Assembly: GCA_029251165.1 (NCBI GenBank)
Contig: JAQXDW010000142.1
Coordinates: 1 to 64,000 of the forward strand
DNA: 64,000 nt
DNA from: Myxococcota bacterium
GTDB taxonomy: Bacteria; Myxococcota_A; UBA796
Reading direction: 5' to 3'
Shown: piece by piece, positions 1 through 64,000 of the stretch
How positions within the stretch are numbered: the stretch's first letter is position 1
Layout of the letters: every line of letters begins with the position of its first letter
Program-made: the position numbers and the translations under genes
The notes under the pieces: generated by a model
Databases searched by the model: none
What the model was told of the DNA's origin: nothing
Seen by the model: the letters and a program-made list of their open reading frames with translations, nothing else

Positions 1-60
1 CAGCCGCTCCAGCAGCCGCTCCAGCAGCCGCTCCAGCAGCCGCTCCAGCAGCCGCTCCCG
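1..60 (+). repeat. 15-bp tandem repeat (cagccgctccagcag) encoding Ala/Pro linker
   Basis: Direct reading: cagccgctccag repeated about four times at the window start. Confidence 0.85.
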
Positions 61-218
61 CCGTCAGAGCCTGGGGATACTCTCTGAATATCCGAAACGG
101 CGACACCGAGGAGAGCTACTTCCTCGTCGCCACCAGCATCACCGACGCAGCCAACCAGGGCGCCAGCTCCAACCGCGGTCGCGTTATCGGAATTCGGCAG
201 CTCGGCCCAGCGCTTTAG
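3..218 (+). CDS. C-terminal fragment of a protein with Ala/Pro repeat linker (truncated by window start)
   Basis: Frame 3 is open from the window edge to TAG at 216-218; begins AAPAAAPAAAPAAAPA then VRAWGYSLNIRNGDTEESYFLVATSITDAANQGASSNRGRVIGIRQLGPAL*. Confidence 0.55.
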   Translation, partial: AAPAAAPAAAPAAAPAAAPAVRAWGYSLNIRNGDTEESYFLVATSITDAANQGASSNRGRVIGIRQLGPAL

Positions 219-302
219 TAGGGCCCACATCGGAATTCCGGCAGGGGCACACGACGTCCTCCTGTCGGCATCCCTGACCGCCCCCGCATGACACTCAAGC
301 AG

Positions 303-342
303 CCCTCGTGGCGGCCGCCTTACAGGATGGCCGCCACGAGGG
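303..342. terminator. Perfect 14-bp inverted repeat between convergent genes, candidate bidirectional terminator
   Basis: ccctcgtggcggcc (303-316) / ggccgccacgaggg (329-342), 12-nt loop, between + CDS ending 218 and - CDS ending 347. Confidence 0.7.
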
Positions 343-346
343 TTCC

Positions 347-1114
347 TTAGCTTGGAGGGGTTTCCTGAAGCGCCTCGGCCACTGAGGTGTCTCCCGCCAG
401 CACCAGCCCGATCGCGGCCTCGCGGAGGGTGATGAGTCCCGCCTCCCGAGCAGCGCTGTGCAGCGCCTCGCCACGGATGCCCGCGAGAAAGTCGCGTCGG
501 ATGGCGATACCCAGCGGAGAGTGGTCCAGCGCGAACCGCTCGACAACCAGCCGACGCCCCCGGAAGCCATCCCGACATGCCTCGCAGCCGACCGGCTCGA
601 ACACGACCGTCGGCCCAGCACGTCCCAGGATGCTCCCAGAGATCGTGGTCGGCCGACGACACGCGGTGCACAGCCGACGCACCCACCGCTGAGACTGCAC
701 GACCCGCACAGCCTCACACACCAGCCAGGGGGACGGGCCGTGGTCTGAGAGCCGGCCGAGGGCATCGGTGGCACGGTCCACCTCGATGGTGGAGATGATG
801 CGTCGGCTGACCGCAGACTCCAGCGCACACTGAGTAAGCGCGCTGTCACACAGCGCTCGGACGTAGATGAGGTCGGTGTCGAGATCCATCAGCCGCTGGA
901 GCATCGCGAGCTGGCCGTCGTGATCGGCGACCATCGTCTGCTGCACTCCATCCAGAGACCGTCGGGGGCTGAGCTCGATGGTGGCAGCGGAGAGCGTGGA
1001 GAGATCCAGCGCCTGGAGCATCGCCATCGCAGCAGTGTTCTTGCCGCTGCGAGGCGGCCCCGCGAGCAGGACCATGCCTGGAGCGACCCGGAGCGCGGTG
1101 AGGGGATCCATCAT
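347..1114 (-). CDS. GspE/PilB-type secretion ATPase C-terminal-domain-like protein (standalone, divergent)
   Basis: Walker-A-like GPPRSGKN, tetracysteine LCTAC...GCEAC followed by DGFRGR, GspE-like C-terminal tail; ATG at 1114 overlaps the upstream stop (ATGA). Confidence 0.65.
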   Translation of the reverse strand: MMDPLTALRVAPGMVLLAGPPRSGKNTAAMAMLQALDLSTLSAATIELSPRRSLDGVQQTMVADHDGQLAMLQRLMDLDTDLIYVRALCDSALTQCALESAVSRRIISTIEVDRATDALGRLSDHGPSPWLVCEAVRVVQSQRWVRRLCTACRRPTTISGSILGRAGPTVVFEPVGCEACRDGFRGRRLVVERFALDHSPLGIAIRRDFLAGIRGEALHSAAREAGLITLREAAIGLVLAGDTSVAEALQETPPS

Positions 1115-1455
1115 GAGTCGAGAAACTGCACAACAGCGATGAGTCCGTCTGCCACGGTGTAGCGGACAAGCACGCATCCCTCTTGCTGCTTCCCCTCGGC
1201 ATCAATCCACCAGTAGTGCTCCAGGTCAACGCAGTGTGGCTCCATGACGATGCGCTCAGGCACAGTCGCGCCGAACCCACCCTGCGCAAACTTGTCGACG
1301 TAGCGGGCGCGGAATGTCTCCCCTCCCGAGAAGCTGACCGCGCCGGAGGTCTCGAGCACCACCACCTCAGGGTGGTAGCAGGCGCAGAAGGCGTCGAGAT
1401 CCGCGCGGTTGTATGCATCAAGCTGTCGGGCAGCGAGCTCAGCAGCAGACATCAA
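1111..1455 (-). CDS. SnoaL-like / NTF2-fold nuclear transport factor 2 family protein
   Basis: ARQLDAYNRADLDAFCACYHPEVVV...GGETFRARY pattern typical of SnoaL-like domains. Confidence 0.7.
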   Translation of the reverse strand: MMSAAELAARQLDAYNRADLDAFCACYHPEVVVLETSGAVSFSGGETFRARYVDKFAQGGFGATVPERIVMEPHCVDLEHYWWIDAEGKQQEGCVLVRYTVADGLIAVVQFLDS

Positions 1456-1820
1456 TCGTCCCGTCCCAGATCGAAGACACCCTCGCCGTTCCAGACATCT
1501 TCACCGCTCCAGACACACTCACCGGAGATGGTGTCCTTGTCTTCAAGGATCCCGCGGATCTCCATCGTCCCCAGCTTGAGCATCTCCAGCTCCAGGTCGA
1601 TCTCGTCTCTGTCTTGCTTCCCGTCGATCTCCAGCGCCACGGTCTCCAGGACGTTGCCGATCAGGTAGCTGATTGTGCCGATACCTTCGATGTCATCGCC
1701 GTCCTGGATCAGCTCCAGTTCGACCTGGATCTCGTCGTCACCGTAGTCGCAGTCGCCCTCCCATGCGGCGGTCAAGGAAGAGCAAGCGGAGAGCATGAGC
1801 AAAGGGAGCAGGGACTTCAT
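1452..1820 (-). CDS. Putative exported/lipoprotein of unknown function
   Basis: MKSLLPLLMLSACSS lipobox; acidic mature domain; overlaps the downstream gene by 4 bp. Confidence 0.65.
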   Translation of the reverse strand: MKSLLPLLMLSACSSLTAAWEGDCDYGDDEIQVELELIQDGDDIEGIGTISYLIGNVLETVALEIDGKQDRDEIDLELEMLKLGTMEIRGILEDKDTISGECVWSGEDVWNGEGVFDLGRDD

Positions 1821-2245
1821 GGCCGGGACTATAACCCCACATCAGCTCCAATCTCACGGCCAAGATCGCAGCACCAGCTGGCCCCTCACTGCACCCGGTT
1901 CATCCAGCTCTTCTGCGAGACGGGACCGAGCCGGTAGCGGCCAGCACAGAGGCGCTCCTGCGCCCGGACCTGAGCAGCAGCCCCCTCCGCCTCGCCGCTC
2001 GATATGGCCCCCACAGATGCGCCGCCGCACGCCAGGTGCAATCCAGTATCGCTTCATTCAGGAGGCTGAGGTGTTCTCGCTGCTGCTCTACTCTCCAGCA
2101 ATGACAGACAATTACAGCGTCGTGACGGGTCAGGGGCTGCTTGAGCAGTCCCCTGTTTATGGTCCGCATCCTGGTGGATGCGGTGTTCGCCATCGGTGCC
2201 CTGTCCGACCGCTGAGGCCCTCGCCGGGAGAGACTGGAGCGAGCT

Positions 2246-2713
2246 TCAGCGGCCCGCGTAGCTGACCGAGCCGGGCTCAGAGGTGTTGCCTTCTTCGTCG
2301 ACGACGATGGCAAAGAAGGTGTGGCTGCTGGCGCTGCTGCAGTCGAGCCCTGGGTAGGTGGTCACGGTGAAGCCAGCGGTGCACTGACCAGAGCTGCTGC
2401 AAGGCATCAGCAGGTCATCAAAGACCACCTCACCGTTGCTGTCGTATGCCGTAAAGATTCCGTTGGAGTCCACGGTGTCCGCCCCCTGCGGGTCTCCAAC
2501 CTGCACGACCGCATTGAGCGTGTCTGGGCTGCTGGTGCCCGGGTTGCAGACCATCTGCCCATCGATGACGTAGGGGCTGAAGCCGTCCGTGTCAGAGGGG
2601 TTGCTGAGGTTGAGTGCTGGCTCCTCATCGTCCTCATCCTCATCGGCTTTGTCACCGCAGCCAAGGAGGGTCACAGGGAGAAGAATGGTCCAGATCAGAG
2701 CGTTTCGATTCAT
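2246..2713 (-). CDS. Putative lipoprotein, unknown function
   Basis: MNRNALIWTILLPVTLLGCGDKADEDEDDEE lipobox followed by acidic linker. Confidence 0.7.
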   Translation of the reverse strand: MNRNALIWTILLPVTLLGCGDKADEDEDDEEPALNLSNPSDTDGFSPYVIDGQMVCNPGTSSPDTLNAVVQVGDPQGADTVDSNGIFTAYDSNGEVVFDDLLMPCSSSGQCTAGFTVTTYPGLDCSSASSHTFFAIVVDEEGNTSEPGSVSYAGR

Positions 2714-2772
2714 GTGACAGAAGATGGCAGACAAGTGCGTCAGGGGCAAGCCACCTGTCAGTGAATCCCAGC

Positions 2773-3511
2773 CTATCGACGCATGACCGTTCCGTGATCT
2801 TCGGTCAGGTCGTCCTGGGAATCGCACTCACTGTCCCACCAGCATCCGGCGAATGGGTACATCAGGTCGTCTCCCAGCTCGTCCTCGCAGTCGCTGTCGT
2901 CCATGCACCCGTCGGTGTCATCGAGCGCATCGCGCGCGACCACGCTGTCGTCCTTCGGGCTGAGCTGAGCGGGGTGCATCAGGCTGAGGTCGTGGGCGGC
3001 CTCGTGGGCAGTGCGCTCAGAGAGCACCGGAGTCATGGACAGAATTGATCCACCCGGAGACCCCACTGCCGCCCGCTTGGTGCTCCGCAGCGGCCTCGGA
3101 AGTCCACCACCAGCCGGCCCCGGCAACGGGGTCCGCGCCAGCCGCCGTCTGCTCGTCAGGCAGGACGGCACCGGTGTCTGCCGATGCGCACTCAATCCAC
3201 TCCTCAGGGTCGGCTGGGGTGTCGATGAGCGCGTCTGGAGCAACCTGAGCGGTGACCAGGAGGGTCCGTGTGTCTTCTGCACTGTCGAAGCGCGGGGTCG
3301 CGGTCTCGCCGAGAGCGGACGGGGTCTCGACGACTCCTGACCGAGAATCCCCCCGCGCGCCACAAGGGGCGCCTTGGCGGCGAGGAGCAGGCAGCTCATA
3401 TCGGGGAGTATACTCGCCAAGCCCGCCCCTCAGGTGCACCATGGCCCGGAAGCAGAAGCCCCCTGTCACTCCCGCTCTCCGTGTCTTGCGCGCCGCAAAG
3501 ATCGACTTCAC
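2773..3511 (-). pseudogene. Metzincin-like zinc metalloprotease, apparently frameshifted
   Basis: AHEAAHDLSLMHP (HExxHxxxxxH) and DDLMYP Met-turn-like motif in frame 2773..3420; coding-like upstream half lies in another frame (3017..3511). Confidence 0.5.
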
Positions 3512-3938
3512 GCTCTGTCCCTATGCGTATGTGCAGCGCGGAGGCGCACGGGCAAGCGCCGCAGCACTGGGGGTTCCGCTCTCCAGCGTGGTGAAGACCC
3601 TGGTGATGGAGAACACCGCCACGAAGAAGCCGCTGCTGGTCCTGATGCACGGAGATCGAGGAGTCTCGACCCGGCAGCTCGCACGAGCCCTGGGGGTCAA
3701 GTCGATTGAGCCCTGCACCCCCGAGCAGGCCACTCGGCACACCGGCTATCTCGTCGGCGGAACCAGCCCGTTTGGAACCCGCAAGTCGCTGCCGGTCTAC
3801 GTCGAGCGCACCATCCTCGGTCTCGATCAGATCTGGATCAACGCGGGCAAGCGCGGGCTGTTGGTCCGCATCACTCCCGCTGACCTGGCCGCCATTCTCT
3901 CCCCGGTTCCCGTCTCGGCCGCCCGGGACAACCTCTGA
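3441..3938 (+). CDS. ybaK: YbaK/EbsC-family Cys-tRNA(Pro) deacylase
   Basis: MARKQKPPVTPALRVLRAAKIDFTLCPY...GYLVGGTSPFGTRKSLPVYVE: conserved GG(T/I)SPFGxRKxLPV signature. Confidence 0.9.
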   Translation: MARKQKPPVTPALRVLRAAKIDFTLCPYAYVQRGGARASAAALGVPLSSVVKTLVMENTATKKPLLVLMHGDRGVSTRQLARALGVKSIEPCTPEQATRHTGYLVGGTSPFGTRKSLPVYVERTILGLDQIWINAGKRGLLVRITPADLAAILSPVPVSAARDNL

Positions 3939-3946
3939 GGCTTCCC

Positions 3947-5122
3947 ATGTCCGCTCCGCTTCACACCGCCCTCGCCGCCATCTCTGATGAGCTCATCGCC
4001 CTGCGCCATGACATCCACCGCTGGCCAGAGCCTGGCTTCGAGGAGGTCCGCACCCAGGCTGCGATCATGGCAGCGCTCTCCGAGGCTGGACTCTCACCGC
4101 GTGCCTGCGCCGGCACCGGAGTGGTTGTCGACATCGGCAGCGGAGACGGTCCGTGCCTCGCGCTGCGGGCGGACATCGACTGCCTGCGCATGACCGAGGC
4201 CAACCCGCACCTCCCCTACCGCTCCGAGCGCGACGGCCTCGCCCACATGTGTGGACACGACGGCCACACCGCCACCCTCGTCGGCGCCGGGATCCTGCTG
4301 GCTGGGGTGGAAGACCGGCTGCCTGGGCGCATCCGGCTGCTGTTCCAGCCTGCGGAGGAAGGCCCGGGCGGAGCTCCGGTGATGATCGAAGCGGGCTGCC
4401 TGGAGGGCGTCGACGAGGTCTATGGGATGCACAACTGGCCTGCCGCACCGCTCGGCGCCCTGCGCACCATCTCCGGCCCATGCATGGCGACCGTGGCGGA
4501 GATGTCGATCACGGTCACCGGCAAGGGCGTGCACGCCAGCCAGCCCCAGGATGGGCAGGATCCGGTGCTCGCCGCAGCCCACATCGTCACCGCGCTGCAG
4601 TCGATCATTTCCCGAAACGTCCACTATCAGGACCGGTGTGTGGTCTCAGTGACCACCATCCATGGCGGAGAGGCCTTCAACGTCATCCCCGACACCGTGA
4701 CCATGTCTGGGACCATCCGGGCGCTGTCCGAGGAGAGCTACGACCTCATCACCGCGCGCATCGAGGCGGTCGCCACCGGAACCGCGACCGCGATGGGCTG
4801 TAGCGCACAGGTCCTGATCAACCGGATGTACCCGGTGCTCGTGAACACGCCCAAGGAGACCGCGCTGGTGGAGTCGGTCGCCCGAGCGGTCTTCGGCACG
4901 GTCTCTGATGAGCTGCTGCCGATGCTCGGCGCGGAGGACTTCGCCTTCTTCCTCCAGCATCGCCCCGGCTGCTTCTTCTTCCTCGGCGGCGGTGAGTCCG
5001 GCCGCAGCAACGCCATCTGTCACGCCACGAACTACGACTACAACGACAACCTCATCGACATCGGCGTGCGCTTCTGGCTCAAGCTCATCGAGGCACGCAT
5101 GGACGTGGCGCTGTTCACCTGA
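3947..5122 (+). CDS. M20 family metallopeptidase / amidohydrolase (hippurate hydrolase-like)
   Basis: ELIALRHDIHRWPEPGFEE, HMCGHDGHTATLVGAG, GMHNWPA, GAEDFAFF signatures. Confidence 0.92.
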   Translation: MSAPLHTALAAISDELIALRHDIHRWPEPGFEEVRTQAAIMAALSEAGLSPRACAGTGVVVDIGSGDGPCLALRADIDCLRMTEANPHLPYRSERDGLAHMCGHDGHTATLVGAGILLAGVEDRLPGRIRLLFQPAEEGPGGAPVMIEAGCLEGVDEVYGMHNWPAAPLGALRTISGPCMATVAEMSITVTGKGVHASQPQDGQDPVLAAAHIVTALQSIISRNVHYQDRCVVSVTTIHGGEAFNVIPDTVTMSGTIRALSEESYDLITARIEAVATGTATAMGCSAQVLINRMYPVLVNTPKETALVESVARAVFGTVSDELLPMLGAEDFAFFLQHRPGCFFFLGGGESGRSNAICHATNYDYNDNLIDIGVRFWLKLIEARMDVALFT

Positions 5123-5154
5123 AACCATCCGGCTTCAGCGAGGTCAAGATCACC

Positions 5155-6156
5155 ATGCTCACCATGCTCACCATGCTCCTGTCCGCACCGGCTGAGGCAT
5201 GCCTGTGGGATCGAGACACCCTCGCCATCGAGCAGGCCGGGATGCCTGCGGTCACTGCAGTCCTCACCGGACACTTCGACCGCTTTCCCGATGCCTGGTA
5301 CACCGCTCGGCTCGACCGCTCCCGCGCCACCATCGCCGCCAGCCCAGATGACCTCTCCGCCCATGACGACGCCGCGGTCGCCCTTGACCGGCTCGGACGA
5401 CAGACCGAGGCCATCGCGATGATGGAGGCAAAGGCTGAGGTGCTCGCACGCACCGGGGCGAATCCCGAGCACCGCTACCGGCTGCTCGCCAACCAGGGCA
5501 CCTTCTACGCCCATCGCTTCCTCACCGGCAGCGACAGTCCCTCCGATCTCGCTCAGGCCATCGCGCTCATCGAGGCGGCCATCGCCTTGAACCCTGATGC
5601 ACACTTTGGCCGCGAGGTGGTGCAGCTCAAGGCGCTGTACTGGCTGCGCGATGCCCCGATGCTCGACTGGGTGACCGATCTATGGAGGCAGCCGGGGCTG
5701 CTGGGGTTTGAGGACTGGAAGAGGACGACCGTTCAGGCAGTCTCTGCTGACCACATCGATCTGGAGATGGCGCGCATCGTCGAGGGCCTCACCGGCCTCA
5801 TCGTGCTCGGTGCGGCCTGGGAGAGCCCGGACATCCACTTCGCCCTGGTGCGCGCGCTCCAGGCCAGCGGACAGAGCCACCTCGCCTGGATGGCCCGGCT
5901 GCGGGTCGTCGAGCTCCTGGAGTCTGGCAAGACCTTCCACCAGCCCCACCACTTCAGCCATGACATCCTGAGGAACACAGTCCTCGATACTGCGTTCCAG
6001 GCCATCGAGACGCCCGAGCTCGTGGAGGCTGAATTCAGCGCTGCGCGCGCCGAGGCCGAGAAATGGCACACGCAGCGCACAGCCTGGATCACAGCCCAGC
6101 TTGACGCCGGAGAGCACCCAGACACCCACGCCGACTTCTGGGACGGGGCGCCGTGA
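5155..6156 (+). CDS. Exported TPR-like protein of unknown function
   Basis: Hydrophobic N-terminus; DDLSAHDDAAVALDRLGRQTEAIAMMEAKAEV TPR-like. Confidence 0.65.
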   Translation: MLTMLTMLLSAPAEACLWDRDTLAIEQAGMPAVTAVLTGHFDRFPDAWYTARLDRSRATIAASPDDLSAHDDAAVALDRLGRQTEAIAMMEAKAEVLARTGANPEHRYRLLANQGTFYAHRFLTGSDSPSDLAQAIALIEAAIALNPDAHFGREVVQLKALYWLRDAPMLDWVTDLWRQPGLLGFEDWKRTTVQAVSADHIDLEMARIVEGLTGLIVLGAAWESPDIHFALVRALQASGQSHLAWMARLRVVELLESGKTFHQPHHFSHDILRNTVLDTAFQAIETPELVEAEFSAARAEAEKWHTQRTAWITAQLDAGEHPDTHADFWDGAP

Positions 6157-6158
6157 GC

Positions 6159-6203
6159 CCTGGACTCACCGCTCGATGAGCGGAGCCCGCTTCGCAGTCC
6201 AGG
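6159..6203. terminator. Nested inverted repeats between convergent genes, candidate bidirectional terminator
   Basis: cctggact/agtccagg outer stem enclosing ccgctc-gat-gagcgg hairpin. Confidence 0.6.
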
Positions 6204-6227
6204 ACATCAGAGCGGCTTCAAGCACCC

Positions 6228-7904
6228 TCAATCCCAGATGACCTTCTTGCCCATGGCGTACCAGGCATCGAGGTTCTCCGCGTAGAGATCCTCGATCTTG
6301 CTGCGCATGATCTTCATGGTCGGCGTGAGCTGGCCGCCCTCGATGGTCCAGCGCTTGCTGGAGACCACGATGAAGCCGAGCTTCTCGTAAGCCTCGATCT
6401 CGCCGTTGACCTTGCCAAGCAGCGCATGAAGCGACGCGTCGACCTCGGACTTGAACGCCGCATCTGACAGGCGGGGCAGCATGTCTTCGGCGATCTGAAC
6501 GACGGCGTGGGTGGTCGGGTAGCCCGAGCCACCGACCAGGGACAGCTCGATGTGCGGGTCGATGTTGATGAGGTTCTCGATCGGGGCCGGGGCGACGTAC
6601 TTGCCCTTGGAGGTCTTGAACAGCTCCTTGACCCGCCCGGTGATGCGCAGCCGACCATCGGAGTCGATCTCACCCCGGTCGCCGGTCTTGAGGAAGCCAT
6701 CGGCGGTGAATGCATCGGCAGTGCGCGCGGGATCCTTGTAGTAGCCGACCATGTTGCCGGGACTCTTGATGAGGATCTCGCCCTCTGCGGAGAGCTTGCA
6801 GTCCACCCCTGGATAGGGATGGCCGATGTAGCCGGCGCGGCCCCGACCGGGCATGGTGATGTGGGAGTAGTTGAAGTTCTCGGACATGCCGTAGCCCTCC
6901 AGCAGCTCCAGCCCGAGGTTGCGGTACCAGGCCAGCAGCTCTGCAGGAATCGGAGCAGAGCCCGAGCCGGCAAACCGCACCGAGTCCAGGCCGAGGTTGG
7001 TGAGCACCTTCTTCTTCACGATGCCCGACAGGATCGGAATCTTGAGGAACAGGTTCAGCTTCTTGGGCGGCATCTTGGAGAACACGCCGAGCTGGAACTT
7101 CAGCCACAGGCGCGGCACCGAGACGAACAGGGTCGGCCGGGCGCGCCCGAGATCCGCGACGAAGGTGGTCAGGCTCTCCGCGAAGAACACATGGCAGCCG
7201 CTGTACAGCGAGACACACTCCGACAGCCAGCGATCCATGCCGTGCGCCAGGGGCAGGTAGGACAGCTCGCGGTCTTCCTTGGTCGCGCCCAGGACCTCGA
7301 CGAGGCCCTGCGTGGTCACCGAGATGGTGCGGAAGCTGTGGAGAACACCCTTGGGCTGGCCGGTGGAGCCGGAGGTGTAGATGATGAGCGACTCGTCGTC
7401 GGGGTCGCGGACCGGACGATCGCTGATCGGCTCGGTGCGGCTGACGATGTCATCCCAGCGGGTGTCGCCGGTCTTCGGTGCGTTGGGGAACGCGAGGCGG
7501 GGGAGGTCCTCGGGCACGCCATGCTTCAGCTCGTCGTCCCAGGTGTCCAGCTTGCCGACGAACAGCAGCTGTGCGTCAGAGTGCTCCAGGATGTAGGAGA
7601 CCGTGTCGCGGTTCAGCGTCGGATACAGGGCAACGGTGACGTGACCGGCCATCCAGATCGCCAGCTCTGCCATGAAGAAGTGCGCGCAGTTCTTCGACAG
7701 CATCGCGATCTTCGACTGCGGCGGCAGCGACAAGCTGCGGAGGTGAGCGGCCATGCGCTGGGCCTGCTCGAGCACCTGAGCGAAGGTGTAGTCGGTGGTC
7801 TGTCCGCCGGAGTGCGGCTGGGTGAGGTAGACGGCGCTGGGGCGCTCGCTGCAGTGCGTATAGAACCGCTGCAGGAGGAGATCGTCGTTGCTGAGCGTGG
7901 TCAT
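6228..7904 (-). CDS. AMP-dependent synthetase / long-chain-fatty-acid-CoA ligase
   Basis: LIIYTSGSTGQPKGVLHS AMP-binding motif, GYGMSENF, KTGDRGEIDSDGRLRITGRVKELFKTSKGKYVAPAPIEN. Confidence 0.95.
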   Translation of the reverse strand: MTTLSNDDLLLQRFYTHCSERPSAVYLTQPHSGGQTTDYTFAQVLEQAQRMAAHLRSLSLPPQSKIAMLSKNCAHFFMAELAIWMAGHVTVALYPTLNRDTVSYILEHSDAQLLFVGKLDTWDDELKHGVPEDLPRLAFPNAPKTGDTRWDDIVSRTEPISDRPVRDPDDESLIIYTSGSTGQPKGVLHSFRTISVTTQGLVEVLGATKEDRELSYLPLAHGMDRWLSECVSLYSGCHVFFAESLTTFVADLGRARPTLFVSVPRLWLKFQLGVFSKMPPKKLNLFLKIPILSGIVKKKVLTNLGLDSVRFAGSGSAPIPAELLAWYRNLGLELLEGYGMSENFNYSHITMPGRGRAGYIGHPYPGVDCKLSAEGEILIKSPGNMVGYYKDPARTADAFTADGFLKTGDRGEIDSDGRLRITGRVKELFKTSKGKYVAPAPIENLINIDPHIELSLVGGSGYPTTHAVVQIAEDMLPRLSDAAFKSEVDASLHALLGKVNGEIEAYEKLGFIVVSSKRWTIEGGQLTPTMKIMRSKIEDLYAENLDAWYAMGKKVIWD

Positions 7905-7958
7905 GGCTGGCTCCCCGGGGTCTTGGAACTGCCAGATATCACAGTCGCCGCTCAGAAC

Positions 7959-8414
7959 CTATGGTTTGTCGGAGATGACCCGCATTGCAGCTTCGAGCAC
8001 TGGAGGCAGCGGCGGGCCATCCAGGGTGTCCAATTCTCTCAGAATTGCTATGGGAAGACCCCCTTTTGCAGCGACTCCGGCCTCGACCAGGAGCGCACGG
8101 GCTTTGTCGCGCAGCCGCCTTGCGCTCCCGGGATCGGTGATGATTGCTGACCGTCGCGACATCAGCACCCCCATCACCATCATCCGCCCCACATCTGGAC
8201 CGCCTTGGTCGGAGAGCATCATCCGAAGGCTCGCCAGCTCGAGGGCCTCGGCGCTGCGGGGGGACAGACCGACGAGCTGGCGGCCCGCGCTGTCGAGGGC
8301 GTCGAGGGCGACTCCGGGGCGGTCCGCGTCCACCAGGCCGGCGATCCGAGCGAGGAAGATGGAGAGCTGCTGGATGAGGTCGAGGATGTAGTCCTGCTTG
8401 ATCATGTCCGACAA
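7959..8414 (-). CDS. Conserved hypothetical protein, all-helical
   Basis: Coding-like 151-aa ORF between same-strand genes. Confidence 0.5.
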   Translation of the reverse strand: MSDMIKQDYILDLIQQLSIFLARIAGLVDADRPGVALDALDSAGRQLVGLSPRSAEALELASLRMMLSDQGGPDVGRMMVMGVLMSRRSAIITDPGSARRLRDKARALLVEAGVAAKGGLPIAILRELDTLDGPPLPPVLEAAMRVISDKP

Positions 8415-8443
8415 GCTTCACACCAGCGACACCGCCGCAACCC

Positions 8444-9433
8444 TCAATCCCGCTCAGCCTCGAACCGCGACAGCATCGCTGCGCCGAGGGTCTCGCCCAG
8501 GAGGCGGTGGCCGTGACCGGTGGGGTGGACGTCATCGGCCATCAGCGAGGCATCGCCATCCAGGAACGGACGCGCGCCGTCCACCAGCAGCGCGTCCTGC
8601 GCCGCCGCGACCTGCGCCATCATCGCCCGGTACGCCGGACGGGGAGCCTCCAGGGGCTGTCCGGTGAGATCCCGGTCAGAGGGGAGGACGAGGTAGATCG
8701 GCTCGGCACCGCGCGACCGAGCCAGCTGCGCGAGTCGAGTGAGGTTGGTCTCGTAGGCGCTCAGGGGAACCCGCTGTCCGCCGCCCTGCTCTCGCAGCCG
8801 CCACTCCACCACCGTCGGCTGCCAGCCGTTGAGCATGCCGTACAGCAGCCGATAGGTCGACACGTTGTGCAGCAGCCGCTGGCGGGAGGTGACCCGCTCG
8901 GGGTACTTCATCGCATCGGGGATGCCGCCGACCTGGCTGTCGCTCCAGATGGTCGCCACGATGAGGAAGTCGTAGTCCACCTCAGCCAGCCGATGCTCCA
9001 GCATCCGCCGGGCCTGCTCGGAGGAGTAGCCGGGGATGCCGCCGTTGAACGCGGTGACGTTGCGGCGGAGCTTCCGGGAGAGGTACCGGGCCGCGACGTT
9101 CGAGAACACAGCTTGATCGCTGACCAGCACCCCGAACACCGTCGAGTCGCCGAGGGTGAGGAGGCGCAGCTCGTCGTCTGCTTTCTCGGAGAGCGCGGGG
9201 TTGCGGGTGCCCAGGCGGTTGATCGTGGTGCTGCCCGGGACGCCAAACGGCCGCCCCTCCCCTGGCTTCGCGCTCCAGCCCAGCAGCTCGTCTGCCTGCA
9301 TGTAGCCGTCTTGCGGCGTCTGCTGCATGACCTGATGAGGCAGCAGCAGCCGAGCACCGCCCTCGATGAGCAGCAGCACCGCACCGGAAACCACCAGACC
9401 AAGGAGCAGCCGCTTTGGAATCGAGAGCGCCAT
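8444..9433 (-). CDS. SGNH/GDSL hydrolase family protein, membrane-anchored
   Basis: MALSIPKRLLLGLVVSGAVLLLIEG anchor; RLLTLGDSTVFG block I and DDVHPTGHGH block V. Confidence 0.85.
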   Translation of the reverse strand: MALSIPKRLLLGLVVSGAVLLLIEGGARLLLPHQVMQQTPQDGYMQADELLGWSAKPGEGRPFGVPGSTTINRLGTRNPALSEKADDELRLLTLGDSTVFGVLVSDQAVFSNVAARYLSRKLRRNVTAFNGGIPGYSSEQARRMLEHRLAEVDYDFLIVATIWSDSQVGGIPDAMKYPERVTSRQRLLHNVSTYRLLYGMLNGWQPTVVEWRLREQGGGQRVPLSAYETNLTRLAQLARSRGAEPIYLVLPSDRDLTGQPLEAPRPAYRAMMAQVAAAQDALLVDGARPFLDGDASLMADDVHPTGHGHRLLGETLGAAMLSRFEAERD

Positions 9434-9449
9434 GCGCGAGAGCATACCC

Positions 9450-10328
9450 TCAGCGGTAGATTCGGCCAGCCTCCACCCGGACGAGGGTGGCCGGATCGTG
9501 TCCGGTGAGCACGACCACTCCCGGTACCGCATCGGCGAGCGCGCGCAGCCGCCAGAGCGCATCGCCGTTCGCGGCGCCGTCCACCTCGATGAGGCTCCGG
9601 GCAACCCGTCCCTTCAGCGCGGGCGAATCGAAGTGCGCATCGACCCAGGCAGCGTCTCCGGTCAGGAGGAACGAGCTGCCGGGCAGGTTGATCAGGAAGG
9701 CGGTGTGACCAGGGGTGTGACCGGGAGCGGGCAGCGCGATGAGTGCGCCATCTCCGAAGACGTCCGTGTGTGCGTCGAATGGCCCATAGGCCCCGTCGGC
9801 AAACGTCAGCGGCTCGACGCTGCGCGCTGCGGCATTCTCCAGTGGGATCACCGCCCGAAGCGGCCGACGACGGGAGCCGAAGTCCCACTCCGCCGGCGCG
9901 ATCTGGAGGATGGCATCTGGAAAGTCATCGATGCCTCCAGCGTGATCGACGTGCATGTGGGTCACCAGGATGCGGGCAACCGGCTCAGAGAGCTGCGCGA
10001 CGAGGGGCTGCCCCATCACGAGCGCGGTCGCTCGGACCGTGGCCCGCCCAGGCACCTCGTCCGGGGAATCCGCCGTCCGCGTGCCGAAGCCGGGATCGAT
10101 GACCACAACCCCGGCGGTCGGATGACGCAGCACGGCGGCATAGCTGACCATCGGCAGGGCGGGCCCGCGCCCGCCCGCGAAGGCCATCCGCGCCGGCATG
10201 GTGCCGGTGGAGATCGGAAGGATCTGGAGGCTCGCTGCTGGCAGTGCGCTGCGATCGAGCTCAATCGTGGTGCGCAGGAGTGGCTCCGGCGAGAGCCGCA
10301 CGCAAGACAGCAGGGCCAGCGCCAGCAC
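9450..10328 (-). CDS. MBL-fold metallo-hydrolase, lipoprotein-like signal
   Basis: THMHVDHAGG, APGHTPGHTAF, LTGDAAW motifs; GTG start at 10328 abuts/overlaps the ATP-grasp stop. Confidence 0.88.
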   Translation of the reverse strand: MLALALLSCVRLSPEPLLRTTIELDRSALPAASLQILPISTGTMPARMAFAGGRGPALPMVSYAAVLRHPTAGVVVIDPGFGTRTADSPDEVPGRATVRATALVMGQPLVAQLSEPVARILVTHMHVDHAGGIDDFPDAILQIAPAEWDFGSRRRPLRAVIPLENAAARSVEPLTFADGAYGPFDAHTDVFGDGALIALPAPGHTPGHTAFLINLPGSSFLLTGDAAWVDAHFDSPALKGRVARSLIEVDGAANGDALWRLRALADAVPGVVVLTGHDPATLVRVEAGRIYR

Positions 10329-11548
10329 TATGAGCGAACCTTGATGGTGGTGATGAGGGTGCGCAGCGCATGGACCGCGCCCTCCGTGGTCGGGTGACGC
10401 ACGATGGCGTAGCCCTCTCCTTCGTAGTGCTCGCTGCGGGGCTGTCCGACGCGCGGCATCCGGCTGGACACCACCCACTTCCCCACAGCCGCCTCCGCAG
10501 CCTCCACGCCGTCGACGGTCGTCACCACCCGCCCCGGACCCTGCGCGCGAAAGAACGCCACGCCGACCGCAGCCTTGCGCTCTGGGATCGAGAACTCACC
10601 ACGGATCATGAGCTTGACCCAGGCATCCCACATGTCGACGCCGTGAGCGAGCCCCATCATCGGCATCAGGTGGACCCCTGGCGGACGGGCACCGACCTCC
10701 GAGATGACCGGAGAGCCATCTGGGCGAATGAACCACTCCATGTGCGACAGGCCCGTCTCCATGCCCAGCGCAGCCAGCGCTCGGGCGTTGAGGGCTGCGA
10801 AGTCCGTGGCGTGGGGTGGGATCGCCTGGCGAGGGAGCAGCACGCAGTACTGCATCCACGGTGTCTCCAGGACCTTCAGCGGACCCGGCAGGTAGTACGA
10901 GCTGCTGCTCCAGACGACCTGACCGCCGATGGAGATCGACTCAAAGGTGTGCTCGCTGCCGGTGATGAACTCCTCGCCCTGGAGCGGACGCTCGGGGCTG
11001 GGCAGGAAGCTGTTGAGGGCGGCGTACAGCTCCTCGGGCGTGGAGACCCGAACCGTGTTCTTGCTGCCCATGCCGGCGGGGGGCTTGAGCACGACCGGGT
11101 AGCCGACCTCCGCGACGAACGACAGCGCGTCGGCGCCGGAGCGGATGAGCCGCTGTCGAGCGACCGGGAGCCCTGCCGCGCGCAGGACGGCCTTCATCCG
11201 GTTCTTGTCTCGGAAGTTGCTGGCCGCCGCTGCACCCATCCCTGGAATCCCCACGGCGTCACGGGCGGTGGCGAGGGCCTCCTGCATCTGCTCCAGGAAG
11301 CCAATCAGGCGGTCGACCCGACCCCATTCCTCGGCGAAGGCCCGGCAGGCAGTGCTCAGCGCGGCCGCATCGAGGCAGTCGCTGACCCGGTAGTGCCCGC
11401 TGAGCGAAGCCCGAAGCTTGACTGGGAACCGCTCGATCGGCTCGTGTGTGATGACGCCGAGCCGGACATCCGGCATCGCCATCATGCGCTCCAGGCAGGT
11501 GAGCGTGTTTCCAGCAAGGTAGGGCGCGACATAGACGACGTGGTGCAT
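10328..11548 (-). CDS. ATP-grasp domain protein
   Basis: NRMKAVLRAAGLPVARQ...VGYPVVLKPPAGMGSKNTVRV...ISEVGARPPG. Confidence 0.88.
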   Translation of the reverse strand: MHHVVYVAPYLAGNTLTCLERMMAMPDVRLGVITHEPIERFPVKLRASLSGHYRVSDCLDAAALSTACRAFAEEWGRVDRLIGFLEQMQEALATARDAVGIPGMGAAAASNFRDKNRMKAVLRAAGLPVARQRLIRSGADALSFVAEVGYPVVLKPPAGMGSKNTVRVSTPEELYAALNSFLPSPERPLQGEEFITGSEHTFESISIGGQVVWSSSSYYLPGPLKVLETPWMQYCVLLPRQAIPPHATDFAALNARALAALGMETGLSHMEWFIRPDGSPVISEVGARPPGVHLMPMMGLAHGVDMWDAWVKLMIRGEFSIPERKAAVGVAFFRAQGPGRVVTTVDGVEAAEAAVGKWVVSSRMPRVGQPRSEHYEGEGYAIVRHPTTEGAVHALRTLITTIKVRS

Positions 11549-11618
11549 GGGGCCTCCGGGCTGCGGGCATATTGCGGCCTCCAGCGGGGCACCATGGCGG
11601 GGATGTGACAGTTGCGGT

Positions 11619-11846
11619 CTATCTCCGCACGATCCGATCCAGCACCGCACGCGCCGTCGTCGAGAGGCCATCCGGATCCAGCGCAGCCTCCATCGCTCGA
11701 GCGAGCACGGTCTGCTCGAATGCCTCGGTCCGGCCCGCCCCGTCGAGGTCGTGCCAGGCCGGAGCGTCCTTGATGGTTCCGTAGCCGTCCCGCTCTCGGT
11801 ACGCGGTGACGACCTGCTCGATGAGGAGCGCACGCTCAGTGCTCAT
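11619..11846 (-). CDS. Small (75 aa) protein coupled to sigma factor gene
   Basis: MSTERALLIEQVVTAYRERDGYGTIKDAPAWHDL...; ATG at 11846 overlaps sigma stop by 4 bp. Confidence 0.55.
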   Translation of the reverse strand: MSTERALLIEQVVTAYRERDGYGTIKDAPAWHDLDGAGRTEAFEQTVLARAMEAALDPDGLSTTARAVLDRIVRR

Positions 11847-12385
11847 GTCCCCTCCAGGGCAATGCCGCGCCGTCGAAGGCACGACGCCAGCGACTTCCGG
11901 GCGCGGCCGACGTTCTTGAGGAAGGTGTTCAGCTTCATGCCCAGCCGAGCCGCCAGCTCCCGATCTGGCGCGCGCCCTTCCAGCCGGGCGGACAGCGCCT
12001 TGGCGGGAGGGCCCGCGAGCTGCTCCCGACACTCCGCAATGGCCCTGCGCAGCATCGGGTCCGGCATGCTCGGCTCGACCCCCACCTCCAGCGGCTCCAG
12101 CGCCACTGTTCGGACCCGAGCGCGCCGGGTCTGATCGATGGCGAGGTTGCGGGCGATCCGAACCCCCAGCCGAAGCAGCGCGTTGGGTCGGCCGTCAGGC
12201 GTGATCCGAGGCGCGACCTGCCAGACCCGCAGCAGGGCCTCCTGGAGCACCGCCTCGGTGTCCACGGCTGCGGCAAATGAGGAGAGCGACCGCCGGACCG
12301 CGGGCTCTGCGCCGACGAGCCAGGCTGCGAAGGCTTCGGACTCGCCGAGGGCGATCTGCGGAAGATGGCTGTCGAGATCGATCAG
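11843..12385 (-). CDS. ECF-like sigma-70 family RNA polymerase sigma factor, proposed CTG start overlapping upstream TGA
   Basis: Region 2-like ESEAFAAWLVGAEPAVRRSLSSFAAAVDTEAVLQEALLRVWQVAP and region 4-like DRELAARLGMKLNTFLKNVGRARKSL; frame is open upstream of the called GTG (12265) to a CTGA overlap at 12382-12385. Confidence 0.75.
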   Translation of the reverse strand: MIDLDSHLPQIALGESEAFAAWLVGAEPAVRRSLSSFAAAVDTEAVLQEALLRVWQVAPRITPDGRPNALLRLGVRIARNLAIDQTRRARVRTVALEPLEVGVEPSMPDPMLRRAIAECREQLAGPPAKALSARLEGRAPDRELAARLGMKLNTFLKNVGRARKSLASCLRRRGIALEGT

Positions 12386-14742
12386 GTGTGCCTCACCATG
12401 AGCGTCAGGGGCGTTCCGCTGCTGTCTACGGTGACCTCAGCGGGGATGGCGGCACCATCCGACAGGGAGAGCACCAGCCGTATCCGCTGACCAGCACCAT
12501 AGCGCCCAGCCCGAGTGCCGCCGATCGGGGTGCCCAGCGAGGTGCTGCGCGGTGCCCAGTCCAGGGGAGCAGAGATCGTGATCTCCAAGATGAGCTGACC
12601 ATCGGCGTGCAGCCTCACCGTCGCCACAAGGACGCGCGGAGTCTCTGCCGCCGGGGGCATCGCCTTCGATGACGTGGGCTCCCGTCGAGCGCGGAGCGCG
12701 CGCAGCGCATCGAAGATCTGACGCGGTGCGCGCGCCAGCGGTGCCTTCTTGGACGCGGCGAAGGCATCGAGGTCCTCCACGACCTCATCAGCGTCCACCT
12801 CAGGCTGGACCTTCTCGGTCACGGGAGCCGGCGGCACGCTGCGGCTGGCGGGCAGGCTCCGAGAGCGGCGAGACTTCCGCTCGACCAGCGCTGGCGGGGG
12901 CGCTCCAGCACCCACCGCACCGCGGGGCGGCATCGCCAGGAAGGCTGTGTTGGTGCTGTGGACGAGCGGTCGTCGCAGTCCTGCACTCTCGACCGACATT
13001 CCATAGGGTCGCGCATGGGGCACCTGCTCGGCGCGCGTCGGAGCCATCGGATCCACCATCACCCCTGCGGTGGTCGCGATCCAGCTCGTCAGGCGTGTCG
13101 AGATGCCCGCCCGCAGGCCGAGCGCCTCGATCTCCGCATCGATCGCGACCCGGTTCCCACCGGCAGCAACACGAAGCTCCAGGTCTTCAACACTCTCTCG
13201 TGCAAATCGAGTAGCAATCACCGCGCGTCCGCCGGCGACAGCGGGGACCTCCAGCGTGGTCTGCCAGGGGCCATCGACCGTGCGCCCGGAGAGGACGAGG
13301 GTGCCAGGCTTGAGGTGCAGCGAGATGCGGACAGGAGCGCCGGCGAACAGGTCGGGCAGCCGGCGAGGTGCGTGCTCGATCAGGGCGGTCCCGGACAGGG
13401 CGAGGTCGACGATCTCTGGGCGGCTGGTGCGAGACAGGAGGATACCGGCGGCCTCATCGGGCGACTCATCGAGACCGATGATCACCTCGACGCCACCACC
13501 AGCGCGGGCCACGGGTCCGGTCAGGGAGCGGTTGACCCCGCTGCCGACACCGACGGTGTGGACCCGACTCGACACCGGGCGCGTGCTGAGGACTGCGGAG
13601 ATGACCTCCGTCTCGAAGCCGATGAGTCCATCGCTGACGAGGACAACCTGCCGCTGAGCATCCGTCCGAAGGGGCCTCAGCGCCTCGATGATGCCCTCGC
13701 GCATCTGGGTGCCGCCCCGAGCCCGCTGGCGCTCCAGCCAGCGACGCGCCTGGGCACGACCGGCAGCGTCCATGGCGACAGGACCAGCGTGCCACCGCTC
13801 CGGACGGGCGGCGAACGAGATCATCTCCAGCCGATCCGCGCCGGTCATGCCCGCGATCAGCGCCCGCCCCAGGGCCTTCGCCTGGCTCAGCGGACGCCCG
13901 CCCATCGAGCCGGAGGTGTCCAGCAGCAGGATGAGATCGCGGGGCACCACCGGACGGAGCATGTCCGCAATCGGAGGGACGATGGTCAGCAGCCCGTATG
14001 CCTCCCCGTCAGCCTCGGAGAGCTCCAGGTTCGTGGTCGGTGTGGGGGCCGCGACCGGCCAGCGGATCACGATGTCGCGATCCAGGGGGGTGCCCACGGG
14101 CAGGCTGACCTGCTCTGCCTCTCCCTGGAGCTCGTGGCTGGTCGAGCAGGCCGCGCCGGTCATCGCGTCGCGGATCTGGAGGGTCACTGCGGCGGTGGTG
14201 GCTATCGGACCGTCCGAGACGTCCACGCTCACCCGACCGGCATCCGGAGTCAGGCTGCCCAGAAAGCGCGGAGCGACGACCGTGGGGAACCGCCACTCCC
14301 AGCAGCCCGGCTTCCAGGTCAGCGGCTGCTCGATGGTGATCTCGGCAGTGATCTCAGTGCCCGGCGGGATGTTGCCGATCTCCTGGGTGAACAGGCTGGA
14401 GCGGTCCTGGTCGAGGATCGCAGCGGTGCGCCCCTGAGCCACAGCCTGCTCGAAGCGCTGTCGGGCGCGCTGCTTGCGATCGATCTCGCCGACGATCCGA
14501 CGCTCGCCGATGAGAAAGGAGAAGCCAACTACCGCACCATCGGCGGGAAGCGGGAGCTGGTAGGTGGCGGTCAGCGGATCGACGTGGGTGTTGAAGAAGC
14601 GCTGCTCGACCACAACCCGGACCAGCCCGCCGCCCGCATCCGCAGAGACGTGAACGCCGGTGAGCGGGAGGACACGGCCATCGACAGAGACCAGACGGCT
14701 GCCGGTGGTCGGGGCTGCGGCTTGAGCGTGGGGGAGAGGCAT
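12382..14742 (-). CDS. VIT domain and VWA domain-containing protein
   Basis: VEQRFFNTHVDPLTATYQLPLPADGAVVGFSFLIGERRIVGEIDRKQRARQRFEQAVAQGR (VIT) and LILLLDTSGSMGGRPLSQAKAL (VWA MIDAS). Confidence 0.9.
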   Translation of the reverse strand: MPLPHAQAAAPTTGSRLVSVDGRVLPLTGVHVSADAGGGLVRVVVEQRFFNTHVDPLTATYQLPLPADGAVVGFSFLIGERRIVGEIDRKQRARQRFEQAVAQGRTAAILDQDRSSLFTQEIGNIPPGTEITAEITIEQPLTWKPGCWEWRFPTVVAPRFLGSLTPDAGRVSVDVSDGPIATTAAVTLQIRDAMTGAACSTSHELQGEAEQVSLPVGTPLDRDIVIRWPVAAPTPTTNLELSEADGEAYGLLTIVPPIADMLRPVVPRDLILLLDTSGSMGGRPLSQAKALGRALIAGMTGADRLEMISFAARPERWHAGPVAMDAAGRAQARRWLERQRARGGTQMREGIIEALRPLRTDAQRQVVLVSDGLIGFETEVISAVLSTRPVSSRVHTVGVGSGVNRSLTGPVARAGGGVEVIIGLDESPDEAAGILLSRTSRPEIVDLALSGTALIEHAPRRLPDLFAGAPVRISLHLKPGTLVLSGRTVDGPWQTTLEVPAVAGGRAVIATRFARESVEDLELRVAAGGNRVAIDAEIEALGLRAGISTRLTSWIATTAGVMVDPMAPTRAEQVPHARPYGMSVESAGLRRPLVHSTNTAFLAMPPRGAVGAGAPPPALVERKSRRSRSLPASRSVPPAPVTEKVQPEVDADEVVEDLDAFAASKKAPLARAPRQIFDALRALRARREPTSSKAMPPAAETPRVLVATVRLHADGQLILEITISAPLDWAPRSTSLGTPIGGTRAGRYGAGQRIRLVLSLSDGAAIPAEVTVDSSGTPLTLMVRHT

Positions 14743-14845
14743 GAGGAGTGCTCCTGGGGGTGGGTTCACTCCAGCAACGGGCAGGGTGCCTGATTGGTGA
14801 CGAGATTTTTGAGACAACCTTTCGGGCAGCACGCAGGCCCCAGGT

Positions 14846-16123
14846 CTACTGCTGCTCCGCGACCCACTCCCGCAGCTCATCAGGTCGCTGGGCGAGCCAG
14901 TCCGTCACACAGACCACGTGCTCCTCGAACTTGTCCGCATCGTAGTAGGAGCGGCTGTCCTCATAGACATCCGCCCGGACCCGCGCTGCGGCCGCCGTGA
15001 CGGTGGCAGTCGTGTCCATCTCGTCGAGCTGATCGGCGATGTCGAGGATCCGAGCGTAGACCGCCTCCTGGCAGACCGCATCGCTGAGGCAGCGGCTGGA
15101 GAGGATCCCCATCGTGTAGTCGGAAGGATCAACGCCGTGCTTTCCGCAGTCCGGGTAGCTCCAGGGGCGGAAGCCAAAGCTGAGGTCGACCGAGGAGGGA
15201 ATCAGCGTCCAGCCGTCCTCAACGGGGTCGTGGTAGAAGCGGTAGTTGCTGAGGTCGTAGGAGTAGCTGTCCCAGTGCGCGATGGACATCTCCATCGCGA
15301 GGAAGCCAGTGTAGTCCTCCCACAGCAGCAGCGGCTCGACCCCCGTCAGCCAGTCGGAGCCGCTGGCCGTGACCGCGTCGATGAACGCCTCCAGCGCATC
15401 GTCGCTCCCCTCGTCGGTCTCCTCCGCATCGAAGCAGCTCACGCCGTCGTCGAGATCACAGTAGTTCGCAGCGTTCTCGTAGAGGTTTCCGTTGCTGTCG
15501 GTGAACCATCGCTCCAGCATCGGATCGTCCGTGACCTCGACGACCGAGTACAGCCCATAGGCGGTTCCGTTGATGCTGACCCGAGCGTAGCTGGTGCGCG
15601 CTGCGGGGAGGTCAGCAGCCCGAAACATCCCGTAGGTCAGCTCCTCGCTGAACCGCGAAGGGTCGTAGTACATGTTGTGCATGTTCAGCTTCCGGATGCC
15701 CAGAAGGGTCTGTCCGGGAACAACAAAGTCCATGTCGAACTTCAGCGATGGCTTGCCGCTGAGGTACTGGAAGCTGCTGCTGCCCTTGATGCGGACCCCG
15801 ACCTCCAGCTCCTGCCCGGCGATCTCCAGCGTGGCATCGGTGTAGTCCGTCGGATCGTAGTTCAGGTCATTGACCGAGCCGCTGTCGAGGGTGATCGCGA
15901 CATCGTGGATGATGTCGTCGCGGAAGATCTCGTCGGAGTAGTCCGCGTCCCAGTCCGGGTTGCCAGAGCCCGCGATGGTCTCGGTCTCATCATCCTCCAC
16001 CAGCGCGATGCGGACCGTGTCCTCTGCGGTGTCCTCGACAGTCGTGTCGGGCGTCGTGTCGGGCGTCGTGTCGGAAGGTGCGGACACGACCGCCGGCTTG
16101 CAGGCCAGGAGAAGGAGGAGCAT
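14846..16123 (-). CDS. CotH kinase family lipoprotein
   Basis: LLLLLACKP lipobox, GVRIKGSSSFQYLSGKPSLKFDMDF, AYGLYSVVEVTDD, AHWDSYSYDLSNYRFYHDPVEDGW. Confidence 0.8.
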   Translation of the reverse strand: MLLLLLACKPAVVSAPSDTTPDTTPDTTVEDTAEDTVRIALVEDDETETIAGSGNPDWDADYSDEIFRDDIIHDVAITLDSGSVNDLNYDPTDYTDATLEIAGQELEVGVRIKGSSSFQYLSGKPSLKFDMDFVVPGQTLLGIRKLNMHNMYYDPSRFSEELTYGMFRAADLPAARTSYARVSINGTAYGLYSVVEVTDDPMLERWFTDSNGNLYENAANYCDLDDGVSCFDAEETDEGSDDALEAFIDAVTASGSDWLTGVEPLLLWEDYTGFLAMEMSIAHWDSYSYDLSNYRFYHDPVEDGWTLIPSSVDLSFGFRPWSYPDCGKHGVDPSDYTMGILSSRCLSDAVCQEAVYARILDIADQLDEMDTTATVTAAAARVRADVYEDSRSYYDADKFEEHVVCVTDWLAQRPDELREWVAEQQ

Positions 16124-16254
16124 GGCGATGAGCTTAGCACCCCTCCGAGCGGCCCGATGTCAGGGGTTTGTCGTCGCTATTGGTGGCAGAAGACGGACAA
16201 GCGCGCCCACAGGAGCAGCCACTGCGCTGGCGCTCAAGGGGGGGACTGCCGGAC

Positions 16255-17688
16255 TCACTCCACCAGGGCGTAGAGGTCTGAAACCGGCGTCGAGCGACCA
16301 ATCCAGGAGCTGCTCGATGCATCGCCCCAGGAGACGTCCCACACCACCTCACCTGCCGGCGTTGCCTCGCGCAGTCGGGCGACGCTGCCGGTGTTGTGCA
16401 GGGTGTTTCCGTTGGAGAGCCGAAGGGGCTCGCCCATGTACTCCCCCCAGATGCCATCGCCGATGCCGAAGCTCCAGATCTCGGTCAAGGTCTCCGAGTC
16501 CTCCTCAAGCGAGAACTCCCGGACGATGGTCTCGGTGCCCGCCTCGTCGAGATGGGTCGAGACCAGCAGGGTGCCCGCCTCGGTGTAGTAGCCGCCGTGC
16601 TGCCACCAGAATGTCGACTCGGCGGGCTCAAAGTCCCAGGCGGTCTCCAGCGGCCCGAAGGTGCGGAGGACCTCCCCCGCCGTGGTGATCTCGAACATCG
16701 TGAACAGCGAGTAGAAGCTGTAGAGGAAGGTGTCGGTTGGCTCGTGCCAGTAGATGCTGTTGGAGCCGCAGTCTCCGGTGAGGCCGACGGAGTGAAGGTG
16801 GGCCTTGCAGTCCCAGATGGTGACCGACTCACCCTCAGCGGTGAGCATCTCGAGGGTCTCGTTGGTGTAGGCGTTCGCCGCCCAGACCATCGCGCCGTCC
16901 GCAGTGTCGGTGTAGGCGTGGTGGAGACCGGGGGTGCTCCAGACCTGCGAGACCGCGCCGTCGAGGGTCATGCGCTGCACGATGGAGTTCGTCCCGAAGT
17001 CAAAGCCGCCGCCCCAGAATGTCCCCTCCTCGATGAGCAGCGCGGTGCCGTCGTAGGCGATTCGTGGGTGGAGGGTGGCGGAGTCTGAGGGGGTCTCGCG
17101 GGCCCAGACGATGCGGCCCTGCCGATCCATGATGAACACCCACCAGTCCGAATACAGCGCCGTAACTCCCCCGCCCTCTTCGGTGATCGACATGAAGATC
17201 CACTCCGCCTCTGGAGCTTGATCCGTGGGCGTGTCGATGAGCACCTCGGGCACCGGGAGGCTGGCCGGGAGGGGATCGGTGGCAATGGTGACCTCCTCAG
17301 AGGTCGCCGTAGCTTCGCCGAGGTCGCTGACCACCCGCAGAGTCACCACGACGCCGTAGGGGATCCCCAGCAGCAGCGCCTCCTGCTCGCCATCGGTGAC
17401 CGACACCGGCGGACTGGAAAGCCAGGAGCCCTCCTCGAAGCTGTACTCCACCCACGCATCCGCTGCGGTGTGCTGCTGCCAGGAGGCGTAGACGAGGGTG
17501 CCAAACTCCGCATCGATGCGCGCCTCGACCCCGGTCACCGCATCGGCGGTGGTGTCGCCCGAGTCGGTGTCAGCCGCCGAGTCGGTGCCGGCGGTGGTGT
17601 TCGTGGTGTCCGTGGTGTCTGTGCTCCCGGAGTCTTTGGGAGCAGGCTGCTGGCAGGCGAGGATGATCAGGAGCATGGGCTTCGGCAT
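16255..17688 (-). CDS. Arylsulfotransferase (ASST)-like lipoprotein
   Basis: ILACQQ lipobox; WWVFIMDRQGRIVWARE, HHAYTDTADGAMVW, SNGNTLHNTG beta-propeller-like repeats. Confidence 0.65.
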   Translation of the reverse strand: MPKPMLLIILACQQPAPKDSGSTDTTDTTNTTAGTDSAADTDSGDTTADAVTGVEARIDAEFGTLVYASWQQHTAADAWVEYSFEEGSWLSSPPVSVTDGEQEALLLGIPYGVVVTLRVVSDLGEATATSEEVTIATDPLPASLPVPEVLIDTPTDQAPEAEWIFMSITEEGGGVTALYSDWWVFIMDRQGRIVWARETPSDSATLHPRIAYDGTALLIEEGTFWGGGFDFGTNSIVQRMTLDGAVSQVWSTPGLHHAYTDTADGAMVWAANAYTNETLEMLTAEGESVTIWDCKAHLHSVGLTGDCGSNSIYWHEPTDTFLYSFYSLFTMFEITTAGEVLRTFGPLETAWDFEPAESTFWWQHGGYYTEAGTLLVSTHLDEAGTETIVREFSLEEDSETLTEIWSFGIGDGIWGEYMGEPLRLSNGNTLHNTGSVARLREATPAGEVVWDVSWGDASSSSWIGRSTPVSDLYALVE

Positions 17689-17730
17689 AGCGCCTCAGCG
17701 GCCGGGATGCCGCTACTTCAGACACTCCAG

Positions 17731-18129
17731 GAGTGGACACCGCCAGCGGCTCACACCACCAGCGCTGCCGAGGCTCCGTGACGTGAACGATGCGCGCAGC
17801 GGAGGCCATGTGGTCCCGGAGCGCCTCTGTGAAGATCACGCCGTCGGGCTCCTCAGTGTTGCCGCGGCTCCTGCTGTAGAGGGTGCCGTCGGTCGCAGTC
17901 AGGTCCAGCGCGCTCAGAGAAAGAGAAGGCGAAGACAGATGGCCGGCGCCGCGAACCAGAGCACCACGAACATAATCTTGTCGGTGATCGGCGCCGGACT
18001 GCGCTGGAAGACCAAGCGGTCTCCGTCATCAGAGACCCCGATGCGCGCGCGGACGACCTCGCCAGGCAGGCCCAGGTCGACCGGATGCTCAGGGGGAATC
18101 GCGCAGCTGAGGAGCAGGGAGAGGAGCAT
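17731..18129 (-). pseudogene. Decayed tandem paralog of the 18166..18819 membrane protein (internal deletion plus frameshift)
   Basis: N-part MLLSLLLSCAIPPEHPVDLGLPGEVVRARIGVSDDGDRLVFQRSPAPIT and C-part ALDLTATDGTLYSRSRGNTEEPDGVIFTEALRDHMASAARIVHVTEPRQRW align to the two ends of the intact neighbour. Confidence 0.75.
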
Positions 18130-18165
18130 GCTTGAAGGCTCCGACCTCCTACGAGGCCTCTTGAA

Positions 18166-18819
18166 CTACAGTGTCTCTGGGATGGTCTCGCCGACCTCTC
18201 CATACCGCCAGCGCTGGTGGGTCTCCTCGATGTTGTCGATGTGCGCTGCGTGCGCCACGTGATCCCGCAGCGCCTCAGAAAAGGCCATGCCGCCGGGCTG
18301 GATCGCCGTGCTGACGTCCACGCTGTAGCGCACGCTGTCCTGCGTCGTCAGATCCAGCGCGACCCAGGACGGCCCGTCGGTGGGGATAAGCGCCAGGCCG
18401 ACTCGATCCACCTCGGAGAACGGCAGCAGGACGGGCGCAGGATTGCGGCCGATCATCGGGTGGATGTGGATACTGATGAGCCCTGCGGCGCGATCGAGGG
18501 TCACCAGGCTGACCTCCCTGCTCGACATGCCAGCCCACACAGCGCTCCCCACCGACACCACGATGATGCTGGCTCCAGCGATGCGGTGGCGGGTGCGCAA
18601 GAGCAGGACCCCCATGGTGACCGTCAGCAGCGGAAGGAGCACGATGAGCGGACGGACCGGGTTGCTGATCGGCAAGGCCCGACGCCGAATCGTCAGCAGG
18701 TCCCCGTCGTCGATGACCTCGACCACCGCGCCCTCGATCACCCCCGGAAGGACAAATTCATCCGGCTGAGTCATGTACAGGGAAGTGAACGTACAGCCAA
18801 TGAGCGCGAGCACCAGCAT
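18166..18819 (-). CDS. Membrane/lipoprotein-like protein of unknown function
   Basis: MLVLALIGC signal, two hydrophobic segments, conserved with adjacent degraded copy. Confidence 0.65.
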   Translation of the reverse strand: MLVLALIGCTFTSLYMTQPDEFVLPGVIEGAVVEVIDDGDLLTIRRRALPISNPVRPLIVLLPLLTVTMGVLLLRTRHRIAGASIIVVSVGSAVWAGMSSREVSLVTLDRAAGLISIHIHPMIGRNPAPVLLPFSEVDRVGLALIPTDGPSWVALDLTTQDSVRYSVDVSTAIQPGGMAFSEALRDHVAHAAHIDNIEETHQRWRYGEVGETIPETL

Positions 18820-19012
18820 TGCGGCAGTCTACTGCAAACCGAATTGCAGTGCTCGCCCTCGGTACGACAGGCATGTCGCACTGTCCGGCTGCACCGGTCC
18901 GACATATCTGGCATGATCGCCGAGTCAGCGGGCATGAAACAGACTGGCCTATACCTTGCATTATGCTTCACCAGAGCCCGACACCAAACACACTGACATC
19001 CTGGAGAAAACC

Positions 19013-19348
19013 ATGACACCCTGTCCCGAGTGCAACCGGCACCTGATCGCTGTGACTTCGTCCTGTCCGTTCTGCAGCACAAAGCTCACACGACGACCGA
19101 TGACCCGCGTGCTCAATGCCGTCGGCGCCACGGTGACTGCAGTGGTGATGGCCGCCTGCTACGGCATGGCACCGGAATTGATCACCTGCGACGACGACAC
19201 CGGGATCACGGACTGCGATGGCGACGGCTACTCCGTCGAGGACGGCGACTGCGACGACTCCGACAGCCTCGTCTACCCCGAGGCCCCCGAAGAGTGTGAC
19301 GGCGTCGACAACGACTGCGACTCCGAGATCGACGAAGACTGCCCATAA
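19013..19348 (+). CDS. Small zinc-ribbon protein with TM segment and MopE-type Asp/Cys metal-binding motif
   Basis: MTPCPECNRHLIAVTSSCPFC zinc ribbon, hydrophobic segment AVGATVTAVVMAACYG, DCDGDGYSVEDGDCDDSDSLVYPEAPEECDGVDNDCDSEIDEDC. Confidence 0.8.
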   Translation: MTPCPECNRHLIAVTSSCPFCSTKLTRRPMTRVLNAVGATVTAVVMAACYGMAPELITCDDDTGITDCDGDGYSVEDGDCDDSDSLVYPEAPEECDGVDNDCDSEIDEDCP

Positions 19349-20499
19349 TGAGCCGCCGCAGAGTCGTCGGTCCGGCGTCACACCATCCCCGATACGTCGT
19401 CTGGGAGCTGACCCTCAAGTGTGACCTGGCCTGCCGTCACTGCGGCAGCCGCGCAGGTCTTGCACGGGCAGAAGAGCTGAGCCTTGCGGAGTGTCGTGAC
19501 CTCGTCACGCAGCTCGCGGACATGGGCACTCAGGAGATCACCTTCATCGGCGGTGAGGCATACCTGCACCCCGACTGGCTGGCGATCATCGAGGCCACTG
19601 CGCAGGCCGGGATCCGTGCAACGATGACCACCGGAGCACGCCGGCTCACCGCTGCGGTCGCCCAACAAGCCGCCGATGCTGGCCTGCAAGCCGCCTCGGT
19701 CTCCATCGACGGCCTCCAGTCCACCCACGATCACCTCCGGGCCGTTCCCGGCTCCTGGCATGCCGCGATCGCTGCGCTCCAGCACATCGCCGATGCTGGC
19801 ATGTCGCCGTGCACCAACACCCAGATCAACCAGCTCAATCTTGAAGAGCTGGAGGCGCTGTGGGGGATCCTGAAGCAAGCCGGGGTCAGCGCATGGCAGG
19901 TCCAGCTCACCGGTCCGATGGGTCGGGCCGCAGACCAGCCCGAGTGGCTGCTCCAGCCATGGCAGATGCTGGAGCTGATGCCCCGGCTCGGGGCGATGGC
20001 GAGAGAAGCCGCCGGGCTCGGGGTGCTCATCCATGCCGCCAACAACCTCGGCTACTTCGGTCCCTACGAGACCGACCTCCGCGCGGAGCCGTTCGGGAGC
20101 TGTGGTGCGGGTCGCTATGTGCTCGGCATCGAGTCCAACGGCGACATCAAGGGCTGCCCCAGCCTGCCCAGCGCTCCGTACGTCGGCGGCAACGTCCGCG
20201 AAGCTCCCCTCGCCGAGATCTGGAACCAGCGGGCCGAGCTGGCGTTCGCTCGGAACCGCACCCGAGAGGATCTGTGGGGCTTCTGCAAGGGCTGCTACTA
20301 CGCGGACGTCTGCAAGGGCGGCTGCTCCTGGACAAGCCACACCCTGCTGGGTCGGCCCGGAAACATGCCGTACTGCCACCACCGGGCACTTGAGCTGAAG
20401 CAGGCCGGTCGGCGAGAGCGACTGGTCCGTGAGCAGGCAGCACCAGGAAAGCCGTTCGACTTCGGGCGCTTCGCGCTGATCGAGGAAGCCTGGGAGTGA
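19348..20499 (+). CDS. Radical SAM/SPASM-type maturase-like protein
   Basis: ELTLKCDLACRHCGS CxxxCxxC; C-terminal CGAGRYVLGIESNGDIKGC...CKGCYYADVCKGGC...CHH SPASM-like cysteines. Confidence 0.9.
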   Translation: MSRRRVVGPASHHPRYVVWELTLKCDLACRHCGSRAGLARAEELSLAECRDLVTQLADMGTQEITFIGGEAYLHPDWLAIIEATAQAGIRATMTTGARRLTAAVAQQAADAGLQAASVSIDGLQSTHDHLRAVPGSWHAAIAALQHIADAGMSPCTNTQINQLNLEELEALWGILKQAGVSAWQVQLTGPMGRAADQPEWLLQPWQMLELMPRLGAMAREAAGLGVLIHAANNLGYFGPYETDLRAEPFGSCGAGRYVLGIESNGDIKGCPSLPSAPYVGGNVREAPLAEIWNQRAELAFARNRTREDLWGFCKGCYYADVCKGGCSWTSHTLLGRPGNMPYCHHRALELKQAGRRERLVREQAAPGKPFDFGRFALIEEAWE

Positions 20500-20517
20500 G
20501 GAGACCAGGGAGTCGCG

Positions 20518-20537
20518 GCGCTGCGCCGGCGCAGCGC
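20518..20537. terminator. 20-bp perfect palindrome gcgctgcgccggcgcagcgc downstream of radical SAM gene
   Basis: Direct reading; 18 bp after the stop at 20499; no U-tract. Confidence 0.45.
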
Positions 20538-20719
20538 GATCCCACCCGCCCGCACGGTCCGCTGCAGAGACAGAGCACACGCTGCGCCCTCACCTCCACG
20601 CACCGCCTCAGCCCTGTCTCCGACAGGATGGCTGCGGTGAGGCGCGCGCCGCTCCGTACAGATCACTCCCTCTAGAGGCATGGTGTGAGATACAGTGTAG
20701 AGAATTAGAGGACTCTCCG

Positions 20720-21709
20720 ATGCGCATCTACACCGTTCCCCTGCTGCTGCTGCTGGCGTGCAGCGACTACGAGTTCACTCCCGCGTCCACAGTTCAAGAG
20801 GGAGACACCGCACCTCAGGTCGACACTGAAGATCCCCCTGTAGACACCGAAGAGCCTCCCGAAGACACCGCGCCGCCGCAGAATGTCATCCACACCGACT
20901 CCTGGGATCTCGACGAGGTGGCCGGGATCGACGTCCTCTTCTTCGGTGACACCAGCGGCTCGATGGCGACCGAGCTCACGGCGCTGGGCGGACAAGTCAA
21001 CACCTTCGTCGAGCGCCTCGTGACCTACACCGACCGCTGGCAGCTGCTCGCGGTCACCGGGCCGACCGGCTGCGGCGTCGGCGGCGTCCTCAGCCCCGCG
21101 ACCGCCGACTATGCCGCCCTGTTCTCCGCTGGGATCACCACCCCACCAGGAGAAGACGACGTCGACGAGTGGGGGCTGTACAACAGCGTCCAGGCGGTCA
21201 ACGAGAGCACCACGGGGGGCTGCAACGAGGGCTTCTTGAGATCGGATGCGCGACTGCACGTCATCTTCATCTCCGACGAAGACGACAACTCTCCTGGCTG
21301 GAACAAGGGCAACGCAGACTACTGGCAGGAGTACACCGAGGCCATCGTCGCGGCCAAGGGAGACGCCAACCAGGTCGTCTTCTCTGGCGTGATCGGCCCC
21401 GCGCCCAAGGGCTGCGACGGCGCAGAGCCCGGGACCGGCTATGCCGAGGCGATCGCAGCGACTGGCGGCGAGCTGCTGTCGATCTGTGAGTCCTGGACCG
21501 ACGAGATCGACCTGCTGGTCGATGCCTCCGTGGCGTGGCCCATCTTCCACCTCACCGAGATGCCCGTTCTCGGCACCATCCAGGTCTCCGTAAACGGCAC
21601 CGCTGCAAGCGGCTGGAGCTACAACGTCCTCGACAACACCATCGTGTTCAACGCATCGATACCGACCATCGGTGACTCGGTGATCGTGGACTACGAGCTG
21701 CTGGAGTAG
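20720..21709 (+). CDS. VWA-domain lipoprotein
   Basis: LLLLLACSDYEF lipobox, DTEDPPVDTEEPPEDT linker, VLFFGDTSGSMATEL MIDAS, HVIFISDEDDNS. Confidence 0.8.
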   Translation: MRIYTVPLLLLLACSDYEFTPASTVQEGDTAPQVDTEDPPVDTEEPPEDTAPPQNVIHTDSWDLDEVAGIDVLFFGDTSGSMATELTALGGQVNTFVERLVTYTDRWQLLAVTGPTGCGVGGVLSPATADYAALFSAGITTPPGEDDVDEWGLYNSVQAVNESTTGGCNEGFLRSDARLHVIFISDEDDNSPGWNKGNADYWQEYTEAIVAAKGDANQVVFSGVIGPAPKGCDGAEPGTGYAEAIAATGGELLSICESWTDEIDLLVDASVAWPIFHLTEMPVLGTIQVSVNGTAASGWSYNVLDNTIVFNASIPTIGDSVIVDYELLE

Positions 21710-21786
21710 CTGCGCGGCGCTCGCGAGCGCCCCTGGCCCCCGCCGAACACCACTTTGCTTTACGATCGCCCTGTGGTGCGTAGGGC

Positions 21787-22989
21787 ATGCAGGGGGGTGA
21801 AATGACCAGGGCGGCTCGAATTGCATGGGGAATCACCGCAGCAGCACTGGCAGGCTGGGCGGTGAGCTTCGTGCTGCCCGAGGTGTGGTGGGTCGTGGTC
21901 TTTCGGCATGCCTGTGAGGGCGCATTTGTCGGCGGCATCTGCGATGCGTTCGCCATCTGGAAGGTCTACAGCAAGGTCGAGACGAACTTCGAGCAGCTCA
22001 CCGAGGCGGTCTCCAGCACCGTCATCGACGACATGATCAAGCCCGAGGAGGTCATCGCCCAGCTGCAAGGTCGGCTGCACGAGCCTGAATTCGCCCGACA
22101 GCTGATGGGGCGGGTAGAGACGCTCATTCCCGACCCGCAGGCAATCGAGACGTTCCTGACAGACGCCTGGATGGAGACCCTCCGAGAGCGCTGCGTGACC
22201 TGGCTCATCGAGCTCGATGCCTCCAACACCCTCGCCCAGCTCGATCAGCACCCGGGCGGGCTGGCCATCCACCGGGATCCGATGCTGCGTGCCGGGGTCT
22301 ACCGCTGCCTGAAGCATGCCGCCGCCGACACCGAGCTGTCTGACCGGCTCTATCAAGGAATCATCGAGCAATACGGTCAGGTCAGCGCATTTGAGATTCC
22401 GGCCTTTCCCCCGATCAAGCGGACGTCCACCCCGGTCCCGCTGGAGAAGATCATCCGACGCGTCCTCGACCCTGAGACGCTCCACCAGCGGCTGCTGGAG
22501 GCCGTCGATCAGATGATGGCGCCGACGGAAGGTGGCGAGGAGCTGCCGCTGCGTGAGGTCGCGATGGACTACGCCCGTCGCTACAGCGATGGCTGGGTGC
22601 AGACCCCGCTGAGCAACCGCCGACTGCTCGCGACTCGCCTGGTCGATCAGCTGGTGCCGCCGCTCATCCACAGCATCTCAGAGGAGATCTGGTCCCACCG
22701 CAACGACCTGAACCGCATCGTCAGCGACGACATGCCGCTCAATGCCCACCCGGCCATCGAGTACATCTCCCTCGAGGTCAGCCGGCTGCTCACCGAGAAG
22801 CTCTCCGCGCTCGACGGACACTCTGCGGACCTGCTCGTCGAGCGCCTCCGGGCGCAGGGCTCTGGTGCGTTCCGGGAAATGCTGGAGCGCCGCACCCGAC
22901 CGGAGCTGGACTGGATCCAGGTCAACGGTGCCGGGCTCGGGCTGGTGCTCGGCACCCTCGCTGGAGTCGTCAGCGCGCTGCTTCACTGA
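21787..22989 (+). CDS. DUF445 family protein
   Basis: FRHACEGAFVGGICDAFAIWKVYSKVE...; two terminal TM segments; DUF445 layout. Confidence 0.75.
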   Translation: MQGGEMTRAARIAWGITAAALAGWAVSFVLPEVWWVVVFRHACEGAFVGGICDAFAIWKVYSKVETNFEQLTEAVSSTVIDDMIKPEEVIAQLQGRLHEPEFARQLMGRVETLIPDPQAIETFLTDAWMETLRERCVTWLIELDASNTLAQLDQHPGGLAIHRDPMLRAGVYRCLKHAAADTELSDRLYQGIIEQYGQVSAFEIPAFPPIKRTSTPVPLEKIIRRVLDPETLHQRLLEAVDQMMAPTEGGEELPLREVAMDYARRYSDGWVQTPLSNRRLLATRLVDQLVPPLIHSISEEIWSHRNDLNRIVSDDMPLNAHPAIEYISLEVSRLLTEKLSALDGHSADLLVERLRAQGSGAFREMLERRTRPELDWIQVNGAGLGLVLGTLAGVVSALLH

Positions 22990-22992
22990 AGG

Positions 22993-23748
22993 CTACCGCC
23001 ACTCGCTGCCGCTCCAGGTCTGCTCGACGGTGTAGCGCTCATCGTCTGCCGGTGAGACCTTTCGGGTGATGGTCCCGCCGTCGAAGGTCCACTTCTCGTC
23101 CCACTTGTCGTCACGATCCAGATCGATCTTCGCCCGGTTCATCACGCTGTGACCGTCGTCCTGGTACAGGTTGACCTTGAACGGCTGCCCCTTCGAGGCA
23201 TCCTTGATCTTGCTGGTTCCCAGGCTCTCTCCGGCACGGGAGCGGATGAACTGGTCAACCGGTCGGCCTGCGGTCTGGGCCGCTGGCGCGACCACCGCCG
23301 GTGCGCTGTTGGACCACGTCGCGCCATCCCAGTACTGCTCGACGGTGTAGCGCTCATCGTCTGCCGGTGAGACCTTTCGGGTGATGGTCCCGCCGTCGAA
23401 GGTCCACTTCTCATCCCACTTGTCGTCACGATCCAGATCGATCTTCGCCCGGTTCATCACGCTGTGACCGTCGTCCTGGTACAGGTTGACCTTGAACGGC
23501 TTGCCGGCGGTGACGTCCTTCTTCTTGTTGGTGCCCAGATCCACCGCGACGTACTGCATCACCACCACCTCGGGCGTGGCGCTGGAGGACGCGGTGACCG
23601 CGCTGGTCGTGGTGCTGGTCTTGACCGGCGCGACGACAGCCGGCGCTGGCGCGGGCTCCGGCAGGAGCATCGGACCGACAATTACTGCAGCAGCACCGCA
23701 GGTTGCCACACCGGCAGCGAGCATCGCGATGAAGGTGTTCAGCTTCAT
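22993..23748 (-). CDS. Exported protein with two near-identical repeats
   Basis: MKLNTFIAMLAAGVATCGAAAVIVGP signal/anchor; KPFKVNLYQDDGHSVMNRAKIDLDRDDKWDEKWTFDGGTITRKVSPADDERYTVEQ occurs twice. Confidence 0.75.
   Translation of the reverse strand: MKLNTFIAMLAAGVATCGAAAVIVGPMLLPEPAPAPAVVAPVKTSTTTSAVTASSSATPEVVVMQYVAVDLGTNKKKDVTAGKPFKVNLYQDDGHSVMNRAKIDLDRDDKWDEKWTFDGGTITRKVSPADDERYTVEQYWDGATWSNSAPAVVAPAAQTAGRPVDQFIRSRAGESLGTSKIKDASKGQPFKVNLYQDDGHSVMNRAKIDLDRDDKWDEKWTFDGGTITRKVSPADDERYTVEQTWSGSEWR
23021..23186 (-). repeat. 166-bp direct repeat, copy 1 (nearly identical to 23336..23501)
   Basis: tgctcgacggtgtagcgctcatcg...cttgaacggct; one visible mismatch between copies. Confidence 0.9.
23336..23501 (-). 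repeat. 166-bp direct repeat, copy 2
   Basis: 315 bp offset from copy 1, in frame. Confidence 0.9.
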
Positions 23749-23775
23749 TCGTCCGGCGAGGGGCATGGTTGGCTC

Positions 23776-24609
23776 CTAATGAGTGGGCATCATTCCCCGC
23801 TGCTGCGGGACAGTGCAATTGCAGTATCGATATGGACAAGGCCGCGCCTCAAAGGCGAGGGAGAAGTCCGGTGAGAGGATGCTGCCGAGGTACTCCTTGC
23901 GATACCGACGTGCAGGGTAGCAGCGCCAGGCCTCGCCGAGATGATCGACGATGAAGTAGCGCGCGCCCGCCCAGCAGGGCCGACCGAAGAAGTCCGGGGC
24001 AATGCGCCCGGTGTGGTTGTGCCCGCCCAGCGCCAGCAGCGCATCCTGCTCTGCGGCGGTGTAGGCGATGACCTCGCGGTCCTGCTTCTCTGGCTGGACC
24101 TTGAACCGAATGCCGGCCTCCTCGAACATCGCGGAGAGCCCCGGCAGCCGAGGGAGGTTGTCCCGAGTGGCGACAGCGGTGACGCACACCCGACCTGCAT
24201 ACTGTGGAGCCAGCCAGCGGAGGGTGTCGAGGAAGGCGACCGGATCGGCGTACTCCAGGTGCAGGCTCGCCGAGAGCAGCCCCGGACGCTCCGCCGTGTC
24301 CGCAGCAAACCGGGCGAGGATCTCGCGGCTGGCGGAGAGGTTGGTGACCACGCTCACCCGCATCCCCGCAGCGGCCAGGGCTGCGACCGCCTCTGAGAAG
24401 CCCGGGTGGCGGAGCGGCTCGCCGCCAGACAGCTTGATCTCCCAGTCTCCAGGGAGGCTGGTGAACGCCTCAATGAACCGGGGCAGGTCCCGTGCCCACT
24501 GCTTGCGGCTGTCCTTGAACCGCTGGGTGCAGTAGCTGCAGCGGTAGTTGCAGGTGGTGTTCATGTTCCAGGAGACCACCCCCTCCAGCGGATAGGGCGT
24601 GGCGCTCAC
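23776..24609 (-). CDS. Radical SAM protein (paralog of next gene)
   Basis: NMNTTCNYRCSYCTQR CxxxCxxC; KLSGGEPLRHPGF; C-terminal CPYRYCNCTVPQQRGMM; GTG start overlaps the 24606 stop (GTGA). Confidence 0.88.
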   Translation of the reverse strand: MSATPYPLEGVVSWNMNTTCNYRCSYCTQRFKDSRKQWARDLPRFIEAFTSLPGDWEIKLSGGEPLRHPGFSEAVAALAAAGMRVSVVTNLSASREILARFAADTAERPGLLSASLHLEYADPVAFLDTLRWLAPQYAGRVCVTAVATRDNLPRLPGLSAMFEEAGIRFKVQPEKQDREVIAYTAAEQDALLALGGHNHTGRIAPDFFGRPCWAGARYFIVDHLGEAWRCYPARRYRKEYLGSILSPDFSLAFEARPCPYRYCNCTVPQQRGMMPTH

Positions 24610-25451
24610 GGAGTCACTCCCTCGATCATCCCACGGTTGGCCGGCACGGTGCAGGGACAGATGGTGTACGGACACGGCGAGGGACCAGAGAACCGCTCGA
24701 CGGCACCCGAGAAGGCATCGCCCAGCCGACCCTGTCCGTGGCGCTTCGCCGTGCGACAGGACCACACTCCGCCGTCCTTATCGACCACCAGATACTCCAC
24801 TCCAGCCCAGCACATCCGGCCAAGATACGACGGCGCGGTGTTGGCCTCCTTCGGCCCCGGACGGTCACCGATGAGGGCACGAAGCCCGGCCTCATCCTCG
24901 TACGTCGCCACGCCGCCCTTGATCTTGTAGAGCTGCGGGAACCACTGCAGGCCCGCCGCCTCGAACACTGCCCGGCACGCCGCGGCCTCCGCCAGGCGCC
25001 CCGGCAGGACGACCTGATTGATGACCACCCGGGCCTCCAGATCGAGCAGATCGGAGAACCAGGACAGCTTCTTCGCGAACGCCGCCGCCTGGGTGTACTC
25101 GGTGTGGAACGAGGCGGAGAACACGCTGAGGCGCCCCCGGGTGAGGGCCGCAAACCGGTGGAGTGTGGCGGTGTCGGCGGAGAAGTTGGTGAGGATGGAG
25201 ATGCGATGCTCAGTGCGCGCCATCAGCCCCGGCACGATCTCTGCCATGAACAGCGGGTGGGCGAACGCCTCTCCTCCGCTGCACTTGATCTCCCAGCGCC
25301 CGGGCAGGGAAGCGAAGAAGTCCAGCGCCCCGTCGACCTGCTCACGACGCGGACGGCCCTTTCGGTACTTGCGAGACTGGATGCAGTAGGTGCAGTCGTA
25401 ATTGCAGGCCCCAGCGACCTGCCACTCGACCGTCGGGATGCGCTCAGCCAC
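24606..25451 (-). CDS. Radical SAM protein
   Basis: QVAGACNYDCTYCIQS; KCSGGEAFAHPLF; CPYTICPCTVPANRGMI. Confidence 0.9.
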   Translation of the reverse strand: MAERIPTVEWQVAGACNYDCTYCIQSRKYRKGRPRREQVDGALDFFASLPGRWEIKCSGGEAFAHPLFMAEIVPGLMARTEHRISILTNFSADTATLHRFAALTRGRLSVFSASFHTEYTQAAAFAKKLSWFSDLLDLEARVVINQVVLPGRLAEAAACRAVFEAAGLQWFPQLYKIKGGVATYEDEAGLRALIGDRPGPKEANTAPSYLGRMCWAGVEYLVVDKDGGVWSCRTAKRHGQGRLGDAFSGAVERFSGPSPCPYTICPCTVPANRGMIEGVTP

Positions 25452-26508
25452 CGATCACCCCACGCCACGCCGCCTCGCCGGCATGTTCGCGAAACCGCTG
25501 CGACCACTTCACGTTCTGCTCCAGCTTCCCGCACCGCTCGCAGCCAGCGAAGTAGCGCCCGGAGCGGAGGTGCTCCCGGAGCTTCTGCCAGCGGGGACCG
25601 CCCCAGAGGGTCTCGAAGTCGTCGGTGCGAAGCGAGCCGACCTGCACCGCTGTGTTGCAGCAGTACAAGACCTCCTCGTCCACGGTGATCCGGCAGTAGA
25701 CGTAGCCCATGAAGCAGCCGATCTCCGACATCGGTGCGGTGGCGAGGCCGCCTGCTGCGACCTGACGCTTGAACAGGTGGAGGTTGGTCTTCACCGACAG
25801 CGTCTCCGACAGCGCCTCGGCTGCCGGGATCCCCTCGGCCAGCAGCCAGTCCCGCTGCATCGGCGTGATCGCAGCGGCCTCGGTGCCCTCCGCGAGGCTG
25901 GCGAGCTTGAAGTTGACCCGATCTGCGGAGAACATCCGCCCGAACCGCACCATCTCGACCACCTCATCCGCCGTCTGCTGGCTGATGACCTGCACATGTC
26001 GGGTCTGGACGCCCGCCCGGCTCAGCCGGCGCAGGTAGCGACACATGGTGAAGAAGTCTCGCTCGGTCCAGCCCGGATGGAACGCGGTGTAGCTGCCCGG
26101 GCTCGCGCCCTGGACCCCGACCAGCAGGTTGTCCACGCCGAGCCCAGCGAGCCGATCGATGTCGGCAGCGATGAGGTTGCTGAGCATCGTCAGCGACCAT
26201 CCCTCCGACTTGACGCGCGCGATCATGTCGTAGATGTCGGGATGGGTCAGCGGCTCTCCCATGCCCGAGAGCACCACAGCCTCCACGCTGCCCATCGCCA
26301 CCAGCTGATCGACGATGGTGTGGAAGCGGGCAAGCGGCAGGCGGCGGCGCTTCCAGGATGCCGGGCGGGGGGTCGAGAGCAGCGGAGAATGATCCCAGCA
26401 GGTCACGCAGGCGGCATTGCAGCCGTTGGTGACGTCGATGTGTACGCTCTGCGGCCCCAGCCGGGGTGAGCCGGCGGCGATGCCCGCGAGCACCTCGGCT
26501 CGGCTCAT
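25444..26508 (-). CDS. Radical SAM/SPASM-type protein
   Basis: DVTNGCNAACVTCWDHSP; SGMGEPLTHPDI; C-terminal CCNT...CERCGKLEQN. Confidence 0.9.
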   Translation of the reverse strand: MSRAEVLAGIAAGSPRLGPQSVHIDVTNGCNAACVTCWDHSPLLSTPRPASWKRRRLPLARFHTIVDQLVAMGSVEAVVLSGMGEPLTHPDIYDMIARVKSEGWSLTMLSNLIAADIDRLAGLGVDNLLVGVQGASPGSYTAFHPGWTERDFFTMCRYLRRLSRAGVQTRHVQVISQQTADEVVEMVRFGRMFSADRVNFKLASLAEGTEAAAITPMQRDWLLAEGIPAAEALSETLSVKTNLHLFKRQVAAGGLATAPMSEIGCFMGYVYCRITVDEEVLYCCNTAVQVGSLRTDDFETLWGGPRWQKLREHLRSGRYFAGCERCGKLEQNVKWSQRFREHAGEAAWRGVIGG

Positions 26509-28067
26509 GTCCCCTCCAGGATCGCCAGGGTCTCTGAGACGCTCCGCCGCCCGTGCCCCTCGACACGAGAGAACTCTCGGAGCGCGTCGAACAGCTCGTC
26601 TTGCCCTGCGAGCCAGGCCGACACCTCCTCCGCAAACATCGCCAGGGAGAGCTGGCGCTGGACGGGGATCGCCCGCATCAGCGACACCGCACCCATCCAG
26701 TCCTCAAACGGTGACCAGCAGGAAAACAGCACCTCCACGCCCCCCAGCAGCGACGAGCCTCGGGCAGCCGGGAACTTACGGTGGATGGCATTGAGCAGGC
26801 TGAGCGCGATGTCGGTGGGGACGGCGCAGCGGTGGCAGAGCGCGAAGAAGTCGCCGATGCGCGCTGCAGAGACCCCCTTCATCAGCTCCTGCTGCGCAGC
26901 CCGGCGAGCGATGGCAGAGGGCATCGCCCCCGACAGAAGTCGAACCGCCTCAAGCCCCTGACTCAGCCCCCAGCCTTCTCCCTCCAGCTGGCCAATGAGC
27001 GACGGAGAGAGGATCTTCACCGCGCGATCGACATCCTCCGGCGGGCAGACCAGCGAGAGGATCCGAGCGGCGGCATGTCGGGCACCGTTGTCGGGCACCA
27101 GGCCACGGGCGGCCTCCGAAGAGCCGGGGTCCTCCAGGAGCGCCGGGACCGCTGCCAGGCTCTCCGCGCGACGTGCCGCGCCGGCCGCCACGGCGCGCGC
27201 GACCCGCTCCTCCTGATCATCGGCGATGCGGGGCTGCGGCAGGAACACCGTGGGCACCCCGGCGTACATCAGTTCATGGAAGCTGTTGTATCCACCGGCA
27301 GAGACCGCAGCGTCCAGCCCGAGGAACAGCTCCATGGGCACATAGCGATCAAGCCACGTGATCCCCGGACCGCGAACCTCCTCACCGGAGTACAGCGGGC
27401 CAGCGCCGACCACGACGTGCCAGCCCGACTCCCGCAGCAGCCGCACAGCCCGAGGCAGGAGCTGATCGGCCGCCCGGTCCCCGCCCCCGCCCAGCGAGAC
27501 GTACACCGCGCGATCCCCATCCGGGATCCCCAGCGCAGTCCGGGCGCGCTGGCGGGGCATGAGCTCCTCGCGTTCCCGGATGATGATCGGCCCGGTCTGT
27601 CGGTCATCGGGCACGATCCGGCGGTCGTAGAGGGGCAGCAGGGCCTTGTAGGCGTCGTCCTCGGCGAACTCCGGACGCACCCGGCGCTCGACCAGGACCC
27701 GGCACCGCGCCAGCTCCAGCGAGGCCACCAGCTCCCCGAAGCTTCCAGCGGGGAAGGTGTCGACGATGAGGACATCCGGGGAGAGCCCTGCGAGGGTGTT
27801 GAGCACCCAGGTCCGGGCAATGGCGAGGTAGCGATGTGGATCGATCCCGGCGTCTCGCATCATCGCCTTGGATGGCATCTTCAGCGACGGCACGCCCTCG
27901 CGACGGGCCAGGGTGTCGGCCTCTGAGGAGGTCAGCACCCAGCACTCGACCCCGATGTCCATCAGGGCACCGTAGCGGCGAATCCAGCGAAGGATCGAGA
28001 GCTGCCGGACAAGGTGCCCCATCCCCCGACCGTTGATTGCATAGCTGACGATGCACAGCCGGCTCAC
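26505..28067 (-). CDS. Glycosyltransferase, MurG/GT28-like
   Basis: INGRGMGHLVRQLSI, VYVSLGGGGDRAADQL, DAAVSAGGYNSFHELMYAGVPTVFLPQPRIADDQEERVARA. Confidence 0.85.
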   Translation of the reverse strand: MSRLCIVSYAINGRGMGHLVRQLSILRWIRRYGALMDIGVECWVLTSSEADTLARREGVPSLKMPSKAMMRDAGIDPHRYLAIARTWVLNTLAGLSPDVLIVDTFPAGSFGELVASLELARCRVLVERRVRPEFAEDDAYKALLPLYDRRIVPDDRQTGPIIIREREELMPRQRARTALGIPDGDRAVYVSLGGGGDRAADQLLPRAVRLLRESGWHVVVGAGPLYSGEEVRGPGITWLDRYVPMELFLGLDAAVSAGGYNSFHELMYAGVPTVFLPQPRIADDQEERVARAVAAGAARRAESLAAVPALLEDPGSSEAARGLVPDNGARHAAARILSLVCPPEDVDRAVKILSPSLIGQLEGEGWGLSQGLEAVRLLSGAMPSAIARRAAQQELMKGVSAARIGDFFALCHRCAVPTDIALSLLNAIHRKFPAARGSSLLGGVEVLFSCWSPFEDWMGAVSLMRAIPVQRQLSLAMFAEEVSAWLAGQDELFDALREFSRVEGHGRRSVSETLAILEGT

Positions 28068-29356
28068 GACAGGTAGCCCAGCTCTTCGAGGCGCTGGCTC
28101 GAGGGCACGGCCGCGGCGGCACGCCGGGTAGAGGCCGCCGGATCCCGTCGGGGGCGCTGGCTGGGGTTGCTGTCATACCAGCGACGCAGCGACGGCGTGA
28201 GCCGAGACGGAGACTTGCCACCAGAGAACTCGTAGAACCACAGCTCTGGTGGATTGTCGAGCTCGAAGGAGTCGTACTGGTCGTATGCCACGACCCGGTC
28301 GGCCAGGATCTCCAGCTTCTCGCAGCGGACGAGGTACTTGTCGACCTTCTGCGGAAACTTCCGATCCAGCTCATGCTCTCTGACGATTCGGCTGTAGTGC
28401 TTGCTGCGTCTGTACTTGATGACCTTGCGGTTGTACTTGCTCTGGCGGGTGCTCAGGTCGGTGATGAACTGCGTGAGCCCATGGTCGATGGCGTCATTGA
28501 GGAAGTCGATCTTGGCCTGGAGTCCGCTGAGGGTTCGCAGCGCCATGAGCAGCCCGCGATCCTCTCCAGCCCACTGCGCCAGGAGCCCCGGATCCGCCAT
28601 CTCCAGGTGCCCGGCGAGCATCTTCTGAGACTCCGCGAGGTAGATCTGGGGGAGCTGCTGGAGGCGGCTGACAGACTGATCGTGGAGCATCACAAGGTCA
28701 TGGACATCCTTGATCTTCTTGCCGACCTCCGCGCGACGATCTCGCCACTGGTCTCGGGGTGCGCGGACCTTTTTGTAGGCCGGCAGGACGTCGTCTCCGA
28801 AGTCGCCCTTCGAGAGGGCATCGCAGATGGCATCCCCCATCTTCCAGTTCCGCCAGTACGAGCCTTCCCACCACCGGATCGCATACGCCGGGGTGTCGTA
28901 GCCGATCTCGTAGAGGTGCTCGAAGCCCTCAAGGCACTCGAAGACATGACACTCCCGCTGCCAGGGGTCGAGCATCGAGGTGGCCTCCTCCAGCTCTCGG
29001 GTGTACTCCCCGACCGGACCGACCAGGAAGGTCCGTCGCTGGTAGGTCTCGCTGGCCAGGATCGTCTCGATCTTTGCCTTGAGACGGTGACGCTCGTTCT
29101 CCATCGCCTTGATCGGGCTGCGACGGGTGAAGCCACGAAAGCCCGTGAGCCGCTCGGCGCTGTCGAGATCCGCCTCCGCGAGTCGGGGCAGATAGATCGC
29201 TGCCAGCGTCTGCCGCGCAGCCTCTTGCTGACCGACGACCGTCGCGCGCTGCTGAGTAAGGTTCGCTCTGAGCGTCTTGTAGCGAACCAGCACCTCGCCG
29301 GCAGACTGCGACAGCGCTTCATACATTCCAGCGGCCTGTGAGCCTCTCACAGTCAT
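28064..29356 (-). CDS. Protein of unknown family, helical/coiled-coil-like
   Basis: Long coding-like ORF, 4-bp overlap with glycosyltransferase; no family recognised. Confidence 0.75.
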   Translation of the reverse strand: MTVRGSQAAGMYEALSQSAGEVLVRYKTLRANLTQQRATVVGQQEAARQTLAAIYLPRLAEADLDSAERLTGFRGFTRRSPIKAMENERHRLKAKIETILASETYQRRTFLVGPVGEYTRELEEATSMLDPWQRECHVFECLEGFEHLYEIGYDTPAYAIRWWEGSYWRNWKMGDAICDALSKGDFGDDVLPAYKKVRAPRDQWRDRRAEVGKKIKDVHDLVMLHDQSVSRLQQLPQIYLAESQKMLAGHLEMADPGLLAQWAGEDRGLLMALRTLSGLQAKIDFLNDAIDHGLTQFITDLSTRQSKYNRKVIKYRRSKHYSRIVREHELDRKFPQKVDKYLVRCEKLEILADRVVAYDQYDSFELDNPPELWFYEFSGGKSPSRLTPSLRRWYDSNPSQRPRRDPAASTRRAAAAVPSSQRLEELGYLS

Positions 29357-29446
29357 CAGATACCTCCTCCAGCAGACCTGGAGAGCATACAGCCCTGCGG
29401 AGCGCGACACCGTCAGGCGGGCCCTCAGGAAGTAGAAGAGACGCGC

Positions 29447-30622
29447 CTAAGCGTCTGTTCGACGCTTGATCTCTTCCTGAATCAATCGCAGCTCTCTGCC
29501 GACCTGACCGCTGATGGAGCGGTTCTCTTCCGCCCGGCGGATCAGGTAGGGAACAACATCGCGGACGGGACCGTAGGGCACATACTTTGAGGTGTTGAAG
29601 CCCGCGCGCGCGAGATTGAAGGAGATGTGGTCCGACATCCCCATGAGCTGCGCAAAGTGAACGTGGGGATGCTTGAGATCGACACCGGCAGCAACCACGG
29701 CGCGCACGAGGTGCATGCTGCTCGCCTCGTTGTGGGTGGCGGCACAGAAGGCGACGCGATCGATGTGCTCGAGGCAGTAGCTGAGGGCCTCGTCGAAGTC
29801 GGCATCGACTGCTGCCTTGTCGGCATGGATCGGCGAGGGGTAGCCACGCTCGGCGGCGCGCGCACGCTCCTTGTCCATGTATGCCCCTCGGACCAGCTTC
29901 ACGCCGAGGAAGTATCCGCCAGCCTCTGCGGCCTGGTGGCTGCGCTTCAGGAACGCAAGCCGATCGTGTCGGTACAGCTGCACCGTGGTGAACACCACCG
30001 GCTTCTCGATGTTGTAGGTCACCATCAGCGCATCCACGAGCGCATCGACCGCATCCTGGATCCAGCTCTCCTCCGCATCGATGTAGACCGCCACATCCGA
30101 GCCCGCCGCGCTCTCACAGATCCGGGTCAGGCGCACCTTCAGCAGAGCGATGGCCTCAGCATCTTCTGGTGTCTGCTCCCCGGCGGACATGCGCTCCAGC
30201 AGCGAAAACGACGTGTATCCAGTGATCTTGCAGCTGATGTAGGGGACGCTGGCCCGGCCATTGGCGAACACGATTGCCCGGATCTGCTCCTCGACGTTGG
30301 CGTCGAATTCGGCGTCGCTCTCCTTGGCCTCGACGCCATAGTCGAGGATGGTGGAGACATCTTCCTGGCCGAGCCGATCGACGACCGGGATCGACTCTTC
30401 CAGGGTCTCGCCGCCGCAGAACTGTGAGTAGATGGTCTGCTTGACGAGAGACTGCACCGGCAGGCCGATGCGCAGCGCCATGCGGGTGAGGTGGGAGCCG
30501 ATGTCGACCACCATCTCGTTGCCCATCAGCCGGAACATCCACCGCGCCTTGCGCAGCTCCTCGTCGCTCCGGGAGGCAAACGCGATGGCGGTGTCGTCAA
30601 ACGAGATCGGGTCAGTGCTCAT
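29447..30622 (-). CDS. Proline dehydrogenase
   Basis: VYIDAEESW, GVKLVRGAYMDKE, ATHNEASSM, QLMGMSD, YVPYGPVRDVVPYLIRRAEEN. Confidence 0.95.
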   Translation of the reverse strand: MSTDPISFDDTAIAFASRSDEELRKARWMFRLMGNEMVVDIGSHLTRMALRIGLPVQSLVKQTIYSQFCGGETLEESIPVVDRLGQEDVSTILDYGVEAKESDAEFDANVEEQIRAIVFANGRASVPYISCKITGYTSFSLLERMSAGEQTPEDAEAIALLKVRLTRICESAAGSDVAVYIDAEESWIQDAVDALVDALMVTYNIEKPVVFTTVQLYRHDRLAFLKRSHQAAEAGGYFLGVKLVRGAYMDKERARAAERGYPSPIHADKAAVDADFDEALSYCLEHIDRVAFCAATHNEASSMHLVRAVVAAGVDLKHPHVHFAQLMGMSDHISFNLARAGFNTSKYVPYGPVRDVVPYLIRRAEENRSISGQVGRELRLIQEEIKRRTDA

Positions 30623-30989
30623 GTCTTCAGACTACCCCGAGGTCTGCCACAAGCTCAGCCCTGGATGGTGGCAGTGTGGATCAATTTTCCACCTCGCTGA
30701 GGCTGAGCCCGGCCGCGAGGTGGTCGAAGCCATCCCGCTCGATGAATTTATCCAGGGTCACGGCCAGCCTCTCCTCCAGGGCGCTCACGCCGATCAGCAC
30801 CGCAGCAGCCTTCACCTCCTCCCGGTCCATCATCCTCGCGACCGACAGCACCAGACACCCGCGACGATGGGACAGCAGCCGGTCAGGAACCACGCCACTG
30901 CTCCGCCGCGAGCAAGAGCGAGGGCCGAGCGAGTGTGCTCAAGCGGGACGGGGTTGGTGGCCTCCATTATGAACGAGACAGGAGATGCC

Positions 30990-31427
30990 ATGCCGCAGTA
31001 CAGCCAGCCCGAAGACCTCCGCCGCATCCTCTCCGAGGCGCGCACCATCGCGGTCCTCGGCGCCCACCCCGACGCCAGTCGCCCGGCCAGCTACGTGCCC
31101 GCCTACCTCCACCACAGCGGCTACCGAGTCCTCCCGGTCAACCCAGCCAAGCTCGGCCAGACCTTGTGGGGAGAGCCGGTCGCAGCGACCCTCGCAGCGC
31201 TCGGAGAGCCGGTGGACATCGTGGACGTCTTCCGACGCAGCGACCTCCTGATGGGGCACCTTGCAGACATCCTCGCGATGTCTCCCCGCCCCCGGCTCGT
31301 CTGGCTCCAGCAGGGGATCACCAGTCAGCCGCTCGCCGACGCCCTGCTCGCGGAGGGCATCGACGTGGTCCAGAACCGCTGCACCCTCGCCGAGCATCGG
31401 CGGCTGGGGATCCCGCCGCGTCAGTAG
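30990..31427 (+). CDS. CoA-binding protein (YccU-type)
   Basis: RTIAVLGAHPDASRPASYVPAYLHHSGYRVLPVNP...VWLQQGI...GIDVVQNRC; aggag 6 nt upstream of ATG. Confidence 0.92.
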   Translation: MPQYSQPEDLRRILSEARTIAVLGAHPDASRPASYVPAYLHHSGYRVLPVNPAKLGQTLWGEPVAATLAALGEPVDIVDVFRRSDLLMGHLADILAMSPRPRLVWLQQGITSQPLADALLAEGIDVVQNRCTLAEHRRLGIPPRQ

Positions 31428-32578
31428 CGCTGCGGGGCCTCCGTCGAGATCGACAGCTCCAGGTACCGGCACTCCAGCGGGCCGTTGTGCAGGACGTGTC
31501 GCTTGTCGGTGCGAAGGCCGATGGACTTCGACAGCGGACCGGCCGGCGCGAGCACGCCGACGCCGTAGCCGAGCATGCGGTTGCGCAGCAGGTCGCCGAG
31601 GTGACCATAGAGCCCAAACAGCGTGTCATCACCGATGCGCTCGCCGTAGGGCGGGTTGGTGACCAGGAGCCCGGGAGGCGCCCCCTCCGGCGGCTGAAGA
31701 TCAGACAGCGCGCGCTTCTTGATGGTGAGGTTGCTCATGCCGAGCTGCTGGCAGTTGTAGCGCGCAACGGCGACAACATCCTCGTCGTGGTCAAAGCCGA
31801 GCACCAGAGACTTCGGGCGGACCTGGGCCTCGTGAGACTCCTGGAGGAGCGCGCGCCAGGCCGCGGGATCGTGGCCACGCCATCGAGAGAAGCCCCAGTC
31901 TCTCCGGAAGCGACCGGGGGGAAGGTTCGCCGCGATTGCAGCGCCTTCCTGAACGATGGTCCCCGAACCACACATCGGATCGATCAGCGGCTCTCCCGCC
32001 CTCGACCGCTTCGGCCAGTCCATCATCATCAGCAGCGCCGCGGCCAGGTTTTCCTTGAGCGGCGCCTCCGTCATGCGCCGCTTGGGCGTCCGCCAGTGCA
32101 GCGAGGCACCGGACAGGTCGATGCTGACCGTGAACACGCTGTGCTTGAGGTGGATGTGGACGCGGACGTCAGGGTTGTCCCGGTCGACGCCGGGTCGCGT
32201 TCCCGAGGGTGTCCGCAGGCGATCAACGATTGCATCCTTGGTCAGCCGGGCACCGAACTGGCTGTGCCGGATGTCCCGAGAGGTGCCCACGAAGTCCACC
32301 CACAGCATCCCATCCGGGGCGAGGTGCTCCTCCCACCGGATCCGATGGAGGGCTTCATACAGCTCGTCGGGGTGATTGGCTTGAAAGCGAGCGATCTGGA
32401 GGAGGACACGGGAGCCGGTCCGACACCACAGGCAGGCCCGCAGGCCGTCCTTGAGCGGGCCGGTGAACCGGACCGTGCCGCGCTCTGGCGTGACCTTCTG
32501 TAGCCCCATTCGCCGCAGCTCTGTCGCGAGGACGTCTTCCAGCCCGCGGCTGACCGTCACTGTGAAGGTGTGCTTCAT
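31421..32578 (-). CDS. THUMP-domain class I SAM-dependent RNA methyltransferase, RlmL/RlmK-like
   Basis: TVSRGLEDVLATELRRMG, PLIDPMCGSGTIVQEGA, VTNPPYGERIG. Confidence 0.92.
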   Translation of the reverse strand: MKHTFTVTVSRGLEDVLATELRRMGLQKVTPERGTVRFTGPLKDGLRACLWCRTGSRVLLQIARFQANHPDELYEALHRIRWEEHLAPDGMLWVDFVGTSRDIRHSQFGARLTKDAIVDRLRTPSGTRPGVDRDNPDVRVHIHLKHSVFTVSIDLSGASLHWRTPKRRMTEAPLKENLAAALLMMMDWPKRSRAGEPLIDPMCGSGTIVQEGAAIAANLPPGRFRRDWGFSRWRGHDPAAWRALLQESHEAQVRPKSLVLGFDHDEDVVAVARYNCQQLGMSNLTIKKRALSDLQPPEGAPPGLLVTNPPYGERIGDDTLFGLYGHLGDLLRNRMLGYGVGVLAPAGPLSKSIGLRTDKRHVLHNGPLECRYLELSISTEAPQRY

Positions 32579-32927
32579 CCAGGCCCCGTAATCTGTTTAC
32601 GGTCATAAATCGACCGCGAAACCGCGTCAGTCTCTCCGCAGGGGAGCGAAGCCCGGCCCACAGAGGCGCTCGTGCCCCGTCGGAGTCCCGCCATCGTGGC
32701 CCCACAAACACTCAGCGCACCGACGTCGGGCCAAGCGGAGCCTCCCATCCACGCGACGAGCGGGTCAAGAACAGCCGCAAGTCAGACTCCGTGCGGTGCT
32801 TCAAATTCACCGTTCCGGGTTTCCTATACGACATCCACACCGACACCGAGCGCAGCGTAGTCCGCTCCGAAGCCCCCAAGAGCACTGGGGGTCGCAAGAG
32901 CGTCCAAGAGTACGCTACACTCACTTC

Positions 32928-34349
32928 ATTCGCATCACACTCTTCATCGCCCTGAGCGGCTGCACGCCCGCTACTGTTGACGCCCCGGCTGGTCCGGAGG
33001 TGGATGCAGATGCGGACACCGATGCGGACACCGATGCGGACACCGATGCGGACACCGATGCGGACACTGATGCCGATGCAGACACCGCAGATCCGGTCGA
33101 GACCGTCCCCGGCCACACCTGGGAGCATCCCGGCGTCATCCTCATCGACACCAATGGTCAGACCATCGTCACCGAGACCAAGGTCGACGGCTGGCTGACC
33201 CTGGTCCGGGATCACAACGACACCCTCACCGATCTCGCCAGCGCGCCTCGTGCCTGGGAAGGGCACGTCGGCATCGAGATCCACGGGTCATCGTCGTCGT
33301 CCTTCCCCAAGCACAACTACCGCATCGAGCTTAGAGACGAGTCCGGCGAGGATCTCGACTACGGCCTGCTCGACATGCCCTCAGAGAGCGACTGGATCCT
33401 CCACGGCCCCTACAGCGACAAGACCCTCCTCCGCAATGCCTTTGCCTACACGCTGGGCCGCTCCATCTCGATGGGGCAGTGGCACCCCCGCACCGCCTTC
33501 GCCGAGCTGCTCATCAACGAGGAGCACAAGGGCGCCTACCTGGTCGTCGAGCGCATCAAGCGCGGCGCGGATCGGGTCGACATCGCCGCCGCGTCCGAGA
33601 CGGATCCGACCGGCGGCTACATCATCAAGATCGACCAGAACCGCGGCGAGGGTTGGCAGACCGATGCCAGCACCCCGATCGACTACCACTACCCCAAGTC
33701 CGAGCGGATCACCGCTGAGCAGGACGCCTGGATCAAGACGTGGTTCAACGATCTGGAGGTCATGCTCGCGGCCGAGGACTTCGAGGAGAACTGGCCGGAC
33801 TGGATGGACGGCAACAGCTTCATCGATCACTACATCATCAACGAGCTGGCCCTCAACGTCGATGGCTATCGCCTCTCTGGCTACCTCCACCTCGACTCCA
33901 CCGCCCACGGCAGCGGCAAGCTCACAGCGGGCCCGCTGTGGGACTTCAACCTCGGCTTCGGCAATTCCAACTACTGCTACTGCTCCGGCAGCGAGGGCTT
34001 TGTCTACGATGCCCTCGACCTCTGCGGCTACGGCTATCAGGAGCCGTTCTGGTGGCAGCGACTGCTCGAAGATCCCGCCTACACCGATGCCCTGCGCTGT
34101 CGCTGGGAGGATCTCCGCACCGGAGAGCTCTCCGATGACACCCTGCGGGCCACCCTCGCGACGCTCTCCGAAGAGATTGCCTCGATGGAGACCCGCGATC
34201 ACAGCACCTGGCAGACCCTCGGCACCTACCTCTGGCCGAACTACTACATCGGCGAGACCTGGGATGATGAGGTCGACTACTTAGAGGAATGGGTGATCGA
34301 CCGGGCCACCTGGCTCGACGCCAACCTCCCAGGCACCTGCGGAAACTGA
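32928..34349 (+). CDS. CotH kinase family lipoprotein (start codon uncertain, possibly ATT)
   Basis: IRITLFIALSGC lipobox, DADT linker, GVILIDTNG..., GSSSSSFPKHNYRIEL, HKGAYLVVERIKRG, LWDFNLGFG; no ATG/GTG near the signal peptide. Confidence 0.8.
   Translation: MRITLFIALSGCTPATVDAPAGPEVDADADTDADTDADTDADTDADTDADADTADPVETVPGHTWEHPGVILIDTNGQTIVTETKVDGWLTLVRDHNDTLTDLASAPRAWEGHVGIEIHGSSSSSFPKHNYRIELRDESGEDLDYGLLDMPSESDWILHGPYSDKTLLRNAFAYTLGRSISMGQWHPRTAFAELLINEEHKGAYLVVERIKRGADRVDIAAASETDPTGGYIIKIDQNRGEGWQTDASTPIDYHYPKSERITAEQDAWIKTWFNDLEVMLAAEDFEENWPDWMDGNSFIDHYIINELALNVDGYRLSGYLHLDSTAHGSGKLTAGPLWDFNLGFGNSNYCYCSGSEGFVYDALDLCGYGYQEPFWWQRLLEDPAYTDALRCRWEDLRTGELSDDTLRATLATLSEEIASMETRDHSTWQTLGTYLWPNYYIGETWDDEVDYLEEWVIDRATWLDANLPGTCGN
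33003..33086 (+). repeat. 12-bp tandem repeat (gatgcggacacc), Asp-Ala-Asp-Thr linker
   Basis: Direct reading. Confidence 0.9.
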
Positions 34350-34354
34350 GATCT

Positions 34355-35473
34355 ATGCGCTTGACCTGTCTTCTCCTGCCCCTCCTCCTTGCCTGCGGTG
34401 ACAAGGACGACACCTCTGCTCCCGCAGAGGCAGATGCCGACACGGACGCCGACACCGACGCCGACACCGATGCCGACACCGATGCCGACACCGACGCCGA
34501 CGCCGACGCTGTGACTGTCGTCATCAACGAGGTCATGGCCGCCAACACCGGCTCCACCCTCGACGATCTCGGGGCCATCTCGGACTGGATTGAGCTGTAC
34601 AACACCGGCGATGCCCCCGTCGAGCTGGCTGGCTTCACCATCTCTGATGACTGGACCGAGCCCGGTCAGCACGTCCTTCCCGCGGGCAGCACCATCGCAC
34701 CGGGCGACTGGCTGGTGCTGTGGGCAGACGGCAAGACAGACAACGGTGACGCTCACCTCCCCTTCCGACTCGACGCCAGCGGCGAGGGCGTCGGGCTGTT
34801 CACCCCCGACGGCGAGCCCGTGGACTGGCAGGTCTACCCCAGCCAGGAAGACGACACCGCATACGCCCGCATCCCAGATGGCAGCGACGACTGGCAGACC
34901 ATCATCCTCGGAACCCCGGGCAGCGAGAACCGGTCGCTGACGCTGGAGACCCTCGACGTCCTCGAGAGCGGCGCGACCTGGGCCTACTGGGACACCGGCG
35001 TCCAGCCCCCTACCGGCTGGCAGCTTCCCAGCTACGACGACTCGGTCTGGGCCCGCGGCCCTGCACCGCTGGGCTACGGCGACAGCCAGAGCACCACGGT
35101 CAGCTACGGCGACGACAGCTCCAACAAGAACATCACGGTCTGGTACCGCACCGCCTTCACCGTCACTTCCGCCTCCGCCGACAACGTCACTGCTGCCACC
35201 CTGTCGCTGCTCTGCGACGACGGCTGCATCGCCTACCTCAACGGTGTCGAGCTTAAACGGCACAACATGAACACCGGCTCCGTCACCGCCGACACCCTCG
35301 CCAACACCACCGTATCCGGCAGCGGCGAGACCACCTTCTACAGCTACGACATAGACACCTCCGCGCTCACCGCCGGCAGCAACGTCCTGTCTGTAGAGGT
35401 CCACCAAGCCAACGCCACCAGCTCCGACACCAGCTTCGATCTCACCCTGAGCATCGAGACCATCTCGGAGTAA
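34355..35473 (+). CDS. Lamin-tail-domain (LTD) lipoprotein
   Basis: LLLPLLLACGDKDDTSAP lipobox, DADT linker, VVINEVMAANTGSTLDDLGAISDWIELYNTGDAPVELAGFTISDD. Confidence 0.88.
   Translation: MRLTCLLLPLLLACGDKDDTSAPAEADADTDADTDADTDADTDADTDADADAVTVVINEVMAANTGSTLDDLGAISDWIELYNTGDAPVELAGFTISDDWTEPGQHVLPAGSTIAPGDWLVLWADGKTDNGDAHLPFRLDASGEGVGLFTPDGEPVDWQVYPSQEDDTAYARIPDGSDDWQTIILGTPGSENRSLTLETLDVLESGATWAYWDTGVQPPTGWQLPSYDDSVWARGPAPLGYGDSQSTTVSYGDDSSNKNITVWYRTAFTVTSASADNVTAATLSLLCDDGCIAYLNGVELKRHNMNTGSVTADTLANTTVSGSGETTFYSYDIDTSALTAGSNVLSVEVHQANATSSDTSFDLTLSIETISE
34430..34510 (+). repeat. 12-bp-period tandem repeat, Asp-Ala-Asp-Thr linker
   Basis: Direct reading. Confidence 0.88.
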
Positions 35474-35520
35474 AGCCACACAGCGGCGCTGCTGTCAGGA
35501 GCGCTGCGGTCAGGAGCGCT

Positions 35521-35540
35521 GCGGTTTCAGCACAAACCGC
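35521..35540. terminator. 7-bp stem hairpin between convergent genes
   Basis: gcggttt-cagcac-aaaccgc. Confidence 0.55.
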
Positions 35541-35592
35541 CCGGTGTCACCTCAGGCGAGTCTGCTGCAGGTGTGATCAGCGCGCGGCGTGC

Positions 35593-37197
35593 TTACTGCG
35601 GCCAGGTCGCATCGAAGGTGTCTGCGCGCTCGGAGAGCCACTGGTAGAGGTAGGCCTTCTCGCCTTCGAAGTCCTGCCAGCTCCCGCTCCGAGACCCGGA
35701 CCAGCCCCCGTAGGACTGATAGTTGCTCGACCACTTCGCCCAGTCCCGCTCAGCTGCGGGCTGAATCTCGGCGTAGTAGTCATCGAGCCTCTGCTCCTGC
35801 CATGCAAGGCTCATCGGCCCGCCGTCCTTCCGCATCGCGCTGTAGCGTGACTGCAGCGTGGCCCATCCATCGCTGTCGTTCTGGTAGGCCCAGAAGATGC
35901 GATTGCTCGAGGTGAAGCTGTTGAGCGAGGACGCGGAGGTCCGCAGGGTGTACCAGTTCTGCCCCCAGGCGTGGTTGAAGTCCCAGGGTACATACAAGAA
36001 GACCCCGCTGTCTGGATCCGCGTAGAGGTAGCTGTTCTTTCCAGCAGAGTCCTCGGCGAGGCTGTAGTAGACCAGCAGGAACCAGTCCATCATCTCCTCT
36101 GGACGCACCCAGTCACCGAGGCCGTCGATCAGCTCACCAGCGGCAGCATTGCCGGTGAACGAGACGAGGTCGTCCAGCACGCCGAAGTCGGACTCCGGCT
36201 CTCCCTCTTTCTTCTCATAGCCGTCGTGGAACGTGTCCTTGCTCCGGCCTCCGCTGTCGGTGAGGTAGAAATTGGCGTCGTGATTGATCGCCTTGTACAG
36301 CCCGCCGTCGTTGTCGAAGCCCATGTGCTTGATGAACTCATTGTCGACCCGATCCAGCGAGACATACAGCCCTGCATACGCGCCGTTGAGGTAGAGCACA
36401 GAGAAGAACGTTCTCGGGGTGAGGCGGTCCTCCCCCCAGAAGGCCGCCATCGCAGCCCACTGGTCGTAGATCAGCTTCTGACGGACGTAGCTGTTGTCGT
36501 CGAAGGTGGTCAGCAGCAGAAGATGATCGCGGGTATCGCCCCACTCTGCGGTGAGATCGAGCTCATCCTTCGTGAACTCGATGGTGTAGCTGGGCTTGGG
36601 GTAGCTCGCACTTGACGCCCCACGGATCTTCGCCTCTGCCGAATACTCTCGACCACCATAGTAGACCGTCACGGACTGATCAGACTGGCTGAGTGCGCTG
36701 CCGGCTTCGAGAAACAAGACCGGAAGCCCCCACTCCTCGGTGTAGGTGAGCGGATCTGGGGGGACGGCATCGACGAGGTCGGGGTTGTCGGCGAGCCAGA
36801 CTGTGACAGTGCTGGCGGTGGGGATCTCGTCGTCTTCGGCACGCACGGAGAAGATCATGTCTACGGTTCCGGCATCTGCGGGACCAGACTGCCAGGTGAC
36901 CGACAGCTCGTCGGCATCAAACGTCGCTCCAGACGGCAGATGCACAGCAGTAATTTCAACCTCATCGGTCGACATGCTGCCGGTGCAGTCGAGGGTGTAG
37001 CGGACCAGATCCCCTTCCCACAGCCAGGCATCCTCCAGGTCTGAGGCCAGCGCACAGTCCTCACTGGAGATGACCACATCCGGGCCCGAGCCCGTGTCAC
37101 GGACGGTCTCACCAGGCTCGATCAGCGTGCCGCTGTCGCCCGAAATACCTGGTTCATCGATAACTACCGGAGTAGCGCAGGCGATCAGGAAGATCAT
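35593..37197 (-). CDS. CotH kinase family lipoprotein
   Basis: AKIRGASSASYPKPSYTIEFTKDE, AYAGLYVSLDRVDN, FLYVPWDFNHAWGQN. Confidence 0.85.
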   Translation of the reverse strand: MIFLIACATPVVIDEPGISGDSGTLIEPGETVRDTGSGPDVVISSEDCALASDLEDAWLWEGDLVRYTLDCTGSMSTDEVEITAVHLPSGATFDADELSVTWQSGPADAGTVDMIFSVRAEDDEIPTASTVTVWLADNPDLVDAVPPDPLTYTEEWGLPVLFLEAGSALSQSDQSVTVYYGGREYSAEAKIRGASSASYPKPSYTIEFTKDELDLTAEWGDTRDHLLLLTTFDDNSYVRQKLIYDQWAAMAAFWGEDRLTPRTFFSVLYLNGAYAGLYVSLDRVDNEFIKHMGFDNDGGLYKAINHDANFYLTDSGGRSKDTFHDGYEKKEGEPESDFGVLDDLVSFTGNAAAGELIDGLGDWVRPEEMMDWFLLVYYSLAEDSAGKNSYLYADPDSGVFLYVPWDFNHAWGQNWYTLRTSASSLNSFTSSNRIFWAYQNDSDGWATLQSRYSAMRKDGGPMSLAWQEQRLDDYYAEIQPAAERDWAKWSSNYQSYGGWSGSRSGSWQDFEGEKAYLYQWLSERADTFDATWPQ

Positions 37198-37784
37198 GGG
37201 GTGTTGCTCTCACCAGGCGTTGCGGTGTCCGTGATGACCCACTCCAGGGAACCATCTGAAGCCCGGGCTGCCGAGAGGTCGCTGGCCTGCTCGGCGTACT
37301 CCAGACGATCGATGGCCCGCTCTGTGGGTGCAAACAAGCCGAGCTGCCCTCCCTTTCTCGACAAGTTGAAGTCGAGGTGGCTCGGCCCCTCCTCTGGATC
37401 GCCGTCCGCCCACAGCAGCAAGAAGCCCCCCGCCGCGATAGAGAGGGAGCCATCGAGCTCCCAGAGCCCGGGTTCTTCGAGGTCATCGGTCATCAGCCAG
37501 CCCCCCAGCTCGACGTCTTCGTCGGTGGGGTTGTACAGCTCGACCCAGTCACAGTAGTCACCGGTCGGATCGGTGATGGTGGACTGGTTGCTGGCCATGA
37601 ACTCGTTGATCACCAGCGCGGGCCACACTGTCGGCGGGACCGCGTCAGGCTCAGTGCCAGTGTCTTCGGTGTCTTCGGTGTCGCTGTCCGGCCCGCTGGT
37701 GTCGTCGACGCCTCCGGTAGCGGTGGAGTCGCCGACGTTACCAGCACAGCCATAAAACAAGAGGCCAATTGAAATCGCAGTCAT
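37194..37784 (-). CDS. Lamin-tail-domain (LTD) lipoprotein
   Basis: LLFYGCAGN lipobox; ALVINEFMASNQSTITDPTGDYCDWVELYNPTDEDVELGGWLMTDD. Confidence 0.88.
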   Translation of the reverse strand: MTAISIGLLFYGCAGNVGDSTATGGVDDTSGPDSDTEDTEDTGTEPDAVPPTVWPALVINEFMASNQSTITDPTGDYCDWVELYNPTDEDVELGGWLMTDDLEEPGLWELDGSLSIAAGGFLLLWADGDPEEGPSHLDFNLSRKGGQLGLFAPTERAIDRLEYAEQASDLSAARASDGSLEWVITDTATPGESNTP

Positions 37785-37883
37785 GCCCGACAGTATAGTC
37801 TCAAATCGGGCCTCGCCGATGATGTTCCCATCACGATTCGGCGCACGCCCCGCCCGGTGAGAGCGGAGCGTACCTTTGCGGCC

Positions 37884-39320
37884 TTACTTGCACTCCTCGT
37901 TGGCGCTGCCCGGGGTGCCGTAGTCGCCATCACCATAGGTGCTGCTCGCGGTCGGACACCAGCTGCTGCCGCTGTCATTGTCGATGGCGTCGCGGGAGTC
38001 GGGGTCGAGGTTCATGGACTCGCCAGACTCGTCGGGGAAGGTGTCGCCATCGTCCCACTCGATTCCGTCAAAGACGATGAGCTTTCCGCCGTCGTCGTAG
38101 CTGATGTACAGCTCATCGTCGCCGTTTCCAAGATCCATCTCGCCACCAAACGCGTAGTCGACGCTCACGCCGCCGTTGGTCTTGGTGTCGGTGCTCTTGC
38201 CAAAGACGACATACTCTCCAGCCTTGAGCAGCACAGCACCCGAGACGGTAAAGTCGGTGTTGATCGCGCCGTCGTCGTCGAGGTCGTAGACGTAGAGGCC
38301 GTCGAGGTCTACGGTGTCGCTGTAGTTGTTGTAGACCTCGAAGTACTCCCCGCTGCTGTCGCTGACCGCCTCGGGGTTCTGCATGACCTCGGTGATGATG
38401 AGGTCACCCGCAGCGAGGCTGGAGATGCTGAGCGTGGTGGCATCCTCACCGGAGCAGTCCTGGTCGATGCCATCGCCGATGATCTCCTCCGCACCCGGGT
38501 AGACCGTGATGTCGGTGTCGTCGCAGTCACCGTCCGCCTCCGAGAAGCCGTCTTTGTCGTCATCGACGATGTCCGGGCAGACGTCGTTGGCTGCGCCGGG
38601 GGTGCCGAAGTCACCGTCACCATAGACAGAGGTGGCGTCGCACCAGGAGATGACATTGTCGTTGTCGGTGGCGTTGAGGAAGTCGGGGTTGAGCTGCACG
38701 GAGACACCCGGGAGTCCTCCCCAGCCCTCCGACTCGCTGTAGAAGACAACATCGAGGGTCAGCTTGTCTGCGAACAGGTAGATGCCGTCGTCGCCGTTGT
38801 TGAGCCCCATGGTGTCTTCGGGCTTCTTGGTGCCGTAGCTGTAGTCGAGGGTCATGCCCCCGTTGAGCTTGGCGTCACCGTTGCGGCCGAGCAGCACATA
38901 GGCTCCGGGATCGACAACCAGCGCGCTGTCGACCACGAAGTCCACCCCGTCCGCACCGCCGTTGCTGTTGTCCTTGACGGACAGACCAGCGAGATCAACC
39001 GCAGCGCCAGCATTGTTGTAGATCTCGAACCACTCGCCCTCGCTGTCGCCGACGACAGCAGCGTCGTACATGAACTCAGAGACGACCAGATCACCCTCGA
39101 GCAGCTCGCTGATGCTCAGCGGGTCGGCGTCGGTGTCCGCGTCGGTGTCGGCGTCGGTGTCGGCGTCGGTGTCGGCATCCGTGTCGGCGTCGGTGTCGGC
39201 GTCGGTGTCGGCATCCGTGTCAGCATCTGCCTCTGCGGGAGTGGAGGTGTCTTCCTTGTCGCCACAGGCGGTCAGGGCAAGACAGGTGATCAGGCTGAGA
39301 ATGAGGCTCCGGGTGAGCAT
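37884..39320 (-). CDS. Lipoprotein with two LTD-like domains and an Asp/Cys MopE-type motif
   Basis: LALTACGDKEDTSTP lipobox, DADT linker, two LTD-like segments, DDKDGFSEADGDCDDTDITVYPGAEEIIGDGIDQDC. Confidence 0.85.
   Translation of the reverse strand: MLTRSLILSLITCLALTACGDKEDTSTPAEADADTDADTDADTDADTDADTDADTDADTDADTDADPLSISELLEGDLVVSEFMYDAAVVGDSEGEWFEIYNNAGAAVDLAGLSVKDNSNGGADGVDFVVDSALVVDPGAYVLLGRNGDAKLNGGMTLDYSYGTKKPEDTMGLNNGDDGIYLFADKLTLDVVFYSESEGWGGLPGVSVQLNPDFLNATDNDNVISWCDATSVYGDGDFGTPGAANDVCPDIVDDDKDGFSEADGDCDDTDITVYPGAEEIIGDGIDQDCSGEDATTLSISSLAAGDLIITEVMQNPEAVSDSSGEYFEVYNNYSDTVDLDGLYVYDLDDDGAINTDFTVSGAVLLKAGEYVVFGKSTDTKTNGGVSVDYAFGGEMDLGNGDDELYISYDDGGKLIVFDGIEWDDGDTFPDESGESMNLDPDSRDAIDNDSGSSWCPTASSTYGDGDYGTPGSANEECK
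39124..39236 (-). repeat. 12-bp-period tandem repeat, Asp-Ala-Asp-Thr linker
   Basis: Direct reading (ggtgtcggcgtc)n. Confidence 0.9.
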
Positions 39321-39497
39321 GTTCGTCTCCTTTGAAGTGGGTCATAAAAAATGACGAGGTGGTATACCGGCTTTGCAGCAGGGAGCGCTGGGAATTCGAG
39401 TGAATATCACAGCGAAGCCGGCGCTCGAACCTCAGCAGACGTTGCAAGGGCATGCCGAGCGAGTGGAGACAGGCACACACCGGAGCATCGCGGCCGA

Positions 39498-40910
39498 TCA
39501 GTAGACGAAGTCGTAGATGCTTGTGGTGGTCTCTCCCATGCCGCCGCCGATGGTGCTGTAGATGTGAGCGGTCACTCCTCCCTTGCCGCCGGAGACAGCG
39601 CTGTCACTTGCAGCGGCTTCGTTGTAGGAGCCGCCGCTGACGGTGCTCTTTGAGGCAGAGGCCTCGTTGTAGGAGCCGCCGCTCACCACACTGTAGTTTC
39701 CAGATGCCTCGTTGTTCGAGCCACCGGTCACCACGCTGTAGTCGCTGGTCGCGTCGTTGTAGTACCCACCGCTCACCACGCTGTAGGCGGCATCTGCACC
39801 GTTGCTGTAGCCACCGACCACCACGGCAAAGTCACTCGACACGATGTTGCTCTGGCCACCCAGGACCGCTCCGGCGGGCGCATCCATGATGTTGTTGTAG
39901 CCGGAGATCAAGCCTCCAAAGTCGGAGTATGAGTGTCCAAAACCGACGACGAGGTTGTGAGAACCCATCTTGTCATCGGGACCAACGATCTCGTCATAGC
40001 CGATGATCAGGTTGCCCAGCCCGGTGATGCTCCCTGAGGCATCCCCAAGCGCTCCGGTGGTGTTGTCGTCGGTGTAGCCTGAGCCGGACTGCACGAAGAC
40101 ATTGACCCCCGCGAAGGCAATGGTGTGAGCGTTCGTATCCACGGAGACGTAGTCGGCGAGCGCCTCGACATAGCCCTGGTCAGAGACCCAGCCCTCGGTG
40201 GCGTAGCCGAGCAGCGAGGATGTGGTGAGGTAGTCGCCCTCGATGTCTCCCACCCGGCCATCCAGTGCGATCAGGTCCGCTTCGGCGGCGAGATCGGAGA
40301 GATCTGAAGAGAGAAGGTAGTCGACCTCGATGTCTCCCACCCGGCCATCCAGCGCGGTGATCTCGCTGGTGCTGTCGGAGACCGTGGCGGTGAGGGCGGA
40401 GAGCTCTGAGCTGGCGGCGAACCCCTGGCCAGAGACCCAGCCCTCGGTGGCGTAGCCGAGCAGCGAGGACGTGGTGAGGTAGTCGGCAGCAACGACTGCG
40501 ATGTGCGCAGAGTTGATGGAGACGAGGCTGGCATCCGCGAAGCCCTGGAGGTCCACCCAGGCTGCGGTGATGAATTCGTCCTGCGCAGCATCGAGGGTGG
40601 CGATGGCATGCTCGTTCTCCGCAACAGCCTCGCTCAAGGCCACGAGATCAGCGCTGCCGATGAAGGCATCGACGTCTTCACTCAGGACGACAACCTCCTC
40701 GCCAAGCCAAGCGTCGGCGTACTGAAGCGCGAGCACCTCGTCCGCCATTGTGTCGCGGTCTGCTTGAAGCTCAGTGATGAGATGCGCCTGGACATCGAGG
40801 GCGGCAAGGATCTCGGAGAGCTCGGCATCGTTGGTGGGAAGGGGTGCGGAGTCCTCGCAGCCGATGAGGGCCAAGAGGGCGAAGGCAGAGGGGATTGCTC
40901 GGTGGGTCAC
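39498..40910 (-). CDS. Lipoprotein with coiled-coil stalk and YadA-head-like repeats
   Basis: GTG start, ALLALIGCEDS lipobox; repeated SDYLTTSSLLGYATEGWVSxQG; tandem SVVSGGSYNEASASKSTVSGG repeats. Confidence 0.75.
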   Translation of the reverse strand: MTHRAIPSAFALLALIGCEDSAPLPTNDAELSEILAALDVQAHLITELQADRDTMADEVLALQYADAWLGEEVVVLSEDVDAFIGSADLVALSEAVAENEHAIATLDAAQDEFITAAWVDLQGFADASLVSINSAHIAVVAADYLTTSSLLGYATEGWVSGQGFAASSELSALTATVSDSTSEITALDGRVGDIEVDYLLSSDLSDLAAEADLIALDGRVGDIEGDYLTTSSLLGYATEGWVSDQGYVEALADYVSVDTNAHTIAFAGVNVFVQSGSGYTDDNTTGALGDASGSITGLGNLIIGYDEIVGPDDKMGSHNLVVGFGHSYSDFGGLISGYNNIMDAPAGAVLGGQSNIVSSDFAVVVGGYSNGADAAYSVVSGGYYNDATSDYSVVTGGSNNEASGNYSVVSGGSYNEASASKSTVSGGSYNEAAASDSAVSGGKGGVTAHIYSTIGGGMGETTTSIYDFVY

Positions 40911-41439
40911 GGTGTGCTCCTGTCTTGTGGGTCTCCCCCACCGATGCACAAAACGATCCATTGTAATCCTGGCAACTTAGCCATAGACAAGGCCGACAGT
41001 GACCAACCTCCGTCACTGTCCGTCATCCGACCGGGGCAGCGCCTCACGCGGTGTCTCTGCCGGGAACGCCGCCGAATGGTCGCTCAGCACCGGGCGGCTG
41101 CATGCGCTGGTGTGCTTGCGCTCCTCGAAGTCGTCGGGCACTCCGGGAGCGGTGGGGCGATTCGGCGGCTCAGCGTGCCTGCGGCCTCACCTCGGGCACA
41201 CTCTTGCGAGCCGAAGCGGCGTGTCGCCCGGCCACCAGAGGGGCCGAGCACACAGCAGGTCCATCTGCACTGAAGGTGTCGGTCAGCACGGTCGGCTTCA
41301 GTGCCGATGGGATTGGCCTGAGCACGATGCCCGGAGCCAAGAGCAGGGGGCCGTTGGTTGCTTCGTCCGCCCGGTTCATGCGACGCAGCATGAGCACAGG
41401 GTGACAATCGCTGGACTGAGAATCGGTTACGCGGTGGGT

Positions 41440-43323
41440 ATGTTTGAACTTCAGCCAGCCGCCCGCCCAGGGAAAGAGCCGTTCTTGGAATTCCTGTGTG
41501 GAAGCGGAATTGCGCTCTTCGATGGAGCAATGGGCACGATGCTCTACGAACGCGGTGCGTTCATCCATCGCTCGTTTGAGGAACTCAACCGCTCCGATCC
41601 TGGACTCGTCCGACGCATCCACGAGGCGTATGTGATCGCTGGGGCGGACATCATCGAGACCAACACCTTTGGTGCCAACCGGTTCCGACTCTCTCCTTAT
41701 GGCCTGGAGTCTGCGGTCAACGAGCTGAACATCTCCGGGGTTCGGCTGGCGAGAGAGGCGGCCAGCGATCGGGCATGGGTGGCTGGCGCGATGGGTCCGC
41801 TGGGGATCCGAATCGAGCCCTTTGGTCACATCTCGCGCGAGGAAGCACGTGCCGTCTTCCAGCAGCAGGCCGCCGCGCTGGCCGAGGGCGGTGTGGACCT
41901 GTTCGTCCTGGAGACCTTCCAGCACCTTCCCGAGGTGCTCGAGGCCATCGCCGCAGTGCGCGCAGTCAGCAGCGCGCCGATCATCGCTCAGATGCGGGTC
42001 GACGATGGCGGCGTGACCACAGAGGGCGTCGACGTCGTCCAGATGCTCTCCGCGCTGAGCAGCGCCGGAGCCAACGCCGCCGGAGTGAACTGCAGCGAGG
42101 CCCTGGCAGCGCTCGATGCCATCTCTGAGATGCATGAGATCGGCGGCATGCCCCTGTGTGGCCAGCCCAACGCCGGGAACGCACGCAGCGTCGCCGGCCG
42201 CAACCTTCACCTCGGCAGCCCCGAGTATCTGGTCGCCTGGGGACGGCGCGCGGTTCGCTCTGGTGCGCGGCTCATCGGTGGCTGCTGCGGCACGCGTCCA
42301 GAGCACATCCAGGCCCTCCGCAGCGCCATCGGTGCGGTCGTTCCGCCCTCCGCCAATGCGCGCATCGTTCGAACCACGACCCACACCCCGCCGGCACCGC
42401 CGGTCCCGCTGCGCAAGAAGTCGCTCATCGCAGCGGCCCTGTCTCGGGGGCAGCGGGTCACCGGGGTCGGACTTCCCCCCACCCGTGGCCACAGCACCGA
42501 CACCACCGCCGCCAATGCCCGAGAGCTGGCGCTGGCCGGGGTCGACTTCGTGACCCTCCCCGAGGGCTCCGGGGCACGCGCCTACGCTCCCCCCGTCAGC
42601 ATCGCACCGCTGTGCCGGTCTGCCGGCGTCGTCCCGCTGGTGATGTACACCTGCCGGGGCCGACCGCTGCCGCGCATCCAGTCCGATCTGCTCGGGGCCT
42701 CGCTGCTGGGGGTCGAAGACCTCCTGGTGGTGACCGGCTCGCCGCTGTCCACCGTCGCAGAGCAGGGCCCCCTTCCCGATCTGGAGATCGACTCTATCGG
42801 AGCGGTAAACCTTGTCTCGCGCCTAAACACAGGCGAAGACGTCGGCGGAAATCCCATCGGCAGCCCGACCGCCTTCCACCTCGGCATCCACATCGATCCG
42901 ACCGCATACGACATCGAGCGTGAGCTGTCCCGGCTCCGCTGGAAGATTGATGCCGGCGCCGAGTTTGCGATCACAGCACCGGTCTTCGACGTGACCGCGC
43001 TCCGTCAGCTCCTCTCTCACATCGATCAGGATCGCCTGCCGATCATCGCGACCATCTGGCCCATCCGGACCGCACAAGAGGCCGAGTTCTTCGAGGAGCG
43101 GCTGGCTTCGGTCTCGGTGCCGGCGCCGCTGGTCGAGCGCATGCGCGCAGCAGAGGCACGGGGAGATGAAGAAGCCGAGGGGCTGCGGATCAGCATCGAG
43201 CTGGCAGCCGAGATCTTCCCGCTGGTGCAGGGGCTCCAGGTCACCGCTCCCAGCGGACGCATCGATCTGGCGCTGGCGGTCCTGGAGTCGCTCCGGAGCC
43301 AGGACTCAGGCTCCGCGCTCTAG
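41440..43323 (+). CDS. Bifunctional homocysteine S-methyltransferase/methylenetetrahydrofolate reductase
   Basis: ALFDGAMGTMLYERG, IIETNTFGAN, GGCCGTRPEHI then MTHFR-like LLGASLLGVEDLLVVTGSP. Confidence 0.92.
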   Translation: MFELQPAARPGKEPFLEFLCGSGIALFDGAMGTMLYERGAFIHRSFEELNRSDPGLVRRIHEAYVIAGADIIETNTFGANRFRLSPYGLESAVNELNISGVRLAREAASDRAWVAGAMGPLGIRIEPFGHISREEARAVFQQQAAALAEGGVDLFVLETFQHLPEVLEAIAAVRAVSSAPIIAQMRVDDGGVTTEGVDVVQMLSALSSAGANAAGVNCSEALAALDAISEMHEIGGMPLCGQPNAGNARSVAGRNLHLGSPEYLVAWGRRAVRSGARLIGGCCGTRPEHIQALRSAIGAVVPPSANARIVRTTTHTPPAPPVPLRKKSLIAAALSRGQRVTGVGLPPTRGHSTDTTAANARELALAGVDFVTLPEGSGARAYAPPVSIAPLCRSAGVVPLVMYTCRGRPLPRIQSDLLGASLLGVEDLLVVTGSPLSTVAEQGPLPDLEIDSIGAVNLVSRLNTGEDVGGNPIGSPTAFHLGIHIDPTAYDIERELSRLRWKIDAGAEFAITAPVFDVTALRQLLSHIDQDRLPIIATIWPIRTAQEAEFFEERLASVSVPAPLVERMRAAEARGDEEAEGLRISIELAAEIFPLVQGLQVTAPSGRIDLALAVLESLRSQDSGSAL

Positions 43324-44160
43324 CGCCCGCATGATCGCCTTGAGCTGCCTCGGGGCACGCTCAGGGTGGAGGTTGGAGACGTAGATGTTGGTGACGCCGC
43401 GATCCAGCAGCGCGCGGATCGTCTTGGCGCAGACCTGAGCCGGCTTGAGCCCGCTGGCGAAGTCCGCCTTCAGCCCCTCGATCGGAACCTCGATGAACTC
43501 GGAGAGCCGAGCGAGGGTTCGGGGATTGGCGGATCGGTAGAAGAACACTCCCCACACACCGGGGATGGTCACGTCTCTGCGCTTCAGCTCATTGAGGAAG
43601 CCATCTACCGCGCCGATGTGGTGGTGAGTGACGAGCTGGGTAAGGTAAAAATCCGCATTGAACGTATCATTAGATAGAAACCCAACCTGCCGTTCCGGAT
43701 CGCGGTGGGGGTTTGCCCAGCCGCCGAGCGCCAGATCGGGAAAGCTCTCGCGCAGCTTCTGCCGGAGGACGTAGCCGTGGGGAACACACCGGGGAGCCCC
43801 GACGTTGCGGTCGCCACCGAGCACCGTCAGCGCAGTGCAGCCCGCCTCGACCGCACGCGCAGCGAACCACTGGCAATACTCCAGAGAGTGCTTGGTGGTC
43901 AGGAACGGACAGAGGAGCTGACGAGAGAGGGCCTGGTCGAGGTTGTTGACGAGGTGGTGGAGGTTCTCCTCTTCTTCTGTGCCGACCGCGCCGTCGGTGA
44001 TGAACAGGGGCACCTGACGCCGGGAGAGGCGCCGGACCGTGCCGTGCATCGCCATCCAGGTGTCGATGCACTCCACGCTCTCCAGGTCGGCACGCGGCGG
44101 ACGCAGCTCAACGGAGATCATCGGCTCGGGGCTCTGAAGCTGATCCAGCAGGGTGCTCAT
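43306..44160 (-). CDS. Methylenetetrahydrofolate reductase-like protein
   Basis: ISVELRPPRADLE, ALTVLGGDRNVG, GGWANPHRDPERQ, KADFASGLKPAQVCAKTIRALLDRGVTNIYVSNLHPER. Confidence 0.75.
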   Translation of the reverse strand: MSTLLDQLQSPEPMISVELRPPRADLESVECIDTWMAMHGTVRRLSRRQVPLFITDGAVGTEEEENLHHLVNNLDQALSRQLLCPFLTTKHSLEYCQWFAARAVEAGCTALTVLGGDRNVGAPRCVPHGYVLRQKLRESFPDLALGGWANPHRDPERQVGFLSNDTFNADFYLTQLVTHHHIGAVDGFLNELKRRDVTIPGVWGVFFYRSANPRTLARLSEFIEVPIEGLKADFASGLKPAQVCAKTIRALLDRGVTNIYVSNLHPERAPRQLKAIMRALERGA

Positions 44161-44223
44161 TGAGCGGCTCTTAACCTGGACAGGTCCAGGACTGCGCGCG
44201 CGGCCGAGGTCCGGGATCTGCAC

Positions 44224-46773
44224 TTACTCTCCTCCCTCGACCCGAAAGATCAGGTCTCCGACACGATAGATATCCCGAGGAGACGGTGACGTCGGATTGT
44301 CTTCGACCGCACGCCAGCGACTCCGCCGTCGGTCAAACACCTCCAGCCCCCCCCGGGCTTCCAGGATCACCCCACCACGGACCGCCCGAAGCACCGCTGC
44401 GGCATGGCGTACCCGACCGTTCACGCTGCCGTCTCCGTGGATCCCAAGGGCGGCATCCCGGTAGAAGCCCGCCCGAGCGCCCGGGCAGTCGAGCAGGCGG
44501 GTCGGCGTGGCCCGGCGGATGGCCTTGGGATCACCAGCAGTGGTGATGGTGGCGTCGGCCTCAAACCGACGCGGCCGGACGAAGCCGACGAGCGCAAGCA
44601 GGCCCAGCGCCGCGAGGACCGTGGGAACCAGCCAGAAGGCATGGCAGGCCAGCCAGCTCCTCCCCTCGACACGCCACGCCATCGGTACGGTGCGGACATC
44701 GCCAGCGAACGCCGGATCCAGCGGGGTGATGACCAGCGCAGCATCTTCCGGCGAGACCTCACCGCTGCAGGCCGGCACCTTGAGGCAGACCTCCAGGCTC
44801 GGAGCGTCCGGCGCGAGCGGACCGACGTCCTGGGGCAGTGACTTTGCACGCCGCCCCCGAATGGACAGCGCTGGGGTGCTCATGCACGCTCCGCCAGTCA
44901 TCGAGAGGGAGAACCGGTGGCCCTCGATGGAGCGGGAGCCTGCGAGCTCGAGGGTCTGACAGGTCGACAGCGCAGCCGCTCCGGCGGACAGGGCTCCGAA
45001 GTCCAGCCGCTCCGGCACCGCCAGCGACAGCGGCGCGCGGACCCGGACCACGTGCGGCGCGCTGGTGATCACCCGCTCCGGCCCCTGCACCGAGATCTGC
45101 CAGGTCTGCTCACCCACCACAGAGAGGTCCCGGCGGACCGCGTAGCGACCGTCTGCCGATGCGGGCAGCACGCCGACCTCCTGGCCATCCTCCAGCAGCA
45201 CGATGCGCCCCGAGGAGAGCATGTCGTCCGCGAGCTGGCGCGCCGCAGGATCGGATGGACGCTGGATGGAGAACGAGGCCACACAGGCCCGATCGGTGTA
45301 GCAGGTGTCCGGCAGCTCATCGGTAGAGAGGGCGAGACCAACCGGGCTGATGGTGAGGCGCGTGCTGTCTCCACGGCACACGCCGGGGGCGGTGGCCCAG
45401 ACCTCGACACTCAGCGGACTGGAGACCTCCGGAGGCCTCCAGGTTGTGCGCAGCCCACTCCCGGGCAGGGTGTCCGGCGACTTCCCGGGGAGGCGAACCG
45501 AGAACGCCACGCTGTTGCCGGCCGGTGCGGCGACCGGCTGGCGTGTGGTGGGATCAAGCAGCGCAGCAGTCAGCGTCGTCGGGGTGCCGCTGGCCAGCAC
45601 GCTGCCTCCGCTGGGGGCTGTGACCACCGCGAGGTAGTCGCAGCCCTGGGCGACGTCGAGGTTCAGAGAATCAGAGGTCTCCGAGACCAGCCGCTCGCCA
45701 TCCGCCAGCGCCATCGGATCGGGGGTAAATTGGATCGAGATCCCCGCTCCGGCAGGCAGCGGAAGCGCCCCGCGGATCCGACCATCAGGCCCCGCCTCTC
45801 CGCGAACATCAGTGACGCGGCCGTTGGAGTCGGTGATGTGAAACGTGCCGCCGGAGAGCCCCCGTGGGGTGCCGCTGTCATCGCGCAGTCCTGCGGTGAC
45901 GGTGATGGTCTCGCCAGAGGTGTAGGGACCAGGGGTGACATCCTCGATGCCCACCGTCAGCTCTCCTGCGCGATCACTCAGCGGCGCATAGGCTGAATCA
46001 TCGGTGGGAAACACCGTCGGTGCACAGGTCGAGACCCCAGCACCGACGACCGCAAATGGCTGGCGGCTGACCTTCTTGGTTGTCCCAGCATCCGGGTCAT
46101 AGCGGAAGACATCGGTCGTGGATCCCGGCCCAGCAAACAGCCAGAAGCTGCCCCCCCAGAATGCAAACGCAAAGTTGGAGGCATTGGGTGGATAGCTGAC
46201 GGCATCCAGCGGCTGCTGCGAGAGAATTCGAGCATTACGCGGATCAATCTCAGCGACAATATACGGCTGTCCCTCGAAGGCGCCAAACAGCCGTCCATCG
46301 CCGGTTCCGGTCAGCTCTGAGCGCGCCGAGATGCGATCATAGACCCCCACCGGAGTTGCCTGGAGCGGTGAGAACCCGATGGTGCCCAGCTGATAGCCGG
46401 TGCCGCCGAGGTAGCTGCTCGCCGAGATGAACAGCTGCTCGGCGCCGCCGTCCTGCATGTAGCCCATGCCAAATGAGGTGAACCCAGCCTGACCGGTTGC
46501 ATACCCGGTCGCATCGCACTGCCCCGTCTCGGTGTCGACCCGGAAGAGGTTGCCGTCGTTGAACACAACGTACGCGGTTCCGTCTCGGGCAACCGCCATC
46601 GAGTACGGGCTGGCGTAGCTCCGCGCAGGACAGGACAGCCGGCTGATCAGCTTGAAGGACAGGGACGGCGGATGGAACTGGTACAGCTCGTCGTGCGCGG
46701 TGACCACGTAGACATAGCGACCGGCTGCACAGTCCGCGTGTGCGGTCAGGGTCAGGCCGAGCAGTGCGAGCAT
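44224..46773 (-). CDS. Exported sensor-like protein: beta-propeller-like N-terminus, Ig-like region, TM, novel C-terminal cytoplasmic module
   Basis: Signal MLALLGLTLTAHA; TM WLVPTVLAALGLLALVGFV; C-terminal GARAGFYRDAALGIHGDGSVNGR...YRVGDLIFRVEGGE shared with 59513..61189. Confidence 0.75.
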   Translation of the reverse strand: MLALLGLTLTAHADCAAGRYVYVVTAHDELYQFHPPSLSFKLISRLSCPARSYASPYSMAVARDGTAYVVFNDGNLFRVDTETGQCDATGYATGQAGFTSFGMGYMQDGGAEQLFISASSYLGGTGYQLGTIGFSPLQATPVGVYDRISARSELTGTGDGRLFGAFEGQPYIVAEIDPRNARILSQQPLDAVSYPPNASNFAFAFWGGSFWLFAGPGSTTDVFRYDPDAGTTKKVSRQPFAVVGAGVSTCAPTVFPTDDSAYAPLSDRAGELTVGIEDVTPGPYTSGETITVTAGLRDDSGTPRGLSGGTFHITDSNGRVTDVRGEAGPDGRIRGALPLPAGAGISIQFTPDPMALADGERLVSETSDSLNLDVAQGCDYLAVVTAPSGGSVLASGTPTTLTAALLDPTTRQPVAAPAGNSVAFSVRLPGKSPDTLPGSGLRTTWRPPEVSSPLSVEVWATAPGVCRGDSTRLTISPVGLALSTDELPDTCYTDRACVASFSIQRPSDPAARQLADDMLSSGRIVLLEDGQEVGVLPASADGRYAVRRDLSVVGEQTWQISVQGPERVITSAPHVVRVRAPLSLAVPERLDFGALSAGAAALSTCQTLELAGSRSIEGHRFSLSMTGGACMSTPALSIRGRRAKSLPQDVGPLAPDAPSLEVCLKVPACSGEVSPEDAALVITPLDPAFAGDVRTVPMAWRVEGRSWLACHAFWLVPTVLAALGLLALVGFVRPRRFEADATITTAGDPKAIRRATPTRLLDCPGARAGFYRDAALGIHGDGSVNGRVRHAAAVLRAVRGGVILEARGGLEVFDRRRSRWRAVEDNPTSPSPRDIYRVGDLIFRVEGGE

Positions 46774-46777
46774 GGCT

Positions 46778-47278
46778 TCAGCCTAAGTCATCCACCCAGC
46801 CCGCTGATGCATCGGGGTGGGCGTCGGCGTAGGGAATGTAGGGCTTGATGTCGAGGACTGGCGTCATGTCGAGCAGGTCGAGCCCCTCGACCTCCAGGAC
46901 CGCGCCACGCACCGCGATCAGCCGCGTGGCGGAGAGGCCGAGCTGGTTGGGGCGATGTGGCGCGCGGGTGGAGAGGACACCACGGCGAATGCGCGGCCCC
47001 CGGGGCGGAACCACGGTGGGGTTCCAGTTCTTGTTGAGGTGCAGCCAGGCGATGACCCAGATGTACTCGATCCCCTCCATGCCAGAGAGCGCCTGGAGGG
47101 GCACCCGGTCGGTGAACAGCTCGATCCGAGAGCGACGCGGCTCGCCGACGGTGGACTGCCGGGGCGTGCCGTGGCGCTCCCGGTACTCCGAGCGGACCAC
47201 ACCGATGGGACTGAGCTCGACGGTGGAGGGAAAGCTCACCGAGTCGATGTAGTCCTTGGCGGGGATGGACTTCTTCAT
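46778..47278 (-). CDS. trmO: tRNA (N6-threonylcarbamoyladenosine37-N6)-methyltransferase TrmO
   Basis: PIGVVRSEYRERHGTPRQ...GIEYIWVIAWLHLN...GVLSTRAPHRPNQLGLS...LDIKPYIPYAD. Confidence 0.93.
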   Translation of the reverse strand: MKKSIPAKDYIDSVSFPSTVELSPIGVVRSEYRERHGTPRQSTVGEPRRSRIELFTDRVPLQALSGMEGIEYIWVIAWLHLNKNWNPTVVPPRGPRIRRGVLSTRAPHRPNQLGLSATRLIAVRGAVLEVEGLDLLDMTPVLDIKPYIPYADAHPDASAGWVDDLG

Positions 47279-48687
47279 GATTCTGCTCCTGCAAACTCGA
47301 CCACGGCAGAGAGCAGCATGCGAACCCCGCGCTCCAGGTTCTCCTCGCTGACCCGCTCCCGGTTGCCATGGAAGGTCCCCATATCCTCTGCCGTCAGCTC
47401 AAAGGGAACAAAGCCATAGGCCTGAACCCCCAGCGGGCGGAGAAAGATGGAGTCGGTGAAGCCCACCGAGATGACCGGCCCGGCGACGTGTCCCTCAGCC
47501 TGAACCTGACGAACGATGGCCTCATAGAGGGGGTCGTCCCAGGTGGAGAGGTTCCCCTCTCGGGCACTGATCACCTGAAGCTCGATGTCCAGGCCGACGA
47601 TCTTCTGGATGGCGGCGATGGCCTCGTCGACGGTCACCCCAGGCTGGATGCGGCAGTCCAGCAGCGCGGAGACCTCAGAGGGCACCACATTGGGCTTGTG
47701 GTTGCCGGAGGTGAAGCCCGTGACATGGACCGTGTTGATCATCGCCGCGCGGGTCAGCGGGTTGTCGAGGAGCTTCGGCTTGACCAGCATGTTGACCAGC
47801 ACCGGACGCTGCATCACGTACCCAGACAGCCCGCCCTTGTCCTCACCGATGCTGACCAGAAGCGCCATCAAGGCGTCGCTGACTTCAGGACTGAGCTTGC
47901 GGTCATTCAGCGCAGTTATCGCCTCGATGAGCTGGCCTGGTGCCTCGTTCGGGCGGGGGGTGGAGCCGTGCCCAGGCTCGCCCCGCGCGACCATCTTCAG
48001 CCAGACGTTTCCCTTCTCACCGACCGAGACCGGGTAGACGGTCTGGCCCTCGAACAGCATGTCGATGAGGCCGAGTCCGCCCTCGTTGATGACGTGGGAG
48101 CAGCCGATGTCGTCCCAGGTCTCCACTGCCCGCTGGATGCCGAGACCGTCGACCTCTTCGTCGGCGACCACCAGGAGGATGATGTCACGGCTGAGCGGAA
48201 CATCCAGGCGCTTGAGCCAGGCCATCGTCAGCAGCTCGACGATGCCCATGCCCTTCATGTCCAGCGCACCGCGGCCCCAGACGTAGCCATCCAGCCGCGC
48301 CCCGGAGAGCGGCTGGCGATCCACATCCCACTTCTCGGGCTCTGCGGTGACGACGTCTGAGTGGGACAGCAGGCACAGCGGCGCCTCGCTTCCCGTGCCC
48401 TCCAGGCGAGCGATGAGGTTCGCGCGGCCTGGGAGGAACTCGTCGATCTGGTAGGGAATTCCCTCTGCATCCAGGATGCCCGCGAGGAACTGCGCCCCGA
48501 GGAGCTCATTGCCGGATGGGTTGGTGGTGTCGACCTTGATGTAGTCGGAGAGAAGAACCGAGGCTTCCTCACGGGCTTCTGCCCAGTTGATGCGGTCGGT
48601 AATGCCCGCGCTGCTGATGGGAGCAGCCGGAGGAGGGGCGACGTGGAGCGCGCAGCCAGTGAGGAGGATTGAAAGCATGGGGAGCAC
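47275..48687 (-). CDS. M20 family peptidase, lipoprotein-like signal
   Basis: LSILLTGCALH lipobox; LCLLSHSDVVTAEPEKWDVDRQPLSGARLDGYVWGRGALDMKG. Confidence 0.93.
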   Translation of the reverse strand: MLPMLSILLTGCALHVAPPPAAPISSAGITDRINWAEAREEASVLLSDYIKVDTTNPSGNELLGAQFLAGILDAEGIPYQIDEFLPGRANLIARLEGTGSEAPLCLLSHSDVVTAEPEKWDVDRQPLSGARLDGYVWGRGALDMKGMGIVELLTMAWLKRLDVPLSRDIILLVVADEEVDGLGIQRAVETWDDIGCSHVINEGGLGLIDMLFEGQTVYPVSVGEKGNVWLKMVARGEPGHGSTPRPNEAPGQLIEAITALNDRKLSPEVSDALMALLVSIGEDKGGLSGYVMQRPVLVNMLVKPKLLDNPLTRAAMINTVHVTGFTSGNHKPNVVPSEVSALLDCRIQPGVTVDEAIAAIQKIVGLDIELQVISAREGNLSTWDDPLYEAIVRQVQAEGHVAGPVISVGFTDSIFLRPLGVQAYGFVPFELTAEDMGTFHGNRERVSEENLERGVRMLLSAVVEFAGAES

Positions 48688-48720
48688 TGTAATACGGTGC
48701 CCAACGTCGTGAGAGACGGC

Positions 48721-49860
48721 TCAGAACGTGTGGTCAAACACCAGGTACATCCTCAGCCCCCATGGCTCCTCTACCGCACCATCCACCACAACCGGGTCCG
48801 GGCCGAGCCCCACATCCAGCCGGCCCACAAACTGCTCATCGAACACCACCCGTCCGCCCAATCCGACGGCATAGTGAAGCGGCAGCTCCGGTGCATCGGC
48901 GGTCGCGATCCCCTCCCCGCCAAACACCGCTCCGACATCACCGTACGGGACCAGCTGCCACGCTACGCTGGCTCCTCTCAGGCTGTGCTCCAGCAGCCGC
49001 AGCCTCACCTCAGTGTTCAGCACCGCCTTCCCCGGCGCCCGCCACCGTCCAAACGGCACCCCGCGGATGGTCTCCCACCCACCGAACCCGCTGACGGGGC
49101 GGCACCCACCCCACTGGACCTGCTCGTAGAACGGGATCTCTCCGATCAGCCACTCTCCCATCACCCGTGCCCCGAGCGTCACCCAGGGCGCGGGCGAGGT
49201 GAAGCCCCGCGCGGAGGCGTATGGCCCCCCAAAGTGGCCGCCCTCATCCGACAGCCTCGGTCCGTAGCGCCCTGAGATCTCAAGCCGAGCGCCCTCCTCG
49301 GGGTTGAGCACCGGGCTGCGGGTGTCGAAGATCGCTCCGGTGAGCCCCTGGGCCATCAGCCCGCCGCCCATGCCATACGGCTGCTGCTGGGCGAGCAGAG
49401 AGTCGGGCGCGGCCGACACCGCGCTCCACTTGGTCTTCAGGGCAAAGAACAGGCTCCAGCGCGCCCCGACGGGACGCTCCACCACGGCATGGGTCGTCGG
49501 CTGGACGAGGCGGTAGCGGTAGTGCTGGGGATCGACCTCGGCGCTGCGGAGCGTCCCGTTGCCGATCCCCCAGTAGCCATCATTGCCCCAGACCCGCCAC
49601 GCAGCGTAGACCGTCAGCCGCCAGGTGTCCGCGATGCCGAGTCGGTCGTAGCGGATCCGGTGGTTGTGGTAGCCGCTGGTGGTGGCGTAGGCCTGGACCA
49701 TGACGCCGGTTCGGTAGGGACTCTGCCCCGCTGCCGCCTCGTTGACCTCTGCACGAACGCCGAAGCCGAGCTTGTCGTCGGTGTCGTAGCCCGCCGTCGG
49801 GACGAGGAACCAGCTCCACTCTGCTGCGGCGGTGGAGAGCAGCGTCAGCAAGACAATCAT
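48721..49860 (-). CDS. BamA/TamA-family outer membrane barrel protein
   Basis: Signal peptide, RNTRSP-like DTRSPVLNPEEGARLEISGRYGP, terminal FDHTF. Confidence 0.75.
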   Translation of the reverse strand: MIVLLTLLSTAAAEWSWFLVPTAGYDTDDKLGFGVRAEVNEAAAGQSPYRTGVMVQAYATTSGYHNHRIRYDRLGIADTWRLTVYAAWRVWGNDGYWGIGNGTLRSAEVDPQHYRYRLVQPTTHAVVERPVGARWSLFFALKTKWSAVSAAPDSLLAQQQPYGMGGGLMAQGLTGAIFDTRSPVLNPEEGARLEISGRYGPRLSDEGGHFGGPYASARGFTSPAPWVTLGARVMGEWLIGEIPFYEQVQWGGCRPVSGFGGWETIRGVPFGRWRAPGKAVLNTEVRLRLLEHSLRGASVAWQLVPYGDVGAVFGGEGIATADAPELPLHYAVGLGGRVVFDEQFVGRLDVGLGPDPVVVDGAVEEPWGLRMYLVFDHTF

Positions 49861-50123
49861 GGCTGATCAGGCTCCACATGTGGCGTCGCCAAGCCCGGTC
49901 CTGCGGCCTCGGAATCACAGGCCTGCGCACAGTCTGCTGCGATCTGCTCTGCGGCCACCGCGCGCATCTGGTTGGCATCGATGCACGCCTCAGCACAGCG
50001 CGTGGCCTCCGACGGTTCCGTATCAATCGACACTGAGTCATCGGGCAACACAGGCTGTGGAGAGACCGGAGCAAGAGTCGTCGCGCAGGCAACAAGGACG
50101 GAGAGCCACATGCCCGGTAGCAT
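49857..50123 (-). CDS. Small lipoprotein with twin CxxxC motif
   Basis: LSVLVACATT lipobox; CAEACIDANQMRAVAAEQIAADCAQAC; ATGA overlap with downstream barrel gene. Confidence 0.65.
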   Translation of the reverse strand: MLPGMWLSVLVACATTLAPVSPQPVLPDDSVSIDTEPSEATRCAEACIDANQMRAVAAEQIAADCAQACDSEAAGPGLATPHVEPDQP

Positions 50124-50347
50124 ATGTCAGGTCCAGACAGGAGGGGCGCTCCCATGCAAAGACACTGGCTCACTCGCGCGATGGTGTCGCCACCCAGTGG
50201 CCGCAGCAGGGCCACGGTGATCGGCCCGCCGGCTCTGGAGACGTCCGTGCTTCAGAGGCCGCTCGAGGCGCGCTGGCGGTGTGTCCGCCTCAGGAAGCGC
50301 GGACGAGTCGCGCCTCTCCAGCCCCAGCACAGCGCGTAGCTTCCGCC

Positions 50348-51484
50348 GTGCCCTCCCTCCTGCTGGCCCCTGCCCTCTTGATCGCAGCGCACCTCGCGAT
50401 CCTTGCCGGTGCGCTGATCGCTGGTGCGGGTGCGGAGGCTGGACGCCCGCTCGCGGGAGTAACCGCAGCGGCAGCGGTGGTCTTTGTTCCGGTGCTCGCA
50501 GGCTTCCTCCGGGCACCGCGTGTACTCGTTCCGGTGGTCATGGCTGGCTGGTCGCTGCTGCTCCTGGTGCTGCTGCCCGCGATCCTGCCGCAGGCACCGG
50601 CGGCGTTGGTCAATCAGGGCTTCGGTCTGGCCTGCGGAGAGTGCCAGGGCGTCGGGGAGCGGGTCTATGCGGTGCTACCAGACCTCGGCGGTGCAAGCCT
50701 CCCTGCCGCGCCCCCAGCTCTGCCTCCGTCTCCAGCCGCAGCGCGCCCTGCAGCCCCACCGCCGCTCACCGATTCCGCTCGTCCTGAGGTCGAACCATCG
50801 GTCACCGCCTCTCCCGCCCACGGCGACATCGTCATCCAGTACGAGACACAGGGAAACTCGATCATCGTGCCGGTCACCTTTGAGGGGGGACGGACAATCG
50901 AGCTGCCGATGCTGTTCGATACCGGTGCGACCCTCACCACCCTCGATCAGGCTGCGCTGGATGCGCTCGGACTCCGCATCACTGCGGATGCGCCGATCAT
51001 CACGACACAGACCGCCGCTGGGCCGAAGCGCTCCCCCATTGCCCTCATCTCCGCCATCTCCATCGACGGTCATCGGATCAGCAACGTCACCCTCTCTCGC
51101 TGCGCAGCCTGCAGCACCGAGCAGGCTCGTGGACTCCTGGGCATGAACGTCTCCGGGCGCTTCCTGATCACCATCGACACCAGCAGCCAGCAGCTCACCC
51201 TACGCCCCCGGTCGGGCGGAGAGACCAAGGATGTCGAGGCGTGGCTGGAGCTGGCTTCCTCGGCGGTCGTGTGGCCCGATGGCCGCATCGAGATCACCCT
51301 CAGCGGGAAGAATCGGGCGCCGATACCGGTGGGCCGTGCGGTGCTGAGCGTGCACTGCGATGCGGTCACTGAGGGCATCCTCGACAGCATCCCTCCAGGT
51401 CAGACCACGGAGACAACCATCTCAATGCCTGCCGGTACCGACTGCACCAACTACAGGGTTAAAGTAAGCGAGGCAAGCTGGTAA
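50348..51484 (+). CDS. Retropepsin-like aspartic protease with N-terminal TM segments
   Basis: VTFEGGRTIELPMLFDTGATLTTLDQAALDALGL, ARGLLGMNVSGRFLITIDTSSQQLTLRPR. Confidence 0.85.
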   Translation: MPSLLLAPALLIAAHLAILAGALIAGAGAEAGRPLAGVTAAAAVVFVPVLAGFLRAPRVLVPVVMAGWSLLLLVLLPAILPQAPAALVNQGFGLACGECQGVGERVYAVLPDLGGASLPAAPPALPPSPAAARPAAPPPLTDSARPEVEPSVTASPAHGDIVIQYETQGNSIIVPVTFEGGRTIELPMLFDTGATLTTLDQAALDALGLRITADAPIITTQTAAGPKRSPIALISAISIDGHRISNVTLSRCAACSTEQARGLLGMNVSGRFLITIDTSSQQLTLRPRSGGETKDVEAWLELASSAVVWPDGRIEITLSGKNRAPIPVGRAVLSVHCDAVTEGILDSIPPGQTTETTISMPAGTDCTNYRVKVSEASW

Positions 51485-51539
51485 ATTTGTCATGCAATCT
51501 CCCGAGGATTGCAGGACTTGAGGTAGAATATCAACGAGT

Positions 51540-53429
51540 ATGCAGCCCCAGAACATCCTGCTTGTGGAAGATCGTTCAGCAGACGCCAGACTGCTCAGGC
51601 GAGCTTTGCGCGGTATCTGCGCAACGGTAATTCACACCCGCACACTCAGAGAAGCCATCAAGGTCGTACACGACTTTTCTTCTGAAAAAGCCAACTCAGA
51701 AGCGATTGATGTAATCCTGCTAAGCCTCAACCTCTCCGACACCACTGCCACAGAATCCATTCGACGAATAAGAAGCTTGGCTCTTCACATTCCGTGCATT
51801 GCGACAAGCAGTACGGCGGAGACTGAGGACGGCTTGAGTGCGGTAACGGAAGGCGCAGAAGACGTCCTCATCAAGAGCGAGATCACCCCTCGTCTCCTGG
51901 AGCGGTCGATCCGATACGCTATCGCACGCAACACACGCCTCCAGGCGGCACGAGAGACCGAAGCGAGCCTGCGCCGCGTTGTCGAGACACACCCGGATGC
52001 CATGCTGGTTGTCGGTAAAGACAACCTCATCAAGCTCGCCAATCCCGCGACAGCGAACCTCCTGGGACGCTCCGCCCACAAGCTGATCGGCAGCCATCCA
52101 CCCTTCCCGCTGGAGGAAGGGACCCCGACGCTCCTGGATCTCTCGGGCCTCAGCGGTGGACGCTCGGTCGAGATCGTCACGGCACGGACCACCTGGAAGG
52201 GGGAGACGGCCTGGCTGGCAGCCGTTCGTGACGTCTCCTACCGAAAGCGAGAGGAGCGCCTGCGGCGTCAACTCCAGCACACCGAGCGGCTCGCAGTGCT
52301 CGGACAATTCGCCGCAGGGGTCGCCCACGAGGTCAACAACCCAGCCACGGTGCTGATGACCAACCTCCAGCTCCTGCGCATGGAGATTCCCTCGCTCAAG
52401 GCTGCACTGGGGCACGATCCGGAGCTCGTTGGCGCGCTGCAGGAGTCCGAGGACATGCTCGCCGAGAGCTTGAGCGGAATCACCCGGATCACACAGCTCA
52501 CCCGATCGCTTCAGGGCTTCCTGGAGGCCAGCCGAAGCGAAGCTGCGCGGGTCGAGCTCTCCACGTTGATTGAGAGCGTCTGCTCTATGAGCCGCCACGA
52601 CATCCAGGCGGTTGCACAGCTTACGCTCGAGATAGAGGCACTCCCCAGCGTCATCGCCAGCCGTGATGCGCTCAGCCAAGCGCTGCTCAGTCTCATCCGC
52701 AATGCCACCCAGGCCATCCCTGTCGGGAACCCCGCTCAGAACACCATCACCATCACTGCATGCCAGTCCAACGGGCTGATCACCATCTCAGTGACGGACA
52801 CCGGCACCGGTATCCCCGGGGTGCTGCGCGACCGCATCTTCGAGCCGTTCTACACCACCCGCTCCCCAGGCAACGGCTCTGGGCTCGGGCTTCCACTGGC
52901 GCGCGACATCCTGCGCAGACACGGTGGAGACCTCAAGCTGAGCTCAAAGCCCGGAGAATTAACCTGCTTTGAGCTAAATCTTCCGGCAGACACACAGCTC
53001 AACGCCAACCCGGTCCAGCACACATCAGCACAGCGCCCCCAGGCAGGCCGGGTGCTGCTCATCGACGATGATCCGATGGTCCGGCAGACCCTCAGCCAGC
53101 AGCTTCTCCGCTCAGGGCTGGAGACCGCCATCGCAGCGGACGGCCTCGAGGCGATGGCGGTCCTCAGCCGCGACACCCGGTTCGATGTCATCCTCTGCGA
53201 CATGATGATGCCCGAGCTGGACGGCTGCGGCTTCTATGCAGCACTGCGGCTACAGCACCCCGACCTCTGCCAGCGGGTCTTGTTCTACAGCGGTGCAACG
53301 CTTCCGAGCCACCTCCACGCCTTCCAAGCCGTCGTGGACCGCCCGGTACTCCGCAAGCCTCTCTCCAGGCTCAAGCTGCTCAACGCTGTCCAAGAGCTGA
53401 TGCGAATGCGAGAGGCTGAGCCGAAGTAA
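51540..53429 (+). CDS. Hybrid histidine kinase (REC-PAS-HisKA-HATPase-REC)
   Basis: LVEDRSADARLLRRAL REC; PAS-like region; GQFAAGVAHEVNNPATVLMTNLQLL; DTGTGIPGVLRDRIFEPFYTTRSPGNGSGLGLPLARDIL; second REC LIDDDP...DVILCDMMMPELDG. Confidence 0.93.
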   Translation: MQPQNILLVEDRSADARLLRRALRGICATVIHTRTLREAIKVVHDFSSEKANSEAIDVILLSLNLSDTTATESIRRIRSLALHIPCIATSSTAETEDGLSAVTEGAEDVLIKSEITPRLLERSIRYAIARNTRLQAARETEASLRRVVETHPDAMLVVGKDNLIKLANPATANLLGRSAHKLIGSHPPFPLEEGTPTLLDLSGLSGGRSVEIVTARTTWKGETAWLAAVRDVSYRKREERLRRQLQHTERLAVLGQFAAGVAHEVNNPATVLMTNLQLLRMEIPSLKAALGHDPELVGALQESEDMLAESLSGITRITQLTRSLQGFLEASRSEAARVELSTLIESVCSMSRHDIQAVAQLTLEIEALPSVIASRDALSQALLSLIRNATQAIPVGNPAQNTITITACQSNGLITISVTDTGTGIPGVLRDRIFEPFYTTRSPGNGSGLGLPLARDILRRHGGDLKLSSKPGELTCFELNLPADTQLNANPVQHTSAQRPQAGRVLLIDDDPMVRQTLSQQLLRSGLETAIAADGLEAMAVLSRDTRFDVILCDMMMPELDGCGFYAALRLQHPDLCQRVLFYSGATLPSHLHAFQAVVDRPVLRKPLSRLKLLNAVQELMRMREAEPK

Positions 53430-53615
53430 AAACGAGAGCGCTGGCGGTCGACCCAAGCACCACCGCCCATCTTGTCATCTTCACGGTCACGGTTTCCTTC
53501 CCGCACAGTCTCAACGCTCCGCCTCCAAGAGACTCTAAAGAATAAACAGAGCGGCGTATTGTACTGATTTATTCTTACTAATTAAACGCAACATCTATTA
53601 AAACGCAGTGGGGAA

Positions 53616-54104
53616 GTGTACTGTCATATGACAGGAGGAGAGCTGACACGTCCCTACCGGATCCTGCTGGTCGAAGACCATCTACCAGACATCCTCCTCG
53701 TTCGGCGGGTGCTCAAGCCCAACGATGACGTCCAGCTGGTGGTGGTCCGAGATGGCATCACGGCGCTGGACTACCTCGACAAGCGCCCTCCCTATGAGTC
53801 AGCCTCGCGCCCCGACCTCATCCTCCTCGACCTCAACCTTCCCCGGAAAGATGGTCGAGAGGTGCTCATTGAGATCAAGGCGAACCCCGGCCTGCGACGA
53901 ATCCCAGTGCTCATCATCGGCTCCTCGGTCGAGCCGAGCAGCAGCGAGCTGAGCGGCTTCGAGTCTGACGACAACGGCCACTCCAGCGTCCTGCACAGGC
54001 CGCACCGCCTCGCGAGGCTGCAGACGCTGATCGAGTCGATCCGTGAGTTCTGGGTTGAGCCGGCGCTGTCTCCGTGGCACAGCAGCGAGGTCGCGGAGGC
54101 CTGA
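53616..54104 (+). CDS. Single-domain response regulator (Rcp1-like)
   Basis: YRILLVEDHLPDILLVRRVLK...PDLILLDLNLPRKDGREVLIEIKANPGLRRIPVLI; actual start may be CTG 53643 behind aggaggag. Confidence 0.88.
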   Translation: MYCHMTGGELTRPYRILLVEDHLPDILLVRRVLKPNDDVQLVVVRDGITALDYLDKRPPYESASRPDLILLDLNLPRKDGREVLIEIKANPGLRRIPVLIIGSSVEPSSSELSGFESDDNGHSSVLHRPHRLARLQTLIESIREFWVEPALSPWHSSEVAEA

Positions 54105-54121
54105 CTCCGCCTCCACACGCC

Positions 54122-54535
54122 TCAGTCCAGGCGGAGGTACAGGCTACCGACCCGATAGCGTACTCCAGCCCGTGGGGCTTCACCGGGCGCCACCGGACGC
54201 CAGCGACGCCCGACCCGCTCGCTCTGCTCCAGCCCTGCCCCTCCACCCCACGCCAGACCGTCTCGCTGCTGCACGAGGATCACCGCAGCGTGCCCCGGTG
54301 AGGAGAGGGCATCTCCGGAGGCATCCAGACAGACTCGTGGCCTGCGCCCCCGCTGGAGGCTGGTGAGCGGCAGCCCCTTCGCGCTCCGCAGCCCCCGCTC
54401 GCTGCCCGCGATGGTGAGGGTCTGTCCGGCCTCGAAGTGCGTGCTCGGGCGAGCGAGCAGCAGCAGCAGGCCGGCGGTGAGCGTCAGCGCGCTCCCGCTC
54501 CAGGTCAGCCAGCAGAAGAGCGCAACACCGAGCAT
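54122..54535 (-). CDS. Small membrane protein carrying the shared C-terminal module
   Basis: MLGVALFCWLTWSGSALTLTAGLLLLLAR TM; AGQTLTIAGSERGLRSAKGLPL...RWRPVAPGEAPRAGVRYRVGSLYLRLD. Confidence 0.7.
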   Translation of the reverse strand: MLGVALFCWLTWSGSALTLTAGLLLLLARPSTHFEAGQTLTIAGSERGLRSAKGLPLTSLQRGRRPRVCLDASGDALSSPGHAAVILVQQRDGLAWGGGAGLEQSERVGRRWRPVAPGEAPRAGVRYRVGSLYLRLD

Positions 54536-54566
54536 AGCGGTAGGATAGCTCGGGGAGGCCATCGGC

Positions 54567-55856
54567 GTGCTTGAGTCCGGCCAGATGCTCGGCAACTACG
54601 AGGTAATTGAAGAGATTGGTCAGGGCGGCTTCGCCTGGGTCTATCGCCTGGAGCACACCGTGCTCGGCAGCCAGCATGCCCTGAAGGTCCTGCGCGCTGA
54701 GCTGGTCGGAGACCCCCAGATCCGACATCGCTTCCTGAGCGAGGCGCGCATCACCGCCAATCTCCGACACCCCAACATCATCCGGGCCACCGACGCGATC
54801 GCGATCCCTGGGGTGGCCGGCATCGTGATGGACTTCATCGAGGGCGGCAGCCTGGAGGGGTACATCGCCGCAGCAACGGCTCCGGCACCGCCCGGGCGAA
54901 TCCGAGACGTCTTCCTCCCGGTGCTCGATGCCCTCCACTACGCCCACTGCGCAAAGATCATCCACCGCGACATCAAGCCCGCGAACATCCTCATGGAGAC
55001 CCTGCCGGATGGTCGTCTGCGCCCGATGCTGGTGGACTTTGGGGTCGCGCGCGTCCGGGGAGAGCTCGCCGCCAGGCACGCCCAGACCCAGATCGGAACC
55101 CGCATGGGGACTGTTGGCTACATGAGCCCCGAGCAGCTGGAGTCTGCCACCGCCGCCGATGTCCGCAGCGACATCTTCTCGCTGGGGGTGACCATGTTCG
55201 AGCTGGCGACCCTGACGCCGCCGTTCCAGGGCGCCACGCAGTTTGAGGTCATGAAGGCAATCACCAGCGGCAGCTACACCATGCCCGCGTCCCTGCGCCA
55301 GGCGGATCCGGTGCTGGCGCGGGTCATCACGCGAGCCCTGGAGACGCGCCCGGCCGATCGGTTCGACAGCTGCGCAGCGATGGCTGAGGCCCTCCGCACG
55401 CCCGCGCCGCCGCCGCCGCCAGTGCTCGCTCGGACGCCGCCGCCGGCATCACCCGACGCCCTCACGCCGCCGCCGCTGCCACCACCACCCGCCCCTGCTC
55501 CGCTCCCAGAGCTGCCACCCGACACCGCGCTCCACGTTCGCCCGCTCGCTTCGCCCACACGCGGCACGCTGACCTACCGTCCAGACACCGACGACGCGGA
55601 GGACATCCCGCTCTCTGGACAGGACATGATCATCGGCCGGGCTCGCGACTGCGACATCTGCCTGCCCCGCGACACCTGGGTCGCCCGACGACACTGCCGG
55701 ATCTTCTTCCGGGACGGTCAGTGGTGGGTGCGAGATCATGGAACCGCAAACGGCACCCTGGTGAACGGTCAGATGGTGCTCAAGCAGGCACTGCACGGCG
55801 GAGAGACCATCACGATCGGGCAGACCCCGTTCCGGTTTGTCGCTCAGGCGCAATAA
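54567..55856 (+). CDS. Serine/threonine protein kinase with C-terminal FHA domain
   Basis: GNYEVIEEIGQGGFAWVYRLEH, IHRDIKPANIL, VDFGVAR, GYMSPEQ; FHA IIGRARDCDICLPRDTWVARRHCRIFF. Confidence 0.95.
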   Translation: MLESGQMLGNYEVIEEIGQGGFAWVYRLEHTVLGSQHALKVLRAELVGDPQIRHRFLSEARITANLRHPNIIRATDAIAIPGVAGIVMDFIEGGSLEGYIAAATAPAPPGRIRDVFLPVLDALHYAHCAKIIHRDIKPANILMETLPDGRLRPMLVDFGVARVRGELAARHAQTQIGTRMGTVGYMSPEQLESATAADVRSDIFSLGVTMFELATLTPPFQGATQFEVMKAITSGSYTMPASLRQADPVLARVITRALETRPADRFDSCAAMAEALRTPAPPPPPVLARTPPPASPDALTPPPLPPPPAPAPLPELPPDTALHVRPLASPTRGTLTYRPDTDDAEDIPLSGQDMIIGRARDCDICLPRDTWVARRHCRIFFRDGQWWVRDHGTANGTLVNGQMVLKQALHGGETITIGQTPFRFVAQAQ

Positions 55857-55900
55857 GATCCCACACACTCCGAAAATGAAGGCACTGAAGGGAGCCCCAG

Positions 55901-56674
55901 ATGTCTTGCCATAGCTGCAAAAACGACAACCCTCCTGGAGTGAGCATCTGTGAATGGTGCGGGAGCACACTGGCTCCGCCCAAGCGCAAGACTCAGTCCG
56001 AGAATCGCGCCGCTGGAGGCGGGGCCGCCGTGGTCTCCGGTCCTGGCGAGAAGCGCCGCACCATGTACGAGCCCTCCACCCAGCCCAGCCGGCGCCCGCC
56101 GGTCGATGACTTCTTTGGCAATCCGCCGCCGAGTCGTCCGCCGCTGCGGGATCCTGAGGACCCATTTGCCCAGTCCGTTCGGCCAGCGGCAGCGGCAGCG
56201 CAGCCCACTCCCCAGGCCAGCGCACCGAGCCGCCCGGCACCACCGCCAGCGGCGCCCCATGCTGGCTGGGGAGCGGCAGCGCCTCAGCCGTCCGCGCCAA
56301 AGAACCGGACGATCATCGAGAATCCCGCCTCCCCTGCTGCCAGTGCCCAGCGCCGGATCCGCGGGGCGCTGTTCTGCTACACCAGTCCCGATGATCCCGG
56401 CAGCATCCTGCCGCTCCATGATGGCCGCAACTCGATGGGCCGCAACGACGATCGGGACGTGGTGCTGGCCGATGGGCGCATCAGCGGAGAGCACGGCTTT
56501 CTCTACGTCCGAGAGGATCGCCACACCTATGTCGACACCTCCAGCAACGGCAGCCGGGTCGACGGCCAGATCGTCTACGGCGAGCAGATCGAGGTTCGCT
56601 CGGGGACCGTGCTGGAGATCGGCGGAATGCGCCTGATTCTGGTCATCATCTCCCCGGATGCCGTGAGTCAATGA
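55901..56674 (+). CDS. FHA-domain protein with N-terminal zinc ribbon
   Basis: MSCHSCKNDNPPGVSICEWCGS; FHA-like NSMGRNDDRDVVLADGRISGEHGFLYV...SSNGSRVDG. Confidence 0.9.
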   Translation: MSCHSCKNDNPPGVSICEWCGSTLAPPKRKTQSENRAAGGGAAVVSGPGEKRRTMYEPSTQPSRRPPVDDFFGNPPPSRPPLRDPEDPFAQSVRPAAAAAQPTPQASAPSRPAPPPAAPHAGWGAAAPQPSAPKNRTIIENPASPAASAQRRIRGALFCYTSPDDPGSILPLHDGRNSMGRNDDRDVVLADGRISGEHGFLYVREDRHTYVDTSSNGSRVDGQIVYGEQIEVRSGTVLEIGGMRLILVIISPDAVSQ

Positions 56675-58530
56675 CCCCACTCCTGCTCCTCAGCCTGACT
56701 GCCGGCGCGGAGGGCCTCAATGCCACCCTCACCTTCGCCTCTCCAGCGGAGTCTGGGCACGGGCGCGTGCAGGTCGAGATCACCAGCCCCGAGATCGCTG
56801 CGGACCTCGGCTCGGCTCCCGGTCCCGACCGCTTCCGAGCAGTCGTCGGGCGCGGCGACGCACGCGTCGACCGCGTGCAGCACGTGGGCAGCAGCGGCGA
56901 GACGGTCCACACGGTCCTCGCCTTCGATCGGTCCGGCTCGTTCTCGGCTTACTGGGACGACGCCTTTGAGCTCGCCGGAGCGATGGCCGACGCCCTCCCG
57001 GCGGACGGCAGTCACACCGTCGAGGTGATGAGCTTCCACGGCAACCAGACCTTCCACGGAGCTGCCGCCACCGCCGCCGACCTCCGGACGCTGCTCGCAG
57101 CGGTCGAGGCCATGGGAACCCTGGGCCGAGCGTCGGAGACCTCGCTGATGAGCGCGGTCAAGGACGGTGCGCGCCGCGCCGCAGAGCAGCAGCCGACCAC
57201 CGGCGGCCGCCAGGTCATCCTGTTCTCAGACGCCGGCGAAGAGGGGGCCATCTTCACCCTCGACGAGACCATCGCTGCGGTCCGTGCACAGGGAACGGTC
57301 ATCCACCCTGTCGTGCTCAAGCAGGTCGCCGCCCCCGGCTCCAACAAGGCGGAGGCCTTCTCCAGGGCCAACGACCGCATGAAGAAGCTGGCGGAGGCCT
57401 CCGGCGGTCAGCACATCCACGCCCAGGAGCTCGCATCGGCGAAGCGGCTGATGGTGCAGCACGCCACGGTCAGCGAGCGCCTGTACTGGCTGGAGGTGCG
57501 CTACTGTGCCGTCCCGCAAGGCGAGATCCGGTTCAAGGACACCGTTCAGATCGAGGTGCTCCAGGGCAGCACGATCCCCGCCAAGACGGCCGCCACAGGG
57601 TTCCGCCAGCACGCCGCAGGCAGCGCGCTGCTGGCCTGTGCGGATCTCCCTCCGGCCGCGTCCAGCGCCGCCGCTGCGGATCTGGGTGCTGGGCAGGGCA
57701 CCGCTGGCACGACGGCCGAGCCCGGCTCCGCCTCCAGCCGGGGCTGGCTGTGGCCGACGCTGATCGGCGCGCTGCTGCTCATGCTGATGCTCGGGGGGCT
57801 GATCATGCTGGTGCTGCTCGCCAGCCGCAAGAAGAAGCCAGAGGAGCAGTCACCGGAGCCTCCTCCGCCCCCAACACCCGAGCCTGGTGCGGGCGCGGGA
57901 CCGGTCATCACCCCACGGCTCGAGAGCCCGATCGCTCAAGGAAGCGGCGCAGCGGCCCTGCACAACAGCACCGCCGAGCTCAGCGACGACCCCCTCGCGC
58001 TGCCCGCCCCGGACCGCAACCCGCTGGAGAAGCCACCAGTCGAGACCCGGCTGCGCATCGTCAGTGGTCCATCCGGGCTGGAGCCGTACTACCGCGTCAG
58101 CGGCTCGACCTTCACCATCGGCGGCGCCCCAACTGCGGATCTCTGCATCGACATTCCGCAGATCAGCAGCCACCACGCCACGATCAAGCTGTTCAAGCTG
58201 GGCACGGTCTACATCACCGACCACTCTCTCAACGGGACCTACCTCGATGGCCGGCGCCTGAAGAAGGGAGAGCGAACGCAGGTGAGCCCTGGGCAGCGGA
58301 TCGGACTCAGCCAGCAGCTCATCGTGGAGCTGTGGCAGCCCGACACCGATCCCGCACCGCCCCCGACGACGCCAGCAGTACCGCCCCCGCCGCCTCGAAA
58401 GAGTCGCCAAAAGACGGTCTATGGCCCCCTCGCAAGCGCCCCGCCGCCGGTCTCTGCGTCCCCGGCTCCGCCGAAGCGCTCCAAGTCAAAGACCATCATT
58501 CAACCCCTCCGAAAGGATGACGAGTCATGA
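56671..58530 (+). CDS. VWA-like extracytoplasmic domain, TM, cytoplasmic FHA domain protein
   Basis: Signal, FDRSGSFSAYWDDAFELA VWA-like, TM LWPTLIGALLLMLMLGGLIMLVLLA, FHA FTIGGAPTADLCIDIPQISSHHATI...DHSLNGTYLDG. Confidence 0.88.
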   Translation: MTPLLLLSLTAGAEGLNATLTFASPAESGHGRVQVEITSPEIAADLGSAPGPDRFRAVVGRGDARVDRVQHVGSSGETVHTVLAFDRSGSFSAYWDDAFELAGAMADALPADGSHTVEVMSFHGNQTFHGAAATAADLRTLLAAVEAMGTLGRASETSLMSAVKDGARRAAEQQPTTGGRQVILFSDAGEEGAIFTLDETIAAVRAQGTVIHPVVLKQVAAPGSNKAEAFSRANDRMKKLAEASGGQHIHAQELASAKRLMVQHATVSERLYWLEVRYCAVPQGEIRFKDTVQIEVLQGSTIPAKTAATGFRQHAAGSALLACADLPPAASSAAAADLGAGQGTAGTTAEPGSASSRGWLWPTLIGALLLMLMLGGLIMLVLLASRKKKPEEQSPEPPPPPTPEPGAGAGPVITPRLESPIAQGSGAAALHNSTAELSDDPLALPAPDRNPLEKPPVETRLRIVSGPSGLEPYYRVSGSTFTIGGAPTADLCIDIPQISSHHATIKLFKLGTVYITDHSLNGTYLDGRRLKKGERTQVSPGQRIGLSQQLIVELWQPDTDPAPPPTTPAVPPPPPRKSRQKTVYGPLASAPPPVSASPAPPKRSKSKTIIQPLRKDDES

Positions 58531-59516
58531 CCCCGCTGTACATTCATGGACTCAAGGACGTCGGACAGCAGCGCGAGCGGAACGAAGACGACTACCGGAT
58601 CGAGCCGCGCGGTGCCGAGGGCTGGCTGCTGGTGGTCTGCGATGGCATGGGCGGCCACGGCGGCGGCCACATCGCCAGCGCGGTCGCCTGCGAGACGATC
58701 ACCGATCAGCTCCCGGCCGCACCGCTCCCCGAGCCGCCCCGAGACATCTACGAGTCCCTCCGGACCGCCAACATCGCGGTGCACCGACACGCCGAGACCT
58801 CCGCAGATCCGGCGATGGGCACCACCGCCGTCATTGCCTGGATCGAGGGCACGCGCTGCTGGAGTGGCTGGGTGGGTGACAGTCGACTCTACCGCTTCCG
58901 AGCAGGGAAGATCATGGACCAGACCGTCGATCACACGCGGGTTCAGGCCATGGTCGAGCTGGGCATCCTCTCCGAAAAGCAAGCCAAGAACCACCCCGAT
59001 GCCCACATCCTCACTCAAGCCATCGGAGGCGGAGAGCGCTCTGACGTCAAGCCCTCGGTCTGGAACGAGCCGATGGATCTGGAGCCTGGCGATGTCCTGC
59101 TGATGTGCTCCGATGGCCTGTACGACCTCATCCGGGATGAGGAGCTGTACCCGATGATCTCGGGAAAGCACTACCAAGCGGCGGTCGAGACGCTGGTCGC
59201 GGAGGCCAACCGCCGCGGCGGGGTGGACAACATCACCGTCGTGGTCTGCGTGGTCGGCCAGCCCGATGTCCCAGCAGCCGAGCCCCTCCGACGACGCCCC
59301 CCGATCCTGCCGATTCTCGCTGCGCTGCTCGCGCTGGGGCTGGGGGTCTTTCTGGTGGTGGGACTTGCCAGCGGTGCGGGCTTCCTGCTGACCCGTCAGG
59401 TCGCCGAGTCCGTCGAGCTTGCCGACACCTCCACCCCAGAGGTCACCCCTGACGCCACGCCAGAGCGCGCATCGGAGCCTGCCATCGCGCCCGCTCCGGA
59501 GGAGCCCGCAGGTTGA
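58527..59516 (+). CDS. PP2C-family protein serine/threonine phosphatase with C-terminal TM
   Basis: QQRERNEDDYRIE, VVCDGMGGHGGGHIAS, WVGDSRLYRFR, LMCSDGLYDLI, GGVDNITVVV. Confidence 0.95.
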   Translation: MTPLYIHGLKDVGQQRERNEDDYRIEPRGAEGWLLVVCDGMGGHGGGHIASAVACETITDQLPAAPLPEPPRDIYESLRTANIAVHRHAETSADPAMGTTAVIAWIEGTRCWSGWVGDSRLYRFRAGKIMDQTVDHTRVQAMVELGILSEKQAKNHPDAHILTQAIGGGERSDVKPSVWNEPMDLEPGDVLLMCSDGLYDLIRDEELYPMISGKHYQAAVETLVAEANRRGGVDNITVVVCVVGQPDVPAAEPLRRRPPILPILAALLALGLGVFLVVGLASGAGFLLTRQVAESVELADTSTPEVTPDATPERASEPAIAPAPEEPAG

Positions 59517-61189
59517 TCCTCGCCCTGCTCGCTGCTGCACACGCCCGCTGTGCGGATCTGCCCGTCCGCAGCGCGCTGACCTGCTCGTCGGTCATCCAGG
59601 ATGAGCTGACCGACGAGACCCCGAACCGACTGACCGGTCCTTATGTCTGCCCAAAGGAGCTGCATCAGCGCGGCGGGGAGCACATCTACTCGTTCCGCTG
59701 TCAGCAGAGTGGCCCGGTCAACCTGCTGATCTCCGACCTGGAGTGTGACCTCGACATCTACGTCCTCGACGACACCTGCGACACCCGGCGGGGATGCGTG
59801 GGCGAGTCGGTCGCGGCCAGCAATGCCTCCGATCGGGTCCGGTTCGACTGCCGAGCAGGACAGCAGTACTTCATCGCAATCGAGGGCTACGGCTTCCAGG
59901 GCTTCATCGGACGGTGTGGCAGACGCAACAGCAGCGGGCGCTACACCCTGCAGTTCGACGTCTCGGATGTCACCGGTGGCTGCCAGGAGCACTGCAGCGA
60001 TGGTGCAGACAACGACAACGACGGCCAGATTGACTGCGACGACACGGACTGCACCTCTGAGGAGAGCTGCCTGATGCTCTCCGGGCTGACGCTCGACACC
60101 TCCGGCCTCCCGACCTCCTGCGCGGTCGGAGCAGACTGCGCCGGTACCGTGGCGCTGCGGCTTCCTGATGGCCCCCAGAAGGTCCGCTGGCAGGCAGCAC
60201 TCGCCGATCCGGCCACCGCGATCACCCTCAACGGCGTGCCGATGCCGCGCCAGAGTGGCGCGCACTACACCGCCCGACGCTCGGGCCAGAACCCCACCAC
60301 CGAGACCTGGACGATTGCGGTCACCCCCGCAGACGGGGAGGCGATCACTGCGCTGCACACGGTCTCGTACTTCTCGCCGCTCCGACTCGTCGTCCCGCAG
60401 CAGCTCGACTTCGGCACCCTACCGGCAGGCTCCAGCACCTTCGGTCCACAGCACTGTCAGACACTGGATCTCTCTGCCTCACAGAACCTCGATCAGCACC
60501 TCTTTGACCTCACCTTCGGCGAGCCTGACGGCGGCTGCGAGGCCGAGCCGGTGCTCCGTGCCGGCTCCCAGCGGCGGCCCCGACCCAGCCGCCTTCCGCT
60601 GGAGGGAATTGCGCTGTCAGAGACCCTCGAGCTGTGCCTCAGCGTCCCGGCCTGTGCAGGAGACTCCGGCAGCGGCGCCAGCCTGCACATCACACCACGG
60701 ACCGCAGCCTATGCCGATCAGGCTGCCACGGTCACGCTGGACTGGACCGTCACAGAGCGCTCCTGGCTGTCGTGCAACTGGTGGTGGCTGGCGATCCTGA
60801 GCAGCATCGCCTTCACCCTCTGGGTGATCGCAGGCTTCATCCGCCCGCATCGATTTGCCCGAGAGGCCGGCATCCAGATCGCCGGCTCAGAGAAGGGACT
60901 GCGCCGAGCGGCCCCCCAGCTCCTCCGAGAGTTTCGCGGTGCGCGCGCGGGCTTCTACCGAGACGCCGCGCTGGGTGTGCACGCCGATGGCAGCGTCAAC
61001 GGACGCCTCAAGGGCAGCATCGTCCAGCTCCACGCCACCCGCCAGGGCGTTGTCTTGAAGGGTGCGGTGGAGCTTCAGGACCGCCGGACCCGTCGTTGGG
61101 CCACTCCCGAAGACCTCATCGAGGGGCACCTCCCCTCTCCCGCCGCGACCTATCGCGCAGGAGATCTTTGGTTCAAGGTCGAAGTTTAG
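59513..61189 (+). CDS. Exported sensor-like protein with Asp/Cys-rich motif, TM and shared C-terminal cytoplasmic module
   Basis: CSDGADNDNDGQIDCDDTDC; TM WWWLAILSSIAFTLWVIAGFI; C-terminal GARAGFYRDAALGVHADGSVNGR...YRAGDLWFKVEV. Confidence 0.8.
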   Translation: MILALLAAAHARCADLPVRSALTCSSVIQDELTDETPNRLTGPYVCPKELHQRGGEHIYSFRCQQSGPVNLLISDLECDLDIYVLDDTCDTRRGCVGESVAASNASDRVRFDCRAGQQYFIAIEGYGFQGFIGRCGRRNSSGRYTLQFDVSDVTGGCQEHCSDGADNDNDGQIDCDDTDCTSEESCLMLSGLTLDTSGLPTSCAVGADCAGTVALRLPDGPQKVRWQAALADPATAITLNGVPMPRQSGAHYTARRSGQNPTTETWTIAVTPADGEAITALHTVSYFSPLRLVVPQQLDFGTLPAGSSTFGPQHCQTLDLSASQNLDQHLFDLTFGEPDGGCEAEPVLRAGSQRRPRPSRLPLEGIALSETLELCLSVPACAGDSGSGASLHITPRTAAYADQAATVTLDWTVTERSWLSCNWWWLAILSSIAFTLWVIAGFIRPHRFAREAGIQIAGSEKGLRRAAPQLLREFRGARAGFYRDAALGVHADGSVNGRLKGSIVQLHATRQGVVLKGAVELQDRRTRRWATPEDLIEGHLPSPAATYRAGDLWFKVEV

Positions 61190-61293
61190 ACTTAGCCGTG
61201 ACTCAGACAAGTTCAAGACCCATTTTTAACGACGCTGGGCCAGAGACGTGCCATCTTGATTCACAGACACGCGGATAGATTGAAGGAGCCTTG

Positions 61294-63326
<2,033 letters not shown>

Positions 63327-63347
<21 letters not shown>

Positions 63348-63384
63348 CCACAGCCGACAAGCAACCACAGTCTTTCGACAAGTA
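63327..63384. repeat. 20-bp direct repeat ccacagtctttcgacaagta (63327-63346 and 63365-63384)
   Basis: Direct reading; spans the stop codon of the preceding gene. Confidence 0.85.
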
Positions 63385-63394
63385 TGAGGTACCT

Positions 63395-64000
63395 GTGCTC
63401 CTCCTTTTCCTGACAGCCGGCTGCAGCAACGACAAAGCAACCGAGACCGGCACTCCAGCCGACACTGAGGACGGCTGGGAGTGCACCCTGACCGATGGTG
63501 CAGACTCTCCGTTCGCCAGCCAGCTCGGCTGCCTCGAAGACTTTGACGTGCTGGCATCGCTGCCGCTGGATGCCTCCATCCCCGGTGCGCGCTCCGTCAA
63601 GACGGTCGTCGACCGAACCGACAGCTCCGAGCTGTACTTCATGAACTCGGTGCTCTACCCGATCCACTGGGAATTTGCCTCCGCTCAGCTCTCCGGTGAC
63701 GGGCTCCCGCTCGTTCCAGATCTCGGCACCTTCAACACCACCGAGTACTACAGCCCCGACCGGCGCTTCATCCTCGGCGCGGCCTCGTACTATGAAGGCC
63801 CCGAGGTGTGGGTCTATGAGATCTCTCCCTATGACACCGCCGGGGCCGATCTGATCGCTGAGGCGTTCTACAAGATCCAAGAGAACAGCTTCTTTGGCGA
63901 GGATCTCTACTTCCATCCCACCTCCACGCTTGTCGATGCGGTCGCCGCAGAGCTTCCCTCTGACATCCCGATCATGACCACCGACGAGCTGTATGCCGGG
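63395..64000 (+). CDS. Lipoprotein (truncated by window end), possibly PEP/pyruvate-binding-domain family
   Basis: GTG start after gaggt; LLLFLTAGCSNDKATETGTPADTE lipobox; TTEYYSPDRRFILGAASYYEGPEVWVYEISPYDTAGADLIAEAFYKIQENSFFGEDLYFHPTS open to window end. Family guess is from memory. Confidence 0.65.
   Translation, partial: MLLLFLTAGCSNDKATETGTPADTEDGWECTLTDGADSPFASQLGCLEDFDVLASLPLDASIPGARSVKTVVDRTDSSELYFMNSVLYPIHWEFASAQLSGDGLPLVPDLGTFNTTEYYSPDRRFILGAASYYEGPEVWVYEISPYDTAGADLIAEAFYKIQENSFFGEDLYFHPTSTLVDAVAAELPSDIPIMTTDELYAG

Follow-up and report, generated by a model that had tools for sequence, protein, structure and literature searches.

The window analysed here, a 64,000-nucleotide stretch of a Myxococcota draft genome (bases 1-64000 of contig C101), carries a run of kinase, FHA and phosphatase genes that ends in the gene for membrane protein A, as well as two further genes, B and C, whose products bear the same kind of C-terminal tail, called the module below (Table 1). 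From N- to C-terminus, A comprises a signal-peptide-like N-terminus, a weak PPC-like region, an acidic disulfide repeat, an Ig-like region, a transmembrane (TM) helix and the module; its TTG start overlaps the stop codon of the PP2C gene. Gene B is located 8 kb upstream of the operon; its product combines a weak propeller-like (Kelch) N-terminal part with an Ig-like region, a TM helix and the module. Within the regions 59513-60100 and 44227-46000, A and B differ in that their N-terminal ectodomains are unrelated, whereas the TM-tail chassis is common to both. Gene C is divergent from the Ser/Thr kinase gene, and its codon-position base composition resembles that of the neighbouring genes. Between B and C, beside the Ser/Thr kinase operon, positions 51540-54104 encode a hybrid histidine kinase (PAS, HisKA, HATPase and two receiver domains) and a separate response-regulator-like protein.

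Table 1. Module proteins and operon genes in the window (positions count from the first nucleotide of the window).
Feature	Position	Strand	Remarks
Gene B	44224..46773	-	849-aa membrane protein
Module in B	44227..44577	-	
TM helix of B, directly before the module	44578..44643	-	from sequence
Gene C	54122..54535	-	small protein: hydrophobic segment and degenerate module, without ectodomain
Degenerate module in C, GFYR motif gone	54125..54451	-	own-genome-free profile
Ser/Thr protein kinase, C-terminal FHA	54567..55856	+	Pfam Pkinase 2.8e-44, FHA 5.6e-18
Zinc-ribbon-like and FHA protein	55901..56674	+	Pfam FHA 2.6e-9; zinc ribbon under cut-off
vWA-TM-FHA protein	56671..58530	+	Pfam FHA 3.3e-14; vWA just under cut-off
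PP2C-type phosphatase, C-terminal TM segment	58527..59516	+	Pfam PP2C_2 2e-15
Gene A	59513..61189	+	558-aa membrane protein
Periplasmic region of A common to B (Ig-like, LDFG motif)	60080..60775	+	
TM helix of A, directly before the module	60776..60841	+	WWWLAILSSIAFTLWVIAGFI
Module in A	60842..61186	+	115 aa, RPHRF to C-terminus

Homology and history of the tails

A preliminary description of the window had singled out comparable C-termini on three membrane proteins and read them as a novel cytoplasmic module. All three C-termini are present, those of 44224..46773 and 54122..54535 on the minus strand, and the span given for A (60844-61189) agrees almost exactly with the module, in which RPHRF starts at 60842. 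The common module is borne out by a hidden Markov model (HMM) built from 59 sequences, all from other genomes, which scores A, B and C at 184.3, 166.9 and 72.2 bits; the best of 1000 shuffled versions of C reached 4.9 bits with the same model, so C belongs to the module family despite its missing GFYR. As the description had also held, a TM segment comes before every tail: one hydrophobic segment immediately precedes it in A, B and C. Both the homology of the tails and this one-TM architecture are established computationally. The cytoplasmic side is predicted; cysteine is depleted 3.4-fold in the tail relative to the 300 aa before it, which fits a cytoplasmic tail and a periplasmic N-terminal part.

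The homology of a three-copy tail module holds, but not the extent first assigned to it. A and B are 39% identical over 391 aa (pairwise E 4e-63) in an alignment that begins about 240 aa before the TM helix, so their common part, about 370 aa overall, exceeds the tail: it runs from the Ig-like region in the periplasm through the TM helix and takes in the tail. In C, the similarity is confined to the TM segment and the tail and is weak pairwise (E 0.001-0.007 in a database of 3). A fourth strong copy lies outside the window, at positions 67406-69439 of the same contig (C101), in a protein that begins with a vWA-like domain; no fifth copy was found in the 8.0-Mb draft genome. The module is 115-125 aa long and carries the motif GFYRxA.

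In a tree of 32 proteins, Ig-type and vWA-type groups separate with a support of 100/98. A and B are sisters (93/86) within the Ig-type group, the fourth copy falls within the vWA-type group, and C, on a long branch, groups loosely with the latter. As judged from these sequences, the two paralogue types are ancient: the duplication behind their split is old, and that of A and B is confined to the source lineage in this sample. The sister pair on one contig, together with the degenerate C, would suit an ordinary local duplication in which the copies have no common role and the tail is a passive membrane-anchor appendix. We consider this very improbable. It is already disfavoured by deep conservation, given the age of the two-type split, the strong motif and operon context kept across Myxococcota and the compact fold predicted with confidence (see below).

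No name attaches to the module in Pfam, NCBIfam, PADLOC or the PDB sequences, so that the preliminary statement that no family could be recognised stands, with no match to a named domain in these searches. Pfam FHA gave no match in any of 45 module members, and comparison of the module with FHA, PP2C, vWA, kinase and Ig profiles by hhalign gave nothing significant. Herpes_pp85, ADAMTS_CR_3 and Kelch were rejected as its family, each resting on weak Pfam matches in only 1-3 of the 45 members; Kelch, BurrH and tRNA ligase from the PDB sequence search had low scores only and were taken as chance. A reading as a defence system was likewise set aside, the PADLOC matches on the kinase being to generic kinase models. 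In the literature searched, we found no paper that describes the module (for PMC2875224, as judged from its main text). Its alignment can serve as the seed for a new protein family.

Predicted fold and conserved residues

The AlphaFold model of the A module, computed from a 45-row alignment, is mostly beta (pLDDT 93.3, pTM 0.84), and that of a module about 25% identical to it, L121, has a pLDDT of 96.1 and a pTM of 0.88; the two share alignment rows and are not fully independent. All 50 matches listed by Foldseek for the A module against the PDB are FHA-domain proteins or YscD/PscD-type domains of type III secretion systems (T3SS), with a best E of 0.068 and a probability of 0.91 among the matches listed. 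The list of 50 for L121 is made up almost entirely of FHA matches, and the few others include SMAD, which falls in the same fold class; among the matches listed, the best E is 0.023, the probability reaches 1.0 and the highest TM-scores are 0.56 (query) and 0.62 (target). Across both models, no match has an E of 0.001 or below and TM-scores lie at 0.4-0.6, and the module profile, compared by hhalign with the FHA domains of the operon itself, returned a probability of 1%. A divergent FHA-type beta-sandwich is a well-supported prediction for the fold, homology to FHA not being proven, and the question raised in the preliminary description, FHA-like or Ig-like, is answered in favour of the former by the PDB structures retrieved.

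The best-conserved residues are P..F just after the TM segment, GFYRxA, an alanine in the LxA strand and a glycine near the end. The phosphothreonine set of FHA domains (GR, SxxH, NG) is not conserved in the module alignment; GFYRxA is conserved instead. In one clade (the modules of L112, L114, L115, L118, L120, L086 and L034), SxxH-like tetrads stand ahead of a strand, as SQGH, SKSH or SSPH, and as SQGY in L118. They are possibly a relic of the FHA phosphothreonine site; forced global alignments of module and FHA are unreliable, so we claim no residue register to FHA, and the alignment does not decide on the relic.

The closest working precedent for the module, by analogy, is the cytoplasmic domain of PrgH/YscD, which has an FHA fold with poorly conserved phosphothreonine residues that can be mutated without effect on secretion, and whose deletion alters assembly (PMC3635987). 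PrgH/YscD, too, spans the membrane once, and its FHA domain is degenerate and lacks a conserved phosphothreonine site (PMC3635987); the predicted beta-sandwich fold is common to the module, FHA (PF00498) and YscD/PrgH (PF16697). In contrast to these families, the module is not detected by their sequence, its chain order is opposite (ectodomain first, tail last) and its machinery is different; its neighbours are kinase, FHA, PP2C and tubulin genes, unlike those of the YscD/PrgH inner-ring protein, which belongs to a T3SS locus.

The module and the FtsZl1 operon in Myxococcota

About 1.1 kb beyond the fourth module copy lies the single Tubulin_2 (PF13809, FtsZl1) gene of the source genome (C101:70604-71647, E 9e-59). 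A search for relatives in genome contigs with A and B alone as seeds gave nothing; seeding it with a tubulin alignment instead recovered relatives in GTDB genomes, all of them Myxococcota, namely Archangium lansinium (Archangium lansingense in the taxonomy), Vitiosangium, Archangium violaceum and Enhygromyxa salina as well as many metagenome-assembled genomes (MAGs). Iterated searches yielded 63 distinct modules. In a survey of 379 Myxococcota genomes with the 45-row profile (module threshold E < 1e-10), the module occurs in at least 39, and Tubulin_2 in 36 of these 39 compared with 83 of all 379 (hypergeometric P 7e-24, a value that overstates independence because the genomes are related). 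The survey scored about 11 candidates per genome, and its module counts are therefore lower bounds; a second search of 30 Tubulin_2-positive, module-negative genomes, in which as many as 150 candidates per genome were scored, brought in just two borderline matches, both of which sit shortly upstream of the tubulin. The nearest module and Tubulin_2 gene on one contig are within 3 kb of each other in 24 genomes and within 25 kb in 31. Three module genomes have no Tubulin_2 match, and in five the two lie on different contigs or far apart; draft assemblies can explain most of these unlinked genomes, but not G092, where the pair is 3 Mb apart on one contig. Among 32 genomes searched, the 27 FtsZl1 genomes from outside Myxococcota all lacked the module; a plasmid search for it was empty. 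The module is spread through Myxococcota and not local to the window.

In the relatives, the gene order varies around a common sequence of zinc-ribbon-FHA, vWA-TM-FHA and PP2C-TM proteins, one or two Ig-TM-module proteins, a vWA-Ig-TM-module protein, FtsZl1 and AFT, the gene that follows FtsZl1, with kinases at either end of the loci. The window matches this order from 54567 to 61189 (kinase-FHA, zinc-ribbon-FHA, vWA-TM-FHA, PP2C, A), and the operon linkage of the module is a plain result of the comparison. The tie to a kinase/FHA island proposed for two of the proteins holds up, since in relatives the module genes share an operon with genes for FHA proteins and PP2C; the constant neighbour is FtsZl1/Tubulin_2, whose gene lies right outside the window, where the earlier reading could not see it. 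Up to three module proteins occur per locus, with both paralogue types together in the best-preserved loci, and 21 of the 39 module genomes have a single module protein. The vWA domains of the fourth copy and of 56671-58530 are slightly under the Pfam cut-off here and above it in relatives, and their first MIDAS residues read DNSCS or DRSGS. In the source genome, A is set apart from the vWA copy and the tubulin by about 6 kb of unrelated genes (C101:61190-67405, to L007 6406), which split the operon; this stretch, absent here in relatives, encodes two Asp-Thr-repeat lipoproteins, a PPDK-N-domain protein and a calcineurin-like phosphoesterase.

AFT (L007:12828-15131, equal to C101:73827-76130) is without a Pfam family and is kept after FtsZl1 in Myxococcota. 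One region of it is tubulin-like but degenerate (hhalign 95.6%, E 1e-8, against 0.1% for kinase and PP2C controls), and it also has TM helices; it therefore looks like a membrane-anchored tubulin-like protein that may be a partner of FtsZl1. Several FtsZl1 loci of Myxococcota have no clear module and yet keep a vWA-TM-tail protein just upstream of the tubulin. The divergent tails of L182-L186 join the family on iteration (E 1e-15 to 1e-19 after inclusion), and the tail encoded at L198:5856-7778 resembles a degenerate FHA domain (hhalign 56%). This suggests that a vWA-TM-tail protein next to FtsZl1 is an arrangement general to the phylum.

A putative docking tail

In the papers found, FtsZl1, a branch of the tubulin superfamily with a wide distribution, is covered by genomic predictions only; a survey of FtsZ and tubulin proteins left the Tubulin_2 group aside as too divergent (PMC9871819). 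Makarova and Koonin (2010, PMC2875224) predicted that FtsZl1 and its vWA, kinase, GTPase and OmpA partners form a membrane-remodelling machine, and described vWA partners fused to uncharacterised domains. With FtsZl1 as its constant neighbour, the module belongs to this machinery. The FtsZl1 gene, a vWA membrane protein and Ser/Thr kinases recur here, whereas the tail, its fold and its repetition on paralogues with different ectodomains are left undefined in the text of that paper considered here, which mentions neither FHA nor a phosphatase. P-loop GTPases and OmpA-type proteins, frequent but not universal in FtsZl1 operons, were not recognised among the neighbours scanned here. What is new relative to the known outline of the FtsZl1 system is the module, the fact that it is used repeatedly, and the presence of an FHA/PP2C layer in the Myxococcota operon.

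Based on these observations, we propose that the module is an FHA-fold, C-terminal cytoplasmic docking tail of single-pass inner-membrane proteins in the Myxococcota FtsZl1 (Tubulin_2) system, a reading to which we give an even chance. The tail is probably a plug that links outside sensors to the tubulin machinery. In the hypothetical scenario, (i) the tail would place interchangeable periplasmic parts (vWA, Ig or propeller-like) on one cytosolic platform; (ii) this platform would consist of FtsZl1, the membrane-anchored tubulin-like partner and the ordinary FHA proteins of the operon; (iii) the operon's Ser/Thr kinase and PP2C phosphatase would switch its assembly; and (iv) the ordinary FHA domains would read the phosphorylation. 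Given the lack of conservation at the phosphothreonine-binding residues, the tail itself would most likely be a phospho-independent scaffold, like the cytoplasmic domain of PrgH/YscD. The make-up of the operon suggests a transmembrane assembly under the control of phosphorylation. More tentatively, and with a rather low probability, several receptors that differ in their periplasmic domains may have in common a tail derived from FHA and independent of phosphate, which would attach directly to a tubulin-like filament and to a tubulin partner tethered in the membrane; signals from outside and kinase/phosphatase control would then together govern cytoskeletal assembly.

Two other roles for the tail draw on the same features. 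It might be a divergent FHA phospho-reader with a changed pocket that recognises phosphothreonine on the kinase or on some other product of the operon, in which case phosphorylation would directly switch membrane recruitment. The kinase, PP2C and ordinary FHA proteins of the operon, the FHA-like predicted fold, the almost invariant arginine of GFYR and the SxxH-like tetrads of one clade speak for such a reader; the GR, SxxH and NG set is nevertheless not conserved across the family, the alignment of module and FHA is unreliable, and C is without the motif altogether, all of which makes this reading unlikely in our view. It is also doubtful that the tail mainly oligomerises Ig-type and vWA-type proteins into a mixed membrane ring or cluster without contact to FtsZl1. 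The presence of up to three module proteins per locus, with both types side by side in the best-preserved ones, would fit such clusters, and some FHA-fold domains do act in rings (PrgH, PMC3635987), yet the lone module proteins of 21 genomes would need to self-assemble, and the constant neighbour is a tubulin gene.

With respect to the proposed docking tail, other systems offer partial parallels. GAP1-N2 systems, reported for the most part in Actinobacteria, Firmicutes, Planctomycetes, Verrucomicrobia and Chloroflexi, combine tubulin and vWA, or kinase, PP2C and vWA, around a GTPase with zinc ribbons and GAP1 (PMC7159879). A tubulin-like protein, an extracellular vWA domain on a membrane protein, a kinase and PP2C occur in related combinations in both, but neither GTPase nor GAP1 was recognised in a general scan of the neighbours here. 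The regulatory logic resembles that of PpkA and Fha in type VI secretion (T6SS), where a threonine-phosphorylation pathway (PpkA, PppA, Fha; PMC3953482) has a kinase/FHA switch and PP2C controlling the assembly of an inner-membrane complex; here, in contrast, the neighbouring assembly is tubulin-like, with no T6SS gene recognised in the operon. A recurring membrane-to-cytosol connector with a confidently predicted fold supplies defined proteins and a small set of partners for testing; the conserved operon is present in cultured Archangium, and module and tubulin also occur in Vitiosangium and Enhygromyxa.
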